From positions 1 through 53,965 of the IMG/VR virus record IMGVR_UViG_3300017726_000004: a stretch of 53,965 nt of DNA, one strand, 5' to 3'. The stretch is from a virus. The notes under the pieces are model-generated. The model made no database searches. It saw only the letters and a program-made list of their open reading frames with translations, and was not told the DNA's origin. Positions 1 through 53,965 of this stretch are shown one piece after another; the stretch's first letter is position 1, and each line of letters starts with the position of its first letter. A program made the position numbers and the translations under genes.

Positions 1-116
1 ACGGTAACGCTTGGGAAGGTCCTGCATCCGACATGCTCGACATGATTAACTCTGTGTATGAATTTGACGAATCGTTCCGACTTTCTAACAAAACCCAACT
101 GGAGACTTTTAAATGA
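1..116 (+). CDS. C-terminal fragment of an unknown protein
   Basis: An open frame enters from the left edge at base 3 and ends at TGA 114-116, giving 37 residues. Its stop overlaps the ATG of the next gene at 113 (ATGA), as is typical of this early operon. The visible part is not long enough to identify a family. Confidence 0.6.
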   Translation, partial: GNAWEGPASDMLDMINSVYEFDESFRLSNKTQLETFK

Positions 117-253
117 GCCACGCTGAAGAAACCATGATGATTGATGACATCCTCGACCAAGACCCTACCATTCTGGAGGACTTGGAAAAAATTAATATTG
201 AAAAAGAACACGAACGCATCGGTGCTGAAGATAGAAAGGGAATGCTGGTATGA
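113..253 (+). CDS. small acidic hypothetical protein (46 aa)
   Basis: The ATG at 113 overlaps the upstream stop and its own TGA (251-253) overlaps the next ATG at 250, so it is translationally coupled on both sides. The product is rich in Asp and Glu and starts MSHAEETMMIDD. I recognise no domain. The chained ATGA overlaps on both ends are the main support that it is a real gene. Confidence 0.6.
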   Translation: MSHAEETMMIDDILDQDPTILEDLEKINIEKEHERIGAEDRKGMLV

Positions 254-474
254 GTGACTCACGAATGATTAACGACTGTCAAACACAATGGGAACAAGAC
301 GAGGATGCCACTATCACTCCTTTGTCCCCAGCGGAACAACCAAAGCCCCCGTTTGAGGTTCGTCTTGTGCGAACCATTGAACAACTGCGACGGGAGATGG
401 CTGAGGATCCTGAGTGCGACTGGACCGACCTCATTGAACGTATGGAAGGATACCTTAGGTCTGTGAGCGAATGA
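250..474 (+). CDS. hypothetical protein (74 aa)
   Basis: It starts in an ATGA overlap with the preceding gene and is the last gene before the repeat-bearing intergenic region at 475-671. The protein has a Pro-rich centre (residues about 25-36) and an amphipathic, charged C-terminal half that probably forms helices. It has no membrane segment and no motif I can assign. It is probably a small early phage protein of unknown role. Confidence 0.6.
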   Translation: MSDSRMINDCQTQWEQDEDATITPLSPAEQPKPPFEVRLVRTIEQLRREMAEDPECDWTDLIERMEGYLRSVSE

Positions 475-484
475 ACAGTGCTAT

Positions 485-653
485 GGGACTCCTAGCGTCC
501 AAGATACTTGGGGGCTAGCAACATGAGACTCTAAAAATAATTCGGGTGGGACTCCTTAACGGGACTCCTACCTTTTCCAAAATTCTTTTTCCTACCCTAT
601 GGGACTCCTAGCGGGACTCCTATGGGACTCCTACCCCTTGACAGGGACTCCTA
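485..653. repeat. array of seven GGGACTCCTA repeats
   Basis: The 10-mer GGGACTCCTA occurs at 485, 561, 601, 613, 624 and 644, with a GGGACTCCTT variant at 548. Spacings are 63, 13, 40, 12, 11 and 20 bases, so the last four copies lie close to one or two helical turns apart. The final copy fills the spacer of the promoter at 638-665. No gene lies in 475-671. I noticed no further copies elsewhere in the window. A multi-site operator is the simplest reading; a recombination-prone repeat is the alternative. Confidence 0.85.
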
Positions 654-665
654 GAAAGGTATAAT
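638..665 (+). promoter_or_regulatory. sigma70-type promoter for the MazG-like gene, predicted leaderless
   Basis: TTGACA (638-643), a 16-base spacer and TATAAT (660-665) match the sigma70 consensus exactly. The ATG at 672 starts 6 bases after the -10 box, which is where transcription would be expected to start. There is no Shine-Dalgarno sequence between promoter and ATG. The spacer is occupied by one GGGACTCCTA repeat. Confidence 0.85.
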
Positions 666-671
666 CATTTC

Positions 672-1010
672 ATGAAAAAAGTTAAAACAAACAAACTCGT
701 CCGTGACAAAATCTGCAAGAATCTCGTTGATGAAGGTATCGCAGAATCTTGTCAATGCCATCCCGTGTTCGGCAGAGAATACCAAACTTACTTGTTCTCA
801 AAACTGATGGAAGAGTGTGCCGAAGTGATTGGTGCAAACACCGCTGAACAACGTGCCGAAGAGATTGCAGATGTTCGGGAAGTTCTCGACACCATTGCAC
901 AACTGGACGGTCTTGACCCTCACGTTGTGGAAAGGGCTCAGATTGACAAGTTTAGAGACAAGGGTGGTTTCACTCAAGGTCTTGTGATGACGGAGGTGAC
1001 TTACAAGTGA
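672..1010 (+). CDS. MazG/HisE-like nucleotide pyrophosphohydrolase
   Basis: The 112-residue protein has the N-terminal KLVRDKI signature followed by EECAE (residues 47-51) and EEIAD (63-67). Together these give the EExxE...ExxD acidic metal-binding pattern of all-alpha NTP pyrophosphatases (MazG, HisE, dUTPase-2). Such enzymes hydrolyse nucleoside triphosphates to monophosphate and pyrophosphate; phage and bacterial versions act in nucleotide-pool cleaning or alter host alarmone signalling. The start is fixed by the promoter, whose -10 box ends 6 bases upstream. The exact substrate cannot be read from the sequence. Confidence 0.8.
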   Translation: MKKVKTNKLVRDKICKNLVDEGIAESCQCHPVFGREYQTYLFSKLMEECAEVIGANTAEQRAEEIADVREVLDTIAQLDGLDPHVVERAQIDKFRDKGGFTQGLVMTEVTYK

Positions 1011-1420
1011 ATGCTACTATGGATCCGGCAAAACTCTTCTATCAGGCAAAGATCAACACTGGGGATCTCATGAAGAAAGTGTTCAGAGAATACATTCGGA
1101 AAACATGGGAAGAGAATCCGAGTCAGTATCCCGGCAACAACGGGACTTACCGATTTGTTCTTGGCAAGCCTGACTCGGCAACTCTCGTCGAATTCTGGAT
1201 CGTTGGTGATGGGCAGCCAGAAGATGAGTTCACCACCACGACCTATGATTGGCTCGACACTCTGCTTGAGATTCAATCGTTGAGCCATGAGGATGATGTG
1301 ACCCACGAATTACTCGATGTGCCAAGTTTCGTAGGTCCTGCCATTCCTCTGCGGGATAAAGCCACAGCGGTGCAGACATGGAAGGAAATGACTTCCGTAG
1401 GGTATGAAAGATTTCTTTGA
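1007..1420 (+). CDS. hypothetical protein, paralogue of the gene at 1464
   Basis: The likely start is GTG 1007, overlapping the upstream TGA; ATG 1019 is an alternative. The 137-residue protein has no family I recognise. Its C-terminus (A-V-x-x-W-K-x-x-x-S-x-G-Y-x-R) matches the C-terminal half of the next gene, and both have an aromatic-rich beta-like middle ('YRFVLGK' versus 'YQFVVSK'). The two genes therefore probably arose by tandem duplication. The function is unknown. Confidence 0.65.
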   Translation: MNATMDPAKLFYQAKINTGDLMKKVFREYIRKTWEENPSQYPGNNGTYRFVLGKPDSATLVEFWIVGDGQPEDEFTTTTYDWLDTLLEIQSLSHEDDVTHELLDVPSFVGPAIPLRDKATAVQTWKEMTSVGYERFL

Positions 1421-1428
1421 TTTTCTTC

Positions 1429-1457
1429 TTGAAGCGGCTGGAAGACCGGAGTAAAAT
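1429..1457 (+). promoter_or_regulatory. promoter for the gene at 1464, predicted leaderless
   Basis: TTGAAG (1429-1434), a 17-base spacer and TAAAAT (1452-1457) are followed by 6 bases and then ATG 1464. It is a weaker match than its siblings, but the same -10-to-ATG distance supports it. There is no Shine-Dalgarno before the ATG. Confidence 0.6.
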
Positions 1458-1463
1458 ATACGC

Positions 1464-1949
1464 ATGATCAAACCGAAACAACCATATGATGACTTGATCT
1501 CCGATATGATGCGAGAGAATGTCAAGCGGTTTGAAAATCTCTATGAAAAGGAGTTTGAAAAAGTGACCGATGTCAAGTTCCCCGACCGAGTGACAAAGCG
1601 ACCGAGTGCCCGCATTCTTGACGATGATCAAATCAAAACTTACGAGTTCTATGTTCTCAATCACGGAGACGGGATGAAAGTCGAGATTCACCAACTGGAA
1701 CAACCATACTTGAGCCACAGGTCTCCCGACGAAAGTTCCACCTATCAATTTGTGGTTTCCAAAATCTTTCCGCACAGAGCCTACAGTCAGTTCATGACTC
1801 ATGAACAAGCGGTCGACTATTGGAAAACTCTTGTGAGTGGGGGTTGGAAACGAGGAGAGAATGTGAAACACAAAGTGCGAGGCAAGATTGCCTTGCGGCT
1901 GGCAGATGGGTATGACTGGAAAGAACACGAAGGGACTTACAACCGATGA
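1464..1949 (+). CDS. hypothetical protein, paralogue of the gene at 1007
   Basis: The 161-residue protein shares with its upstream neighbour a C-terminal block with the pattern A-V-x-x-W-K-x-x-x-S-x-G-(W/Y)-x-R. It adds a basic extension of about 30 residues. It begins with a helix rich in charged residues (residues 5-40). The ATG lies 6 bases after a -10 box. The stop overlaps the next ATG (1946). No domain is recognised. Confidence 0.7.
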   Translation: MIKPKQPYDDLISDMMRENVKRFENLYEKEFEKVTDVKFPDRVTKRPSARILDDDQIKTYEFYVLNHGDGMKVEIHQLEQPYLSHRSPDESSTYQFVVSKIFPHRAYSQFMTHEQAVDYWKTLVSGGWKRGENVKHKVRGKIALRLADGYDWKEHEGTYNR

Positions 1950-2110
1950 ATATTGAAGAATTGAGAATGATTCAAGAATCTCTGCAAACTCGGCTTGACG
2001 AGCATGGTCCGACCATGCCCCTTGACGAAGCCGACAACATGTGGATTCTAATTCGCAAGATTGAAAACATGATCGAGATTGAGGAGCAAAACGATGAAGT
2101 CACTTTTTAA
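1946..2110 (+). CDS. small hypothetical protein (54 aa)
   Basis: It begins in an ATGA overlap with the gene before it and ends TAA 2108-2110. The product starts MNIEELRMIQ and looks like two amphipathic helices separated by a Gly-Pro turn (residues 21-26). This suggests a small helical-hairpin protein. The family is unknown. Confidence 0.55.
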   Translation: MNIEELRMIQESLQTRLDEHGPTMPLDEADNMWILIRKIENMIEIEEQNDEVTF

Positions 2111-2177
2111 AACAATTGGAAAGGTCTTATGGTTTGTTCTGAATCTAGGAAGGTGTGGGAAAGGTGAAGGAACATGA
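2094..2177 (+). CDS. possible 27-residue peptide
   Basis: The ATG at 2094 opens a short frame that overlaps the 3' end of the previous gene and ends in an ATGA overlap with the gene at 2174. The sequence begins with a basic then hydrophobic stretch (MKSLFKTIGKVLWFVLNLG), which could be membrane-associated. Support comes only from the overlap pattern, so it may not be a real gene. Confidence 0.3.
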   Translation: MKSLFKTIGKVLWFVLNLGRCGKGEGT

Positions 2178-2356
2178 AAGATTGGAACACGGACATGATA
2201 TTTTCCGTCGCAATTGGAAAATCTTCTGGACAATGGGAAAAAGTTGTCTATAATGAACAGACAGCGGGACAAGCATTAAACATAGCCCGCACAGAACATC
2301 CTGATGCAGAGTTCGTTGCTCTCATCGACATCGAAACGAAAAAGGAAAGCCAATGA
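2174..2356 (+). CDS. hypothetical protein (60 aa)
   Basis: It starts in an ATGA overlap and ends overlapping the next ATG at 2353. The protein is predicted to be alpha/beta: it contains 'AGQALNIARTEHPDAEFVALIDI', in which a helix is followed by a strand. That resembles small phage proteins of unknown role. No catalytic motif is visible. Confidence 0.6.
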   Translation: MKDWNTDMIFSVAIGKSSGQWEKVVYNEQTAGQALNIARTEHPDAEFVALIDIETKKESQ

Positions 2357-2790
2357 CCCAAATGAAATTTTTTGATGATATCGAGACTGATCGTGATGCC
2401 GTCGTGGAATACAACGGCGAAGTGGGGCTTTATACTCTCCAGCGATTGCTCGATGGGCAACCCGTGTCAATGTCATCCGATGAAGCGTATCTGTCTCGTG
2501 AAGAGGCAGACGATGCTGCCGATCATTGGATCGAAGGCACTCCCGATCCGCACAGTCTGATGAATTTGCTGGTTGGTGCTTATGCCACGATTGCCCACTT
2601 TGTTGCCGGGGATGATCCTGATTCTGCCGCTGATTGGATCCTTGCGGATCTCCAAGATGAATTCCGAAACTGGAATCTTTGTGGCTTGCACAATCAGGCA
2701 CTTGCCGATCTTGAGGGATTCTACCTTGAGAACGGTTTCCCCGGTGACGAAGAAATTATCAAAGAAACAGTTGACAACGAATCTGAGTGA
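2353..2790 (+). CDS. acidic hypothetical protein (145 aa)
   Basis: The protein is strongly acidic, with many Asp and Glu residues and very few Lys and Arg. It appears helical, with the segment 'DPHSLMNLLVGAYATIAHF' in the middle. It starts in an overlap with the previous gene. The promoter for the next gene (2771-2798) lies inside its 3' end. The strong negative charge might indicate DNA mimicry or a binding role, but no family is recognised. Confidence 0.65.
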   Translation: MTQMKFFDDIETDRDAVVEYNGEVGLYTLQRLLDGQPVSMSSDEAYLSREEADDAADHWIEGTPDPHSLMNLLVGAYATIAHFVAGDDPDSAADWILADLQDEFRNWNLCGLHNQALADLEGFYLENGFPGDEEIIKETVDNESE

Positions 2791-2798
2791 GGTATAAT
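2771..2798 (+). promoter_or_regulatory. sigma70-type promoter for the gene at 2805, predicted leaderless
   Basis: TTGACA (2771-2776), a 16-base spacer and TATAAT (2793-2798) match the consensus exactly. ATG 2805 follows after 6 bases. The promoter overlaps the last codons of the upstream gene. Confidence 0.85.
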
Positions 2799-2804
2799 AC
2801 TTCC

Positions 2805-3125
2805 ATGCACGCAACAACAACAACTGAAATGTCCGACGAAATGTCTGGGTGTCTTGAAGTCGTTAATCAACTTGAAAAACTCATGGATTGCGAAGACTCC
2901 AAACTCTACCAATCCGCTCCGATCATGGGAGCAATTGCCGACAGTGTTGGTAATCGAGTCGCTGATCTTCTCGACCGTGAGGATGAAATGTTTGAGGATG
3001 AGATGGATGAGATTCTCGTTCTCGGAATTCGGACTACTGCCTTGTTGGAACGGCTAACTCGGATCGTTCAAGATGGCAACGATGGTGAATACAAGGAATC
3101 TTGGGAGGACACCTATGACGGTTGA
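2805..3125 (+). CDS. acidic hypothetical protein (106 aa)
   Basis: The start is set by the promoter, whose -10 box ends 6 bases upstream; a GTG further upstream lies inside that promoter. The protein begins with a Thr-rich segment and then forms an acidic helical region with the repeated pattern 'DREDEMFEDEMDEI' near residue 58. It has no recognised domain. Its stop overlaps the next gene start. Confidence 0.65.
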   Translation: MHATTTTEMSDEMSGCLEVVNQLEKLMDCEDSKLYQSAPIMGAIADSVGNRVADLLDREDEMFEDEMDEILVLGIRTTALLERLTRIVQDGNDGEYKESWEDTYDG

Positions 3126-3315
3126 TTCTTTTTTGATGGATGAGAATGAGGAAGAAGCCTTGCTTTTTGCCGGGGATGAAAGTCACTATGACGATCCCGA
3201 TGATGAGGAGGATTACTTTGATCCAGACAATGAAGATTTTGACCCATACGATTTGGAAGATGATGTTCATGCTTCTGATTGGGTTCGTGGTTCTAACTGG
3301 AATGGAGATGTATGA
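3115..3315 (+). CDS. very acidic hypothetical protein (66 aa)
   Basis: ATG 3115 is preceded by GGGAGG at a good ribosome-binding distance, which makes it preferable to upstream in-frame starts. About 40 percent of the residues are Asp or Glu, including the segment 'DDPDDEEDYFDPDNEDF'. It could be a DNA-mimic or a chaperone-like acidic protein. This is inferred from charge alone. Confidence 0.55.
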   Translation: MTVDSFLMDENEEEALLFAGDESHYDDPDDEEDYFDPDNEDFDPYDLEDDVHASDWVRGSNWNGDV

Positions 3316-3509
3316 TGCAAAAGGTGATTGATTCAGTCGAAGCAAAGAACGTTGCCGGAGAAAAGATTTCTGTGGTCGGTCTTGCGAAGGAATTCAATGA
3401 GCCGGTGAAGAAGATTCGAGAGTCGCTCGAATCTCATTATGGTGTGCGTGTTTCTTTCCGGCGTGGTCGAACGGGTGGTGTGGTCATTACCCCCGATGCG
3501 ACCGATTAA
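3312..3509 (+). CDS. small basic protein, possible winged-helix-type DNA binder
   Basis: The 65-residue protein follows the acidic gene with a 4-base overlap. The pattern 'ISVVGLAKEFNEPVKKIRESLESHYG' is what a helix-turn-helix or winged-helix element would look like. It is followed by a basic strand pair, 'VRVSFRRGRTGGVVITP', that could be the wing. The DNA-binding role is inferred from pattern only. A hairpin that may act as a terminator follows at 3516. Confidence 0.55.
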   Translation: MMQKVIDSVEAKNVAGEKISVVGLAKEFNEPVKKIRESLESHYGVRVSFRRGRTGGVVITPDATD

Positions 3510-3515
3510 GTGTTT

Positions 3516-3531
3516 GGGGTCGAAAGGCCCC
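3516..3531 (+). terminator. GAAA-tetraloop hairpin, weak terminator candidate
   Basis: GGGGTC (3516-3521), loop GAAA and GGCCCC (3526-3531) form a 6-bp stem with one G-T pair directly after the stop codon of the preceding gene. There is no clean T tract, so it may stabilise a 3' end instead of terminating transcription. Confidence 0.45.
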
Positions 3532-3561
3532 ATTCACTATTCAACTTATTATATTATTTAG

Positions 3562-3690
3562 GTAGATAGGAAAGCGTTTGTTGAAGCGGGTTGTTCGTTC
3601 TATGAGCCGAAGTGGATCTTCGTGGACCACGAGTATGAGGAGTTTGACGCTTTATCCGTTGCTCGGGCAATTGATGGATCATCCAAGTAG
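3562..3690 (+). pseudogene. open frame without a usable start, probable gene remnant
   Basis: After an in-frame TAG at 3559-3561 the frame stays open to TAG 3688-3690. It encodes a plausible protein tail containing 'AGCSFYEPKWIFVDHEYEEF', but the only in-frame start is a late GTG. Its codon use resembles that of the neighbours. It looks like the C-terminal part of a gene whose 5' end was lost. The rest of 3510-3771 contains no other feature I can support, apart from the hairpin at 3516. Confidence 0.35.
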
Positions 3691-3771
3691 CATGCCGTTG
3701 AATGTGAAAAGATAGGAAGTTTCTTGTCTAACCGAAAGACGCAGCCGTAAGCGGAGATCGGCCCCGCACCC

Positions 3772-3844
3772 GAATTGGTAACTCAGTTGGTAGAGTAGCC
3801 GGCTTTTAACCGGCAAGTCGTGAGTTCGAGCCTCACCCAATTCA
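3772..3844 (+). tRNA. tRNA-Lys (UUU)
   Basis: All four stems close: acceptor GAATTGG/CCAATTC, D stem ACTC/GAGT, anticodon stem GCCGG/CCGGC with loop CTTTTAA, and T stem GTGAG/CTCAC with loop TTCGAGC. The anticodon is TTT, which reads AAA and AAG. The CCA end is not encoded. The gene is 73 bases long with discriminator A. Confidence 0.95.
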
Positions 3845-3895
3845 TTCTTAACCAAGCGAGATAGGACTCGCAGAAAGTATGAGGTATATTGAAAC

Positions 3896-4051
3896 ATGAC
3901 AAATTCTAATATTTCTAAACTGTGCTGGGTTTCAGCATTCGTGACCATCCCCATTTCGGTTGGTCTCTACTTTGCCCACAGCCACGATGCCGGCATTTTT
4001 GTCGGTCTGTGGGTGGCACCGATGATGATTTTGGCTGCCACTAATGATTGA
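3896..4051 (+). CDS. small membrane protein (51 aa)
   Basis: ATG 3896 opens a frame ending TGA 4049-4051. The protein carries a hydrophobic stretch at about residues 10-26 and a second at about 33-47, consistent with two membrane segments joined by 'HSHDAG'. A TATATT box ends 5 bases before the ATG without a clear -35, so a leaderless start is possible but weak. The gene overlaps the next small membrane gene. Function unknown. Confidence 0.55.
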   Translation: MTNSNISKLCWVSAFVTIPISVGLYFAHSHDAGIFVGLWVAPMMILAATND

Positions 4052-4157
4052 ATTGGGCACAGCATTTTGGCAGACGGTCAGTTTCTGCCTTTCTTGCATC
4101 ATCATCGGATTCGGAAGTTTTCTCTTTTATTACGAAAATTTTTACAATAAGGGTTGA
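4044..4157 (+). CDS. very small membrane protein (37 aa)
   Basis: ATG 4044 lies inside the end of the previous gene, an 8-base overlap. The product has one strongly hydrophobic segment with Cys and Ile runs (about residues 11-28), so a single-pass membrane peptide is likely. The stop overlaps the -35 element of the downstream promoter. It was chosen over the TTG frame at 4048, which has no plausible protein features. Confidence 0.45.
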   Translation: MIELGTAFWQTVSFCLSCIIIGFGSFLFYYENFYNKG

Positions 4158-4181
4158 CTTCAATTCTGATTCTGGTATACT
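4154..4181 (+). promoter_or_regulatory. sigma70-type promoter with a structured leader
   Basis: TTGACT (4154-4159), a 16-base spacer and TATACT (4176-4181) predict a start near 4188. This gives a leader of about 63 bases before ATG 4251. It differs from the leaderless promoters of this genome by having a leader and a Shine-Dalgarno sequence. Confidence 0.7.
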
Positions 4182-4186
4182 GGGTT

Positions 4187-4234
4187 TTCACAAGCAGCGA
4201 GGTGCTGCAAAGTTCACAACGGGGTCAAATCCCC
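4187..4234 (+). promoter_or_regulatory. structured 5' leader: two TTCACAA-plus-hairpin units
   Basis: TTCACAA occurs at 4187-4193 and again at 4213-4219. The first is followed at once by hairpin GCAGC-GAGGT-GCTGC (4194-4208). The second is followed by hairpin GGGG-TCAAAT-CCCC (4221-4234). The ribosome-binding site AGGAG lies just downstream. The duplicated layout suggests a cis-acting RNA element, although the ligand or protein is unknown. Confidence 0.5.
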
Positions 4235-4250
4235 ACTAGGAGTTTTTACT

Positions 4251-4493
4251 ATGTCTAATGCACTCAAAACCGTTCGTCCTCTCAAGAAGTTCGCAAACCG
4301 TTTCTCCGTCGAAGGCTTTAACGCTGGCCGTCCTGTTCACGTTATCGAGAACACCGATGCCCAAGGCACCGAGATCAATGTGATCTACCAGCGTGCTGAC
4401 GGATCTTGGCGGACCGCTCCCCGTGACGGCACTCTTCATGCCGCTATCGAGGGAATGTGGTTCCGCAAGCAAGGTGTGATGATCACCGGCTGA
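4251..4493 (+). CDS. hypothetical protein of a single-gene transcript (80 aa)
   Basis: The gene has its own promoter (4154), a structured leader, an AGGAG ribosome-binding site and a strong terminator (4538), so it is a self-contained transcription unit. The protein looks like a small beta-rich fold ('HVIENTDAQGTEINVIYQRADGSWRTA') with an initial basic segment. No family is recognised. The dedicated strong signals suggest high expression. Confidence 0.7.
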   Translation: MSNALKTVRPLKKFANRFSVEGFNAGRPVHVIENTDAQGTEINVIYQRADGSWRTAPRDGTLHAAIEGMWFRKQGVMITG

Positions 4494-4537
4494 TATTGCT
4501 TTCTGGTATCAGTCGAGTCAACACGACTTGGAAACAG

Positions 4538-4568
4538 CACCCCGGCTTCGGCTGGGGTGTTTTTTTTT
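4538..4568 (+). terminator. rho-independent terminator
   Basis: CACCCCGGC (4538-4546), loop TTCG and GCTGGGGTG (4551-4559) form a 9-bp stem followed by an eight- to nine-T tract. It closes the transcript of the gene at 4251. A smaller hairpin, AGTCG/CGACT, precedes it near 4511-4528. Confidence 0.92.
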
Positions 4569-4603
4569 ATACATAGTTTTGTATTACTGAACAGGAGAAA
4601 CAA

Positions 4604-5341
4604 ATGGACGCATACGACCGCTTAACCGCAATCAATGAAGCACTTATTTCCATCGAAGAAAAAAAATCCTTGATGGGTAGACTCGCACGAGCCGCTCAGA
4701 CCATTGGTGCAACTGCCCGAAAAGCCACACGATCAGGAACAGTGTTTACACCCAGAGGGGCGCAAACAAGAAGTCGAACTGGAAGACTCCGAATGCCTAG
4801 AGATGTTATGGCAACCAACCAACCCAGCGAAACTTTAGGATTCAGTGGGAGTGTTAAGAAGAGAATTCGTGGTCAGATGCAATCGGTGAAACAAAAGGTG
4901 AAAAAAATCGGAGGAATTGTCACTAGAGGGAGTGGCGCCGGAAGTGCAGGAACTCTTGACATGGGCACAGGTCGAGCCAAAGAAATGATGAATGGTGCAA
5001 GAGACGCACTTGATGTTGGCTCTGCTGGTAACATTAACACACGAACAGGAAGAATAGGTCCTGACACACGAAGTAAAAAAGGTGAGCAACGAAGCACAGT
5101 CGTCGGAACCACAGACAAAATGACTCCGAGAGAAAAAGTCAAAGCATTGAAAAAAATGAGAAAAAATAGAGACGCTGCTGACTATAGTAGAGGACTGGGA
5201 GATACTTTTAAGAGAGATCAAAAAGAATTGGATGCGATGCCGTTCGGTAGTAAAATGACTAGACGAGATGCACAACGAGGAGCAACCAGAATCGAAATGT
5301 CGGGCCGCTCCAGATTACCGGGAGAACGAGGATACCGTTGA
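4604..5341 (+). CDS. very basic protein, possible capsid internal protein
   Basis: The 245-residue protein is rich in Arg, Lys and Gly and low in hydrophobic residues after its N-terminus, like T4 internal proteins that are packaged with DNA. The N-terminus MDAYDRLTAINEALISIEE contains INE and IEE, which fit the (L/I)xE cleavage rule of the T4 gp21 prohead protease. AGGAG precedes the ATG. TATACATA at 4568-4575 is one base from the T4 late box. Packaging is inferred; a basic scaffold or DNA-binding protein is the alternative. Confidence 0.5.
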   Translation: MDAYDRLTAINEALISIEEKKSLMGRLARAAQTIGATARKATRSGTVFTPRGAQTRSRTGRLRMPRDVMATNQPSETLGFSGSVKKRIRGQMQSVKQKVKKIGGIVTRGSGAGSAGTLDMGTGRAKEMMNGARDALDVGSAGNINTRTGRIGPDTRSKKGEQRSTVVGTTDKMTPREKVKALKKMRKNRDAADYSRGLGDTFKRDQKELDAMPFGSKMTRRDAQRGATRIEMSGRSRLPGERGYR

Positions 5342-5538
5342 AAAATCCAAGATTCCCACGGCGTTTAGATTCTGACGGTGCTTATCGCAGACCAAAAGCC
5401 CGTTCGTGGTCTAATCTTCCAAGTCCACAACAAGAACGTAAACGAACGAACCAAAAGTTTCGTGACGCAGAGACAAAAAAACCCACAGGTGGCTGTGGGT
5501 GTCAAAAGGTTGCGAAAAAGAAAACTCGTAAGTGGTAA
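5338..5538 (+). CDS. small basic hypothetical protein (66 aa)
   Basis: The start appears to be TTG 5338, overlapping the TGA of the preceding gene. The protein is highly basic and Pro-rich, and its C-terminal part carries 'GGCGCQKVAKKKTRKW' with a Cys pair. It is probably cotranscribed with the basic gene upstream. It is convergent with the gene at 5541-5972 and separated by only two bases. No family is recognised. Confidence 0.5.
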   Translation: MKNPRFPRRLDSDGAYRRPKARSWSNLPSPQQERKRTNQKFRDAETKKPTGGCGCQKVAKKKTRKW

Positions 5539-5540
5539 AA

Positions 5541-5972
5541 TTAGAAGATTGAAACTTCCGGTTCGCTAAAGTCGTATCCAACGTAACTTCTAAAGCGTCG
5601 AGCGATTGATCGCTTCATTGTGTCAACTTGTTTCTGTTTCACCGCAGCATTGTCAGACAACCTGCCACTATCATGTGCCACTTGGAACGAGATACGGCGC
5701 TTTGCATGGTCGATTCTTCCTCTTGCAATCGGTTCGTGCATGTCATCCTCTGACTGGTGGTAAAAATTGTCCATGTCAGCATGATTGATGTGCTTTGGTT
5801 TTCGATTTGTCTTCTTTGCAAGATCATTTGCATTAGCCATGTGCATTTTGCCCGGCTCATGGAACAAATATAAGTCCGAAAACTGGGCATCGTCTTGATG
5901 TCCGATGTCAACGTAACTCATTTTTCGTGCCCTTGCTTCTTGAAGTGCTAAATAGTGCTGTAAACTAAGCAT
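5541..5972 (-). CDS. late protein with a capsid-targeting-like N-terminus
   Basis: ATG 5972 is chosen because AAAGGGG lies just upstream and a CATAAATA late box lies at 5993-6000; an upstream GTG would overlap the ribosome-binding site. The 143-residue product starts MLSLQHYLALQEARAR, where LQE fits an (L/I)xE prohead-protease site. The rest is polar and basic, with 'HEPIARGRIDHAKRRISFQVAHDSG' in the middle. It is an isolated minus-strand gene among plus-strand genes. A packaged internal protein is a reasonable inference; enzymatic function is unknown. Confidence 0.55.
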   Translation of the reverse strand: MLSLQHYLALQEARARKMSYVDIGHQDDAQFSDLYLFHEPGKMHMANANDLAKKTNRKPKHINHADMDNFYHQSEDDMHEPIARGRIDHAKRRISFQVAHDSGRLSDNAAVKQKQVDTMKRSIARRFRSYVGYDFSEPEVSIF

Positions 5973-5992
5973 TTTTACCCCTTTCACGGAAA

Positions 5993-6000
5993 TATTTATG
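5993..6000 (-). promoter_or_regulatory. T4-type late promoter CATAAATA
   Basis: The minus strand reads CATAAATA, one base off the T4 late consensus TATAAATA. It predicts a start near 5987 and a short leader containing AAAGGGG before ATG 5972. The first three bases are the complement of the start codon of the plus-strand gene at 5998. Confidence 0.7.
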
Positions 6001-6363
6001 TTAAACTACACAAAACCTGAATTAGTGCAAGAACTTTCTGAAGGTGTTAAGAGAATTGTGTTTCGAGAGGTGACTTCCGGTGAAAAATCAGCGGATTTAG
6101 TGACTTTAAGACAAGATTTGGTGCCGGCAACAGAAATTTTGACGATGGTTCGCATGATTGAGCGTATGGAAGTGGTGCCGGACACCCGAGTTTACGCTTG
6201 GGACATCGTAAAAGGTAAATGGATGAGTTTTTACATGGAAACAGTCGATTCACTCGGTGAGGCAAGAACTTCAGATGACATTTCAGAGGAAGAACAAGAG
6301 GTTGACGAACAAACTCGCATCAAAAACCTGATAAAACTTGACAATGGAGAGCAACAACAGTAA
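5998..6363 (+). CDS. DUF2693-like small protein
   Basis: The 121-residue protein has the layout of the phage DUF2693 family: a strand segment 'VKRIVFREVTSGEKSADLVTL', then 'RVYAWDIVKGKWMSFYMETVDS', in which a WD pair and an aromatic WxSF-type strand end the fold. The C-terminal 30 residues are acidic and disordered-looking. Members are common in T4-like phages and have no assigned role. The start ATG is divergent from the minus-strand gene, with 25 bases between the two starts. Confidence 0.6.
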   Translation: MLNYTKPELVQELSEGVKRIVFREVTSGEKSADLVTLRQDLVPATEILTMVRMIERMEVVPDTRVYAWDIVKGKWMSFYMETVDSLGEARTSDDISEEEQEVDEQTRIKNLIKLDNGEQQQ

Positions 6364-6387
6364 ACTTTGCTTTCGTTAGGAGGTTTT

Positions 6388-6954
6388 ATGAACATATTTG
6401 TTCTTGATAACGATCCGATTGTTGCTGCTCAGTCGGTCTGTAACAAGCATGTGGTAAAAATGATACTTGAGTCGGGACAAATGCTGTCAACGGCTCACAG
6501 AGTGCTTGACGGGACGCAGTGGACAGACTATTCCAAGAACGGTCGCAAGATCAAACGTTGGAAAGTGGATGATGAACGTGAAGACTACCTTTGGAAAGCA
6601 TCATTCGTCGGACACCCATGCACAGTTTGGACAATGGTTAACGAAATTAATTACACTTGGCATTGGCAGCACGCTTATGCTCTCTGCAAAGAGTATACCG
6701 AGCGGTATGGTAAGGTTCACTCGTCGGAGGACTTGATTAAAAAGTTGCGCCGAGTTCCAGATGCACTGTCGGTGTCGCATCCACATTCCATGACAACCTT
6801 TGCCCAAGCGATGCCCGATAAATATAAAGTAAAAGATAATGCTGTTCAAGCGTATCGAAATTACTATAATGGTGAAAAAGGTTATTTTGCGAAGTGGCCG
6901 AATGGTAAAACTCCCGATTGGTGGGAACCGGTCCAGAATTTAATGACCGCATAG
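6388..6954 (+). CDS. pyrimidine-dimer-glycosylase-like phage protein
   Basis: ATG 6388 is preceded by TTAGGAGG, so it is preferred over an upstream in-frame start. The 188-residue product shows the phage family pattern 'NDPIVAAQSVCNKHVVKMI', then 'MLSTAHRVLDG', 'HPCTVWTMVNEINY', 'TERYGKVH' and 'AVQAYRNYY...FAKWPNGKTPDWW'. Annotators usually call this family hypothetical or related to pyrimidine dimer DNA glycosylase. A role in DNA repair of UV damage is therefore an inference. The conserved His and Glu residues in the first third are candidates for the active site. Confidence 0.65.
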   Translation: MNIFVLDNDPIVAAQSVCNKHVVKMILESGQMLSTAHRVLDGTQWTDYSKNGRKIKRWKVDDEREDYLWKASFVGHPCTVWTMVNEINYTWHWQHAYALCKEYTERYGKVHSSEDLIKKLRRVPDALSVSHPHSMTTFAQAMPDKYKVKDNAVQAYRNYYNGEKGYFAKWPNGKTPDWWEPVQNLMTA

Positions 6955-6963
6955 GAGATTATT

Positions 6964-7197
6964 ATGTTTAGAGACAAATACTTGGTTACATGTTTGCTTA
7001 TTGCAGGAATCGCTGTCGGTCTTATCGAAGATCGAATCGAATATACCCTTGTTTCTGCGGGGTTTTTGATCGGTATGCTCTTGTTTGAGCGTGTGCAGCG
7101 TGATAATGAGATTGGGAATGAAAATGTTCTCAGACATATTGATGATGAAGTTCGTGGTCTACAAAACTCGATTGATGATCTGTATCGTCAGTCATGA
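6964..7197 (+). CDS. small two-pass membrane protein (77 aa)
   Basis: After 'MFRDKY' the protein has two hydrophobic segments, about residues 7-20 and 27-41, separated by the charged turn 'EDRIEY'. A charged amphipathic C-terminal helix follows (residues 42-77). AGGAG precedes the ATG. The stop overlaps the ATG of the next gene at 7194. The topology suggests an inner-membrane protein with a cytoplasmic coiled tail; no family is recognised. Confidence 0.6.
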   Translation: MFRDKYLVTCLLIAGIAVGLIEDRIEYTLVSAGFLIGMLLFERVQRDNEIGNENVLRHIDDEVRGLQNSIDDLYRQS

Positions 7198-7649
7198 GTG
7201 AACCTGATTATCCAACCCAACCAAACTTTCAATCAGAAAGCACTGCTTCTGGCAAAGAGTTTGAAGATTTAGTGAATGAGGATTTGCTAAGTCGTGGGTA
7301 CACCATACTCGGCAACAATGTTAAAATACCTGAAGTTGGAATCAATGTAGATTACATTGCCGAAAAGGACGGTGTTGTCGAGTATGGTGAGGATAAAGGT
7401 GGTAAGTCGGGAAACAAAAAGCGTCCCGGCGCACAACGAACAGACAATGTGAAGAAAGCCATCTGTAACGGTGCTTTGTTGAAAACAAAATGTCCAAACG
7501 CAAACTATGTTATTTACTTTTCAGCAAAACCCAAAAAGGGGAAGTCCTCGGATCTCATGATTAACACTGCGATTGCCGCTGGTTATGTTGATGAGGTTCG
7601 ATACTTGGAGTATAGAGAAAATGATTCTTTGTCTTTTACTTTGGAATAG
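7194..7649 (+). CDS. PD-(D/E)XK-type nuclease candidate
   Basis: The 151-residue protein begins with a helix 'GKEFEDLVNEDLLSRGY' (Glu22/Glu24). It continues with 'INVDYIAEKDG' (Asp53) and 'VEYGEDKGGK' (Glu66-x-Lys68). The order E, D, ExK in a helix-strand-strand context is that of restriction-endonuclease-fold nucleases, and the Gly-rich tail after the ExK strand fits too. It starts in an ATGA overlap. Nuclease activity is inferred from motif order only; the nearest function could be Holliday-junction or repair type. Confidence 0.55.
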   Translation: MSEPDYPTQPNFQSESTASGKEFEDLVNEDLLSRGYTILGNNVKIPEVGINVDYIAEKDGVVEYGEDKGGKSGNKKRPGAQRTDNVKKAICNGALLKTKCPNANYVIYFSAKPKKGKSSDLMINTAIAAGYVDEVRYLEYRENDSLSFTLE

Positions 7650-7687
7650 ATTAATGGTGGCAACTGATTGTCCAAAGATAGCGATAT

Positions 7688-7759
7688 GCCAACGTAGCAC
7701 AATGGTAGTGCAGTTCACTTGTAATGAACAGGTTGCTGGTTCGAGTCCAGTCGTTGGCT
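7688..7759 (+). tRNA. tRNA-Thr (UGU)
   Basis: Acceptor GCCAACG/CGTTGGC, D stem GCAC/GTGC, anticodon stem GTTCA/TGAAC with loop CTTGTAA, and T stem GCTGG/CCAGT (one G-T pair) with loop TTCGAGT all close. The anticodon is TGT, reading ACA. The discriminator is T and no CCA is encoded. Confidence 0.95.
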
Positions 7760-7771
7760 TTAGGGGGTAAC

Positions 7772-7915
7772 ATGGCAGGAAAAGGTGACGCATATAGAAA
7801 AGTTGATAAAAAGAAGTGGGATTCAAATTGGGATCTCGCTTTCGGTAAATCCAAAAAGAGCAAGTCTGAAGGCAAAAAGACCATAAATACCCGAAAGGGG
7901 AACAGGAATGCTTAA
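7772..7915 (+). CDS. small basic conserved phage protein (47 aa)
   Basis: ATG 7772 follows AGGGGGT and lies 12 bases after the tRNA-Thr gene. The protein contains 'GKGDAYRKVDKKKWDSNWD', a pattern I associate with a short protein common in T4-like cyanophages ('...KGD..R.VD......N.D.IFGK'). It is rich in Lys. The function is unknown. Its last codons overlap the next ATG and contain a late promoter box. Confidence 0.6.
   Translation: MAGKGDAYRKVDKKKWDSNWDLAFGKSKKSKSEGKKTINTRKGNRNA
7882..7889 (+). promoter_or_regulatory. T4-type late promoter CATAAATA
   Basis: CATAAATA (followed by CCC) predicts transcription from about 7895 and a short leader, AAAGGGGAACAGGA, before ATG 7908. The leader resembles that of the minus-strand late gene at 5972. 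Confidence 0.7.
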
Positions 7916-8723
7916 ATTATCAGAATGGTTGTTAAATGAAACTTATGCCGAAGGTGGTGCTAAGTTTGAAGTTGAACTTTTTGGTCCTGAACATGGTAAA
8001 TTAGGATCCCATGCAACTGATGGTTATGCAATTCACCCCGAACGAGGTCATGCTGGTGTTGAAGCGGGTTTACCGACTAAAGATTATCACCAGTTTAATT
8101 TTTCCTACGATCATAAAAATCAGGTTTGGTCCGCTGCCGCAAACAATGTCACCCTTCACAATTATTTGCAGGACGTTGAAATTTCTGGTTCTCGTCGAAA
8201 AGGACTTGCCTCCCACATGGAGGACATGTATGGACACGGACACCAACCGTCACAAAGAACTCGAATCAAATCGAACGGACAACCAGAGACAGTGAATGTT
8301 CAAGCAGGAGCAAACGCATACAACAAAATGGGATCACTTCATATTGACCATGTTGACGTTGATATGATTAACAAGTCATATCGTGAAGTTGGAAAACATT
8401 ACGTTAAGATTAAAGGACACGGGTTGTTTCACACAGGTGCGAATCCACTGAAACTCCCTGTTCAGAAGTTTGGACTTGTCAAAGATCCAAAACGAGGCTT
8501 CTCTCTGCAAACAAGAGATAAAAAAGGAAGATCATCTGGTAAACTTACATTACCAATTAAGTCTGACTTAAAAGTTGATCCACGAACAAAAGATATCGAA
8601 GGTGTTAGAGAAGTTCTGGCAAGTGCTGGGGCTAAGTTTGGTAGAACACCAATGGGAACACAAAGCAGTCACATGCAAGATTTAGGCTATGAGGGTGACT
8701 CAAGCCACATTCAAGTATTCTAA
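7908..8723 (+). CDS. late protein with a capsid-targeting-like N-terminus, possibly acetyltransferase-like
   Basis: The 271-residue protein starts MLKLSEWLLNETYAEGG, where LNE fits the (L/I)xE prohead-protease rule and the hydrophobic helix resembles the T4 internal-protein targeting peptide. A late box lies 18 bases upstream. In the middle, 'DVEISGSRRKGLASHMEDMYG' loosely resembles the acetyl-CoA binding R-x-x-G-x-A segment of GNAT acetyltransferases, with 'NAYNKMGS' further on. The C-terminal third is basic and unassigned. Packaging and the GNAT link are inferences; the second is weak. Confidence 0.55.
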   Translation: MLKLSEWLLNETYAEGGAKFEVELFGPEHGKLGSHATDGYAIHPERGHAGVEAGLPTKDYHQFNFSYDHKNQVWSAAANNVTLHNYLQDVEISGSRRKGLASHMEDMYGHGHQPSQRTRIKSNGQPETVNVQAGANAYNKMGSLHIDHVDVDMINKSYREVGKHYVKIKGHGLFHTGANPLKLPVQKFGLVKDPKRGFSLQTRDKKGRSSGKLTLPIKSDLKVDPRTKDIEGVREVLASAGAKFGRTPMGTQSSHMQDLGYEGDSSHIQVF

Positions 8724-8739
8724 TTGAAAGGTTTTTATT

Positions 8740-9039
8740 ATGTCATTAAAATTATTTAATCTTATCTCCGGTCAGGAGTGTCTTGCCGATATTAAAGAGG
8801 AAACCAAAACCTCCTATATCTGTAAATCTATTCTTCAGTTGATTCCAGATCCACAACAAGGTGGAGTTGCAATGATTCAATACCCTATGTTTAAAGAGGG
8901 TTCTGGAACGACAGAAATTCAAAAAGATAAACTTATTTGTGTAAGTGAACCTTTACAAGAGTTGATTAATCAGTATAATCAACAAACAGGAACGGGTATC
9001 GTGACCCCTCCAAAACAAGGTTTAACTTTAACAAAGTAA
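8740..9039 (+). CDS. Lsm/Sm-like small beta protein
   Basis: The 99-residue protein has a beta-strand pattern: 'LKLFNLISGQECLADIKEET', then 'YICKSILQLI', 'GVAMIQYPMF', and a final 'QKDKLICVSEPLQELINQYNQQTG'. This order and the 'L.SGQ..LADIKE' opening match the Sm-like family often found in cyanophages. Such proteins may bind RNA as rings. The assignment rests on pattern similarity. It lies 16 bases after the preceding gene. Confidence 0.5.
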   Translation: MSLKLFNLISGQECLADIKEETKTSYICKSILQLIPDPQQGGVAMIQYPMFKEGSGTTEIQKDKLICVSEPLQELINQYNQQTGTGIVTPPKQGLTLTK

Positions 9040-9043
9040 TATT

Positions 9044-9181
9044 ATGGCACAATCATCACAACATCAAACCCACGTTCAAGGTCTCCTGAAAAATGGTAAG
9101 ACTAAGAATCGCAAAAACAACGCAAAATCAAGTCGTTCCAGAACGTCACGTTCCGGTAATGGTGCGAGAGTGAAGTATTAA
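9044..9181 (+). CDS. small basic hypothetical protein (45 aa)
   Basis: ATG 9044 lies just after the previous stop and the frame ends TAA 9179-9181. The product is rich in Ser, Lys, Arg and Asn ('SSRSRTSRSGNGARVKY') and is probably disordered. It may bind nucleic acid. It precedes a pair of tRNA genes. Support is limited to its position and intact frame. Confidence 0.4.
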   Translation: MAQSSQHQTHVQGLLKNGKTKNRKNNAKSSRSRTSRSGNGARVKY

Positions 9182-9187
9182 TCTTCT

Positions 9188-9261
9188 GCTCTCGTAGCAT
9201 AATTGGACAATGCAACTGACTTCTAATCAGTAGATTGCAGGTTCGAGTCCTGCCGAGAGCG
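9188..9261 (+). tRNA. tRNA-Arg (UCU)
   Basis: Acceptor GCTCTCG/CGAGAGC, D stem GCAT/ATGC, anticodon stem ACTGA/TCAGT with loop CTTCTAA, and T stem GCAGG/CCTGC with loop TTCGAGT all close. The anticodon TCT reads AGA and AGG, which are frequent in this AT-rich phage. The discriminator is G. Confidence 0.95.
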
Positions 9262-9278
9262 TTCCTTCGGAGGGTAGA

Positions 9279-9351
9279 TCCCCAATAGTTCAGTTGGTAG
9301 AACAATCGGCTGTTAACCGATATGTCGCAGGTTCGAGTCCTGCTTGGGGAG
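9279..9351 (+). tRNA. tRNA-Asn (GUU)
   Basis: Acceptor TCCCCAA/TTGGGGA, D stem GTTC/GAAC, anticodon stem ATCGG/CCGAT with loop CTGTTAA, and T stem GCAGG/CCTGC with loop TTCGAGT all close. It shares its T arm exactly with the tRNA-Arg gene 17 bases upstream, which suggests cotranscription. Confidence 0.95.
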
Positions 9352-9449
9352 TTGTCGCAAAAGATATACACAGGTATTGTTTTCCGACATTAAAATAAAA
9401 AATACATAATTGTGCTTAACTGGCATAAAAGTGGCACAAGGAGAAACAC

Positions 9450-9644
9450 ATGAGTTATAACGTCGGACAACAAGTTTACTGCAAAGAATCAAATAGACAA
9501 GCAACAGTCGTTTCAATCAGCGAAGAGACTGTTACGATTAAGTATCAAACATCTGGTGAGATTGTAGAGGTTACTGAAGGGCAAATTTCACAGTTGCTTC
9601 TCGGTCATAACGACTATTCAAACCAAACCTTTATTCAAGACTAA
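9450..9644 (+). CDS. small SH3-like hypothetical protein (64 aa)
   Basis: AAGGAG precedes ATG 9450. The protein has a short barrel-like pattern: 'YNVGQQVYCKESNRQATVVSI', then 'ETVTIKYQTSGEIVEVTEGQI'. It resembles the beta folds of KOW or SH3-type domains in which a first strand 'VGQQVYC' precedes a turn. The stop lies 3 bases before the tRNA-Leu gene. The function is unknown. The 98 bases before it contain no other feature. Confidence 0.55.
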   Translation: MSYNVGQQVYCKESNRQATVVSISEETVTIKYQTSGEIVEVTEGQISQLLLGHNDYSNQTFIQD

Positions 9645-9647
9645 TCA

Positions 9648-9720
9648 GGTCCCATAGCCCAATGGCAGAGGCAGTGGACTTAAAATCCATCCAGTCCGGG
9701 TTCGAGTCCCGGTGGGACTA
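9648..9720 (+). tRNA. tRNA-Leu (UAA) with a short variable loop
   Basis: Acceptor GGTCCCA/TGGGACT (first pair G-T), D stem GCC/GGC, anticodon stem GTGGA/TCCAT with loop CTTAAAA, and T stem CCGGG/CCCGG with loop TTCGAGT all close. The anticodon TAA indicates leucine. The variable loop is only CCAGT, so the molecule lacks the long class II arm expected of leucine tRNAs. The discriminator is A. Confidence 0.9.
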
Positions 9721-9721
9721 T

Positions 9722-9729
9722 TATAAATA
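9722..9729 (+). promoter_or_regulatory. T4 late promoter TATAAATA, predicted leaderless
   Basis: TATAAATA matches the T4 late consensus exactly, 1 base after the tRNA-Leu gene. Five bases separate it from ATG 9735. T4 late transcription starts about 6 bases after this box, which falls on the A of the ATG. Confidence 0.8.
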
Positions 9730-9734
9730 CGGGT

Positions 9735-10193
9735 ATGAAGAGATTCCTTGAATTCATATCCGAAGACTGGTCTGTAGCATCGACCAAAGATCAAATGTAT
9801 TCCCCAGTCGGTAAATATGTTTTTCATGTCACGACCCCTGAGCGTGCCGAAAAGATCAAGAAAACAGGGTTAAAACCAACAAAAAAAACTATGGGTAAGT
9901 TCAATGTTAGACTCCCCCAAAAACCCTCTGCATTTGTTACAGGCAGCGAGGGAGTGCAGTATTGGACTAACGCAGTTGCGAATGCCCTTGCTGGAAAAGG
10001 GGCGCAGTTTGGCACTGATGAGCGTGATATAGAGATTCTTAAGTTCCCCGTGGCAAACATTCCTAAAAATGATCGTCGGAAAATACTGAAAGATATTGTG
10101 GGGACTAGAGATGCGACTGGATCATCAAAACGGGAAAAAGCAGCATACAGAATAACCAAAACTCTTGGTGGTAAGAAAAGGAGAGATAAGTAA
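9735..10193 (+). CDS. candidate packaged ADP-ribosyltransferase-like protein
   Basis: The N-terminus MKRFLEFISE is close to the T4 internal-protein targeting peptide MKTYQEFIAE and ends in ISE, an (L/I)xE cleavage site. After it, 'KYVFHVTTPERAEKIKKTGLKP' (His31) and 'AFVTGSEGVQYWTNAVANALA' match the H-x-T/S strand and the later strand-helix of RNA 2'-phosphotransferase and ADP-ribosyltransferase folds. T4 Alt is a packaged ADP-ribosyltransferase, so the combination is meaningful. The 152-residue protein is much shorter than Alt. The enzyme call is moderately secure; the target is unknown. Confidence 0.6.
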   Translation: MKRFLEFISEDWSVASTKDQMYSPVGKYVFHVTTPERAEKIKKTGLKPTKKTMGKFNVRLPQKPSAFVTGSEGVQYWTNAVANALAGKGAQFGTDERDIEILKFPVANIPKNDRRKILKDIVGTRDATGSSKREKAAYRITKTLGGKKRRDK

Positions 10194-10582
10194 TGGCAGA
10201 TTTTAATCACGATATTCCAGAAGAATATCTAGGTGACAGTTTTGATTTTGGATTCACCGCAGCGGACGATGGTGATCTGAACGAACTTCTTGAACTTGAT
10301 GCCTCTAAAACAACCCCCGATGAGATCGCAGCAATCAAGAGCCAACTCGATTTGATTCTTGAAATGAACTCGACTTGCGAGGGTGCAAACCAAGTCAAAG
10401 CACAGTATGACGAACTGCTCAAAGCAAAACTTCTTGAGATCGAGCGTGCCGTTGTTCCTTTGCTTCTGAACCTGAAGAAAAACAAAGCCAAAGACTACAT
10501 ACACTGGCCTGGCAAACAACGGGAAGCCCAGTGTGATCTTCAGATTCAAAAAGTTCTAGGGATGACGAGAAGCGGATTATGA
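10193..10582 (+). CDS. conserved T4-like hypothetical protein (129 aa)
   Basis: It starts in a TAATG overlap with the ADP-ribosyltransferase-like gene and ends overlapping the next start. The first 50 residues are acidic; the rest is a helical region ending 'KDYIHWPGKQREAQCDLQIQKVL'. The 'KDYI-WP' motif and the final helix recur in cyanophage hypothetical proteins as far as I recall. It lacks a targeting peptide, unlike its two neighbours. The function is unknown. Confidence 0.65.
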   Translation: MADFNHDIPEEYLGDSFDFGFTAADDGDLNELLELDASKTTPDEIAAIKSQLDLILEMNSTCEGANQVKAQYDELLKAKLLEIERAVVPLLLNLKKNKAKDYIHWPGKQREAQCDLQIQKVLGMTRSGL

Positions 10583-12105
10583 ATTTTAGAGATTTCTTAC
10601 TTGCGGAAGAAAAGAACGACACTGCCGTGATGACATTCGGTAGGTTCCAGCCTATCACATCGGCACATGAAACTCTTATCAAACAAGTTGGAAGTCTGGC
10701 AAAAGAGAAAGGGGCACATCCCTTTGTTTTTACGAGTCGAAAGACTGGTGACAAAAAGAATCCTTTGGATTTCAACACAAAGTCCGGCATGCTCCGAAAG
10801 CACTATGGAGTCAACGTTCCCGACTCGGAAGAAATTAAAAATCCATTTCAAGCGGCACAACATTTAGGCAAACTCGGATACAAAAATGTTCACTTGGTGC
10901 TTGGTGGTGATCGTGTCAAAGACATCGGTGGCATGATAAAGAAATACATGGGACACGAGGATCCAGAGAAAAGAATCAACATCTCAAACCTGACTTTGCA
11001 CTCCGCAGGTGAGCGTGATGCAAACCCAGTCTCAGGCACCGCTGTAAGAGCAGCAGCACGCTCAGGCAACGTCAAGGAGTTTCAGCGAATGATTGCACCC
11101 TCTCTCGGTAAGGAGTCCACAGAGACGATCTACAGGGTGCTACGGGGAGAGCAGCAATTAGGTGAATCACTGGACAACCCATTCCCCACGACATATACGA
11201 AAGATAGGTCGTATGACCAAATAAATCACCACTATGCTTTTGAAATGCCACCAGAGGGTAAGCAAAAAAAGAGTAAGACGGGCAAAGTAATGATTTCTCC
11301 GACATTCAGGGGACGAGGACATTACGATGTAGAATTTGATGTGGATGATCAAGACACTCCGACTGGGGCAGGAAACACAGCAAAAATTTTCTCAACGGTT
11401 GCAAGTTCTCTTGATCAACACTTGAAAAAATACCCAAAAACAAAGGGGTTTGAGGCTATCATACCAGCGGGTATGGAATATAAAACAACTGATACAGGTG
11501 AATACGTTCCTTCTGGACGATCAAAACTTTACACAAGACTTGCAAACCGATTGGGCAAAAAATATGGATTTGATGTTAAAGTTGATGACGACGGAGGGGG
11601 ATTCAGTGGGACAAGAAAAAAAGCCCCCAAATTGGCTGAAGAGGTAAAAGTGAAGTATCCAAACAGAACAGGACCAAGAACTGGTCTTGGCTCGGTCAAG
11701 TTTGTAGGATTTACAGATTACAAAACTGGTAAACACAGAATTAAACCAGTGTTTGCACATGAACCATTACCCGATCACATTCAAATATCACTTGGATTAA
11801 AACCAAGACCAACAAACGAGGAAGCAAACCCAAGAATCCCACGGAAAAAAGGTCAACCCGCAAAATCCAAAAAGCACTCTGATCTCTACACCGACGAGGA
11901 TCCAAAAGGCACAATCCACGGTCTTGGCTTTAAGAATGCCTCAGTTGCAAAAGCATCCGTGAAAAAGATCGAGTCGTCGGACAGATCACATGCACATAAA
12001 ATACAAGCCGCTGTTGCGATGGAGCAGCGAGCAAGAGTAGCAAATAAAGATGCTGCTGCTGCAATTTACAGAAGATATATTGACAGAAACAAAAAATCAG
12101 ACTAA
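10579..12105 (+). CDS. packaged nucleotidyltransferase-like protein (NMN adenylyltransferase/cytidylyltransferase family)
   Basis: The 508-residue protein starts MNFRDFLLAE, a targeting-type peptide ending LAE. Residues 14-175 form a nucleotidyltransferase: 'GRFQPITSAHETLI' (21-34) holds the (H/T)xxH motif as T27-S-A-H30, 'VHLVLGGDRV' follows, and 'VSGTAVR' (151-157) is the ISxTxxR motif. A middle part of about 150 residues contains 'RSKLYTRLANRLGKKYGF', and the C-terminus has 'GTIHGLGFKNASVAKASVKKI', a phage domain of unknown role. Related enzymes transfer AMP or CMP to NMN, riboflavin phosphate or similar compounds. The substrate is not readable. Confidence 0.7.
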   Translation: MNFRDFLLAEEKNDTAVMTFGRFQPITSAHETLIKQVGSLAKEKGAHPFVFTSRKTGDKKNPLDFNTKSGMLRKHYGVNVPDSEEIKNPFQAAQHLGKLGYKNVHLVLGGDRVKDIGGMIKKYMGHEDPEKRINISNLTLHSAGERDANPVSGTAVRAAARSGNVKEFQRMIAPSLGKESTETIYRVLRGEQQLGESLDNPFPTTYTKDRSYDQINHHYAFEMPPEGKQKKSKTGKVMISPTFRGRGHYDVEFDVDDQDTPTGAGNTAKIFSTVASSLDQHLKKYPKTKGFEAIIPAGMEYKTTDTGEYVPSGRSKLYTRLANRLGKKYGFDVKVDDDGGGFSGTRKKAPKLAEEVKVKYPNRTGPRTGLGSVKFVGFTDYKTGKHRIKPVFAHEPLPDHIQISLGLKPRPTNEEANPRIPRKKGQPAKSKKHSDLYTDEDPKGTIHGLGFKNASVAKASVKKIESSDRSHAHKIQAAVAMEQRARVANKDAAAAIYRRYIDRNKKSD

Positions 12106-12108
12106 ACT
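12080..12108 (+). promoter_or_regulatory. promoter for the polyamine operon, predicted leaderless
   Basis: TTGACA (12080-12085), a 17-base spacer and TAAACT (12103-12108) are followed by 6 bases and ATG 12115. The promoter lies in the last codons of the nucleotidyltransferase gene. Confidence 0.7.
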
Positions 12109-12114
12109 ACTACC

Positions 12115-12444
12115 ATGAATGGAAAGCATCTTTTAGTTAACGGTAAAAATGTGACTGCGGACGTTGATGACGAATCTTTGTGGAGAGAAGTCTTCGACAA
12201 AACTGTTGACATAACCAAGACAACCAAAATGCGTGACTTTGATCTTGTCAAGTTTCCAGAGAAAGGTGTGACGGCTTTTCTTGTTCTTGGTGAGTCTCAC
12301 ATTTCTGTTCACACATACCCCGAAGATAACGCTTACTACTTCGATGTTTTTTCATGCAAAGATTTTAATGTGACGAGGGTTGTTCGGATTCTTTTGGACA
12401 TCCTTGGAACTCACGACATGGAGTATGAGTTTTTACAGCGATGA
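12115..12444 (+). CDS. speD: S-adenosylmethionine decarboxylase proenzyme
   Basis: The 109-residue protein carries the prokaryotic-type SpeD signature 'GESHISVHTYPE'. Ser61 is the residue expected to become the pyruvoyl group, His66 is 5 residues later and Cys81 is 20 residues later ('FSC'), the same spacing as Ser63/His68/Cys83 of the Thermotoga enzyme. It decarboxylates S-adenosylmethionine to the aminopropyl donor used by SpeE. Transcription is predicted to start at its ATG. The stop overlaps the start of the second speD-like gene, and speE follows, so the three form a polyamine operon. Confidence 0.9.
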   Translation: MNGKHLLVNGKNVTADVDDESLWREVFDKTVDITKTTKMRDFDLVKFPEKGVTAFLVLGESHISVHTYPEDNAYYFDVFSCKDFNVTRVVRILLDILGTHDMEYEFLQR

Positions 12445-12824
12445 ACTATGTGAGTAAGAAACAGTTTTCGGGACAGGAAATGTGGGGACTTTCCACTTGC
12501 GTTGATCTATACAATTGCAATTACCGAATTAAGCACGCTGACGAGATCGAGCGATACGTTGTAGAACTCTGTGACTTGATCGACATGAAAAGATTTGGTC
12601 CATGTAATGTCGTTCACTTTGGAGAGGATCCAAAGGTGGAGGGATTCTCCATGACGCAGTTGATCGAAACGTCTTTGATTTCCGGTCACTTTGCAAACAA
12701 AACATGGACCGCATATTTGGATATCTTTAGTTGCAAGTGGTATGACCAAAGAGTGGTCGAGGCATTTAGCAGAGAATTTTTTGGATCAAACAAATCTGAA
12801 TGTAAGGTGAATATTCGACAATGA
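12441..12824 (+). CDS. second SpeD-type pyruvoyl decarboxylase
   Basis: The 127-residue protein aligns with SpeD around 'IETSLISGHFANKTWTAYL' and 'DIFSCK'. Ser78, His83 and Cys98 keep the Ser/His(+5)/Cys(+20) spacing, but the canonical ESHIS is replaced by TSLIS. The N-terminal half contains 'GLSTCVDLYNC', a strand with two Cys that its partner lacks. It may be a paralogue with a different substrate, since phage SpeD homologues that decarboxylate ornithine or arginine have been reported, or an accessory subunit. It overlaps both neighbours by 4 bases. Confidence 0.7.
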   Translation: MNYVSKKQFSGQEMWGLSTCVDLYNCNYRIKHADEIERYVVELCDLIDMKRFGPCNVVHFGEDPKVEGFSMTQLIETSLISGHFANKTWTAYLDIFSCKWYDQRVVEAFSREFFGSNKSECKVNIRQ

Positions 12825-13666
12825 AAATTACAGATAGTTGGGATGAAGCACTTGGACGAACAATTTCAATTGACGGTAAGTTAATCAAAGAGGTTCAGTC
12901 CGAATACCAAAACATTAAAGTTTATGACACACTGTCGTTTGGTAAACTTTTGCAACTCGATGGTGTGATTCAACTCACCGAGTTTGATGAAGCAAACTAC
13001 CATGAGATGTTTGCACATGTTCCTCTGACATCACATGAAAACCCAGAGCGTGTTCTGGTGATCGGTGGTGGTGATGGTGGCATTGTTCGTGAGGTAGTAA
13101 AGCACAAGCATGTCAAGAAGATTGACTTGGTTGAGATTGATGAAGAGGTTATTAAAATCTCCGAGGAACATTTTCCAAACATCTCATGTGGTCTACAAGA
13201 TCCTAGAGTGACTATTCATTTTGATGATGGTTCGTCTTACATTAAGGACTTGGAGTTTCAGTATGATGTTATTATCATTGATTCTACCGATCCGATTAGT
13301 GTGGGTGAGTCTTTGTTCACAGAAGAATTTTATAAGGATCTTACCCAAGCAATTCGTAAACACGGGATGATTGTGTCTCAGTCCGAAAGTATGTTTTACA
13401 ACGCATCTATGATTTCTAACTTGAAAGAAGTTAAGACTAAATACTTTGGATCTGTTAAGTATTATTACACTATGGTTCCGACATATCCTTCGGGAACAAT
13501 CGGTTTTCAAATTTGCTCTGATGGTCATTATAGCCCACACCACCCAAATGAAAATTATCGACACGGAACTTTAGGATATGATTTGGGTGATCTCAAGTAT
13601 TACAATGCTGGGATTCACATTGGAAGTTTTCTTTTACCGAATGAGGTTAAACAATGGCACAAATGA
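12821..13666 (+). CDS. speE: spermidine synthase (polyamine aminopropyltransferase)
   Basis: The 281-residue protein has the complete SpeE fold: an N-terminal beta part ('YDTLSFGKLLQLDGVIQLTE'), the nucleotide loop 'VIGGGDGGIVREV' near residue 72, 'VDLVEIDEEVI', 'HFDDGSSYI', and the catalytic 'DSTDPISVGESLF' segment. It transfers an aminopropyl group from decarboxylated S-adenosylmethionine to putrescine. It starts in an ATGA overlap with the preceding speD-like gene. Polyamines may neutralise packaged DNA or support host translation; the operon suggests the phage makes its own. Confidence 0.92.
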   Translation: MKITDSWDEALGRTISIDGKLIKEVQSEYQNIKVYDTLSFGKLLQLDGVIQLTEFDEANYHEMFAHVPLTSHENPERVLVIGGGDGGIVREVVKHKHVKKIDLVEIDEEVIKISEEHFPNISCGLQDPRVTIHFDDGSSYIKDLEFQYDVIIIDSTDPISVGESLFTEEFYKDLTQAIRKHGMIVSQSESMFYNASMISNLKEVKTKYFGSVKYYYTMVPTYPSGTIGFQICSDGHYSPHHPNENYRHGTLGYDLGDLKYYNAGIHIGSFLLPNEVKQWHK

Positions 13667-14292
13667 TTGCAAACATACCCAACCAAAAAGTCTGGGTTCG
13701 CAAAGAGTATCTTCAAGATGGACAGAGCGGACACGGTGAATTTGTTGAGGGACACTGGGTCACGGCAAAGAGTTTGCCTGGCAGAGCATTTTATTTTGAA
13801 ACTTATTTACCAGAGTATGGTGCATTGTATGACAAACTGCCCATCTCTGCCTTTGTTTCTGATCCAGAGAAACCTAAACTGGATCTTGAACTTCCGGACT
13901 TACAATTCTGGAACTGTATGGACTATGGTGTGACTGCCATTTATAAGCAGTTTATCGGTAGCATGGATTTTGAAATCTTCACACGATCACATAAGATCGT
14001 GAAAGGCACATATCTCTTTACGCTCGATAATTACCACATTCATGCAGACGAGATTGACTTCAGCACTGCTGAGATTCCTTCAGAGCATAAGTCATTTAAC
14101 TGTCTTGAACTTGAAAACGGTCAGTTTGCCTTATACCCAAACAACCGAATGAGAGTGTATGACAACTCTCTTACTCCCAAGAATCCGAAACAACCTGACT
14201 TCAAGGTCAGTACGGAATATTATCAAGTTGAAAATGGCTTTGAATATCGTTTAGGTGATACTGATGAATATTTTTGGAAAACAAAGGATTAA
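13654..14292 (+). CDS. conserved T4-like hypothetical protein (212 aa)
   Basis: Two starts are possible. ATG 13654 has GAGG 8 bases upstream, while ATG 13663 shares the ATGA overlap with speE. The protein has conserved-looking blocks 'NQKVWVRKEYLQDGQSGHGEF', 'GRAFYFETYLPEYGALYDKLP' and 'FWNCMDYGVTAIYKQF', which I associate with an unassigned protein of cyanophage-like myoviruses. It is probably part of the polyamine transcript, but no role in polyamine metabolism is shown. Confidence 0.7.
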   Translation: MAQMIANIPNQKVWVRKEYLQDGQSGHGEFVEGHWVTAKSLPGRAFYFETYLPEYGALYDKLPISAFVSDPEKPKLDLELPDLQFWNCMDYGVTAIYKQFIGSMDFEIFTRSHKIVKGTYLFTLDNYHIHADEIDFSTAEIPSEHKSFNCLELENGQFALYPNNRMRVYDNSLTPKNPKQPDFKVSTEYYQVENGFEYRLGDTDEYFWKTKD

Positions 14293-14295
14293 TTT

Positions 14296-14598
14296 ATGAA
14301 AGTTAAAAACACAAATGCCCATCGTGCGGCAGACAGAGAATACTTTTTTGCCACCCATGTCAAGTCTGAAGCGGGTGTCGGTGAAGATGATGTCGTGATG
14401 CTTTTGCTCACGGACAAGGAACTCGAACGGGCCGCAAAGCGTGCCGATAAAAACAAAGAGGACCTGCCGAAATACTTTGCCATCGTTCAAGGCTCGACTG
14501 AGCCAATTGTTAAAGAAAAGCCAGTTTGTCTTGATGACACATATGTAGCGAAACCAGTGGAATCTAAAGGATTCTTTGGTTGGTTGATGGGAGATTGA
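14296..14598 (+). CDS. hypothetical protein (100 aa)
   Basis: The gene follows the preceding stop after 3 bases. The protein contains 'DDVVMLLLTDKELERAAKRADKNKEDLP', a strand followed by a charged helix, and ends with 'ESKGFFGWLMGD', a short hydrophobic tail. The closing FFGWL pattern might contact a membrane or a partner protein. No family is recognised. The next promoter begins just after its stop. Confidence 0.6.
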   Translation: MKVKNTNAHRAADREYFFATHVKSEAGVGEDDVVMLLLTDKELERAAKRADKNKEDLPKYFAIVQGSTEPIVKEKPVCLDDTYVAKPVESKGFFGWLMGD

Positions 14599-14601
14599 AT
14601 C

Positions 14602-14629
14602 TTGACATAGACTCAAATTCTGCTATAAT
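14602..14629 (+). promoter_or_regulatory. sigma70-type promoter for the gene at 14636, predicted leaderless
   Basis: TTGACA (14602-14607), a 16-base spacer and TATAAT (14624-14629) match the consensus exactly. Six bases later comes ATG 14636. Confidence 0.85.
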
Positions 14630-14635
14630 ATCCGT

Positions 14636-14821
14636 ATGGCAAAACGAGTCTTAGACCAATTTGATCTGGAGGCAGAACGTGAGGGTTCTGCTGTAAAACG
14701 TCACACAATCATTCGCTCCGCTTGGGGTAAGGGAACCATGAAGTCTCGTCGGGGACGGAAGGATGCCGAAACTGCTATTGAGCGAAAGACCGTAAAAGGA
14801 CATTATCATAGGAGTGTCTAG
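14636..14821 (+). CDS. small basic hypothetical protein (61 aa)
   Basis: Transcription is predicted to start at the ATG itself. The protein is basic, with 'HTIIRSAWGKGTMKSRRGRKDAE' in the middle, and may bind nucleic acid. It is the first gene of a cluster of overlapping small genes running to 17072. The stop overlaps the GTG of the next gene. Confidence 0.6.
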   Translation: MAKRVLDQFDLEAEREGSAVKRHTIIRSAWGKGTMKSRRGRKDAETAIERKTVKGHYHRSV

Positions 14822-15189
14822 TGCAAACATCTGCTGTCAAACATGGGATCTACAACATCCATAAACAATTACATTATCGTGAACTCTCCGAGTCTGCGGT
14901 TGGTTGGTTTTTAGATAAACACAGGTTATCTGATACTTGTGTTCTTGTTAATCTTCAAACCTCTAAGCAACTTGATTGTTGGGGAACTTGTCACGAAGGT
15001 GACAATGATGATTATATTGTCAACGTTGCCACGGATCAAAGCATCCGTGACTTCCTTGCAACTCTGATGCACGAACTTGTTCATGTTCTCCAGTGGGAGC
15101 GTGGAACTTGGGAGGGTGACGGAGAGGAAGAGGCAGAGAAGAAACAATACAAACTCACAGACAAATTTTGGAAGGAGGGGTTGTTATGA
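14821..15189 (+). CDS. zincin-type metallopeptidase-like protein (HExxH)
   Basis: The 122-residue protein begins at GTG 14821. It contains HELVH (residues 84-88) in 'ATLMHELVHVLQWERGTWEG', the zinc-binding HExxH helix of zincins, followed by an acidic segment with Glu102-Glu105 that could provide the third ligand. The strand 'DDYIVNVA' and helix 'SIRDFLATLMHE' fit the SprT or minimal M48-like arrangement. It may act on a host or phage protein. Peptidase activity is inferred from the motif. Confidence 0.65.
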   Translation: MQTSAVKHGIYNIHKQLHYRELSESAVGWFLDKHRLSDTCVLVNLQTSKQLDCWGTCHEGDNDDYIVNVATDQSIRDFLATLMHELVHVLQWERGTWEGDGEEEAEKKQYKLTDKFWKEGLL

Positions 15190-15284
15190 TGGGAATGTTA
15201 CTTTTTGCATTGGGTGGATTTACATTTGGTCTGATCTTTGGTGTATGTCTTGGATCGGGATTCATTGATACTTACTGGAGATAA
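15186..15284 (+). CDS. Gly-rich single-pass membrane peptide (32 aa)
   Basis: ATG 15186 overlaps the stop of the peptidase-like gene. The product MMGMLLFALGGFTFGLIFG continues as a nearly continuous hydrophobic Gly-rich helix with small-xxx-small spacing and ends in a short polar tail. It is likely a membrane miniprotein. Its size puts it below many gene-calling thresholds. Confidence 0.5.
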   Translation: MMGMLLFALGGFTFGLIFGVCLGSGFIDTYWR

Positions 15285-15285
15285 G

Positions 15286-15495
15286 ATGAATTGTATTGAT
15301 TGTGGTGAAAAAATTTCCGAGATTCGACTTGAAGCGAATCCCGATACAGACTATTGTGTGAAGTGTGTTGACAAACACATCCCCAAAGTCCGTGGTTATA
15401 TGATCTATGGTCATAAGACTGCGGGTGAAATTGTTATTGCGAAGGGTAAAGAAAATATCCGTCGCTTGGAAAGAGAATATCATAGGAGTCGATAA
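15286..15495 (+). CDS. DksA/TraR-type C4 zinc-finger protein (69 aa)
   Basis: ATG 15286 follows the membrane peptide by one base. The pattern C3-x2-C6...C24-x2-C27 in 'CIDCGEKISEIRLEANPDTD' and 'YCVKC' matches the C4 zinc finger of DksA and TraR, including the RLEANP turn. DksA-like proteins enter the RNA polymerase secondary channel, but this one lacks the long coiled-coil that carries the acidic tip. It may therefore be a truncated regulator. The C-terminal half is basic and helical. Confidence 0.7.
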   Translation: MNCIDCGEKISEIRLEANPDTDYCVKCVDKHIPKVRGYMIYGHKTAGEIVIAKGKENIRRLEREYHRSR

Positions 15496-15656
15496 TGGCA
15501 AACAGCAAACAATCAGCCGTGAAAGCGAAGCATCGCAAACGAAAGAACCGAAAGCGTGAACTTCGTATCGAAGAACTGCGAAACGCAAAGAGGAAAACTC
15601 TTCGTCAAATGAGGAACGAAGGTGGACTTCCAACAATTTTGGAGGAGTTGATCTGA
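15495..15656 (+). CDS. highly basic small protein (53 aa)
   Basis: ATG 15495 shares a base with the preceding TAA, and the stop TGA overlaps the next ATG at 15656. The protein is dominated by Lys and Arg ('KAKHRKRKNRKRELRIEELR') and then forms an amphipathic helix. It may bind RNA or DNA. No domain is recognised. Confidence 0.55.
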   Translation: MANSKQSAVKAKHRKRKNRKRELRIEELRNAKRKTLRQMRNEGGLPTILEELI

Positions 15657-15871
15657 TGTATGGGCTTTGGCATAACGAATTGAATAAATGGATGATTGAC
15701 AGATTCAATCACGAAACACAGGAAGAAGATGTTGTTCTTTTCAAATCAAAAAAAGAAGCACTCGAAGAAGCCGATATTATCAATCGTGAGTGGTCAAAGC
15801 GAAACGGAAAGATGACAATGAAAAAAACCGAGGAAGTAAAAGTCAAGCAGTACCGAAAGACAAAGAAGTGA
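15656..15871 (+). CDS. hypothetical protein (71 aa)
   Basis: It begins in a TGATG overlap. The protein has an N-terminal aromatic segment ('MYGLWHNELNKWMIDRF'), a strand 'EEDVVLFKSKKEALEEADIINREW' in which a strand precedes a helix, and a basic tail. The arrangement is common in small phage proteins of unknown role. The next gene begins at GTG 15868, which overlaps its stop. Confidence 0.6.
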   Translation: MYGLWHNELNKWMIDRFNHETQEEDVVLFKSKKEALEEADIINREWSKRNGKMTMKKTEEVKVKQYRKTKK

Positions 15872-16104
15872 GTCAATACCGATTACACATTGATATTCCA
15901 CTTGGCACGAACGAGGAAGAAGCAAGGAAGATTGCTCGCAACTTTGTTCAGTCTCACCTTGACTTCTCAAGCACTTCCAGCGATGGTGTCAAAGAAGTAA
16001 ATTACCGACTCGGACACGATGAGGATCGACAACGATCAAACTATCTTGACATCAACGAGAACGGTCATTGTAGTAATAAAAAACTTCGCATTAACTATGT
16101 TTAA
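15868..16104 (+). CDS. hypothetical protein (78 aa)
   Basis: The preferred start is GTG 15868 because it gives a 4-base overlap with the upstream stop; in-frame codons further upstream lie deep inside the previous gene. The protein has an alpha/beta pattern: 'YRLHIDIPLGTNEEEARKIA', a strand then helix, and later 'EVNYRLGHDEDRQRSNYLDI', a strand pair. It suggests a ferredoxin-like fold. Function unknown. Confidence 0.55.
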   Translation: MSQYRLHIDIPLGTNEEEARKIARNFVQSHLDFSSTSSDGVKEVNYRLGHDEDRQRSNYLDINENGHCSNKKLRINYV

Positions 16105-16116
16105 GTTTGGAATGAC

Positions 16117-16581
16117 ATGGCTAGATTAATTGAAACAGAAGTTAGTGAGTTAAGTGATGGGATTATAAATCAAATCCAAAGACTCGCTGAAATTCAACTA
16201 GAAAATGGATGGCATCAACCACAAGCCATAAAAAATTCTATTTACTCTCGATTCATCGGAATGTATAAGATTATTCACGAGGAAGATGGAGTAATGTATA
16301 TCGGCATGGGTAATATAAACCAACGAAGGGTGAGACACGTTGGTGTGTTTAAAAATAACGGGAAAGCAATGGTTTCGGGAAATGGAAGATCATCAGACTC
16401 CCCCGTTGCAAGAAAGATGTATGAACACGATTCGGATATTAATCGGTGGAGCATCAGTTTCATGACACTGGATGATGACATTGATCGTTTCGTTGCCGAC
16501 GCTGTTATGAAAAGAATTGAGTGCATATTATCTGAGGAATGTAGTCCGGTTTTTTCCACAAAACACATGGTGGGTAAATGA
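16117..16581 (+). CDS. GIY-YIG-like nuclease-fold protein
   Basis: The 154-residue protein has 'GMYKIIHEEDGVMYIGMGN' (residues 48-66), equivalent to the GIY and YIG strands. 'RRVRHV' (70-75) follows at the position of the catalytic Arg helix, and 'IECILSEECSPVFS' (Glu135) is positioned like the metal-binding Glu. This matches the order of GIY-YIG endonucleases. There is no separate DNA-binding domain, so it is not a typical homing endonuclease. It overlaps the next gene by 4 bases. Confidence 0.55.
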   Translation: MARLIETEVSELSDGIINQIQRLAEIQLENGWHQPQAIKNSIYSRFIGMYKIIHEEDGVMYIGMGNINQRRVRHVGVFKNNGKAMVSGNGRSSDSPVARKMYEHDSDINRWSISFMTLDDDIDRFVADAVMKRIECILSEECSPVFSTKHMVGK

Positions 16582-17072
16582 AAGAGTTTGATTACAGTTT
16601 AGATTATGAGAACATTAACTTTCGGAAGAATCCCGAACTCTATCGTATTGGTAGAGGTGAACAAGGAGTATTGCTAGTTGAACCATATAAATCGGAAATC
16701 TGTCAACATTGGAGATTCCGAACTCCAGAAATTGCAGAAGTATCGTCTGCTAAAATCACTTCTATGTTTTATGAGTATCTTATTTGCGATGACTTTGTTG
16801 GTGCTGATATGGCACGCAAGTTCCTCATGATGGGATGGACGAGAGCAAGACGATACGCAAACCATCGAAGTGGAAAAAAGTATGATAACAAAGGCAACGT
16901 GAAACCACAGGAACCAGATCACTGGACTTGTGAGAAAGCGGAGTCTGCAAGAATCTTCAAAAAATCATATGATGAGGCTAGACATAACCCAACTTATCGT
17001 GTAATGTATGCAAACTGGAGAGCATATGAAAGCGCCGTGGGAGGAATAGGCATTTCTCAGGACGACTTATAA
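16578..17072 (+). CDS. DUF4385 family protein
   Basis: The 164-residue protein shows the DUF4385 signature throughout: 'FDYSLDYENINFRKNPELY', 'GRGEQGVLLVEPYKSEIC', 'HWRFRTPEIA', 'DDFVGADMARKFLMMGWTRA' and 'RRYANHRSGKKYD'. The family is widespread in phages and bacteria and has no established biochemical role. Its last 41 bases lie inside the tRNA-like gene at 17032-17106, and its TAA stop falls in the predicted anticodon loop. Confidence 0.85.
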   Translation: MKEFDYSLDYENINFRKNPELYRIGRGEQGVLLVEPYKSEICQHWRFRTPEIAEVSSAKITSMFYEYLICDDFVGADMARKFLMMGWTRARRYANHRSGKKYDNKGNVKPQEPDHWTCEKAESARIFKKSYDEARHNPTYRVMYANWRAYESAVGGIGISQDDL

Positions 17073-17106
17073 TCGTGCAAACTTGGTTCGATTCCAAGAC
17101 GGCGTA
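17032..17106 (+). tRNA. tRNA-Ile-like gene (UAU) overlapping the DUF4385 coding sequence
   Basis: Acceptor GCGCCGT/ACGGCGT (7 bp with one G-T pair), D stem GAGG/TCTC with loop AATAGGCATT, anticodon loop CTTATAA and T arm CTTGG-TTCGATT-CCAAG are present in the right order. The anticodon would be TAT, reading AUA. Irregular points are G8/G9 instead of T8/A9, an extra base between D and anticodon stems, and a mismatch at the top of the anticodon stem. It may be functional or decaying. Confidence 0.55.
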
Positions 17107-17108
17107 TT

Positions 17109-17150
17109 GTAGAGCATATACATACTCTACTGGTTTAAAACATGTTTTAA
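17109..17150. promoter_or_regulatory. hairpin followed by a perfect 16-bp palindrome
   Basis: GTAGAG (17109-17114) pairs with CTCTAC (17125-17130) across a 10-base loop directly after the tRNA-like gene. TTAAAACATGTTTTAA (17135-17150) is a perfect palindrome ending 24 bases before ATG 17175. The first may be a processing or 3'-end hairpin; the second looks like a dimeric repressor site. Confidence 0.5.
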
Positions 17151-17174
17151 TCGTTTTTTGTAAGGAGAATGCCA

Positions 17175-17522
17175 ATGGCAGATCATGAAATTGTAAAGAG
17201 AGCGTTTCTCAATAAAACCCCGGCTCGGGAAGACTTCTTTGTTCTTTCTGTGTCAAACATCGTCGATGTTCTTCCCGGTCAAGTGATCGAAGCATCACAA
17301 GTTCAAGACCTCTTTGATGCAGGTGTTGACGTTACCATCAACCTCCCAATGCCTCCTCAAGGTGGCATGGCTCCTCCCCAAGCAGGGGCACAACAGTTTC
17401 GTGATGTCGAAACTGAAAAGCCCGGTGGTTGCATGAATTGTGGTAAGAAGAAAGAACAACAACTTGATGGTGACATCATCGAAGAAGAAACTTCAGTCGA
17501 AGTCGCAGAAGTTTCTGAGTGA
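17175..17522 (+). CDS. hypothetical protein with a Cys-pair segment (115 aa)
   Basis: ATG 17175 is preferred because AAGGAG lies 7 bases upstream; ATG 17169 would be too close. The protein has a compact N-terminal region ('IVKRAFLNKTPAREDFFVLS'), a Pro/Gly-rich linker (about residues 56-74) and 'GGCMNCGKKKE', a single CxxC. The acidic tail may be disordered. The transcript ends at the terminator at 17545. No family is recognised. Confidence 0.65.
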   Translation: MADHEIVKRAFLNKTPAREDFFVLSVSNIVDVLPGQVIEASQVQDLFDAGVDVTINLPMPPQGGMAPPQAGAQQFRDVETEKPGGCMNCGKKKEQQLDGDIIEEETSVEVAEVSE

Positions 17523-17544
17523 TCTAAGATCACAATCGAATAAG

Positions 17545-17571
17545 AAAGGGAGCCTTTTGGCTCCCTTTTTT
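17545..17571. terminator. bidirectional rho-independent terminator
   Basis: AAAGGGAGCC (17545-17554), loop TTTT and GGCTCCCTTT (17559-17568) form a 10-bp stem continued by Ts on the plus strand and As on the other side. It separates the convergent genes ending at 17522 and 17570. Confidence 0.9.
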
Positions 17572-20500
17572 AATATGAGTATCCCCCCATTGATCCACTT
17601 GATGGTGGTGATGGGGGAGGTGTTGGTGTTACAGTTGCTCTTCTTGGTGCCGCTGTGGGTACTGGTGTGGGTGCTGGTGTTTGTTGCACATAGGTAATCG
17701 CTGCTTGAGTTCGTTCTGTGATTGAGTAACCCGGATCAACCACAACCGCATTTGTATCTGTGACATCGGTATACTTACCCACAAACACTTGCTCTTCTAC
17801 ATCAGGGTTATCGTTAAACAAACAGTTAGTGTCTTTGCAAGAAACACCCGGACTGAAGAAACCACCTTGATGCTGACAAGCAATCCTGTTAACATATCGT
17901 TTCTGGAAACCACCCGGCTCCGGAACGCAACAGCAACCAACTGCACATGGTGTATCATAGTCTTCACATTTGTTCAGTAAAGTTCTGTGTGTAGCGTTTT
18001 CTGGACAACCCTGTCCCAGAGTTGATGTGCTACATGTGTATGAAGTAATGTCTCCAAACTCATTTTGTGTTGGGGTACAACAAAGAAGTGGTTCGTCCGG
18101 TCCATATTCACTTCCGCATGGATTTCTTGGATCGTCGCAAGATTGTCCAGCAAAAAATGTTTTGGCACTGTCAACACTGTCATCACAATCTTCTGGTCTT
18201 GTCGTTTCACCATAGGTGATAATTGATCCGTCTGGAAGATACTCTACTTGACAGCAACAACCATTACACGGACCGGATTCACACTCTGCACCGGGATTAT
18301 GTAATCCACCAAGTCGATCACAATCATCTTTTGTTAAGTTGTCAATCGTTGTATTACCAACACAGCAACATCCTTTTGGTGACGGTGTTCCTGTCGGTGA
18401 AATTACTGGACCTAAACACTCTGGACATTCGGTCTGCATAAGTGATTGAACTCGTGCCCAGTATTGATTTGCTCTCGCACATGGTCCACCACCTTCCGCT
18501 TCGTTTGGATTCTGATAACAACAATCCGGTTTTTGGCAACATCTATGACCGCATGTTCCCTCCTTATGCATTTTTGCTAAGTCTTCGCATGTGTAACATG
18601 TGTGTCCGTCTTGACGACTCTTATGTCCACTACCTGTGCAAGCAGGGAGTCCACATGTTCGTTTTCCTTGATTTCGAGTCCACCTTCTATACCAACAATA
18701 GACAATAAGTCTGGACAGTTTTAACTTAAATTGACAACATTCCACTTGAAGCAGTAAAGGAAGTTCGCTACAATCTCGACAAAGCAGTTCATGTGCATTT
18801 GCCGGTATGTCGCAGCAGTGTGGTTCACTTTGTCCTCCACCATAACGACAAACGCTTCTTGCGTCTTCGATGTACGCTGGGAAAATTTGGAATGGACCAC
18901 AACCATTAGCCGTGGCGGACGCTCTAGCATCGCATTGTTTAAGCGGCTGTTGATCATCAAACGGATTTCTCCAATCACCAGACTCAACCGCTTGAATCGC
19001 TTTGAACAAACACTCCATACAATTTGTTTGACATCCTCGTTGTTCACATGTGCAACAAGTGTTTACTCCACCGGGAAAGTCTGGAGGATCTCTTAATGTT
19101 GGGTAGTTTCCGTTCGCTATGTCTTCGGGACTAACGGTGATGTATTCGGGATCATATGGAATTGATCTAGCATAAGTTTCATCATCGACATAGTTACCGT
19201 GAAATTGTTGACCCAGCACATCAAGACCGTTTGGCATAAAGTAGGTAATGCCGTCCAAAACGTGAATATGATACCCAATAAATCCTAGTTGTCTTTCTTC
19301 CTCGTTTCTGGCTTGAGTTGGAGTTGGACTTGCGGCAACTGCGGACTGGGCAGTATTGTAAAGCGGATAATATCCACTAATTGAAAACGGACCAATTGCT
19401 CTTTTTTCTTTGACGTTATAAAGTCCAAGATAATATTCATATAGAGAATCAGAGTTACACGGAAGGTAATACTCTTGATCATTTACTTTTTGTGTTCTGA
19501 TGCCGGGACAACCCAACATAGACGATCTCTTGACTGCTTTTTCTTCAGTGAGGAACATGTCATAGGCTTCAAAAATAGATTCAGAATAATCATTCGTCCG
19601 AATGACGGGTGATGTTACAGAAGACTCATTTGATGCTTTTTTAACGACAATCTCACCACCAAGATCCGTACCCTCGATGTACCAATAATAATTTCTATAA
19701 TCAATCGGTGGACGGAATGTAACATAAGCACCAACAGACCCGAGAGATCCAGAGCGATCAACACCGCTACTAAATTCACTTGCACCTACATTACTTCCAC
19801 CACGAACTTTTGATATCGCAAATCTTTTTCCTAAGTTCTTCAAACTAGGATCGGATAAATCGAAACGATAATATTCACCCGCAAAAAGTTCTATGTTTGT
19901 TTTGCTTTCATCATTAATGGTAAACGAATCGTTATTGTATTTAATATCAAATAGTTCTTTTACAATCTGACGAATTGACCGAGGGACTTTAACTTGTCCA
20001 AGCGTTTGAACATAGTCTCTATATTCTCCCGTGGAAAGAAGGTTTGTTGGAACAACCTCCGGTTCCTCTGGTTGCTGTGTTAGCAGTTGATCTGAACTCT
20101 GAAATGTTTCGGGACAAAGATCACAACTACCATCCATTGGACCCTCAACATTTGTTAAGTTATAATCTTCCCTGTCCGCTCGAATTGTAGCCCAGAAATT
20201 ATAGTTTTCCTCACATTCCACAAACTGATTTGGTTCGATATATCTTTGTGTGTTTGTGTCAAAGATTGTTTCTTTTGCATAGTAACAATTTTTAAACTTA
20301 GTGTCAGAGCCTCGACCCTTGAAGAGCGTTATAATAACCGGAGATCCAGTAAAGTTTGCCTCTTCAAGCCTTCGATTGACAGAAATAATTTCTGTGCCGT
20401 CACTGGCAATATCAATGTCGGTAATTTTGTATAATTTGTTTTCGTTTGCTGCCGCAGATGCCCCAGAAAGTTTTAATGTATCACCAATTAAAGCACCTAA

Positions 20501-21019
20501 GTTTGCAAAGGATTCACTTGAGTCAACACCAAGTTCATTTACAATTTTATATGATTGTGTATTATTTGGTGGAAGAGTGATTCCAATCAAAGGTGTAGTA
20601 TCAAAAAAGTTTGACTTATAAATGTTTCTTTCTGTATCGTAAGAAACACCAGAGACAGGGGTTACTAAAATTCTGTCGTCACCGATGAATCTCTTAAACG
20701 TGTAGGTTCCTGAAAAGTCGGCTTTGATTCCTTGGATAGAATCTGAGTAATTTGCATTTTCAATGGTAAACTGTTTGTTTGTTCCTTTTTTTCGGAAAAT
20801 TGATTGGAACTCATCCAAGTCCAAACGATTTTTGACACTGGAGTAGTCAACGAGAACATCAGTTCCCTGAATAATAAAATTTGGTTTACTCGTTAATCTT
20901 CTCTCGGAAAATAAATCATCCTCTGAGTCTATAAACCTCAGTCCTAAAAAAGTCTTTGAATCTACAGCGTTTAATCTTCTGTTAGATGCATAAGAGTCAT
21001 TATAAATGTCATTATTCAT
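17570..21019 (-). CDS. large virion protein with an invertebrate-type-lysozyme-like domain and Cys-rich modules
   Basis: The 1149-residue protein begins with about 650 residues of structural sequence without Cys clusters. Residues about 660-866 resemble invertebrate-type lysozyme: 'AVESG' (Glu679), 'QCDAR' (Asp697), 'GCGPFQIFPAYIEDA', 'CEDLAKMHKEG' and 'YWARVQ' follow the order of that family, with many Cys. Residues about 880-1070 hold Cys-rich modules like those in the adhesins at 44-54 kb. The C-terminus is Pro/Thr-rich and ends GGYSY. It is probably a tail or baseplate protein that degrades peptidoglycan. It lies one base after the stop of the upstream gene. Confidence 0.7.
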   Translation of the reverse strand: MNNDIYNDSYASNRRLNAVDSKTFLGLRFIDSEDDLFSERRLTSKPNFIIQGTDVLVDYSSVKNRLDLDEFQSIFRKKGTNKQFTIENANYSDSIQGIKADFSGTYTFKRFIGDDRILVTPVSGVSYDTERNIYKSNFFDTTPLIGITLPPNNTQSYKIVNELGVDSSESFANLGALIGDTLKLSGASAAANENKLYKITDIDIASDGTEIISVNRRLEEANFTGSPVIITLFKGRGSDTKFKNCYYAKETIFDTNTQRYIEPNQFVECEENYNFWATIRADREDYNLTNVEGPMDGSCDLCPETFQSSDQLLTQQPEEPEVVPTNLLSTGEYRDYVQTLGQVKVPRSIRQIVKELFDIKYNNDSFTINDESKTNIELFAGEYYRFDLSDPSLKNLGKRFAISKVRGGSNVGASEFSSGVDRSGSLGSVGAYVTFRPPIDYRNYYWYIEGTDLGGEIVVKKASNESSVTSPVIRTNDYSESIFEAYDMFLTEEKAVKRSSMLGCPGIRTQKVNDQEYYLPCNSDSLYEYYLGLYNVKEKRAIGPFSISGYYPLYNTAQSAVAASPTPTQARNEEERQLGFIGYHIHVLDGITYFMPNGLDVLGQQFHGNYVDDETYARSIPYDPEYITVSPEDIANGNYPTLRDPPDFPGGVNTCCTCEQRGCQTNCMECLFKAIQAVESGDWRNPFDDQQPLKQCDARASATANGCGPFQIFPAYIEDARSVCRYGGGQSEPHCCDIPANAHELLCRDCSELPLLLQVECCQFKLKLSRLIVYCWYRRWTRNQGKRTCGLPACTGSGHKSRQDGHTCYTCEDLAKMHKEGTCGHRCCQKPDCCYQNPNEAEGGGPCARANQYWARVQSLMQTECPECLGPVISPTGTPSPKGCCCVGNTTIDNLTKDDCDRLGGLHNPGAECESGPCNGCCCQVEYLPDGSIITYGETTRPEDCDDSVDSAKTFFAGQSCDDPRNPCGSEYGPDEPLLCCTPTQNEFGDITSYTCSTSTLGQGCPENATHRTLLNKCEDYDTPCAVGCCCVPEPGGFQKRYVNRIACQHQGGFFSPGVSCKDTNCLFNDNPDVEEQVFVGKYTDVTDTNAVVVDPGYSITERTQAAITYVQQTPAPTPVPTAAPRRATVTPTPPPSPPSSGSMGGYSY

Positions 21020-21020
21020 A

Positions 21021-22310
21021 TTAAGAACCTAAGTAGTAAACAGTTTGCGCACCTTTGCCACCGCCGGATCGAACATAAATTAATCCAACATCGCTAACGT
21101 TTATGAAACAAGACTCACCGGGTTCAAGTGGATATCCTGCCCCCGCATTCAGTGTCAATGCAAAGTTTCCGACCAGAACACTATCTGTATTGTCAATGTC
21201 TGCCTTAATCTTAACACCAACTTTAACCGACAGACCACTTGTGATTTGTATCGCACCAGTCGGGGGTACGGATTTTAATCCAGCATGGATGATCCCCGGT
21301 TGCTCAGTTTCTGAAATCTTAACTTTGACATTACCAGAATTAAGATCATTGCGAATTAATGGGATGCTATCAGTATCTTGATTAATACCAGAAAGATTTG
21401 TGATAAGAGGTTTCGAGGAACTTTCAAGAGAATTTACAATATTTGTATCATCAATTGTTTGAGTTCCGCTGAATGAAACCGGAAGAGAGGACAGAGAGGT
21501 GACGGGAATCGCACCACCATACTCACCCTTAACCAGCACTGGTTCACCACCAGAAAGTCCCTGAACTCTCAAAGCGTTACCTGCGGAGTCGTTTGTAACC
21601 CCAGTCGTTGCAGAAACGGTTACATTCGCAGTGAATGATGTGTTGGTGACTGCAACTTTCAGAGAGTCTCCAGAGAATCCTGCGGTTGAACCGGATCTGT
21701 CTTTTGCTAAAACAACTGGAACATATGGTGTTGCGTCTGAGCCGAAAACTTTAATACTGTCGGTTGCAGCAAGAATTGTTCTACCACCAGAAACCCCAAT
21801 AACACTGTTTTCAATACTAACACTGTCCGTTGAGTGATTTAATCTTCTTCCACCAGTTACCGCAATTGCGGTGGCACCACTTAATCCAAAGACGGCAAGT
21901 CCAGTATTATTGGAAACATTTACCGTTCCTGAAACGGGAACAGGGAAACCACCACTAATACCTTGAATGGTTCCCGTGATACCAACGTTTCCTCCCGTTG
22001 AAGTTCCAGCAACTTTAATAAAGTTATTCGTTACACCTGTTGGCACTGGCTCAAACGGAACAACAATTGTTGCGTTACCAGTAAGACCAACCGAACCAGA
22101 GACACCAACAAGTTCTTGGTTACTTTGAATTGTGATTGGTAATGGGGTACTTGCCGAAACACGAGTGCTTACAGTGTCATCACCAAAGGCAATTTTCTGG
22201 ATAGGAATGTGAGCGTTGGTAATTCCAACCCCAGATGAAGCGAAATCTGTTGCCATATTGGCTGTGTTACCGCTAATGTCGATGATGATGTTTGATCCGG
22301 TATCAGGCAT
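21021..22310 (-). CDS. Gly/Ser/Val-rich repetitive virion protein
   Basis: The 429-residue protein is composed of short beta-type repeats containing 'GVSGSVG', 'GITGTIQGISGG', 'PVPVSGTVNVS' and similar, typical of phage fibre or collar proteins that form beta prisms. It has no Cys-rich module. It shares a transcript with the lysozyme-like gene (one base apart). A late box at 22375-22382 on the minus strand probably drives both. A tail-fibre or decoration role is inferred from composition. Confidence 0.6.
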   Translation of the reverse strand: MPDTGSNIIIDISGNTANMATDFASSGVGITNAHIPIQKIAFGDDTVSTRVSASTPLPITIQSNQELVGVSGSVGLTGNATIVVPFEPVPTGVTNNFIKVAGTSTGGNVGITGTIQGISGGFPVPVSGTVNVSNNTGLAVFGLSGATAIAVTGGRRLNHSTDSVSIENSVIGVSGGRTILAATDSIKVFGSDATPYVPVVLAKDRSGSTAGFSGDSLKVAVTNTSFTANVTVSATTGVTNDSAGNALRVQGLSGGEPVLVKGEYGGAIPVTSLSSLPVSFSGTQTIDDTNIVNSLESSSKPLITNLSGINQDTDSIPLIRNDLNSGNVKVKISETEQPGIIHAGLKSVPPTGAIQITSGLSVKVGVKIKADIDNTDSVLVGNFALTLNAGAGYPLEPGESCFINVSDVGLIYVRSGGGKGAQTVYYLGS

Positions 22311-22319
22311 TTAAAACTC

Positions 22320-22327
22320 CATAAATA
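22320..22327 (+). promoter_or_regulatory. T4-type late promoter CATAAATA upstream of gp33
   Basis: The plus strand reads CATAAATA, 16 bases ahead of the leaderless early promoter. It would start transcription near 22333 and give gp33 and gp32 a second, late promoter. It has no independent support. Confidence 0.4.
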
Positions 22328-22335
22328 GTTTTGAG

Positions 22336-22364
22336 TTGACTTATCTTCCGAAAGGCCTTATAAT
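22336..22364 (+). promoter_or_regulatory. sigma70-type promoter for gp33, predicted leaderless
   Basis: TTGACT (22336-22341), a 17-base spacer and TATAAT (22359-22364) are followed by 6 bases and ATG 22371. Confidence 0.85.
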
Positions 22365-22370
22365 TCTGTC

Positions 22371-22598
22371 ATGGTATTTATTGATCAAGAACAAGAAAAG
22401 TTTTGTAAACAAGTTGAAAAATATGTTTCCGAAAATGGTGGAACATATTTAGACGCTGTTTTATGTATATGTAAAGAAAATAACATCTCACCGGAGGTTG
22501 GTGGAAAAATGATTTCTAAACCTCTAAAAGAGAAGTTGCAAATGGAAGCGATTGAGTTAAACTATCGTTTGCCCAACGTTGGGGCAAGTTTATTTTGA
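22371..22598 (+). CDS. 33: gp33-like late transcription co-activator
   Basis: The 75-residue protein matches the small gp33 of T4-like cyanophages in its core: 'YLDAVLCICKENNISPEVG' followed by 'KMISKPLKEKLQMEAIELNY'. gp33 bridges RNA polymerase and the sliding clamp at late promoters, acting with gp55. It is the first gene of a two-gene unit with gp32. Its ATG lies 6 bases after a -10 box. The match is by pattern, and the protein is shorter than T4 gp33. Confidence 0.7.
   Translation: MVFIDQEQEKFCKQVEKYVSENGGTYLDAVLCICKENNISPEVGGKMISKPLKEKLQMEAIELNYRLPNVGASLF
22375..22382 (-). promoter_or_regulatory. T4-type late promoter for the minus-strand virion operon
   Basis: The minus strand reads AATAAATA followed by CC. 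It predicts a start near 22369 and a leader of about 58 bases before ATG 22310. It lies inside the first codons of gp33 on the other strand. Confidence 0.55.
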
Positions 22599-22599
22599 A

Positions 22600-22642
22600 G
22601 TGGGGAGTTCCCACCAAGTATCAGACCGAGGGAGATCCTCGG
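22600..22642 (+). promoter_or_regulatory. two-hairpin leader of gp32, candidate autoregulatory operator
   Basis: GTGGG-GAGTT-CCCAC (22600-22614) and CCGAGG-GAGAT-CCTCGG (22626-22642) are perfect stems with similar 5-base loops. The second runs into the GGGGAAAG ribosome-binding region before ATG 22656. T4 gp32 represses its own translation through a structured leader, so a similar role is plausible. A perfect palindrome CCCAACGTTGGG also lies at 22572-22583 in the end of gp33. Confidence 0.55.
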
Positions 22643-22655
22643 GGAAAGAAAATTT

Positions 22656-23537
22656 ATGAGTTTTAAAGACATGAAAAGAAAGTCTGTCGGTAGCATTAGC
22701 GAACTGACAAAAAAACTGGAAAGTTCTGAAAAGAAAAATTCTTATCAGGATGATCGGTTCTGGAAACCAACTCTTGACAAAGCAAGTAATGGAATGGCTG
22801 TGTTCCGCTTTCTCCCTGCACCGGAGAATGAGGATATGCCTTGGGTGAAACTCTACACCCACGCTTTTAAGGTTGGTGGTCGTTGGTATATCGAAAACTC
22901 TCGCACCACGATTGGTGAAAAGGATCCAGTTTCAGAGATGAACTCAGAACTCTGGAACAGCGGTCTTGAATCCGACAAGGACATCGCTAGGGATCGTAAG
23001 CGTAAGTTGTCTTACATCTCAAACATCCTTGTTCTAAAGGATCCGGGCGCACCCGAGAATGAGGGAAAAGTGTTCCTCTACAAGTATGGTGTGAAAATCT
23101 TCAACAAGATTCAGGAAGCAATGCAACCTGAGTTTGATGACGAAGATCCTATCAACCCGTTTGATTATTGGGCTGGTGCGAATTTCAAGTTGAAGGTTCG
23201 TAAAGTTGGTGGTTACATCAACTATGACAAGTCTGAGTTTGAATCACCTTCCGAGTTGCTCGGTGGTGATGATGCCAAACTTGAAGAGTTGTGGAAGACA
23301 GAACATGCTCTTCAAGCGTTCGTTGCTCCAGATCAGTTTAAGCCTTACGATGAATTGAAGAAGAAGTTGCAGGATGTAGTCGGTGAAGACATTCGTGCAA
23401 CGGAATCGGATTTCGTGAGTCAAAAGACTGCGGAGGATGTTGTTGTGGAGGATGCGACCTCTTCTGACAGCGGAAATACAGAGGGTGAGGAAACTGACGC
23501 TTTGTCATATTTCCAAAGTCTGGGTAACGAAGACTGA
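22656..23537 (+). CDS. 32: single-stranded DNA-binding protein gp32
   Basis: The 293-residue protein has the gp32 order: basic N-terminal cooperativity segment 'KDMKRKSVGSISELTKKLE', the core with 'NGMAVFRFLP', 'SNILVLKDPGAPENEGKVFL' and 'WAGANFKLKVRKVGGYINYD', and an acidic C-terminus for partner proteins. It coats ssDNA during replication, recombination and repair. The Cys and His zinc ligands found in T4 gp32 are absent; that segment reads 'RTTIGEKDPVSEMNSELWNS', as in cyanophage versions. A structured leader may control translation, and a strong terminator follows. Confidence 0.95.
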   Translation: MSFKDMKRKSVGSISELTKKLESSEKKNSYQDDRFWKPTLDKASNGMAVFRFLPAPENEDMPWVKLYTHAFKVGGRWYIENSRTTIGEKDPVSEMNSELWNSGLESDKDIARDRKRKLSYISNILVLKDPGAPENEGKVFLYKYGVKIFNKIQEAMQPEFDDEDPINPFDYWAGANFKLKVRKVGGYINYDKSEFESPSELLGGDDAKLEELWKTEHALQAFVAPDQFKPYDELKKKLQDVVGEDIRATESDFVSQKTAEDVVVEDATSSDSGNTEGEETDALSYFQSLGNED

Positions 23538-23563
23538 TTTCATTTTTCAGATGGATGAAATCG

Positions 23564-23593
23564 AAAAGCCCCCGCTTCGGCGGGGGTTTTTTT
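23564..23593. terminator. strong bidirectional rho-independent terminator
   Basis: CCCCCGC (23569-23575), loop TTCG and GCGGGGG (23580-23586) are flanked by AAAA (23564-23567) and seven Ts (23587-23593). It separates gp32 from the convergent tape-measure gene, whose stop lies within it. Confidence 0.93.
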
Positions 23594-25292
23594 ATCCGTT
23601 TCCTATTCTCCAGATAGGGAACATTTTATTTGCCATACCTATCATGTCAAACATAGTTTGACCACCTCCACCTCCACCGAGTCCTGTCGCATGAGGTGTC
23701 TTTACTTTCGCTGGATTTGAAGGTTTCACTCTTGGTGTGTTTGCTTGTGAAGTTTGTTCTCTTCCGGACTGCGAATTTCTATATTTTTCTCGCTGTTCTT
23801 GAAGAGCGGAAAGTTGTGCGGAAAACTCTTTCATTTTTTGCTCTCCCTCCATCGTGATAAGTTCTTCTCTGAGTTTTTCTCCTCTTGGTGCTGGTCGATA
23901 ATCAATCCCACCGGGCGCCTGTTCATCTCGATGTCGTTGCACAACAGCCCGTGCGGCTCCCAAGTAGTCTCTATCCTTGTCCATAGCATCCGTCATCGGG
24001 TACATATATTTTTCATTCCGAGGATCAAATGGACGGCTAGGAAGCACTAATGGATTGTTGTCCATACCTCTGTCTATTTCTAGATCCACTGGGCTACCTT
24101 GAGGACCAATGCCATTGATTGTTAATAAGTTCTGTCGTTGTCTTTCTGCACGTTCAAAGACATCTATACCAGCCTTACGCACCAATCTTGCCTTACTCTC
24201 CTCATTTTTTCGATCCAAACCCGCAAGTCTTTTTTGTCTATCTGATCTTGCTTTTTCTTTTTCTGCTGCTTCTTTCTCTCGATCTGCAAACATCTTTTCC
24301 CGTCTTGCACGCAAATCCTTTCCCGGTTCTCCAACACTCTTCATTCTTTCTTCTGCTCGTCTATCGAGTTTAGCACTCTGAGATTCTTGAGTTTCTGGTC
24401 TTGGAATTCCTCCGGGCCCATACCTATCTCTCAAATCCATCGCTAAAACCGGTCTTCGATCTCTTTGCATTTGTAGATACATTTCTGGATTTACTTTCTC
24501 TGCGGTTTTCAAAATCTGTTCGGCACGATCTGGAAATCTTTCTGCCTGTGTTATTAGGACTTGAATCTCTGCACGATCTTTTCTGTTCTGTATCCCAGAA
24601 CTAAATCTCTCTGATTCCACTTGTCCGGGTGTTTTTAAAAGTCCGGGTGTAGTGGGAGCAATTTTGTCTAGTCTTGCTCTAAATTCTTGATTGTATGAAT
24701 CCATGTCAGATGAAGGAGATGGGTTGGTTATTTGCCTAAACATACTGGAAATTTGAATTTCATCGGCGTTTGGCATAAGATTTCTTGCCATCGTCCCGAA
24801 ACCCTCTTTACTCATGGGCATCTGATTATAAAGAGATCGTAATCTTTCTAGTGGAATCACAGCCTCTGGTCCATTTTCACCAATCAATGCTTGTGTTGGA
24901 CTTGTAACAATACCACCTGTGCGTAATGCGGGAAGTTGTGTCATACCTTTTTCAGTTTTAATCACTGCTGTCTTGAAAGTATATTTGTCAAGTTTTTTGA
25001 TATCTCGTGGGTCGATTTTTTTGAATTTAGTATCTTTTGGTGTGTTCTTACTCAACACTTTTTGTACCATATCTTTTAATTCATTAAAGTCCTTTTCGTA
25101 TGAAACTTCTTTTGTTTCAGAAACAGACTCCAACTTTTCTTGATCAAATCCTCTACTCTTACTGGTGAACTGAATTGCATTGAAAAATTCAACCTCACTC
25201 ATTGGAGTTGGTGTAGTCTCTTTCTTCCGCTTTCTCCCCTTTTTCTTTCCACCAAGAGAGTCTATAATTTTATCTAAGGGTTTGTTTTGCAT
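23592..25292 (-). CDS. tape-measure protein (gp29-like)
   Basis: The 566-residue protein carries the tape-measure signature 'GGIVTSPTQALIGENGPEAV' at residues 126-145, which many tape-measure proteins have near the C-terminus, here unusually early. The rest is Lys/Arg/Glu-rich and helical ('EKEAAEKEKARSDRQKRLAG'), and the C-terminus has 'GLGGGGGGQTMFDMIGMANK'. Its length is close to T4 gp29 (590). It follows the gp26 frameshift unit, the usual place of a tape-measure gene after tail-assembly chaperones. It sets tail length and sits in the tube lumen. Confidence 0.75.
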   Translation of the reverse strand: MQNKPLDKIIDSLGGKKKGRKRKKETTPTPMSEVEFFNAIQFTSKSRGFDQEKLESVSETKEVSYEKDFNELKDMVQKVLSKNTPKDTKFKKIDPRDIKKLDKYTFKTAVIKTEKGMTQLPALRTGGIVTSPTQALIGENGPEAVIPLERLRSLYNQMPMSKEGFGTMARNLMPNADEIQISSMFRQITNPSPSSDMDSYNQEFRARLDKIAPTTPGLLKTPGQVESERFSSGIQNRKDRAEIQVLITQAERFPDRAEQILKTAEKVNPEMYLQMQRDRRPVLAMDLRDRYGPGGIPRPETQESQSAKLDRRAEERMKSVGEPGKDLRARREKMFADREKEAAEKEKARSDRQKRLAGLDRKNEESKARLVRKAGIDVFERAERQRQNLLTINGIGPQGSPVDLEIDRGMDNNPLVLPSRPFDPRNEKYMYPMTDAMDKDRDYLGAARAVVQRHRDEQAPGGIDYRPAPRGEKLREELITMEGEQKMKEFSAQLSALQEQREKYRNSQSGREQTSQANTPRVKPSNPAKVKTPHATGLGGGGGGQTMFDMIGMANKMFPIWRIGNG

Positions 25293-25473
25293 TTTGTCTT
25301 TCCCGTAACTTTTTGTTTTCCTCTTCGATATGTTGTTTTACTAATTCAACATAAATGTCTCTTTCCCACGGAATCATCATGTCGGTTTCAAGTAAACTCA
25401 TCTTAAAGTGTATAAACAAATCAAAATTAATTTTAAATATTGTTTCTAACGAGTCATGGCAAAGACTTAGCCG
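25270..25473 (-). CDS. gp51-like extension of gp26, made by -1 frameshifting
   Basis: This open frame has no usable start at its upstream end; the first in-frame ATG (25401) lies inside it with no ribosome-binding site. It continues gp26 after the slippery site in the -1 frame. The 67 added residues include 'HDSLETIFKINFDLFIHFK' and 'MSLLETDMMIPWERDIYVEL', the 'MIPWER' helix pattern known from tail-assembly chaperone extensions. The combined product would have 295 residues. The frame overlaps the start of the tape-measure gene by 23 bases. Confidence 0.75.
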   Translation of the reverse strand, partial: RLSLCHDSLETIFKINFDLFIHFKMSLLETDMMIPWERDIYVELVKQHIEEENKKLRERQNAKQTLR

Positions 25474-26156
25474 AAAAAATCTTTCATTCCCTCCAACTTA
25501 ATTGATCTTTCCGTACCGTCCGATGTTCTGTATGGTACATCCATTGTAATTTTTGGTTGCTCAAGAAGGTAGTCTTGAATTTTATAATATTGTTCCTTTG
25601 TGAGATTTTCCAATATGGTTTCCTTTTCCGTCGCACTCAAAGAAACACCTTCATACACTTCGTCTTCCACAACAATTTTTTCAACACAGTGTGAAAGAAT
25701 ACTATCAAAATCCGTGTTACTCTCTTCAATGTAATCTCGAACCATAGGAGAACGCATATGAAAAGTAATTGCATCGTTTATTTTAATTTCAGAAGCCGGA
25801 TTGTTTCTTGAAATTTCAATTTTTGTTAAATCAATTCCAATTTTGACGTTTTCACCCGTTTCTGGACAAGTAAAAATCGGTTCCACCATCTCAGAAACAG
25901 ATTTTGATCGAATTTGACAAAAAAGGTATTCTAGATCGTGCATTGGAATCTTCTTTGCATCATTGACGTTATCCACGCAGTTTTCAACGACTGCGGCAAT
26001 CGCTAAAAGCATTTCGGATGACTTTTCTGAATCTGCCATCATCAAAACTCTTTGCTCTTTCATCAAAAACGGTCTAAATGTGGTTTTTGATCCCGTTGAC
26101 GGAATAACTACCTCATATTTTGGTAAAGTTGTTTGTATCGCTTCAAGTATGCTCAT
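25467..26156 (-). CDS. 26: baseplate hub/tail-assembly chaperone gp26
   Basis: The 229-residue protein matches T4 gp26 in length (208) and pattern: 'LPKYEVVIPSTGSKTTFRPF', 'MKEQRVLMMADSE', 'DLEYLFCQIRSKSVSE' and 'FTCPETGENVKIGIDL'. In T4 it is needed for hub assembly; its position just before a tape-measure gene and the frameshift site make it the equivalent of phage lambda G. It ends KDFFG, with the slippery heptamer in its last three sense codons. Confidence 0.85.
   Translation of the reverse strand: MSILEAIQTTLPKYEVVIPSTGSKTTFRPFLMKEQRVLMMADSEKSSEMLLAIAAVVENCVDNVNDAKKIPMHDLEYLFCQIRSKSVSEMVEPIFTCPETGENVKIGIDLTKIEISRNNPASEIKINDAITFHMRSPMVRDYIEESNTDFDSILSHCVEKIVVEDEVYEGVSLSATEKETILENLTKEQYYKIQDYLLEQPKITMDVPYRTSDGTERSIKLEGMKDFFG
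25473..25479 (-). promoter_or_regulatory. programmed -1 frameshift site UUUUUUC
   Basis: Reading the minus strand, codons GAT TTT TTC GGC TAA contain T-TTT-TTC in the correct X-XXY-YYZ phase two codons before the stop. A -1 slip gives CGG CTA AGT and enters the gp51-like frame. AGTC/GACT with CTA/TAG downstream can form a hairpin of about 7 bp with a bulge. Confidence 0.75.
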
Positions 26157-26171
26157 TATCTTCTCCTATTA

Positions 26172-26765
26172 TCAATAACTTGCTGGGTTGCTTCCCAGAG
26201 ATCCAATTTCGGGTATGTATTCTTTAAATCCAATTGCCACATTAAGCATGGCAAGTTGATTCATTTGCTCTTGCGAGTATGTTTCTTGAATGATGGTTGA
26301 AACATAAGGTTCAATGACTCGCATTTGCCATCTGATGTTATCGTTCATATCCAAAAAAGAAATCCTCATGGTTGAACCTTCCGCAAGATTAACATAACTA
26401 CCGCTGCGTTGAAGGTAGGCATCAGAAACGTCTTGAGTTAATGGGTAAAACCTGTCTGCCCATTTTTCAAAAAACGCTCTGGTGAACCAATTCTGATCTA
26501 TAAAAAATCCAAGTAGAATGGTTGCTTCTCCACCATACGCTCTTCTCATCGGAACTATTCGTGGGTTTGAACCTTGGGCAACGATATCGTCTGGCATCCC
26601 AAGAAAACTTCTACCGGGAAGAGATACCGTTTGTGCGGGCATACTTAAAGTACCAATCCCCTCGACGTTAATAAAAACCTCGAACCGATTTGCTCGTTGA
26701 AGTCCTCTGGAAATAACTTTCCATCTTAGTGCATCGGGGTTTGATGGATGTCTTGATTTTGCCAT
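26172..26765 (-). CDS. tail-tube-fold protein (gp19/gp54 family)
   Basis: The 197-residue protein shows the myovirus tail-tube pattern: 'RANRFEVFINVEGIGTLSMP', 'PGRSFLGMPDD', 'MRRAYGGEATILLGFFIDQN', 'FFEKWADRFYP' and 'YVSTI...MLNVAIGFKEYIPE'. In T4 both the tube gp19 and the baseplate initiator gp54 share this fold. Its size is nearer gp19 (163), while its neighbourhood with gp26, tape measure and gp48 favours a gp54 role. The ATG overlaps the stop of gp4. Confidence 0.75.
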   Translation of the reverse strand: MAKSRHPSNPDALRWKVISRGLQRANRFEVFINVEGIGTLSMPAQTVSLPGRSFLGMPDDIVAQGSNPRIVPMRRAYGGEATILLGFFIDQNWFTRAFFEKWADRFYPLTQDVSDAYLQRSGSYVNLAEGSTMRISFLDMNDNIRWQMRVIEPYVSTIIQETYSQEQMNQLAMLNVAIGFKEYIPEIGSLGSNPASY

Positions 26766-27196
26766 TAAAATATTTCCTTTTCAGTTAAAACCAAAAATTC
26801 CCAGTTCTTTTTAGAGCAAAAATCCTCGGCTGCCCTCCATTTCGCTTGGTTTACAACATATGTAGCACATTCGTTTGCATATGTGGCTTTTCTTTTTTTA
26901 CCTCGCTCTGGTTTTTTTGTTTGTTTAAATGGTTTAACCTCAATAACTTTTGTTTTTACGTCACCAGTATTTTCTTTTATCCTAACGATAAAGTCCGGAA
27001 AGTAACGATGTCTTCGATTGTCCAGAGGAGAAATGTACGGTATGACTATTTCTTCACTTCCCCAATTTATCACATTTTCGTTTGTATCAAGGTATTTGCA
27101 AACACGACGTTCCCATAGTGACCTACATATAATGTTGGTGTAGTCACCTACATACTTAGATTCATTTAACGGTTTGTAAACTGTTTTGTATGCCAT
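26765..27196 (-). CDS. 4: head-completion protein gp4 (PD-(D/E)XK fold)
   Basis: ATG 27196 is chosen because the conserved start MAYKTVYKPLNESKY follows it and a late box lies just upstream. The 143-residue protein contains 'ICRSLWERRVCKYLD' (Glu29), 'RYFPDFIV' (Asp68) and 'VIEVKP' (Glu86, Lys88), the TnsA-like nuclease residues seen in T4 gp4. It completes heads before tail joining. It heads the minus-strand operon gp4, tail tube, gp26, tape measure. Confidence 0.85.
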   Translation of the reverse strand: MAYKTVYKPLNESKYVGDYTNIICRSLWERRVCKYLDTNENVINWGSEEIVIPYISPLDNRRHRYFPDFIVRIKENTGDVKTKVIEVKPFKQTKKPERGKKRKATYANECATYVVNQAKWRAAEDFCSKKNWEFLVLTEKEIF

Positions 27197-27200
27197 ACTA

Positions 27201-27207
27201 TATTTAG
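27201..27207 (-). promoter_or_regulatory. late promoter CTAAATA for the gp4 operon
   Basis: The minus strand reads CCTAAATA followed by TAGT and then ATG 27196. CTAAATA is the cyanophage-type variant of the T4 late box. Only 4 bases separate it from the start codon, so the mRNA would begin at or inside the ATG. Confidence 0.55.
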
Positions 27208-27219
27208 GTGGGGGTAACA

Positions 27220-28143
27220 ATGGCTGAAGAAGAATATGAACCCGATTTGCTCGATAATCAAATTGCTGGAGCGTATCCAACGAATAATGTTAATTTGGAA
27301 TACCCAGAGTATAGACAAAACGAAGTTAGATACTGGCTCAACTTTTCTGCTAGAAGATATAGTAACAGAAGAGCAGAAAAAGCAGGTGGTGGACGAAAAG
27401 GTAAATTAGTAAATATTACATTACCAATGCCCACAAATATGAACTCAACATCAAATGTTAATTATGAAATTGATCAAAGCAATGAAACACCCTTTATTGA
27501 AGTCATACAAAGTAGTCTCGATCAACTCATGGCTGGGAACGTTTTAGGTGCGGCAAAACGTGCTATCGGTGGTATTCTTGATCCGTTGTCTGAAAGTATT
27601 ATTGACTTAACTGTTGGTGGAAATCTTGGTCGAGTCAGTATGGACACGGGTGAGAGTTTATTCCAATCCGCAAACCCCAGAACATTTAACTTTTCGTTTG
27701 CATTGATCGCTAGAAATGCAAGCGAATCTACAAAGATTGGTAGAATTGCAAAAGCGTTTGAAGCATATGCTCTTCCCTTCCCTGCAACCAGCCTTGCTGG
27801 TAACATCTCTGCCAACGCAATGATTCACCCACCACTTTGGTCGTGGTCTCCATACGTTACAACTCCTACTGGATTTGGATTTGTTCAAACGAAAGAACAA
27901 AAGCCAAATTTAGAATTTTGGACAAGTAGTCCGCAAACCTCCGTTCTCACTCAAGTTAGTGTTGATAAAACACCACTGAATACCATTTCTGGTTCTGGTA
28001 GTGACGCACCAATCGCAACAATTATTACCTTACAATATTTAGAACTAGAGCCAAACATGAATGTTAACGGAAAAATTAGAAGTCGTTCTGCTATTACAAG
28101 TAAAGCAGGTCAAAGTATTGATGCAAGTGGATTATTTGGCTGA
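27220..28143 (+). CDS. 48: baseplate tail-tube cap protein gp48-like
   Basis: ATG 27220 follows GGGGGT and is preferred over the GTG at 27208. The 307-residue protein has the gp48 core 'ANPRTFNFSFALIARNASES', 'AFEAYALPFPA', 'MIHPPLWSWSPYV' and late strands 'ATIITLQYLELEPN'. gp48 caps the tail tube on the baseplate. Only 23 bases separate its ATG from the divergent gp4 start, so both promoters share that space or lie in coding sequence. It heads a continuous plus-strand run of baseplate genes. Confidence 0.75.
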   Translation: MAEEEYEPDLLDNQIAGAYPTNNVNLEYPEYRQNEVRYWLNFSARRYSNRRAEKAGGGRKGKLVNITLPMPTNMNSTSNVNYEIDQSNETPFIEVIQSSLDQLMAGNVLGAAKRAIGGILDPLSESIIDLTVGGNLGRVSMDTGESLFQSANPRTFNFSFALIARNASESTKIGRIAKAFEAYALPFPATSLAGNISANAMIHPPLWSWSPYVTTPTGFGFVQTKEQKPNLEFWTSSPQTSVLTQVSVDKTPLNTISGSGSDAPIATIITLQYLELEPNMNVNGKIRSRSAITSKAGQSIDASGLFG

Positions 28144-29084
28144 TGGAATATTTTAACAACTTTCCAAAATTGAAGTATAAATTTCCCAATAACGTTTCAG
28201 TTGAAATGTTAGATATCTTTCGTAATGTAAAGATGAGACGTTTTTTGGATAAACCTGAACTTTTTGAATATTACACCTTAACTGACGGAGAAAGACCTGA
28301 AGGTATAGCAAACAAATATTATGAGGATCCTTCATTATATTGGTTAGTCCTCATGTCAAACGATATTGAAGATGTAAACACTGAGTGGCCAAGATTTACT
28401 GCGGATGAGGATAGAACTCTCACAAATCAATACTCCGGATATGCGTTTTTCTTTGATAATGAAATGGAACTCCAAAAAGGTGATATCATTACAAAATATG
28501 ATGTTTCCGCAGAAGGTACAGTTTCTGGGGATTATGGTGTTGTTTATAACCATGATTTTTCGTTAAACAAAACCGAAGTAAGAAATCACAATTTTACTTC
28601 ATCGACCATTACAACGGGAACAACTGGTCTTGGTGCGTATTATGTTTTTCGTGAAACTTCCAACGGACAGTTCACCACTCTTGGAAATCAGTTAACACCA
28701 AAAAGAATTGAAAACTTAAAAGATGCCGTTTTATATTTTAGACACAAAGATGGTTATGTAGTAAGTCCAGCATTAAAACTTACCACGGCTTCTGCATTTG
28801 ATAATCTTGATGTTAATTTATTTCCAACAAATAATCTTAAAACAAGTGTTAATACAGTTTTACAAAAATATTTAAATGGTAGAACAAATATTATAGAAGA
28901 CGCAAATATTTCAATTGTCGCACTTCAAAATCAGTTGGATGAAAATTCCTCAAACACTATACGTTTGCTTAGAAAAGAATTTGTCGGTCCAGTTGTAGGT
29001 GAAATTAGAAGACTTCTCTCCGAGAGTGGAAGTCAAAGTTCGATTGTTTCTTTGTCATCTGGAGGACTTGGTGGTTATGGTTGA
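28143..29084 (+). CDS. 53: baseplate wedge protein gp53
   Basis: It begins one base inside the stop of gp48. The N-terminal 90 residues are a clear gp53 signature: 'YYTLTDGERPEGIANKYYED' and 'LYWLVLMSNDIEDVNTEWP', a LysM-like element. At 313 residues it is longer than T4 gp53 (196); the added C-terminal half contains 'IIEDANISIVALQNQLDENS' and a Gly-rich end (GGLGGYG). In T4 gp53 helps join wedges around the hub. Confidence 0.9.
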   Translation: MEYFNNFPKLKYKFPNNVSVEMLDIFRNVKMRRFLDKPELFEYYTLTDGERPEGIANKYYEDPSLYWLVLMSNDIEDVNTEWPRFTADEDRTLTNQYSGYAFFFDNEMELQKGDIITKYDVSAEGTVSGDYGVVYNHDFSLNKTEVRNHNFTSSTITTGTTGLGAYYVFRETSNGQFTTLGNQLTPKRIENLKDAVLYFRHKDGYVVSPALKLTTASAFDNLDVNLFPTNNLKTSVNTVLQKYLNGRTNIIEDANISIVALQNQLDENSSNTIRLLRKEFVGPVVGEIRRLLSESGSQSSIVSLSSGGLGGYG

Positions 29085-32000
29085 TGCTTCTGTTGCGAGT
29101 TTTAATTTACGTTCTGCTGCAATTGTAAAACGATCTGGAAAAATAATTGATATCATGCGAGGTGATATCACTCAAATTTTCGACCGTCTTGAGATAATTG
29201 AGGATATCTTTACTCCCGGTGTTCACGGAAAATTATTGTTCCATGAACCAAATAACATTGGTGAGGCTCTACCTCTTGTTGGTGGTGAACTTTTGTTTCT
29301 TGACATTGAAACACCAGAAGTTGCAAACTCAAGGAAACAACTTCGTTTCTTCGTTCACTCTCTTAGTCCAGCAACCGATGAGGTTCAAGGAGCAATGCTT
29401 GGTAACGAAAAAAGATTGACATGGGTTGTAGAATTTGGTGGTTCCGAAACTGTTTTTTCCAACTATACAGCCTCTGCTATTTTTGAATACAATGAAGATG
29501 GTGATGAGGAGGAAAGCGACACAGATGAAGTCGTATTGAAAATTGCAACATCAACGGAAGATAATGGGGAGTCTGACGAAAAGGGACTTGTAAATATTCT
29601 TGCGGAAAAGTTTTTTAACCCATCTGAAGAAAACACAAACAGACTTGACATGGACATCGAGCCAACGGCAAATTATGTTTGGTTAAAGAAAAATGAAACT
29701 CTTTACCCTCACAGAAAACCCGTTGGTGAACTACCTCTTATAAAGTTAATGAATTATTTGATTGAAAAATCAATCCCAGAAACAAATATTAATGCTGCAA
29801 ACTATTTGTTTTGGCAAGACCTTGACGGATGGCATTATAAGTCTGTAAATAAAATTATTGGTGATTACGAAGAGCGAGATATAAGAAATTATATTATTGA
29901 ACAAAACACCCCCGGTGATTTAAGAAATGCTTTTTTAAACTTTGTTCCAACGTCTGATTTTTCACCACTAAATTTATTCCACAACGCAGCACTCATCTCT
30001 GAGTATGAGCGTGTAGATCCAAATTATGAGGATCCTTATCTAGATTTCATTTCATCAAAAAGCACGCATCAAAATGCGAGTAAACTGGTTCAATATTCAT
30101 ATTTTGAAGAGTTTGATAAAATCAAACGAATCGAACAGTATCCAATTGTCTCGAATGAGTTTGAAGAATATACTCCCAGTGTCGCTGTCAGAAGATATGA
30201 TACAATGCACGGCTACTATGAGGATTCAATATACAATGATCCTCAAATTAGAATGAGAAACGAACATACAGAATATAGTGAAGTTTACAAAAAAGATCGA
30301 GACACTGATTCTAGAGTTCTATGGCAGCCCATGTTTGATCATGTTGAATATGATGGTAGTATTCTGAAAAAACTTATTCAGTTTAAGAAAGAACAAAAGA
30401 AAAAGAAAAAAGAACTAGAGGAAAAAAGAGAACTTAAAGAAAAGTGGTCTGCTTATCGTTGCTCTATTTGTTGTTTAAAGAACTACAATCCGGACGCAGG
30501 ATATACTGGTGACAAAAACACTACAAGTGGTGATAATGATTTTAATGTTGCGGCGGCTGGAACTTTAACTGATGCGGTTAATTATGATCCCGATGATCCA
30601 AGATCAAATGAAAACGGCTTCTTTTCAAGTTATCAATTTGATGAAGAGCAAGGAATTGAGGCCGATCCTGCATTACAGGAAACAATGAAAACTCTCTACA
30701 GACTCCGTGAATCGGGAGAACTACAATCTCTTCGTTATTTGCTTGAGGGTAGAATCTGGACAATGCAACAACATTTAATCGGTCTTCAAAGTATGATTGA
30801 TACTTGTACAAATTCAAATGGAGTTCCTCCGTTTGAAACCACTAGAGCGTATGACAAGTCAATTGAGTCAGGAACCAATTTTCAATTTGCAGATGGCTGG
30901 ACTACTTTGTGGCCATGTGGTGGTTGTTACTATGATGAGGTAGTTCTCGATGCTGATGGTAATCCTGAAAAAATCTTTGAGCCAAATCCAGATGGTGGGT
31001 TCCCTAATCAATTCACTAAAAGAAGATTTGTTTCTGATATAAACAGTCCCAATTGTGCTATTGCATCGTATCAAAGATCATATGATGCTTTACAGGAAAC
31101 TTTGGCAGAGTTTTTGGATTACAAAGAACTTTTGTTCACAGACTACGATGAATTCATCAACAGAAAAGTTTACGTTCAATCCAAAAAACCATATTTGGAA
31201 ATTCCAGAAGTTTCAACAAACACTTTTAAGAATGTAAAAAGCATCACTCGTCAAAAAATACGAGGAAGTAGATATGAAGTTTTAGCAAAAAAACAATCTT
31301 TAAAAGAGGACGTTGCTGACTCATATGATTATTTTGTAAACTACTTAGGATTTGGTGAAGAAGAATCAGAGGCACCACACCCATACTATGATCAAAAACT
31401 AGAGTTGTTTAATGGAAACGCAACGGTTTCCCCCGGAGTCAAAACATATCCTTATTTAAGTAACTCATACAATTATGAGGGGAGATTCTGGGACAGAGGA
31501 AATGGTTATGTGCGAGATGTTCCCGTTACTTATTCAACATCTAGTGGATTGTTAAATCAGTATTGGGGTTCAAGAAACTGGAGTTGGTTAAATTGGTATG
31601 GTGGTTGGGGTAGTTTCCTACCAATCTTCAGAAACAATTGGTGGTATAACAGTTATTGGCAAAACAGATATAATTATGATTATAGCACTAGAGGTTCTGG
31701 TTATTACGATGATTATTGGGATAATTTCAATTACGCATCGGTTTCTGGAGGAAATATTGCCGGGGGACTTTATTTTACAAGTTACGGTGGGTACATTGAT
31801 GAATTTGAATCGACACCCATATGGTTTGAAACACAACTTACAAATCCAGCGAAGCCTGATCCAATTTTAGATGAGAATGGATCCGTTGTTGAAAATCCAC
31901 CACGACCACCCTCAGACTATACCTCAGAAATAAGCGGATTCCATGTGTTGCCGGGTGTTAATGGAGTTGGTATTACGAATTATATTACTGGATTTTCACA

Positions 32001-33792
32001 GATTCGTGGAGATGGAGACATAAATCAAATAATTGGAAGTGACGGAGCATATGCGGCAATCTATTACGGTGATTCCAGCAACAGACCTACATTTAATCCG
32101 GCAAAACTTAATTATGGTGCTGTTTATGGATTAGGTAATGTAGGTGAGTGGTTTGAACTAAAACAAGAACAAGGAATATTCACCGAGTTTGTTGAAGAAA
32201 ATTATCAATCCGCAAGAAGATTCCTTGCCGAAAATCAACACTATATTCGTGTTGAATTTGAAGAGCCAATTGGAGAAGAATCTTTAGAAGACTTCCCGTA
32301 TGGCTTTGTTCGAGATGCGGGTTCTGAATATTATTTACCATACAATGTTCAGATAACAGCGGGACCTTTCGGTAGACAATCTGCAAATTATAATGTTAGT
32401 GTTATTGGGATGGATCCGTACGGATTTGATGTTGCTGTTACACGAACCGATGCGTGGAGAAGTATGCAAAACAACGTCTCCCATGATAACCCATACCTGT
32501 ATCCGGCAGAGGCAGTGGAGGGAGAAAAAATTGATCCTATCAATGTATTTTACAAAGAGACAACTTTCCAGAGAGATGCTCAAATGTATGGACTACTTAG
32601 AGAGGAAGCACAGCCAATTAGTGATTTAGATTATTTCCCCAGAACTTGGCATCATCACCTTCCGCATGATCCATCTGTATTTAACCCGAGTCAAATAATA
32701 AATCATAACCACCTGACTAGATTAAAACGAGGAGATACTCCACCATTCTACTTGGCTTTCACTAATGATTTGTATGGAAACCCATATGACACAATTGGTG
32801 ATGGAGAGACATTTTATTCTAAGTATTTGTCGAGTACCACTGGGTATTCAAAGGATGTTTTAACATCAACGTACGGAAGGTTATGGAGAGATCCCGCACC
32901 ATTTGAAGAGTACCCAGAGGAAAATATATGGAAATATGATCTTTCGGGAGAATCGGAATATGGAGTATTTTCACCACCAATTCTTCCTCTGAAAAATGCG
33001 GGTGTCGGTGAGGACAGTGATTTTGTTCACATGCTTGAGAAAAACTTCTCCGCACAATTTATAGTATATGGCAAAGAATCCACACCGTGTCGAAATTATG
33101 AGTGTGGAAATACTGGTCCAGTGAATCCACCAAAAAGAGAGCCGGGTCAGACAGATGAAGAGTATGATCCATATCTTAACTGTCCCATGCAAGAATTAAG
33201 ACCGGACTATTTGGGGTTGGAGGAAAATGAACCAGAGCCGGGTGAACCAATCACCGCTGTTGAGTCTGTCTTTGATCCAGAGTTAAAGGAGCCAACTCGA
33301 ACGGAAATAGATCAACTTGAAGATGAACTGAAGGTTAGTCAATGTGACTTTATCGAAACTGAACTTGGATCTGAGTATCTTGGGTGTGTTTATTCTGATC
33401 CAGACTTGCCTTATAGTTGTAATTGTCCACAACGAGGTGAACTATTTAAGGATCTTTTGCCGTTTTATCGAACTAAAGCAACGTTTTGGTCAACACCAGA
33501 CAAAACGACGCTTCTTCGTGATGCCCATATGGTTCAACTTACATCACAATCTGTCGTTGCCTCTTTGCCGGGGGATCTTACTTTACGTCCGGGGACAATC
33601 ATAAACGTTGTCAATCCAAGAAAAGCCGAGGCTCCCGGTAGTGAAGTCTTCAAACGAACTTCTGGTAAGTATCTTGTTGGTAAGATAAAACATAGAATGA
33701 GTTTACAGAATCATATAATGAGTCTTTCTCTGACACGAGATTCATCATCCCAAGATTCAAGTGGTACAACCGAGCCTCAGTACGAACAATAA
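29077..33792 (+). CDS. giant baseplate hub-like protein (gp27/gpD type)
   Basis: ATG 29077 is chosen because GGAGG lies upstream and it gives a short overlap with gp53. The 1571-residue protein starts with 'DIMRGDITQIFDRLEIIEDI', the hub domain of tail-tube-derived proteins. It ends with 'SLPGDLTLRPGTIINVVNP' and 'SGKYLVGKIKHRMSLQNHIM', the closing strands of gp27-type hubs. Between them lies about 1000 residues of insertion, including a helical Lys/Glu segment, Cys pairs ('RCSICC') and a Trp/Tyr/Asn-rich stretch at about residues 787-910. T4 gp27 has 391 residues. Confidence 0.65.
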   Translation: MVDASVASFNLRSAAIVKRSGKIIDIMRGDITQIFDRLEIIEDIFTPGVHGKLLFHEPNNIGEALPLVGGELLFLDIETPEVANSRKQLRFFVHSLSPATDEVQGAMLGNEKRLTWVVEFGGSETVFSNYTASAIFEYNEDGDEEESDTDEVVLKIATSTEDNGESDEKGLVNILAEKFFNPSEENTNRLDMDIEPTANYVWLKKNETLYPHRKPVGELPLIKLMNYLIEKSIPETNINAANYLFWQDLDGWHYKSVNKIIGDYEERDIRNYIIEQNTPGDLRNAFLNFVPTSDFSPLNLFHNAALISEYERVDPNYEDPYLDFISSKSTHQNASKLVQYSYFEEFDKIKRIEQYPIVSNEFEEYTPSVAVRRYDTMHGYYEDSIYNDPQIRMRNEHTEYSEVYKKDRDTDSRVLWQPMFDHVEYDGSILKKLIQFKKEQKKKKKELEEKRELKEKWSAYRCSICCLKNYNPDAGYTGDKNTTSGDNDFNVAAAGTLTDAVNYDPDDPRSNENGFFSSYQFDEEQGIEADPALQETMKTLYRLRESGELQSLRYLLEGRIWTMQQHLIGLQSMIDTCTNSNGVPPFETTRAYDKSIESGTNFQFADGWTTLWPCGGCYYDEVVLDADGNPEKIFEPNPDGGFPNQFTKRRFVSDINSPNCAIASYQRSYDALQETLAEFLDYKELLFTDYDEFINRKVYVQSKKPYLEIPEVSTNTFKNVKSITRQKIRGSRYEVLAKKQSLKEDVADSYDYFVNYLGFGEEESEAPHPYYDQKLELFNGNATVSPGVKTYPYLSNSYNYEGRFWDRGNGYVRDVPVTYSTSSGLLNQYWGSRNWSWLNWYGGWGSFLPIFRNNWWYNSYWQNRYNYDYSTRGSGYYDDYWDNFNYASVSGGNIAGGLYFTSYGGYIDEFESTPIWFETQLTNPAKPDPILDENGSVVENPPRPPSDYTSEISGFHVLPGVNGVGITNYITGFSQIRGDGDINQIIGSDGAYAAIYYGDSSNRPTFNPAKLNYGAVYGLGNVGEWFELKQEQGIFTEFVEENYQSARRFLAENQHYIRVEFEEPIGEESLEDFPYGFVRDAGSEYYLPYNVQITAGPFGRQSANYNVSVIGMDPYGFDVAVTRTDAWRSMQNNVSHDNPYLYPAEAVEGEKIDPINVFYKETTFQRDAQMYGLLREEAQPISDLDYFPRTWHHHLPHDPSVFNPSQIINHNHLTRLKRGDTPPFYLAFTNDLYGNPYDTIGDGETFYSKYLSSTTGYSKDVLTSTYGRLWRDPAPFEEYPEENIWKYDLSGESEYGVFSPPILPLKNAGVGEDSDFVHMLEKNFSAQFIVYGKESTPCRNYECGNTGPVNPPKREPGQTDEEYDPYLNCPMQELRPDYLGLEENEPEPGEPITAVESVFDPELKEPTRTEIDQLEDELKVSQCDFIETELGSEYLGCVYSDPDLPYSCNCPQRGELFKDLLPFYRTKATFWSTPDKTTLLRDAHMVQLTSQSVVASLPGDLTLRPGTIINVVNPRKAEAPGSEVFKRTSGKYLVGKIKHRMSLQNHIMSLSLTRDSSSQDSSGTTEPQYEQ

Positions 33793-33819
33793 TGACCTAC
33801 ATAGTTTGGAGGAATTTCT

Positions 33820-34227
33820 ATGTCAATAAGAGTGGATGCAAAAGACAGATTTATTGATTTTGATTTAAAGTTTACAAAAACTGGTGATGCACCTCATGGT
33901 CTTGCCGTGAAAAAAGATATCAATTCAATTAGACAGTCTCTTGTAAATCTTATTTTGACAAGACCCGGTGAAAAAGGGTTTTCACCTGAATTTGGTACTA
34001 ATTTAATTGATTTGTTATTTGAAAATTTTAATCCTGTTCAAATGATCCGAATTCAAGAGGACATGAGGGATGCGATTCAACAATTTGAACCAAGAGTTAA
34101 TTTTATTGGACTGGACTTTGACACAAGCAACTTAGACTCAAATATGGTGAGTATAAACGTTCAATTTAAATTAGTTAACGAACAAACACTGAGAGAAATC
34201 ACAGTAGAACTGGAAAGAGGAATTTAA
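33820..34227 (+). CDS. 25: baseplate wedge protein gp25
   Basis: The 135-residue protein matches gp25, which is close in size to T4 gp25 (132). It has 'FIDFDLKFTKTGDAPHGLAV', the 'SLVNLILTRPGEKGFSPEFG' EPR-type region, and 'NMVSINVQFKLVNEQTLREI'. It forms the conserved baseplate core that starts sheath assembly. GGAGG precedes the ATG, and its stop overlaps gp6. Confidence 0.95.
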   Translation: MSIRVDAKDRFIDFDLKFTKTGDAPHGLAVKKDINSIRQSLVNLILTRPGEKGFSPEFGTNLIDLLFENFNPVQMIRIQEDMRDAIQQFEPRVNFIGLDFDTSNLDSNMVSINVQFKLVNEQTLREITVELERGI

Positions 34228-36101
34228 TGTCAGTTTACAGCAGTTTATCAGGAATATCGGTTCCAGCGTCATCGTCAGCAAGCACGGCAACTGCGACAAG
34301 CATTCTTACGCTTTCTGGTAATCAAATTCAGATTGGTGATCTTGATTTTGGTGATATCAAAACTAGCATTATTGAGTATTTAAAGCGAACAGACAGTCCA
34401 CTCAAGGATTTTGATTTTGAATCATCAGCGATCCAAGTCCTTGTCGATGCTCTTGCATACAACACATTATATTATGCTTTCTACTCAAACATGATTGCCA
34501 ATGAATTGTACCTTGACTCGGCACAAAGAATTGAATCTTTAATTTCAATTTCCAAACCACTTGGATTTGAAGTTCCTGCTGGAGCATCATCAAGAGCATC
34601 GGTTTCAATGGCAAATGTGACAGGAACCATTCCAAAATATTCTAGATTTGTTGGTACAACACCAGACGGTGCTAACTATAACTTTTTCACTCTCAATTCA
34701 TACGATCCAGATACAACCGGAAATATTAATGAAGTTGTGTTATTTGAAGCAAAGGATTTTGTTTTAAATCGAAATGTTACTTCACAGATTGACATTGATC
34801 GACAGAGACTTATTCTTAATGATGATAGAATTGATTTAAATTCTTTGATCATTGAGGTGAGCGAAGATAACGGAGAAACCTTTACAGAATACACAAGAAT
34901 ATCAAATATCAGTTATGATATTACAGAAGAAAGTAAAGTTTACTTCACGGAACGTCAAAGTCGTTCGGTTAGAATCACCTTCTCTGCCAGAGGAAATGAA
35001 GAGTTTTCTTCACTCAACAAGAGCCTTGAAACCGATAACGTCGGTCGAAAAATTCTGAACACTGATATTGTTAGAATTTCTTACTTGCTTCCAACGGGAC
35101 CATCCGCAAACGGAATTCGATCATTTACATATGCTTCGGGAACTGGAACACCGACTCTTCGTGTTGCGAGTTTTGGTGGTAGTTTAGAGCCAGATCCAGA
35201 CTTGATTAAATTCTTTGCACCTAAGTGGTTTGCCGCACAAGGTAGAGCCGTGACGAAGAATGACTATCGTGCTGCGATACCAGAATTTTTTCCGGCAGGG
35301 CAATCACCTGATGAATCTTTAGTCGTATTTGGTGGGGAGGAAACAGATCCACCTTACTATGGAAGAGTTTTCATTTCAACAATTGATGGAGCAGCAGGTG
35401 GTGTCATTGATGCAAACTCCGTCGCAATCACAGAAAAACTTCGAGAACTCTGTCCCGTTTCAATTGTTCCAGAATATCTTGCACCACAAAATCTCACAAT
35501 GAATCTGAGTTACAATGTGAACTACAACGGTTCAGGAACAACACGAACCAGAGAACAAGTTGAACGAGCCATTTTTGATGCGATTGCTGATGAGTATGGT
35601 AAAGTTAGATTTAACAACAGTGTTGATGTGAGTGATCTCGTTGCTCTAATTAAAAGAGTTGAACCAGCGGTAATCACACCACTTAACATATCATTTGATG
35701 TTTCACGATCCGAAGTATTATCCACTGATCGAGATGTTGAATTTACATTTAAAAACGCTATTAATTTTGCCGGTGCGGGAAACGGTTTAACTTCTACCAC
35801 ATTCACCTCTCCTAAATTTGGTTTGAGTAATGTGTTCATCCAAGATAGCGGTGTTACTCCAAACAGATTTGGTGTTTCTCCACTCAGACTCGTGACAAGA
35901 GATTCATCTGGTCTCATTTCAGTCGCTGCACCAAGTGGTGTTGGTGAGATTGATTACAATCGAGGTCTTGTTCGCATATTTAAAAATGTTGCAAATAGTT
36001 CTGTCGTGTTTACTGCAAACTTTAAAGATCCCAAAGTTATAGCAAAACAAGAAATTATTCTTCGTGTTCTTCAGGGATCAGTCACGGTTAATCAACTCTA
36101 A
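34227..36101 (+). CDS. 6: baseplate wedge protein gp6
   Basis: The 624-residue protein is close to T4 gp6 (660). It has the baseplate J-like pattern: 'FDFESSAIQVLVDALAYNTL', 'MIANELYLDSAQRIESLISI', 'GFEVPAGASSRASV', and a C-terminal 'VERAIFDAIADEYGKVRFNN' followed by 'ISVAAPSGVGEIDYNRGLVR'. gp6 dimers connect the wedges into the iris-like ring. It overlaps gp25 upstream and the following gene by one base each. Confidence 0.95.
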   Translation: MSVYSSLSGISVPASSSASTATATSILTLSGNQIQIGDLDFGDIKTSIIEYLKRTDSPLKDFDFESSAIQVLVDALAYNTLYYAFYSNMIANELYLDSAQRIESLISISKPLGFEVPAGASSRASVSMANVTGTIPKYSRFVGTTPDGANYNFFTLNSYDPDTTGNINEVVLFEAKDFVLNRNVTSQIDIDRQRLILNDDRIDLNSLIIEVSEDNGETFTEYTRISNISYDITEESKVYFTERQSRSVRITFSARGNEEFSSLNKSLETDNVGRKILNTDIVRISYLLPTGPSANGIRSFTYASGTGTPTLRVASFGGSLEPDPDLIKFFAPKWFAAQGRAVTKNDYRAAIPEFFPAGQSPDESLVVFGGEETDPPYYGRVFISTIDGAAGGVIDANSVAITEKLRELCPVSIVPEYLAPQNLTMNLSYNVNYNGSGTTRTREQVERAIFDAIADEYGKVRFNNSVDVSDLVALIKRVEPAVITPLNISFDVSRSEVLSTDRDVEFTFKNAINFAGAGNGLTSTTFTSPKFGLSNVFIQDSGVTPNRFGVSPLRLVTRDSSGLISVAAPSGVGEIDYNRGLVRIFKNVANSSVVFTANFKDPKVIAKQEIILRVLQGSVTVNQL

Positions 36102-37303
36102 TGTTTGGTGCAATATTTAAAAACTCGGCAAAGAATAAAGAGTATAGATTCAATGAAATCTCCTCTACTTATCTTAACGGGTTTTCTTTGGCAGACAGAG
36201 AGTTTTTACCAAGAAGTCCAGAAAATGCACCCTCGGTGTTTGAACCTCTTGGTTCACAAAGAGTTGCTGGTGTATCAAACGCATATTACAACATTTACCC
36301 AGCGTTACCAGCATATCTGTCTCTTCTTGGTTACACTGATTTCATTAGCCTTGTAACAGAGTATTATGATTGGGTTTATACTTCAAATACAACAGATTCT
36401 CTGGGATCTGGGTATTTCTTAACGTCCGAAGACGTATATCGTTTATTAGATATTGACTCTATTGCAAAAACGTCAGATGATGATGAAGATTTTATCCGTG
36501 ATAAAGAAACTCGTAAAAACATTCTATCCCTTATTGCGAAGCAATATGCAGAAGGATTAGAAACCTATTGGAATGATCAATCAAACCCAATTGGTGAAGA
36601 ACAACTAATTCAATTCATTAGTGGTATTCGTGAAAATTTTTATCAAAAGAAAACAAATAAAGCAGCACTTGATTATTACTTTAAAACTTTGTTTGAAGTT
36701 GCCGGTGCGAGCGTTATAATTGACGAACCAAAAAAATACATTTTGAGAACGGATGGTGGCATTCCTGAGTTTGCACCAAGTGCCTCAGGTAATCTTTTAA
36801 TATCTGATCAACCCTTGGGACAAGCAGTTTTTCAAGATAGTTATTGGTATCAAGACTACTCTTATCTCTTAAGTGTTTCTACCTCTTTGGGTGAAACAGT
36901 AGGATTGGACTTAACATATGATTTAGATGAGGTTGAGCAGGAAATATACTCCGAACTCGCACATCCCGCTGGAATTAAAGTTTTCTTTAATACTACAAAT
37001 GATGATTATGTTCCACCACCGGATTTTGAGGGTGAATTTGGTGCTAGAGAAACGACAATTTTAGGTCATTATCTCCCCTACAGGGTGTCTGATCAAACTG
37101 GTCTTACTTACACCTCCGGATGTACCTATGACTTAGATGGCGATGGAACTTCACTCACAACACATGCTCACCCCGGCTGGTCAGATGATATCCCCATTGA
37201 AGGGTCGGCAGCGTCGGCATTTGGTAATATAAATATTGGGAGTTTCTTTTTCCTTGCACCCGCAGAAAATAGTCCCAACACATCGTACACACCTTGCTCT
37301 TAA
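36101..37303 (+). CDS. baseplate wedge protein, possibly gp7-like (400 aa)
   Basis: The protein has a wedge-type pattern: 'FISLVTEYYDWVYTS', 'KNILSLIAKQYAEGLETYW', 'GIRENFYQKKTNKAALDYYF' and 'PKKYILRTDGG', then 'SYWYQDYSYLLSVS' and 'LAHPAGIKVFF'. These blocks recur in wedge proteins placed between gp6 and gp8 in T4-like phages, the position of gp7 in T4 (1032 residues). At 400 residues it would be a shortened version. The gp7 label is from position plus pattern. Confidence 0.6.
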   Translation: MFGAIFKNSAKNKEYRFNEISSTYLNGFSLADREFLPRSPENAPSVFEPLGSQRVAGVSNAYYNIYPALPAYLSLLGYTDFISLVTEYYDWVYTSNTTDSLGSGYFLTSEDVYRLLDIDSIAKTSDDDEDFIRDKETRKNILSLIAKQYAEGLETYWNDQSNPIGEEQLIQFISGIRENFYQKKTNKAALDYYFKTLFEVAGASVIIDEPKKYILRTDGGIPEFAPSASGNLLISDQPLGQAVFQDSYWYQDYSYLLSVSTSLGETVGLDLTYDLDEVEQEIYSELAHPAGIKVFFNTTNDDYVPPPDFEGEFGARETTILGHYLPYRVSDQTGLTYTSGCTYDLDGDGTSLTTHAHPGWSDDIPIEGSAASAFGNINIGSFFFLAPAENSPNTSYTPCS

Positions 37304-37316
37304 ATAGGAATTTAAA

Positions 37317-39149
37317 ATGTCAACAACTTTGAGGTCAATTGGAATAGATACGGCAAAAACCCTGTATGATCTTATTCGGGGAGATACCAGTAATTGGCTC
37401 TTCTTTTTAGGTGGAGCAAGTGCGGCTCCAGAAGAAAATAAAAATACAATCACCGATGACAATTCAGTTTGGCAAGATATTACATTCCTCCAAAAAATTC
37501 GTGACAACGAAGTTGCTATTATTGCAAGACGAGTTAATTGGTCGTCGGGGAATGTTTACTACCCATATGATTCAAATGGTATTCCAGAAACTGGGGCAAG
37601 TGGACCGGAAAGAAACTACTATGCGATGACAGAAGACAAAGAAGTTTTTGTTTGTATGGGAGCGAACGAAAAAAATCGTTACGACCAATTTGGATTGAGT
37701 ACATCAACAATTAAACCCACAAGGGCAAATCAAAACACAGTTTTGGCTGATGGTTATTCTTGGAGATTTTTATACAAAATTGACCTCGCAGACAAAACCT
37801 TTCTTTCAAACACATACATGCCTGTTCCAGACATAAATGAGTATGATATTGTACCTTCAACTGCATCCAAAAAAGAAGAGGCTTTTCGTCGTGGATGTGG
37901 TAACAATGCAGGAGCATCCGGATCTTGTTGTTTTTATTACAAGGAAGATGCGATTGATCCTGTAACATCAGACGCTTTCTCTAAAGGTGATCTTGATTTT
38001 TGCACAGAAAACATAAAATGTACAAATTGTTTTGCTATAGCAAATGCACTTAATAGATCATACATTTTTAATCTGCTTGGTAACTGCACCGATAATCCAT
38101 GTGCTTCAACAACAACAATTAAAAGTGGGTATGAACTTGCTTTGGATCAACAAAGAAAAATAAGTCCAAATAGGAACCTTTATTTACAAGCGAATGTTTA
38201 CAAAGAGGCAAAAGCAAAAGTAGGACAAATTCATTCAGTTTCAATTGATTTGTCTGGACTTTCGGTTAGTGATTTAACGACAACAACAAAAGATCCAGTT
38301 GTGGAGATATCATCAAGTTCCGGAGAAAATGCCGTTGTTCAATTAACAACTTATAAAAGTGGTAGTAGTTTTGTAATTGATGGCATTAGTCTAGTTAATG
38401 GGGGATCTGGATATAGGGATGCCTCAATTTTATCAGTTACAAACAGTCTTGAAAATAGAATTAGAATTAATTTAGACTACCAAGACGGTCTTTTTGCTGA
38501 TCCCAGAAGATTGTTAAATGCCACCAGAGTGATGGTTAGGGTCGGAATACGAACTGATAGACTTGCCGATGATTTCGGGACAAATCAAGTAACATTTAGA
38601 CGTTACGGAATCATAAGAGATGTTCAAACACAAGGACAGACGACTAATTTTCAGGCAGGATCAGATACGGGATCAGGACAAATTCAACGTTTCTCTAACG
38701 TGAAAAAGGTAAACGTTACTTCTCCATCCTCTATTAGTTTTGGTGCGACTCCAACTTTTGAAATATCCAGCATTAGTCACGATAAAACCAAAATTGTTAA
38801 TGAAAAAGGTTTAACTGTTTTCAACAATTTAACGCAGGATTCAAAGACAAAAGTTCCGCAGTCCGCAAAAATTGTTGCAACCAAACAAGTGGGGGCAAAG
38901 GCAGCGACATTGGAATTAATTGAAGCATCTGATACTATAAAAGTAGGAGATGAATTGGTTTTGAATACTGATTTGACCGATGTTTTCACTGTGTCTCAAG
39001 TCACCTCCTCCCCAACCGTTACACCATTTACAGGTAAACTTGTTTCATCAAATGATACAAATATTACCGCTACTTCTAGTACCGCTGCTGTAGAAGCACC
39101 ACCAAGAGAAGTTTTCTTCCAATACATTTATTCATTAGGAAAATATTAA
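37317..39149 (+). CDS. 8: baseplate wedge protein gp8 with an insertion
   Basis: The first 190 residues match gp8: 'NWLFFLGGASAAP', 'DITFLQKIRDNEVAIIARRV', 'YYAMTEDKEVFVCMGANEKN' and 'LADGYSWRFLYKIDLADKTF'. T4 gp8 has 334 residues, whereas this one has 610. Residues about 190-265 are a Cys-rich insertion ('GASGSCCFYY', 'ENIKCTNCFAIA', 'LGNCTDNPC'). In T4 gp8 links gp10 to gp6 and gp7 in the outer wedge. Confidence 0.85.
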   Translation: MSTTLRSIGIDTAKTLYDLIRGDTSNWLFFLGGASAAPEENKNTITDDNSVWQDITFLQKIRDNEVAIIARRVNWSSGNVYYPYDSNGIPETGASGPERNYYAMTEDKEVFVCMGANEKNRYDQFGLSTSTIKPTRANQNTVLADGYSWRFLYKIDLADKTFLSNTYMPVPDINEYDIVPSTASKKEEAFRRGCGNNAGASGSCCFYYKEDAIDPVTSDAFSKGDLDFCTENIKCTNCFAIANALNRSYIFNLLGNCTDNPCASTTTIKSGYELALDQQRKISPNRNLYLQANVYKEAKAKVGQIHSVSIDLSGLSVSDLTTTTKDPVVEISSSSGENAVVQLTTYKSGSSFVIDGISLVNGGSGYRDASILSVTNSLENRIRINLDYQDGLFADPRRLLNATRVMVRVGIRTDRLADDFGTNQVTFRRYGIIRDVQTQGQTTNFQAGSDTGSGQIQRFSNVKKVNVTSPSSISFGATPTFEISSISHDKTKIVNEKGLTVFNNLTQDSKTKVPQSAKIVATKQVGAKAATLELIEASDTIKVGDELVLNTDLTDVFTVSQVTSSPTVTPFTGKLVSSNDTNITATSSTAAVEAPPREVFFQYIYSLGKY

Positions 39150-40015
39150 TGGCAAGATCAATATTACCATTTAAAATTTCTTCAACAGAACCCCAAACTC
39201 CACTCTCTGTTGCACCATATAACAGCAGAACGGTTTTGCATTCATTTGATCCAAACTCGTTCGAGGAAAACTACAAATACGTTGCGTTCCGTCCCGGATA
39301 TGCCGTTCAAGCGGCAGAGTTAAACGAAGTTCAAGAGTATTTTTACAAAGAAAATACTCTGATGGCAACAATGATTAATTACTGGGGTTATTATGTTGGA
39401 ACTCCTTACGCTGGATCTGGAGACGAGGGAACAAGCCTTCGATACGGTGGACCAGGCTGGGATGGTGCAACACCGCTTGCACCATACGGTGCAGGAAATC
39501 AACCCGGATTTGATGTGATCCCCCCAGCGTCTCAACCAGCATCATCCGAAATTCCAAACCTTGTGTCTGTAATTGATAACGGAACCTCAATTACAATTCA
39601 ATTAAATCAAGGATACTATCTAACAGAGGTAAGAACAGGGACCGATGTTGATAATGGATTTAAATATTTTGTGTACCTTAACTATGAGGGTGCTTTGGGT
39701 GAATCTCTTTACACAACTACAATTTCAAAAGCAACATCAGGTATTTCTTATGTTGGATTATTTTTAACACAAACATACGTTTTACCCGAGGGTGGTGGTG
39801 ATGGAGCAACGGACAGAACATTACAAGATAATTCTGCTGGATTCTATAATATAAACGGTCTTGGTGCGGCAAGAGTTTCCTTTAATTTCTCTGGCATAGG
39901 TGTTGCGGGTGTTAACGGTTCGACCGGATTTGATACTATCTCTCCTGTTTTGTATATCGACCACTCAACCGGCAAAGTTCGATACATGAGCAATCTAATT
40001 ATAACAACGGTGTAA
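39149..40015 (+). CDS. tail/baseplate protein, first of a tandem pair (288 aa)
   Basis: It starts in a TAATG overlap with gp8. Residues about 40-62 read 'YKYVAFRPGYAVQAAELNEV', the FRPG...LQ-A-ELNE motif of baseplate and fibre-attachment proteins in marine T4-like phages. The later part alternates Gly-rich loops and strands ('TLQDNSAGFYNINGLGAARV') and ends 'PVLYIDHSTGKVRYMSNLI'. Its neighbour is a paralogue. The role is probably fibre attachment. Confidence 0.65.
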   Translation: MARSILPFKISSTEPQTPLSVAPYNSRTVLHSFDPNSFEENYKYVAFRPGYAVQAAELNEVQEYFYKENTLMATMINYWGYYVGTPYAGSGDEGTSLRYGGPGWDGATPLAPYGAGNQPGFDVIPPASQPASSEIPNLVSVIDNGTSITIQLNQGYYLTEVRTGTDVDNGFKYFVYLNYEGALGESLYTTTISKATSGISYVGLFLTQTYVLPEGGGDGATDRTLQDNSAGFYNINGLGAARVSFNFSGIGVAGVNGSTGFDTISPVLYIDHSTGKVRYMSNLIITTV

Positions 40016-40016
40016 T

Positions 40017-40862
40017 ATGACAAGAAATCTCTATCCATTTAAAAAGCAACAAGGGTCATCCACTGTGTATGGTCCACTTTCACCATATGGATCGAAAAAA
40101 GCAGAACATTCTTTAAATGAAGAAAGTGTGGATAAAAATTACACTTACGTTGCATTCGCATCGGGTGATACCCTTCAGTCATCAGATTTAAATGAACAAC
40201 AAGAAACACATTACATAGAGAGAAATCTTGCAATAGAATCACTTAGATCGTGGGGATTTTTTCAAGGACCACCTGCAAATGGAGATAATGGACGAAACAG
40301 AGTCGGCTCTCCGGGCTGGAATGGTGCCAGTCCAATTATTCCGGGCATACCAATATCAACAAATGTAGTGCCAACAATGTCAAGAAAACAAGGTGAATAT
40401 TCACCCGTTACTATTACAAAAACTAGCGACAATCTTTCAATAAAATTTAACGAAGGATTTTATCGTCTTTCGACATTGAATGGAACGGCAAAAGATCACG
40501 GATTTTTATATCACGTTTATTTAAATCAAAATGATGGAGTGGATAAATTTAAAGTTACTGTGAGTAAAGAATTTACGTCTGGTATAACTTATGTTGGATT
40601 AAAATTTAATAGTAAAGAAATTCTTCCACAAACTAGAACAGTAACTGGAACTGACACTGACTCTACTTTGATGAATGATAAATTAAAATCTGTTGACGAT
40701 CAAGTAACGGTCGCAAAAAGAATTCAATATGAATTTAGTGAAGCAACAGAATTATATGGGGGAGTAGATACTATTATTTCAGACTTTGCTCCGGTCCTGT
40801 ATGTAGATCACCTAAATAAAAAAGTAAAATATATGAATAACTTACTAATAGACACATTCTAA
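40017..40862 (+). CDS. tail/baseplate protein, second of a tandem pair (281 aa)
   Basis: The start is one base after the stop of its paralogue. Both have the same plan: N-terminal 'LYPFKKQQGSSTVYGPLSPY', then 'YTYVAFASGDTLQSSDLNEQ' in place of the FRPG...ELNE motif, and C-terminal 'PVLYVDHLNKKVKYMNNLLI' against 'PVLYIDHSTGKVRYMSNLI' in the first copy. The FRPG motif has drifted here, which suggests relaxed constraint or a new partner. Confidence 0.65.
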   Translation: MTRNLYPFKKQQGSSTVYGPLSPYGSKKAEHSLNEESVDKNYTYVAFASGDTLQSSDLNEQQETHYIERNLAIESLRSWGFFQGPPANGDNGRNRVGSPGWNGASPIIPGIPISTNVVPTMSRKQGEYSPVTITKTSDNLSIKFNEGFYRLSTLNGTAKDHGFLYHVYLNQNDGVDKFKVTVSKEFTSGITYVGLKFNSKEILPQTRTVTGTDTDSTLMNDKLKSVDDQVTVAKRIQYEFSEATELYGGVDTIISDFAPVLYVDHLNKKVKYMNNLLIDTF

Positions 40863-40872
40863 TGGGGTACAA

Positions 40873-43098
40873 ATGGGCGTTGAAGACAATACATTTCAAA
40901 TAGAAGACCTGAACGATAACACGAGTTTCTTTGAGTGGGCAACAAAAACCAACTCAGAAATTATCGCAAAGCATAATCTTCTCCGTGTATATGACGGCAT
41001 TTCCGGTGACGGTATCAACGTAATCGTTGGTGTTACTTCGGATGGTGTTGGCAGTGATAATACTGGTATCTCCTCTGGTGACATTTTTGTCGAACTTAGT
41101 GGCAATGTTAACAAAGGAATGACATTCAACGATGTCACAATTAATGGATTACTCAGTTATGATTTTGCAAAATCCTTCACTGGTGTTAATACAGTCTCTG
41201 CGTCTGTTACTGGTGCAACTGCCGATTATGTTGCTGGTCAAGTTGTTCGTTTTGTCGTTGACGGAAGTTACAGAGGTCTTACTCTAGCAAAAGCAGACTC
41301 TCCATCAGGAGCAGAAGTTTTTGGTATTGTAAACGGGGAAACAGGTGAAAATTCAATTTCTGTTGCAACCCACGGTGTTGTTAACATTCCAACAGGTGGT
41401 CTTGAGCCCGGTTGTGTTCACTTCTTAGATTCTTCGACGGCGGGTGGTTTGACAGCAAATGAACCAAATGTTTTGGGTCAAGTTTCCAAACCAGTTTTAG
41501 TCGCAACATCAGAAACACAAGGTGTTGTTTATAATTTTAGAGGTCAACTTCTTCAAGGAACTGGTGGTACAGGTTCTAGTCAGGCTGACAACAACGCATT
41601 CTTCTTGACAGGAATGTCATCTGAATTTACTCGTGGAAAAGCCATCTCATTTAATAACGGCCAATTTGAACCCACAAATGGAAATAACAGCAATTCAATG
41701 AACAGCGTTGCCGGTGTTATCACCGAAGATTCAACAACGGGACTTGCATCTGGTGTAATTAAAGTTGTAACAAATGGCTTTGTAGTAAACTCACCAGTAA
41801 CAAATGGATCTGGACCTCTCTTTGTTAATACCGATGGTACTTTGCAATTTACAAATCCGGGATCTGGTTCAAAAATAGTTGGAATCAACGTTCTTATCGG
41901 CAGTGACTTTGCTTTGGTTGTCCATCCATATCACGATGCAGGATCGTTCAATCCCTTGACGGGAGAATCAACCGGCAATCCAATCCAGTTTTCGACATTG
42001 GCTCCTCCAACTCTTTTTGGTGCAACATCTAACACTGGTGGTGTATCCTATGTCAACGATAACGAACTGATTAATGGTTCGTACACGGTTTGGCAGAGAG
42101 GTATTGGTGTTGGTTCTGCACACACTGGAACAGGAAGCACTTATTTTGCAGATAAGTGGGTAAGACTTAACGGTTTGACACACGGATCAGGATCCTTTAG
42201 TATTTTAAGAAAAGACTTCTCTCCAACGCAAGTAGAGGTTGAAGGTAATCCGCTTTACTATACTCGTTTGAATCACAGTATCTCTGGTTACACTGGAGAC
42301 GATTTCCTACAGGTAGAGAACCGTGTGGAGGGTTCTGATGCTTTCCGAGGGGAGAACATGACACTTTCCTTCTATGCGAGAGCGGGGACTTCAGGAGCGA
42401 CATGTACAGCGTTTGTGAAACAAGTTTATAACGAATCCGATGAAACTCTAACCAGCCTTGGTACGTTCTCACTCGGAACAGACTTTACAAAATATATTAC
42501 AACATTCTCTATGCCTGCAATGACTCAAGTTCCGAATTTTAATGGTGACGATTATGTTGGTGTCGGTATTGACATTCTTCGAGTCCCCGGACAACTGGAT
42601 CTTGCTCAAGTAAAACTTGAAAGAGGACTTGCTTCAACTCCAGTTAGACCAAAAACTATTGAAGCGGAGTATGATGATTGTGCAAGATATTATCAACGAA
42701 GTTACGGACCGGATATCACATCGTCGTCGAACACGACAATAAATGGTGTTCCCGATTCAACTTCTCTTAACTTTACCGTAATTTCACCCGACTCCGATTT
42801 CTATCATAGATTCCCAGTCCGAATGCGTGAAGAACCAACTGTTACTTTATTCTCCCCAATAGACGGGATCACAGCAGACGCTTTCAATAGAACAGCGAAT
42901 GCAAACCTCGCAAAAACTTCTGGATCCAGAGGTTCTGGTGGAAACACCCGTGTTGCACCTGCGGGAGAAACAACCATTCGTGTGGGACAAAAAACGAAAG
43001 ACGGGGTTCTTGTTGAACCGTTAACTGGTTTTGTTAATTTTGATAACATTTCTGTCCACTATGTTGCTGATGCTGACCTAAATAACGACGTAAGTTGA
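40873..43098 (+). CDS. tail-fibre/adhesin protein with a carbohydrate-binding-like C-terminal region
   Basis: The 741-residue protein has an N-terminal attachment region ('NDNTSFFEWATKTNSEIIAK') and long beta repeats. At about residues 400-590 lies a jelly-roll-like module with 'NGSYTVWQRGIGVGS', 'YFADKWVRLNG' and 'MTLSFYARAG', a pattern found in phage tail proteins and related to carbohydrate-binding modules. It follows the paired baseplate proteins, so it may be a distal fibre that contacts host glycans. GGGG precedes the start. Confidence 0.65.
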   Translation: MGVEDNTFQIEDLNDNTSFFEWATKTNSEIIAKHNLLRVYDGISGDGINVIVGVTSDGVGSDNTGISSGDIFVELSGNVNKGMTFNDVTINGLLSYDFAKSFTGVNTVSASVTGATADYVAGQVVRFVVDGSYRGLTLAKADSPSGAEVFGIVNGETGENSISVATHGVVNIPTGGLEPGCVHFLDSSTAGGLTANEPNVLGQVSKPVLVATSETQGVVYNFRGQLLQGTGGTGSSQADNNAFFLTGMSSEFTRGKAISFNNGQFEPTNGNNSNSMNSVAGVITEDSTTGLASGVIKVVTNGFVVNSPVTNGSGPLFVNTDGTLQFTNPGSGSKIVGINVLIGSDFALVVHPYHDAGSFNPLTGESTGNPIQFSTLAPPTLFGATSNTGGVSYVNDNELINGSYTVWQRGIGVGSAHTGTGSTYFADKWVRLNGLTHGSGSFSILRKDFSPTQVEVEGNPLYYTRLNHSISGYTGDDFLQVENRVEGSDAFRGENMTLSFYARAGTSGATCTAFVKQVYNESDETLTSLGTFSLGTDFTKYITTFSMPAMTQVPNFNGDDYVGVGIDILRVPGQLDLAQVKLERGLASTPVRPKTIEAEYDDCARYYQRSYGPDITSSSNTTINGVPDSTSLNFTVISPDSDFYHRFPVRMREEPTVTLFSPIDGITADAFNRTANANLAKTSGSRGSGGNTRVAPAGETTIRVGQKTKDGVLVEPLTGFVNFDNISVHYVADADLNNDVS

Positions 43099-43106
43099 GG
43101 TAAAAT

Positions 43107-44276
43107 ATGCCAAGTTGTTCAAGTAGTTCAAATATTAATTCATCGACTACCAATGTTAATTTAAATAACATCGGTTCACGAATTCTTGCCACCATTCCAG
43201 TAACAAGTTCAGATTATACCGTGGAGGCTGGAATTGTGGCTGGTGATGTTATTCGGTACGATGTGTCAGATCCATCAAATAAAATTTACAGAAAATCAAA
43301 AGCAAATACTGTAGAGAATGCAGAAGTTATCGGTGTTGTTGAATCTGTTGATGCTGTAAATTTAAACGTTGTTGTTTTTGGTCAAATTAATTACCCATCA
43401 GGTAGATTTACAAATTTATCAGAGGATACCACAGGAGCAACTGGCGGTAATGACATTTATTTCCTTAGTCCGACCGCAACTGGTGGTGTTCAAAACTTGG
43501 CTCCGTTTGAGCAAACTCAAGTAATTAAACCAATTTTGCAAGTGGCAGATGATGGTGTAAACAACGCTATTGTTTTGAACTATATTGGATATACTGTCGG
43601 TGGAGCAATTGCGGCAGAAAGCACCGATGATTTGATCGGTGAACTTCGAGAATATTTGGACATTGGACAACAATTACCACCTTCTCTCGTGAGGGTGGAT
43701 CAAGGTTCTCAAAACTTTAATGTTTCTGATTTTAACGAACTGTACGGGGTAATCGGTAAAACTTATGGTTATACCGAAGTAATTACATTTGCTTCAACAA
43801 GCCTTGCCAAGGCAAGTTTAATTGGCAGGGTTGCAAAACAAGTTAGTGGAGGTAAAACAACTTACACTGGAAGGATTACTTCGATAGATACCGTTAACAA
43901 TACAATCACCATTGAAAGAGGTTCTGGAGTTCCCCAAGTAAACACAGGTATCAAAATAAATATTGATGATGTGTTATACACGGTCGATAGTACAACAGTA
44001 ACAAGATTTGTTGTGCCGCAAATCGTTACGTCTGGTTCTGCTAGACTTTCTGTTGGTAGTTCGATTCAAACCGGCAGCATCGCTGTTGCGATGGTTGTAA
44101 AAAATATCCGAGGCATTTCAATCCCAAGAAAAGTGTCTGTTAAAGAACTTGAAGTTACCGATAAACTTACAACATCAACAAATGCAACAAGCACTCTCGC
44201 TGATATTAATAGCACAGTAAATACAGTTCAGACTGATCTTCAAACTGTTCAGAGGAAACTCGGACTTATATCATGA
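43107..44276 (+). CDS. structural fibre protein with a C-terminal coiled coil (389 aa)
   Basis: The N-terminus is Ser-rich ('MPSCSSSSNINSSTTNVNL'). The middle is a series of short beta segments such as 'TVEAGIVAGDVIRYDVSDPS' and 'GVVESVDAVNLNVVVFGQIN'. The end, 'SVKELEVTDKLTTSTNATST' followed by 'VNTVQTDLQTVQRKL', has heptad spacing typical of a trimeric coiled coil. It probably forms part of a fibre. Its stop overlaps the first collagen-like gene. Confidence 0.55.
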   Translation: MPSCSSSSNINSSTTNVNLNNIGSRILATIPVTSSDYTVEAGIVAGDVIRYDVSDPSNKIYRKSKANTVENAEVIGVVESVDAVNLNVVVFGQINYPSGRFTNLSEDTTGATGGNDIYFLSPTATGGVQNLAPFEQTQVIKPILQVADDGVNNAIVLNYIGYTVGGAIAAESTDDLIGELREYLDIGQQLPPSLVRVDQGSQNFNVSDFNELYGVIGKTYGYTEVITFASTSLAKASLIGRVAKQVSGGKTTYTGRITSIDTVNNTITIERGSGVPQVNTGIKINIDDVLYTVDSTTVTRFVVPQIVTSGSARLSVGSSIQTGSIAVAMVVKNIRGISIPRKVSVKELEVTDKLTTSTNATSTLADINSTVNTVQTDLQTVQRKLGLIS

Positions 44277-47200
44277 CACCAATTTATGGAAGTAGCCCCT
44301 TTATACGATCTGCGACTGGTCCCACCGGCCCCACTGGCCCCACTGGTCCAACAGGACCGACCGGGGCAACTGGTCCAACAATTAGAGGTGCAACTGGACC
44401 GACTGGAGAAAGTTTTCTTGAGATTCTTTCTTCCTCCTCTGGTCTTACTTTTGTTACACTTTTTAGCGGTAATACTTTTGAAAGAGGTATTTCTGCCGAG
44501 TATAGCACCGTCGATGGATCTCAAATTCTTGGAAACACTGGTTCAACTTTAACCAGAGTAGGATTCAATAACTTAGGTGACGGATTTACTCTTGCTGTAA
44601 GCACAGAAAAAAACACGTTATCAATAAGAAGTCTTGGAGTTACAGGTAATTATCTGACGTTATCAACTGATTCTGATGGATTGATAACTCTCGACTATGA
44701 TTTGAGTGGATCGGGTTTTGCTGATGTTTCTGGGTTAACCGGACAACTTATCAAAACAGATGGTTCTAGCAACTTAGTTGGACTTCAGGGTGCGACTGCC
44801 AAAGAGTTTTTAAATCGAAATGAAGTTCGTGGTCTTCGAGTTAAATCATATAGAGAACCAACCGTTTTATTAGAAAAAGGAAACGGTGTAGAAATAAAAG
44901 ATATTGAAGGTGTTCAGGGGGTTGAAGCAACCGTTGATTGGGCACGAGCAAAAAACTTTGTTGTTGATATGACTCAATATGCAGAGGTAACTGATGGACA
45001 GACACCACTGACTGTAAACATTAACAAAGCACCAGAAAATTATAGTGCTTCGTTCTTTTTAATTGTTGATGGTGCAACCGGAACTACACCATCAGTTGAT
45101 CGGTTCACAAGTCAGAGTAATGTCAAATTCCCGTACATACAGAAACCTTGTTTTAGTGGTAACAGAGACATCTTTACTTTTATCTCTTTTCAGGATACAT
45201 GGTATGGAAATCTTGTTGGTTGGGATCTTACAGGCAATAATCCTGACATCAACGAATTAGAACCATATAGTGAAACACACTATTGTAATGAATTAGAACC
45301 ATTCTTTGGTTCCACCGATGGTGCCACGGGTGCATGTTGTCTTGGTGATGGTAATACAACAATCACAACGTTTGCAGAGTGTCCGGGCTTCTTTGTTTCT
45401 CAAGCAACGGCTGCCGCTTTTGGTTTCACACCACAAAATATTGAAAACGCTTGCGGAACTCCCGCAACCGGAATCAATGGTGATGCGGTTGGACCGTGTT
45501 GTGTGTATCAAATCGACACCGATCAAATTGACTGTCTCAACGATCAAAGTCCCGATCAATGTTTATCCCTTTCAAATAACGCAGACTTGTACGCATCTTT
45601 TTCAAACTTTAATGATTATCTGCCGGGATGTGACATTACCAAAGTTGAATCGGGTTGTGAATGTGTTGATTGCGATAATTCAGTTCTTGGTATCGGGGCA
45701 TGTTGCGACGGTAATGGAAATTGCACAGAAGTGGATAGATTTTCATGTGAGCAAATTAGTGGATTCTTTAGAGGACCGGGAGTGGCTTGCACAGACACAT
45801 TATGTTCGGGTGGAAGTGGTGCGTGTTATACAGGACAAACTTGTGTTGATAATATAGATGGTGCGGCTTGCATTGGTGTTGGATCCCTTTATGCTGGAGA
45901 TGACAGTAATTGTGCAACAACAAGTCCACCAAATCTTTTTAATCCAGAAAGACGTTCCCTTCCAGATGGAATTCATCCGTTCTTTACACATTCAGATGTT
46001 GAACCTTATTTTAAATTAGGTCAATCTTATGGTGGTGGTATTGTGGTTGGTATCTTTAATCCATATGGTGCAACCTGCTTAGGTAACACAGGACATGGTT
46101 TGGATCGTAATTCAGTTTCTGGTCTTACTGGAAATGTAATTGATACTCTTCCAGACGGAACAACTTCATCTGCATATATTCCACCATCAATTCTAGCAGA
46201 CGAATCAGACTCTGGAATTTATCGGTCACAATATGATTTCCACGGATACGGTTATGATGATAGAAAGTCTCAAAGTTACTACCAAGGCCTTTCATATCCA
46301 GACGAGGAATCGGGTGAGTTTAGAGAGGATGCTTGGTTTATTATTCTTTCACTCAACGATGCAGAGTTAGAATCAAATCCGTTCTCAAATAATAAAGAGT
46401 TCCGTTGGGGTGTTACGGGTAGTAATTATGGACCGATTAGTAACATTGGACAACCAGACTCCGACGTTGGAACAGAAAGACAACAAAAATATCTCGACAT
46501 TGATATTGTTGAAGGGTTCAATGGTGAAGACTATTCTGCATCAGGTGTTCTTGAGGGTGGAGAATATGGTGGTTACTTCCGACCAATTTTCTCTACAAAA
46601 GAAGGACATTGGAGGAAGACATCAGGTGTTGGTGCAAATCAAGGACAACCCACCGTAAATGAAAATCTTACTCGTCACTCTGTCACATCTTGGCAATCTG
46701 CTAGAGGTGCTGGAACAACCTCGCTTGAAAAATTATATTCCAAAGCATCTGCCGGTGGCAATTATCAATTGAGAGAAGAACTTGGTGCTGACTACAATGG
46801 TCTTTGGCACAGAAACTGGGGACTTCACAATACGGTAAGAATGGCACATGGACTGAATCATGCTTATTACGAGTGTGGAACTGCCGGAACTAATTGTAAT
46901 GGAACTTACGATTATATCTCACCAGACGGATCTCAAACTATTACATGTGATCAACTTAAAACTTTAACAGGTTCGTCACTTCAATGTGGTTGTTTGTTTA
47001 GTTCTAGCCTCACGATTGGTTGTGATAACAATAACACAACTGCAAATGAATTTTATTATTCATCATGGCCACAAGACCCAACACCGATTAATAATTTAGC
47101 ATATGCTTTTGAAAAAGACAGTAAGTATAATCGACAAATGTATATCGGTGAGTATTGGTTTGGAAAAGCCGCTGCAAGTGGAAATACAGGACAAGACGCA

Positions 47201-48385
47201 GGCAAAGAGGGAACCGCAGTTTATGGTGCAAGAGTTTTCTATGACGATCAAGCATCAACCACTGGACAAGCATGTCCCGATAAATACTGCGTTGACAACG
47301 ACTCGTCTGGAGTAAATAAAAATATTTACTACCCCAACCCACCGTTTATGTCACCGTGGTACATTCCAAGTCCAGACGAACTTGCTTTTATTGCAAAACA
47401 TGTCGCAACAAATTCTTTGAACAATCATATTTTGTCTGCCGGAGGAGAGGCACTTCAGGGTGAATATTGGACATCATCTGGTGCGTTCGACTTTATAACC
47501 AACAAAAACGATCACGTTGATAACCCAGAAGGTCTTTTGTTTACTACAATTCCCGGAGCGGGAAGCGAAGGTGGAACGGCAGCGGCACCATATGTGGGAA
47601 TTACTTTTGATCGTGCGGACAATAGAGTCAAGTCAACAACAAACGCAGTTCAAATCAAGGGACATATGACAAAAGCATGGACTCAAGAGTTCCCACCAAA
47701 TCCCGATCCAACAAAGAGTAGTTTTGGATTTAAAAATTACAAGAGAGATAAGTTTAATCACCTTGCAAAAGTCAGAGCGATTCGATTGGTTCGTGTTGAT
47801 GCACGATATCCAAAACTATTCTATGACAAAGCACAAACTACTCTAAACGGTTCGTGGGTTGATGCAAATGCTAGACTTTGGTATATGCCTGCTGTTCAAT
47901 CGTTAAGCACTTCAGCGATTAATTTCTATCATGGTAGATTTGAAGCATCACCATCAATTCCGTCTGTTTTACAAAATATTTTTGGTGAAATCATAAGACA
48001 TAGAGGATACCTCACTTTAGAGGCAGGAGATCCACAGGGTGGAAGTTCTTTCTTGGGTGATCTTTATGGATCTTGTACTTTACCAAATGGTTACTGTTCG
48101 TTGAGAGAGCGTTATGAATGTGTCAATTATTATGGTGGAATCTTTGGTGGTGAGGGTTCTCGGTGCCCAGATAGTATTGAAAAATCGGCATATCGTCCAA
48201 CCGAACCAAGTGGAGTAAATTACTTGGAGGCATATTACCGAGGAAGAAGAAGAAGTGGTTCATATGAAATTCAACAAACGACGGAGACTAACCTAAATAT
48301 TACGAATACTTCTGGTATATCACAACAATCAAGTGGATCTCAGTCGTCTGGGGAATCCCAATCATCATCTTCATACGGTTATTGA
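44273..48385 (+). CDS. adhesin 1: IYGSS N-terminus, collagen-like, Cys-rich, Lcl/DUF1566-like domain
   Basis: The 1370-residue protein starts MTPIYGSSPFI and has a GPTGPTG-type collagen-like run at residues about 15-48. Residues about 340-545 are Cys-rich modules ('GACCLGDGNTTITTFAECPG', 'GACCDGNGNCTEVDRFSCEQ'). The next 600 residues resemble the Lcl/DUF1566 fold of surface adhesins: 'GGGIVVGIFNPYG', 'PWYIPSPDELAFIAKHV' and 'EYWTSSGAFDF'. The C-terminus is Ser/Gln-rich and ends YGY. It is the first of three paralogues and is probably a trimeric tail fibre. Confidence 0.7.
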   Translation: MTPIYGSSPFIRSATGPTGPTGPTGPTGPTGATGPTIRGATGPTGESFLEILSSSSGLTFVTLFSGNTFERGISAEYSTVDGSQILGNTGSTLTRVGFNNLGDGFTLAVSTEKNTLSIRSLGVTGNYLTLSTDSDGLITLDYDLSGSGFADVSGLTGQLIKTDGSSNLVGLQGATAKEFLNRNEVRGLRVKSYREPTVLLEKGNGVEIKDIEGVQGVEATVDWARAKNFVVDMTQYAEVTDGQTPLTVNINKAPENYSASFFLIVDGATGTTPSVDRFTSQSNVKFPYIQKPCFSGNRDIFTFISFQDTWYGNLVGWDLTGNNPDINELEPYSETHYCNELEPFFGSTDGATGACCLGDGNTTITTFAECPGFFVSQATAAAFGFTPQNIENACGTPATGINGDAVGPCCVYQIDTDQIDCLNDQSPDQCLSLSNNADLYASFSNFNDYLPGCDITKVESGCECVDCDNSVLGIGACCDGNGNCTEVDRFSCEQISGFFRGPGVACTDTLCSGGSGACYTGQTCVDNIDGAACIGVGSLYAGDDSNCATTSPPNLFNPERRSLPDGIHPFFTHSDVEPYFKLGQSYGGGIVVGIFNPYGATCLGNTGHGLDRNSVSGLTGNVIDTLPDGTTSSAYIPPSILADESDSGIYRSQYDFHGYGYDDRKSQSYYQGLSYPDEESGEFREDAWFIILSLNDAELESNPFSNNKEFRWGVTGSNYGPISNIGQPDSDVGTERQQKYLDIDIVEGFNGEDYSASGVLEGGEYGGYFRPIFSTKEGHWRKTSGVGANQGQPTVNENLTRHSVTSWQSARGAGTTSLEKLYSKASAGGNYQLREELGADYNGLWHRNWGLHNTVRMAHGLNHAYYECGTAGTNCNGTYDYISPDGSQTITCDQLKTLTGSSLQCGCLFSSSLTIGCDNNNTTANEFYYSSWPQDPTPINNLAYAFEKDSKYNRQMYIGEYWFGKAAASGNTGQDAGKEGTAVYGARVFYDDQASTTGQACPDKYCVDNDSSGVNKNIYYPNPPFMSPWYIPSPDELAFIAKHVATNSLNNHILSAGGEALQGEYWTSSGAFDFITNKNDHVDNPEGLLFTTIPGAGSEGGTAAAPYVGITFDRADNRVKSTTNAVQIKGHMTKAWTQEFPPNPDPTKSSFGFKNYKRDKFNHLAKVRAIRLVRVDARYPKLFYDKAQTTLNGSWVDANARLWYMPAVQSLSTSAINFYHGRFEASPSIPSVLQNIFGEIIRHRGYLTLEAGDPQGGSSFLGDLYGSCTLPNGYCSLRERYECVNYYGGIFGGEGSRCPDSIEKSAYRPTEPSGVNYLEAYYRGRRRSGSYEIQQTTETNLNITNTSGISQQSSGSQSSGESQSSSSYGY

Positions 48386-48393
48386 GGTAGAGT

Positions 48394-51219
48394 ATGGCCG
48401 GTTACATTTACGGTAGCAGTAGCATAGTGAGCGACGAATTCAGAGGACCTGCTGGTTCAACTGGTCCTATCGGACCAACTGGACCTACTGGTTCGACCGG
48501 ACCTCTCGGATCAACTGGACCACAGGGTTGTACTGGAGATAGAATTGTAGGTGTTACTCAAGATAGTAAATCTGTCACATTCCGATTTTCAAATGAAGAA
48601 GAATTAAGTGCAGGTGGGACTGGATTTAGTTTTGCTGTAATTAACGTTACAGGTGCAGCGGGAACTGAAAATCCAAGTTTAAATGTAAATACAATTGGAG
48701 TCGAACCAAAAACAGATATTGTCTGGGATTCTTTTGGTTTTACTGCGGCATTTTTTACGTTTTCCACATCAGGGGCTGCATCGTTAACTGGTTCTAATAA
48801 TGATGTTATTAATGTTTATGGTCAAGAATTTGGTGTTATTGGAGTAACTGGACAACTTCTTCATATTGTGGGTGAGGCTGGCTCTTCTGCCGAAGGACTT
48901 AATTTTTCTGAATATGATGACAGACAAGATATAGTGTTGAATGTTCCAACTCTACTCGAAAGTCTCGATGTAGATAACGATCAGTTCGGACTTTTAAATG
49001 AGACAATCGTTAATTCAGACACAACATATTTTTATCCATCAGCAGGCGCAGGACTCACTGCAAGTAAAAGTTTCTTTGGTTTCATCACAGTAAATCCAGA
49101 TATTGGTGTGATTCGTCCGCTCTTAAATATGGGTGTTCGTACAGGAGATACAACAGCCGATAGAACAAGTTTTAGAACAATTCCAACCCCAGAACTCTTT
49201 ACATCATCATATGATGAATCAATACTTTCTGGAGAGTATGGATCGTGCTGTTATTGCGAAGATGATGACGATGGATCATATCTAAACAATTGCGTCGATT
49301 ATGTAACCAAAGGTTACTGTGATAATATTGGTGGAAATTTTTCATCAAACACAACATGTATTAATCGAAAAGAGGGTGTGAACTGTGCATTCGGTGGTGC
49401 TTGTTGTGTTAATGGTGAAGCATTTAATTCGACAAGTGCAATTTGTGATCAGTTTAATGGTATTTTTATTCCAAGTGTCACGGCAACGGAAGTTGAATGT
49501 CCCGACCGATGCCTTATTGGATCGTGTTGTGTCGGTGGTGTGTGTTACGAATTTAATCAATATGAGTGCGATCTTGCAGGTGGAGTGTTCCAACAGGATG
49601 TTCCATGTAAGGCAAGAAACTGTTGTCTTGAAGAATTATATCGTGGTGCTTGTTGCACACCAGATGAAAATGGTGAACCAAAAGTATGTGCAGATAATCT
49701 AAGTCCTGTTGAGTGTAATCGTGTTGGTGGTATTTTCCAAGGTGATGGCACTTCGTGCGAAACAACAGATTGCTGTTCAAGTGTAACAGACTCACCAGAC
49801 GCAGGAGGATTTGCTCCACCTGAAACTTTGACTCGACAATCTGAGCAAGCAAATTGTTCTGTAAATGTTAACCCAACGATAAATCTTCAGCCGGGTGATG
49901 AGTTTGGTGGTGGCATTCTTCTGGGTGTTATTGGTGAACCAAACGATTATGGAACAATCTTTGCGAAGGGTGAATCACCATATTGTCTCACCTTTGGTTA
50001 CACAGAAAACCAGTGTGCTGCTTGTCCACCAGAGGCACAATCAAATCCAATTCGTTATGTTATCAATGCAGGAAATAACTTCAGTTACGAAAACGAAGGT
50101 CCATGTTTCTGTGACAGCGTGATGCCATTTAAAGTTTTCCCAAGCACATGTTTTAATGATACGAACAGAAACGATTTAAGTAACAACACAAATAAAGTTG
50201 ACGCATGTTACGATGTTCCACATTCACCTTATCTTTATAATCTTTATGAGATGCCGATTAAGAGACATTTGGCATCGTATGAAAATTACATTCAAATCGA
50301 AAGATATTACAGAGTCGCTGAGAAGTATTACAACAGCACAAAGATTCCAAGAAAATGGGCAATCGTTATTGCACCCGAAGATTTGAACTACAACAATTCA
50401 CGATCTCTTTCTTGGGGTATTCGTCAAACAACATACGGACAAACCGAATCCGATCCAGTCGAGTCGGGTAAGTACATGGGATCACCATTCTTTGACGGAC
50501 TTATCGGAACGAGAATGTTTGATAAATCTTCGATCACATGGAAGCCTTGGTATGATGAAAATTATCAAGGTAAAGACGAGGACTCGTACTTACGATGGGT
50601 GCATTCTGAGTTTACTGCTTGGCCTTCCGACACTGATCAAACTAGAGTTGAAACGGACATTTCATATTTTGAAGAGAAGTTTACAGAACTTTGGGAAAAC
50701 GAAAACAAAGAAAACTCAATAATGAGACTTGTCTCGGAATGGAATGATACCACCAAGTTTGGTTACAACGATTGGTACGTCCCAAGTATTATTGAATTGA
50801 TGTATATCTATGGTAATCTTGACGTAATTAATCTCGGACTTCTTCGTGCTGGACTTTCACCGTTGTCGGAACCAAAATATTGGTCGTCAACAAGTGGTGC
50901 AAAATACAGAACAACTGATACTTCTTCATGTGAAGCAGAAAACTTTATTCCTCTTGATAGAAGAGATCAAAGTCTTGACAGGACAACATCGAATATTGCA
51001 CCACACGCACACAGAGCATTTTTACAAAACTTCCAAAACGGACTAATTGAAACAGAGTTTAGAAGTGATGATTTTGCTTCGGCTAGACCAATCAGAAGAA
51101 TACCATTATTTGAAACAACGTATGATTGTGAATTTGAAAACCATTTATCAAGATACATAGAGAGTAATAATGGTGATTGTTATAACTGTCGAACCTGCAA
51201 TTGTCCGGAGTTGAATTAA
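48394..51219 (+). CDS. adhesin 2: IYGSS N-terminus, collagen-like, Cys-rich, Lcl/DUF1566-like domain
   Basis: The 941-residue protein starts MAGYIYGSSSIV and has a collagen-like run 'GPAGSTGPIGPTGPTGSTG'. After a beta-rich domain come at least five Cys modules (about residues 284-470), for example 'GSCCVGGVCYEFNQYECDLA'. Then follows 'GGGILLGVIGEPNDYG', 'WYVPSIIELMYIYGN' and 'PKYWSSTSGAKY', an Lcl-like domain. It is shorter than its upstream paralogue. It overlaps the next gene by one base. Confidence 0.7.
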   Translation: MAGYIYGSSSIVSDEFRGPAGSTGPIGPTGPTGSTGPLGSTGPQGCTGDRIVGVTQDSKSVTFRFSNEEELSAGGTGFSFAVINVTGAAGTENPSLNVNTIGVEPKTDIVWDSFGFTAAFFTFSTSGAASLTGSNNDVINVYGQEFGVIGVTGQLLHIVGEAGSSAEGLNFSEYDDRQDIVLNVPTLLESLDVDNDQFGLLNETIVNSDTTYFYPSAGAGLTASKSFFGFITVNPDIGVIRPLLNMGVRTGDTTADRTSFRTIPTPELFTSSYDESILSGEYGSCCYCEDDDDGSYLNNCVDYVTKGYCDNIGGNFSSNTTCINRKEGVNCAFGGACCVNGEAFNSTSAICDQFNGIFIPSVTATEVECPDRCLIGSCCVGGVCYEFNQYECDLAGGVFQQDVPCKARNCCLEELYRGACCTPDENGEPKVCADNLSPVECNRVGGIFQGDGTSCETTDCCSSVTDSPDAGGFAPPETLTRQSEQANCSVNVNPTINLQPGDEFGGGILLGVIGEPNDYGTIFAKGESPYCLTFGYTENQCAACPPEAQSNPIRYVINAGNNFSYENEGPCFCDSVMPFKVFPSTCFNDTNRNDLSNNTNKVDACYDVPHSPYLYNLYEMPIKRHLASYENYIQIERYYRVAEKYYNSTKIPRKWAIVIAPEDLNYNNSRSLSWGIRQTTYGQTESDPVESGKYMGSPFFDGLIGTRMFDKSSITWKPWYDENYQGKDEDSYLRWVHSEFTAWPSDTDQTRVETDISYFEEKFTELWENENKENSIMRLVSEWNDTTKFGYNDWYVPSIIELMYIYGNLDVINLGLLRAGLSPLSEPKYWSSTSGAKYRTTDTSSCEAENFIPLDRRDQSLDRTTSNIAPHAHRAFLQNFQNGLIETEFRSDDFASARPIRRIPLFETTYDCEFENHLSRYIESNNGDCYNCRTCNCPELN

Positions 51220-53965
51220 TGTCTTTCATTTATGGTAGTAGTGCAATACCCAACCCAACCAGAGGGATAACAGGAACAACCGGAGCCACCGGAGCGACGG
51301 GTGCAACTGGTCCTGTAGGAGCAACCGGTCCCACCGGTCCTGCTGGTATTAGTGGTGGTTTTATAACACTCGTTAAAAGAGATATTCAATCTGATGGTAG
51401 TGTCTTACTCGACTTCTTCGGTGAAGTTGATGGGGTAAATACACTAATTGAAGGTGCTACAGGATTAAACTTTGTTGGACCAACTGGCTTTGCCGGAACT
51501 GCCGGTGTCGTAAATCTAGGTGCAGGTGTTTCTTTCGCTGCCGGTGTTTCCGGAATTACAATTGATTTTAGAAGTATTAAAAGTAGCGGAAGTATTCAAT
51601 CCACATTTAATAATGACAAAATTGTTTTTTCATCAATATTAACTGATATCGCAGGGACAACCGCTTCTCTTGTTGCAAATAGACTTGCATATGTTAAAAA
51701 TCCATCAGTAATTTCAAGTACAGATATTGAAATTGAAACAGACTCTGCCTCAGCGAATGTTCTAGATTTTAGAGGTGGTGGTTCAAGAACAGGAACCGCA
51801 GGTTTCTTACGAACTACAGGATATAGTTTCCTTAATGGTGACGGTATCACTGGTGTGTTTAACAAAGATGGTGCTTTTGTTGTTGGTCCGTTTGAAAAAG
51901 GTCAAGTTATTGCCGGAGTTACAAATGGCATTAGCATTGACTTATCAAATACTGACATTGCAAAAATTGTTACCCCTGCTGGTATTCTTGGAATTTCTGG
52001 TGATTATCCAACAGGATATTCGATCACAAAAACACTCGTTATTGAAAACGGTGACATGTGGGCATTTCCATCAAATGTTAAATTTGAAGATGATGAAAAC
52101 TACTTTAGTTGCGGGACGGATGTTCTCTCTATTACCACGATTGATGGTGGTGTAAACTGGACAGCAGTATTTACCGCAAGAGGTTATGATGTCTTTGGTT
52201 GTCAAGGATCTGGAACAACTCCCGGCTCTTGCTGTTCAACTGATCCCGAAACTGGTGTTTTCTTCTGTGATGATTACTTAACACAAGAACAATGTCTTGA
52301 AAGAAACGGAACATTTAACGTTCTTCAGTCTTGTAGTGATACTTGTGGTGTTGGTGGTGGTGTTTGTTGTTCTGAGGGTAATTGCTCAAACGGTATCAGT
52401 GCCATTCTTTGTGCATCCATCGGTGGTTCATTCTTCCCAAATGTTATTTGTGAAACAAGCACAATTGTTAATGAGTATGGTGATAGCATAACATACGATT
52501 CCGAAGGACAAAATTATGCAGACCCAATCGAAACAGGAAGGTTCTGTTATGATCGTTGTCAAGAGCCAGTTGCATGTTGTGTAAATGGAACATGTATTGG
52601 TGATGATATTACACGAATTCAATGTGAGTTTCTCTATGGAGGACAATCTGTCCCCGGAGTAACATGTGAAAATGGTGACATCGTTGGTGAACAAAGTTGT
52701 TGTGACTCCATCGAACGATTTGGTGCATGTTGTGAGCCTATCTCACCTGACGATTTATCAGAGGGTGAATGTAGTGAAAAATCGTATCAAGATTGCAAAG
52801 CCGCTGGTGGAATTTTCCAAGGACATGGAACAAACTGCGAAGACACAAATTGTTGCTTTGGTGTGGCTGGTGTTTGTGGGATTCTTAAACAAGATCAAGT
52901 TGCGGGAATTAGATACACATATCTCGATGAATGCGTTGAAGTAAATGATCCATCAGAGTGTGAGGAGTGTAATGAATTCATTGCTGATGTGACTTGCTCG
53001 TCAGATCCTTTTGGATTTAGAGGTACATCCAATACCACAACTCCAAATGATGGTAGAGCAAGAGGAGCAATTTTAGGTGTCGGTGGGGAAGCCGGAGGTG
53101 GACCCGGGGCATTTAATCTGGGTTATGGTGGTAACGGAATTAATCTGAGAAGGAAACAATATGAAGTCGGTGGGCTTCCGATAGATTTTGCCAGTATTGC
53201 ATTTCGCATGAACATCGAATATGGCAACGCAACACTGTTTGATGCACCACCAGTTCCGTCAGATCCACAAAATATTAGTCTGTATTCTAAACTTATGGAC
53301 GTGAGTCCGGGTTTTGAGCAATTTAGTTCCCTCAGCATAGGAATTATTGAAAATTACTTAATTATGAACTCTGATGGGGAGTACATAGCCACTCCAACGA
53401 GAACGAGTGCTTCCGGACCGGATCAAACATACGCATCCGGTTCAAATAGTTATGGATTGAAATCTACTGGAAGTGAACTTTTTTACAGTAGATGGATTCC
53501 AGAGATTTATTTTGTATTTAATCCCAACTTCGTTGTTGCTCCAGTAGAGCCATTTGGATCGTGTTGCAATGGAACAATTTGTCAAGATTCCACTCAATCT
53601 TGGTGTGATTGCTTTGGTCTTCCAAATGCACAATGGACCGGTGGAGTTTCTTGTATAACAGATCCATGTATCGGTGGTCCAGTGACAACACCACCACCAT
53701 CGTCAACGACCACAACAACAACGACGACGGACGAGCCAATAACTACTACCGTCGGCCCGACCCCGTCCCCGACGGGCACAATTCAACCTCCACCCACTAC
53801 TCCCGATCCCGGTCCCGGCACTACTCCGAATCCCGACACTACTCCCGACCCGGATTCAACCACAGCATCACCAAACCCAAGCACCCCCCCACCAGATGTA
53901 GATCGTGGTTGTGAAATCATTTATGATTCATCGTTGGCAGATGTGTTAGCACAAAATGTTGCGTG
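51219..53965 (+). CDS. adhesin 3 (partial at right edge): IYGSS, collagen-like, Cys-rich, Pro/Thr-rich
   Basis: The frame opens at ATG 51219 in a TAATG overlap and runs without a stop to the end of the window (915 codons seen). It starts MSFIYGSSAIPNPTRG and has a collagen-like run 'GATGATGATGPVGATGPTG'. Cys modules lie at about residues 328-560 and again near 775-815. A Pro/Thr-rich low-complexity segment follows ('TTPPPSSTTTTTTTTDEP'), resembling a flexible stalk. The C-terminus is missing, so an Lcl-like domain cannot be confirmed. Confidence 0.75.
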   Translation, partial: MSFIYGSSAIPNPTRGITGTTGATGATGATGPVGATGPTGPAGISGGFITLVKRDIQSDGSVLLDFFGEVDGVNTLIEGATGLNFVGPTGFAGTAGVVNLGAGVSFAAGVSGITIDFRSIKSSGSIQSTFNNDKIVFSSILTDIAGTTASLVANRLAYVKNPSVISSTDIEIETDSASANVLDFRGGGSRTGTAGFLRTTGYSFLNGDGITGVFNKDGAFVVGPFEKGQVIAGVTNGISIDLSNTDIAKIVTPAGILGISGDYPTGYSITKTLVIENGDMWAFPSNVKFEDDENYFSCGTDVLSITTIDGGVNWTAVFTARGYDVFGCQGSGTTPGSCCSTDPETGVFFCDDYLTQEQCLERNGTFNVLQSCSDTCGVGGGVCCSEGNCSNGISAILCASIGGSFFPNVICETSTIVNEYGDSITYDSEGQNYADPIETGRFCYDRCQEPVACCVNGTCIGDDITRIQCEFLYGGQSVPGVTCENGDIVGEQSCCDSIERFGACCEPISPDDLSEGECSEKSYQDCKAAGGIFQGHGTNCEDTNCCFGVAGVCGILKQDQVAGIRYTYLDECVEVNDPSECEECNEFIADVTCSSDPFGFRGTSNTTTPNDGRARGAILGVGGEAGGGPGAFNLGYGGNGINLRRKQYEVGGLPIDFASIAFRMNIEYGNATLFDAPPVPSDPQNISLYSKLMDVSPGFEQFSSLSIGIIENYLIMNSDGEYIATPTRTSASGPDQTYASGSNSYGLKSTGSELFYSRWIPEIYFVFNPNFVVAPVEPFGSCCNGTICQDSTQSWCDCFGLPNAQWTGGVSCITDPCIGGPVTTPPPSSTTTTTTTTDEPITTTVGPTPSPTGTIQPPPTTPDPGPGTTPNPDTTPDPDSTTASPNPSTPPPDVDRGCEIIYDSSLADVLAQNVA

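Follow-up and report, generated by a model that had tools for sequence, protein, structure and literature searches.

A conserved T-run at the end of gene 26 very probably gives rise to a short and a long tail-assembly chaperone in an uncultured T4-like phage

Introduction

In bacteriophage lambda, the products G and GT represent a short and a long chaperone that arise from one -1 slip. For the T4-like phages, the work of Vladimirov and colleagues from 2022 is said to have found the frameshift conserved in several groups, with the T4 group using separate genes. According to a passage of PMC12846349, the T4-like tail-assembly chaperones were published in that work (Vladimirov, Gautam & Davidson, Virology 2022, 566:9-15), and the same passage credits to it the poly-T slippery sites found in genes for the short form. 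An older observation concerns gp51 of cyanophages and marine vibriophages, which looked about 80% truncated and without its first ~200 residues (Sullivan et al. 2010, PMC3037559).

Here, we describe the corresponding locus in an uncultured virus represented by the IMG/VR record IMGVR_UViG_3300017726_000004, of which the whole analysed stretch of 53,965 nucleotides is referred to as the window. A sequence-only reading of this DNA had suggested that a programmed -1 frameshift joins gp26 to a gp51-like frame ahead of the tape-measure gene.

Results and Discussion

All genes of the tail-assembly chaperone locus are located on the minus strand. The gp26-like gene (25467..26156) encodes a protein of 229 amino acids that matches PF12322 (T4_baseplate; 1.4e-49) and phrog_150 (5.4e-51), and these matches together with its predicted fold point to the short tail-assembly chaperone (TAC-N, the equivalent of lambda G). 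A base-by-base check of the minus strand revealed that the gene ends with ...GAG GGA ATG AAA GAT TTT TTC GGC TAA, and that the slippery heptamer T_TTT_TTC (25473..25479), positioned 10 nt ahead of the stop codon, reads in the phase X_XXY_YYZ of gp26 from 25479 to 25473. The UUUUUUC that had been noticed within the last codons of gp26 is thus present in the right phase. Upon a -1 slip, reading would continue with CGG (25473) CTA AGT through 67 sense codons to the TAA at 25272-25270. This extension (25270..25473, minus strand), the putative TAC-C part of the long chaperone, would add 67 residues to 228 residues of gp26 and result in a fusion of 295 residues with a junction peptide in which GMKDFF is followed directly by RLSLCHD, in agreement with the coordinates and lengths originally proposed.

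The locus therefore combines an open -1 frame with a phased heptamer close to the stop of the zero frame. However, among the 85 frames of 100 or more codons in the window, 30 are followed by a -1 frame that remains open for at least 60 codons past the stop and nine contain a heptamer, although only two show both features. Because open -1 frames and heptamers occur elsewhere in the window, our conclusion rests on conservation and not on the single sequence. A nucleotide search of phage records gave no match. We discarded a heptamer with an open -1 frame near position 2788 on the plus strand (window 2353-3125), which represents an ordinary overlap of genes containing a chance heptamer; the gene downstream of it begins at a start codon of its own.

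With respect to the neighbourhood, the genes are arranged in the order tail tube, gp26, extension and long ORF. The gene upstream of gp26 (26172..26765, minus strand) encodes a tail-tube-like protein (phrog_45 tail tube, 1.4e-7), and the end of the extension is overlapped by an ORF of 566 amino acids (23592..25292, minus strand), a candidate tape-measure protein that matches tape-measure PHROGs weakly (3.5e-6 over 32 residues). Relatives harbor a long ORF at the same place, and several of these likewise show weak tape-measure matches. The gene order fits the suggested lambda G/GT layout ahead of the tape measure, whereas the tape-measure identity of the 566-aa ORF is a weak assignment that draws on a short motif, the PHROG match and position.

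Genes for baseplate tail-tube cap-like (phrog_230) and baseplate wedge gp53-like proteins are located at 27208-29084 on the plus strand, divergent from the gp26 operon. The minus strand at 17570-21019 encodes a cysteine-rich protein of 1149 amino acids with repeated CCC-type motifs, a weak match to a tail-fibre PHROG (3e-5) and no match to Pfam.

The AlphaFold model of gp26 has a pLDDT of 85. When the N-domain was compared with the PDB using Foldseek, the top two matches corresponded to the HK97 tail-assembly chaperone 2ob9 (prob 0.95, E 0.017), followed by 3fgx (TM 0.62), with no PDB match below E 0.001. The modelled N-domain is thus suggestive of a likeness to the HK97 tail-assembly chaperone that is not significant alone. 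Together, layout and predicted N-domain fold fit tail-assembly chaperones.

The names of the protein families point in another direction, as phrog_150 is termed 'baseplate hub' and phrog_634, which matches the extension at 1.6e-19, 'baseplate hub assembly catalyst', suggesting that both gene products are structural parts of the hub. Likewise, gp26 was at one time assigned to the T4 hub on genetic grounds (reviewed in PMC3004832). However, the same review counts both T4 proteins, gp26 and gp51, among the hub assembly chaperones, with gp51 absent from the particle, and the record of Acinetobacter phage Konradin, a T4-like phage, already names its gp26 and gp51 tape measure assembly chaperones. 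Moreover, the position between the tail tube and the long ORF, the N-domain fold and the two-form gene architecture speak against hub components, and we regard such a structural role as very improbable.

Conservation of the slippery site and the frame can be evaluated by aligning the junction in related phages, as had been proposed along with the sequence-only reading. Our sample, drawn from IMG/VR and phage records, comprises 126 loci in which the end of gp26 could be read, of which 116 are distinct around the junction, and includes phages of Caulobacter, Agrobacterium, Acidovorax, Stenotrophomonas, Vibrio and Aeromonas. We deliberately kept T4 and phages close to it, in which the slippery site is missing, out of the 116 and treated them separately. 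An in-frame T6N heptamer is kept in the last gp26 codons of all 116 distinct relatives (TTTTTTC in 77, TTTTTTT in 35 and TTTTTTA in 4), mostly at a distance of 10 or 7 nt from the gp26 stop, as compared to 3 of 21,584 codons elsewhere in the gp26 genes (1.4e-4 per codon); since the loci share ancestry, these figures do not represent independent trials. In addition, the codon preceding the slip ends with T in 116/116 cases, compared to 73% of comparable D/N/S codons elsewhere, and the first Phe codon at the slip is TTT in 116/116, compared to 68.5% elsewhere. TTT is used at this position despite codon bias, since the other Phe codons are TTT in 0 of 11 cases in gp26 of Acidovorax ACP17 and in 1 of 11 in Agrobacterium Atu_ph04. 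Taken together, the slippery site, its phase, the -1 frame and the peptide are all conserved across the sampled relatives, and no relative with a lost site was found among the 116. The T4 subgroup lacks the site and has two genes instead.

The extension is commonly labelled 'gp51 baseplate hub assembly catalyst' in databases, and homologous -1 peptides are present in relatives. Besides phrog_634, it matches the tail columns 238-280 of phrog_150, though weakly (0.012), and it contains the MIPWER-type segment noticed at first inspection. Database records annotate it as a separate small gene with its own internal start, and separate gp51 genes of 45-60 aa are found in the records of, e.g., S-PM2, Cr30, PX29, Mosig and Melnitz. 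In many relatives, an ATG does follow the slip within a few codons, and separate initiation is formally possible there. However, 36 of the 116 loci contain no ATG, GTG or TTG within the first 14 codons past the slip, although the peptide is still conserved there, its homology among relatives beginning right at the slip (FF-x-L-x-L-S-H-x-x-L ...); frameshifting therefore best explains how the -1 frame is reached. In the phage studied here, no start is present at the head of the frame, as had been stated, and the first TTG is found at codon 19 and the first ATG at codon 25. The Shine-Dalgarno duplexes at these positions were calculated as +1.7 and +1.5 kcal/mol, respectively, in contrast to -7.3 for the gp26 start, indicating that neither is preceded by a Shine-Dalgarno sequence. 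Given these late starts, separate initiation is unlikely in this phage. Moreover, the invariance of the T6 heptamer, kept against codon bias, would have no reason if gp51 were a gene of its own, and T4 gp51 carries a gp26-like domain in the same chain. Hence, we consider an independently initiated gp51 very improbable.

The motif GGAGGGA (25488..25494, minus strand), located 8 nt upstream of the slip, resembles a Shine-Dalgarno sequence and is probably a stimulator, judging from its sequence and from the codon bias in relatives. The Glu codon of the GAGGG-like element is GAG in 60 of 80 relatives as compared to 657 of 2,187 elsewhere, and GGG serves as the Gly codon in 25 of 113 as compared to 35 of 613. 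Correspondingly, the mean energy of the anti-SD duplex upstream of the slip is -6.75 versus -5.25 in synonymous shuffles. Just downstream of the slip, the RNA of relatives folds more strongly than shuffled sequences, with a mean z of -1.65 at +10 versus a background of about -0.3. Some relatives carry long hairpins in this region, which differ between relatives, and a consensus RNA structure downstream of the slip was not found across them. One downstream helix of 5 bp covaries, its score being reached by 0 of 500 shuffles with relatedness not controlled, and is better supported than a helix of 11 bp, which was rejected as not clearly better than slid controls. In the phage studied here, no downstream hairpin is evident (fold z 0.2).

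Phage S-PM2 harbors a very strong hairpin with a stem of 13 bp, as counted by eye, at positions 2181-2238 of its sampled locus, ~10 nt downstream of the slip (fold z about -8).

Transcriptional slippage on the T run, for which the homopolymeric nature of the site and the seven Ts in 35 of the 116 loci could be invoked, is a very improbable origin of the long form, as 77 of the 116 sites contain only six Ts followed by C, a run that is short for polymerase slippage, and the strict X_XXY_YYZ phase, the SD-like sequence and the excess of downstream folding suit ribosomal slippage.

Considering the conserved site, frame and peptide as well as the layout and the N-domain fold, which all support this assignment, we are highly confident that gp26 and its -1 extension serve this T4-like phage as its pair of tail-assembly chaperones. 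Through a one-base backward slip at the six T's, a single helper protein of tail building would very probably exist in two versions, one short and one long. We infer that most ribosomes would stop at the TAA at 25469 and release the short form of 229 aa, and that a minority would slip by -1 on U_UUU_UUC, probably aided by GGAGGGA, to synthesize the long form of 295 aa comprising the MIPWER domain. By analogy to lambda G/GT, the role of the short form would be to coat the tape-measure protein and that of the extension to recruit tail-tube subunits, and both forms would leave before completion of the virion.

In view of the publication from 2022 and the annotation of Konradin, the finding, albeit correct, is therefore already known, and the locus is a new instance of it. 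The remark that a chaperone role is not the usual annotation in T4-like phages still applies to the databases, where annotation lags, but the idea itself is not new. Our contribution consists of the quantification, indications of stimulators of the SD-like and hairpin types, and a further, uncultured phage lineage. Many database records split one frameshifted chaperone into two baseplate-hub proteins, and annotators can use the T6N rule for the correction of gp26/gp51 records. In addition, the older puzzle of gp51 in cyanophages and marine vibriophages receives a plain account, as the protein appears truncated because gene 26 carries the coding sequence for its first ~200 residues.

Comparison with Known Systems

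The locus resembles lambda G/GT in its position just before a candidate tape-measure gene. However, the slip in lambda takes place on G_GGA_AAG and not on a T-run, and HMM comparison detected no sequence similarity of G/GT to gp26 and the extension. Closer in its signal is phage P2, where a -1 slip on T_TTT_TTG ends the short gene E directly before the tape-measure gene and generates E+E'. P2 E' contains SLTELITWREKA, which resembles YSLTEIENMIPWERE, a likeness restricted to a short motif. P2 E differs in size (91 aa as compared to 229 aa for gp26), and homology of E/E' to gp26 and the extension was not found by HMM comparison (E about 1.3); the P2 E relatives from viral contigs are near-identical and yielded no useful profile. 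As a tentative proposal, about which we are more doubtful than confident, the frameshift level across T4-like phages may be tuned by interchangeable stimulators, namely the SD-like GAGGG upstream and lineage-specific hairpins downstream, with some lineages, including this one, lacking a hairpin and relying on the SD-like element, and the extension may share ancestry with P2 E', in which case T_TTT_TTN would be an ancestral signal of myophage chaperones.

In T4 (NC_000866), gp26 and gp51 are encoded by divergent neighbouring genes (3803-4429, minus strand, and 4480-5229, plus strand, of the T4 locus), both belonging to PF12322, which T4 gp51 matches at 3.9e-52. An HMM of in-silico fusions aligned with T4 gp51 in one stretch from model positions 23 to 280 of 295 (E 3e-15), and with T4 gp26 only from positions 10 to 235. 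T4 gp26 thus corresponds to the short form and T4 gp51 to the whole fusion, consisting of a gp26-like domain and the extension, and T4 therefore has a short-form and a long-form gene. In contrast to the phage studied here, these are two separate genes; T4 gp26 keeps GLKEFF, but coded as ...GAG TTC TTT GAG..., and in its gene both the slippery site and the -1 frame are absent. With separate genes in the T4 group and a conserved, predicted frameshift in the others, our data agree with the picture reportedly given in 2022. By our reading, the T4-like chaperones described by Vladimirov et al. belong to the same gene family (PF12322, phrog_150/phrog_634) as those of the present phage, which differs from them in representing a new, uncultured lineage.
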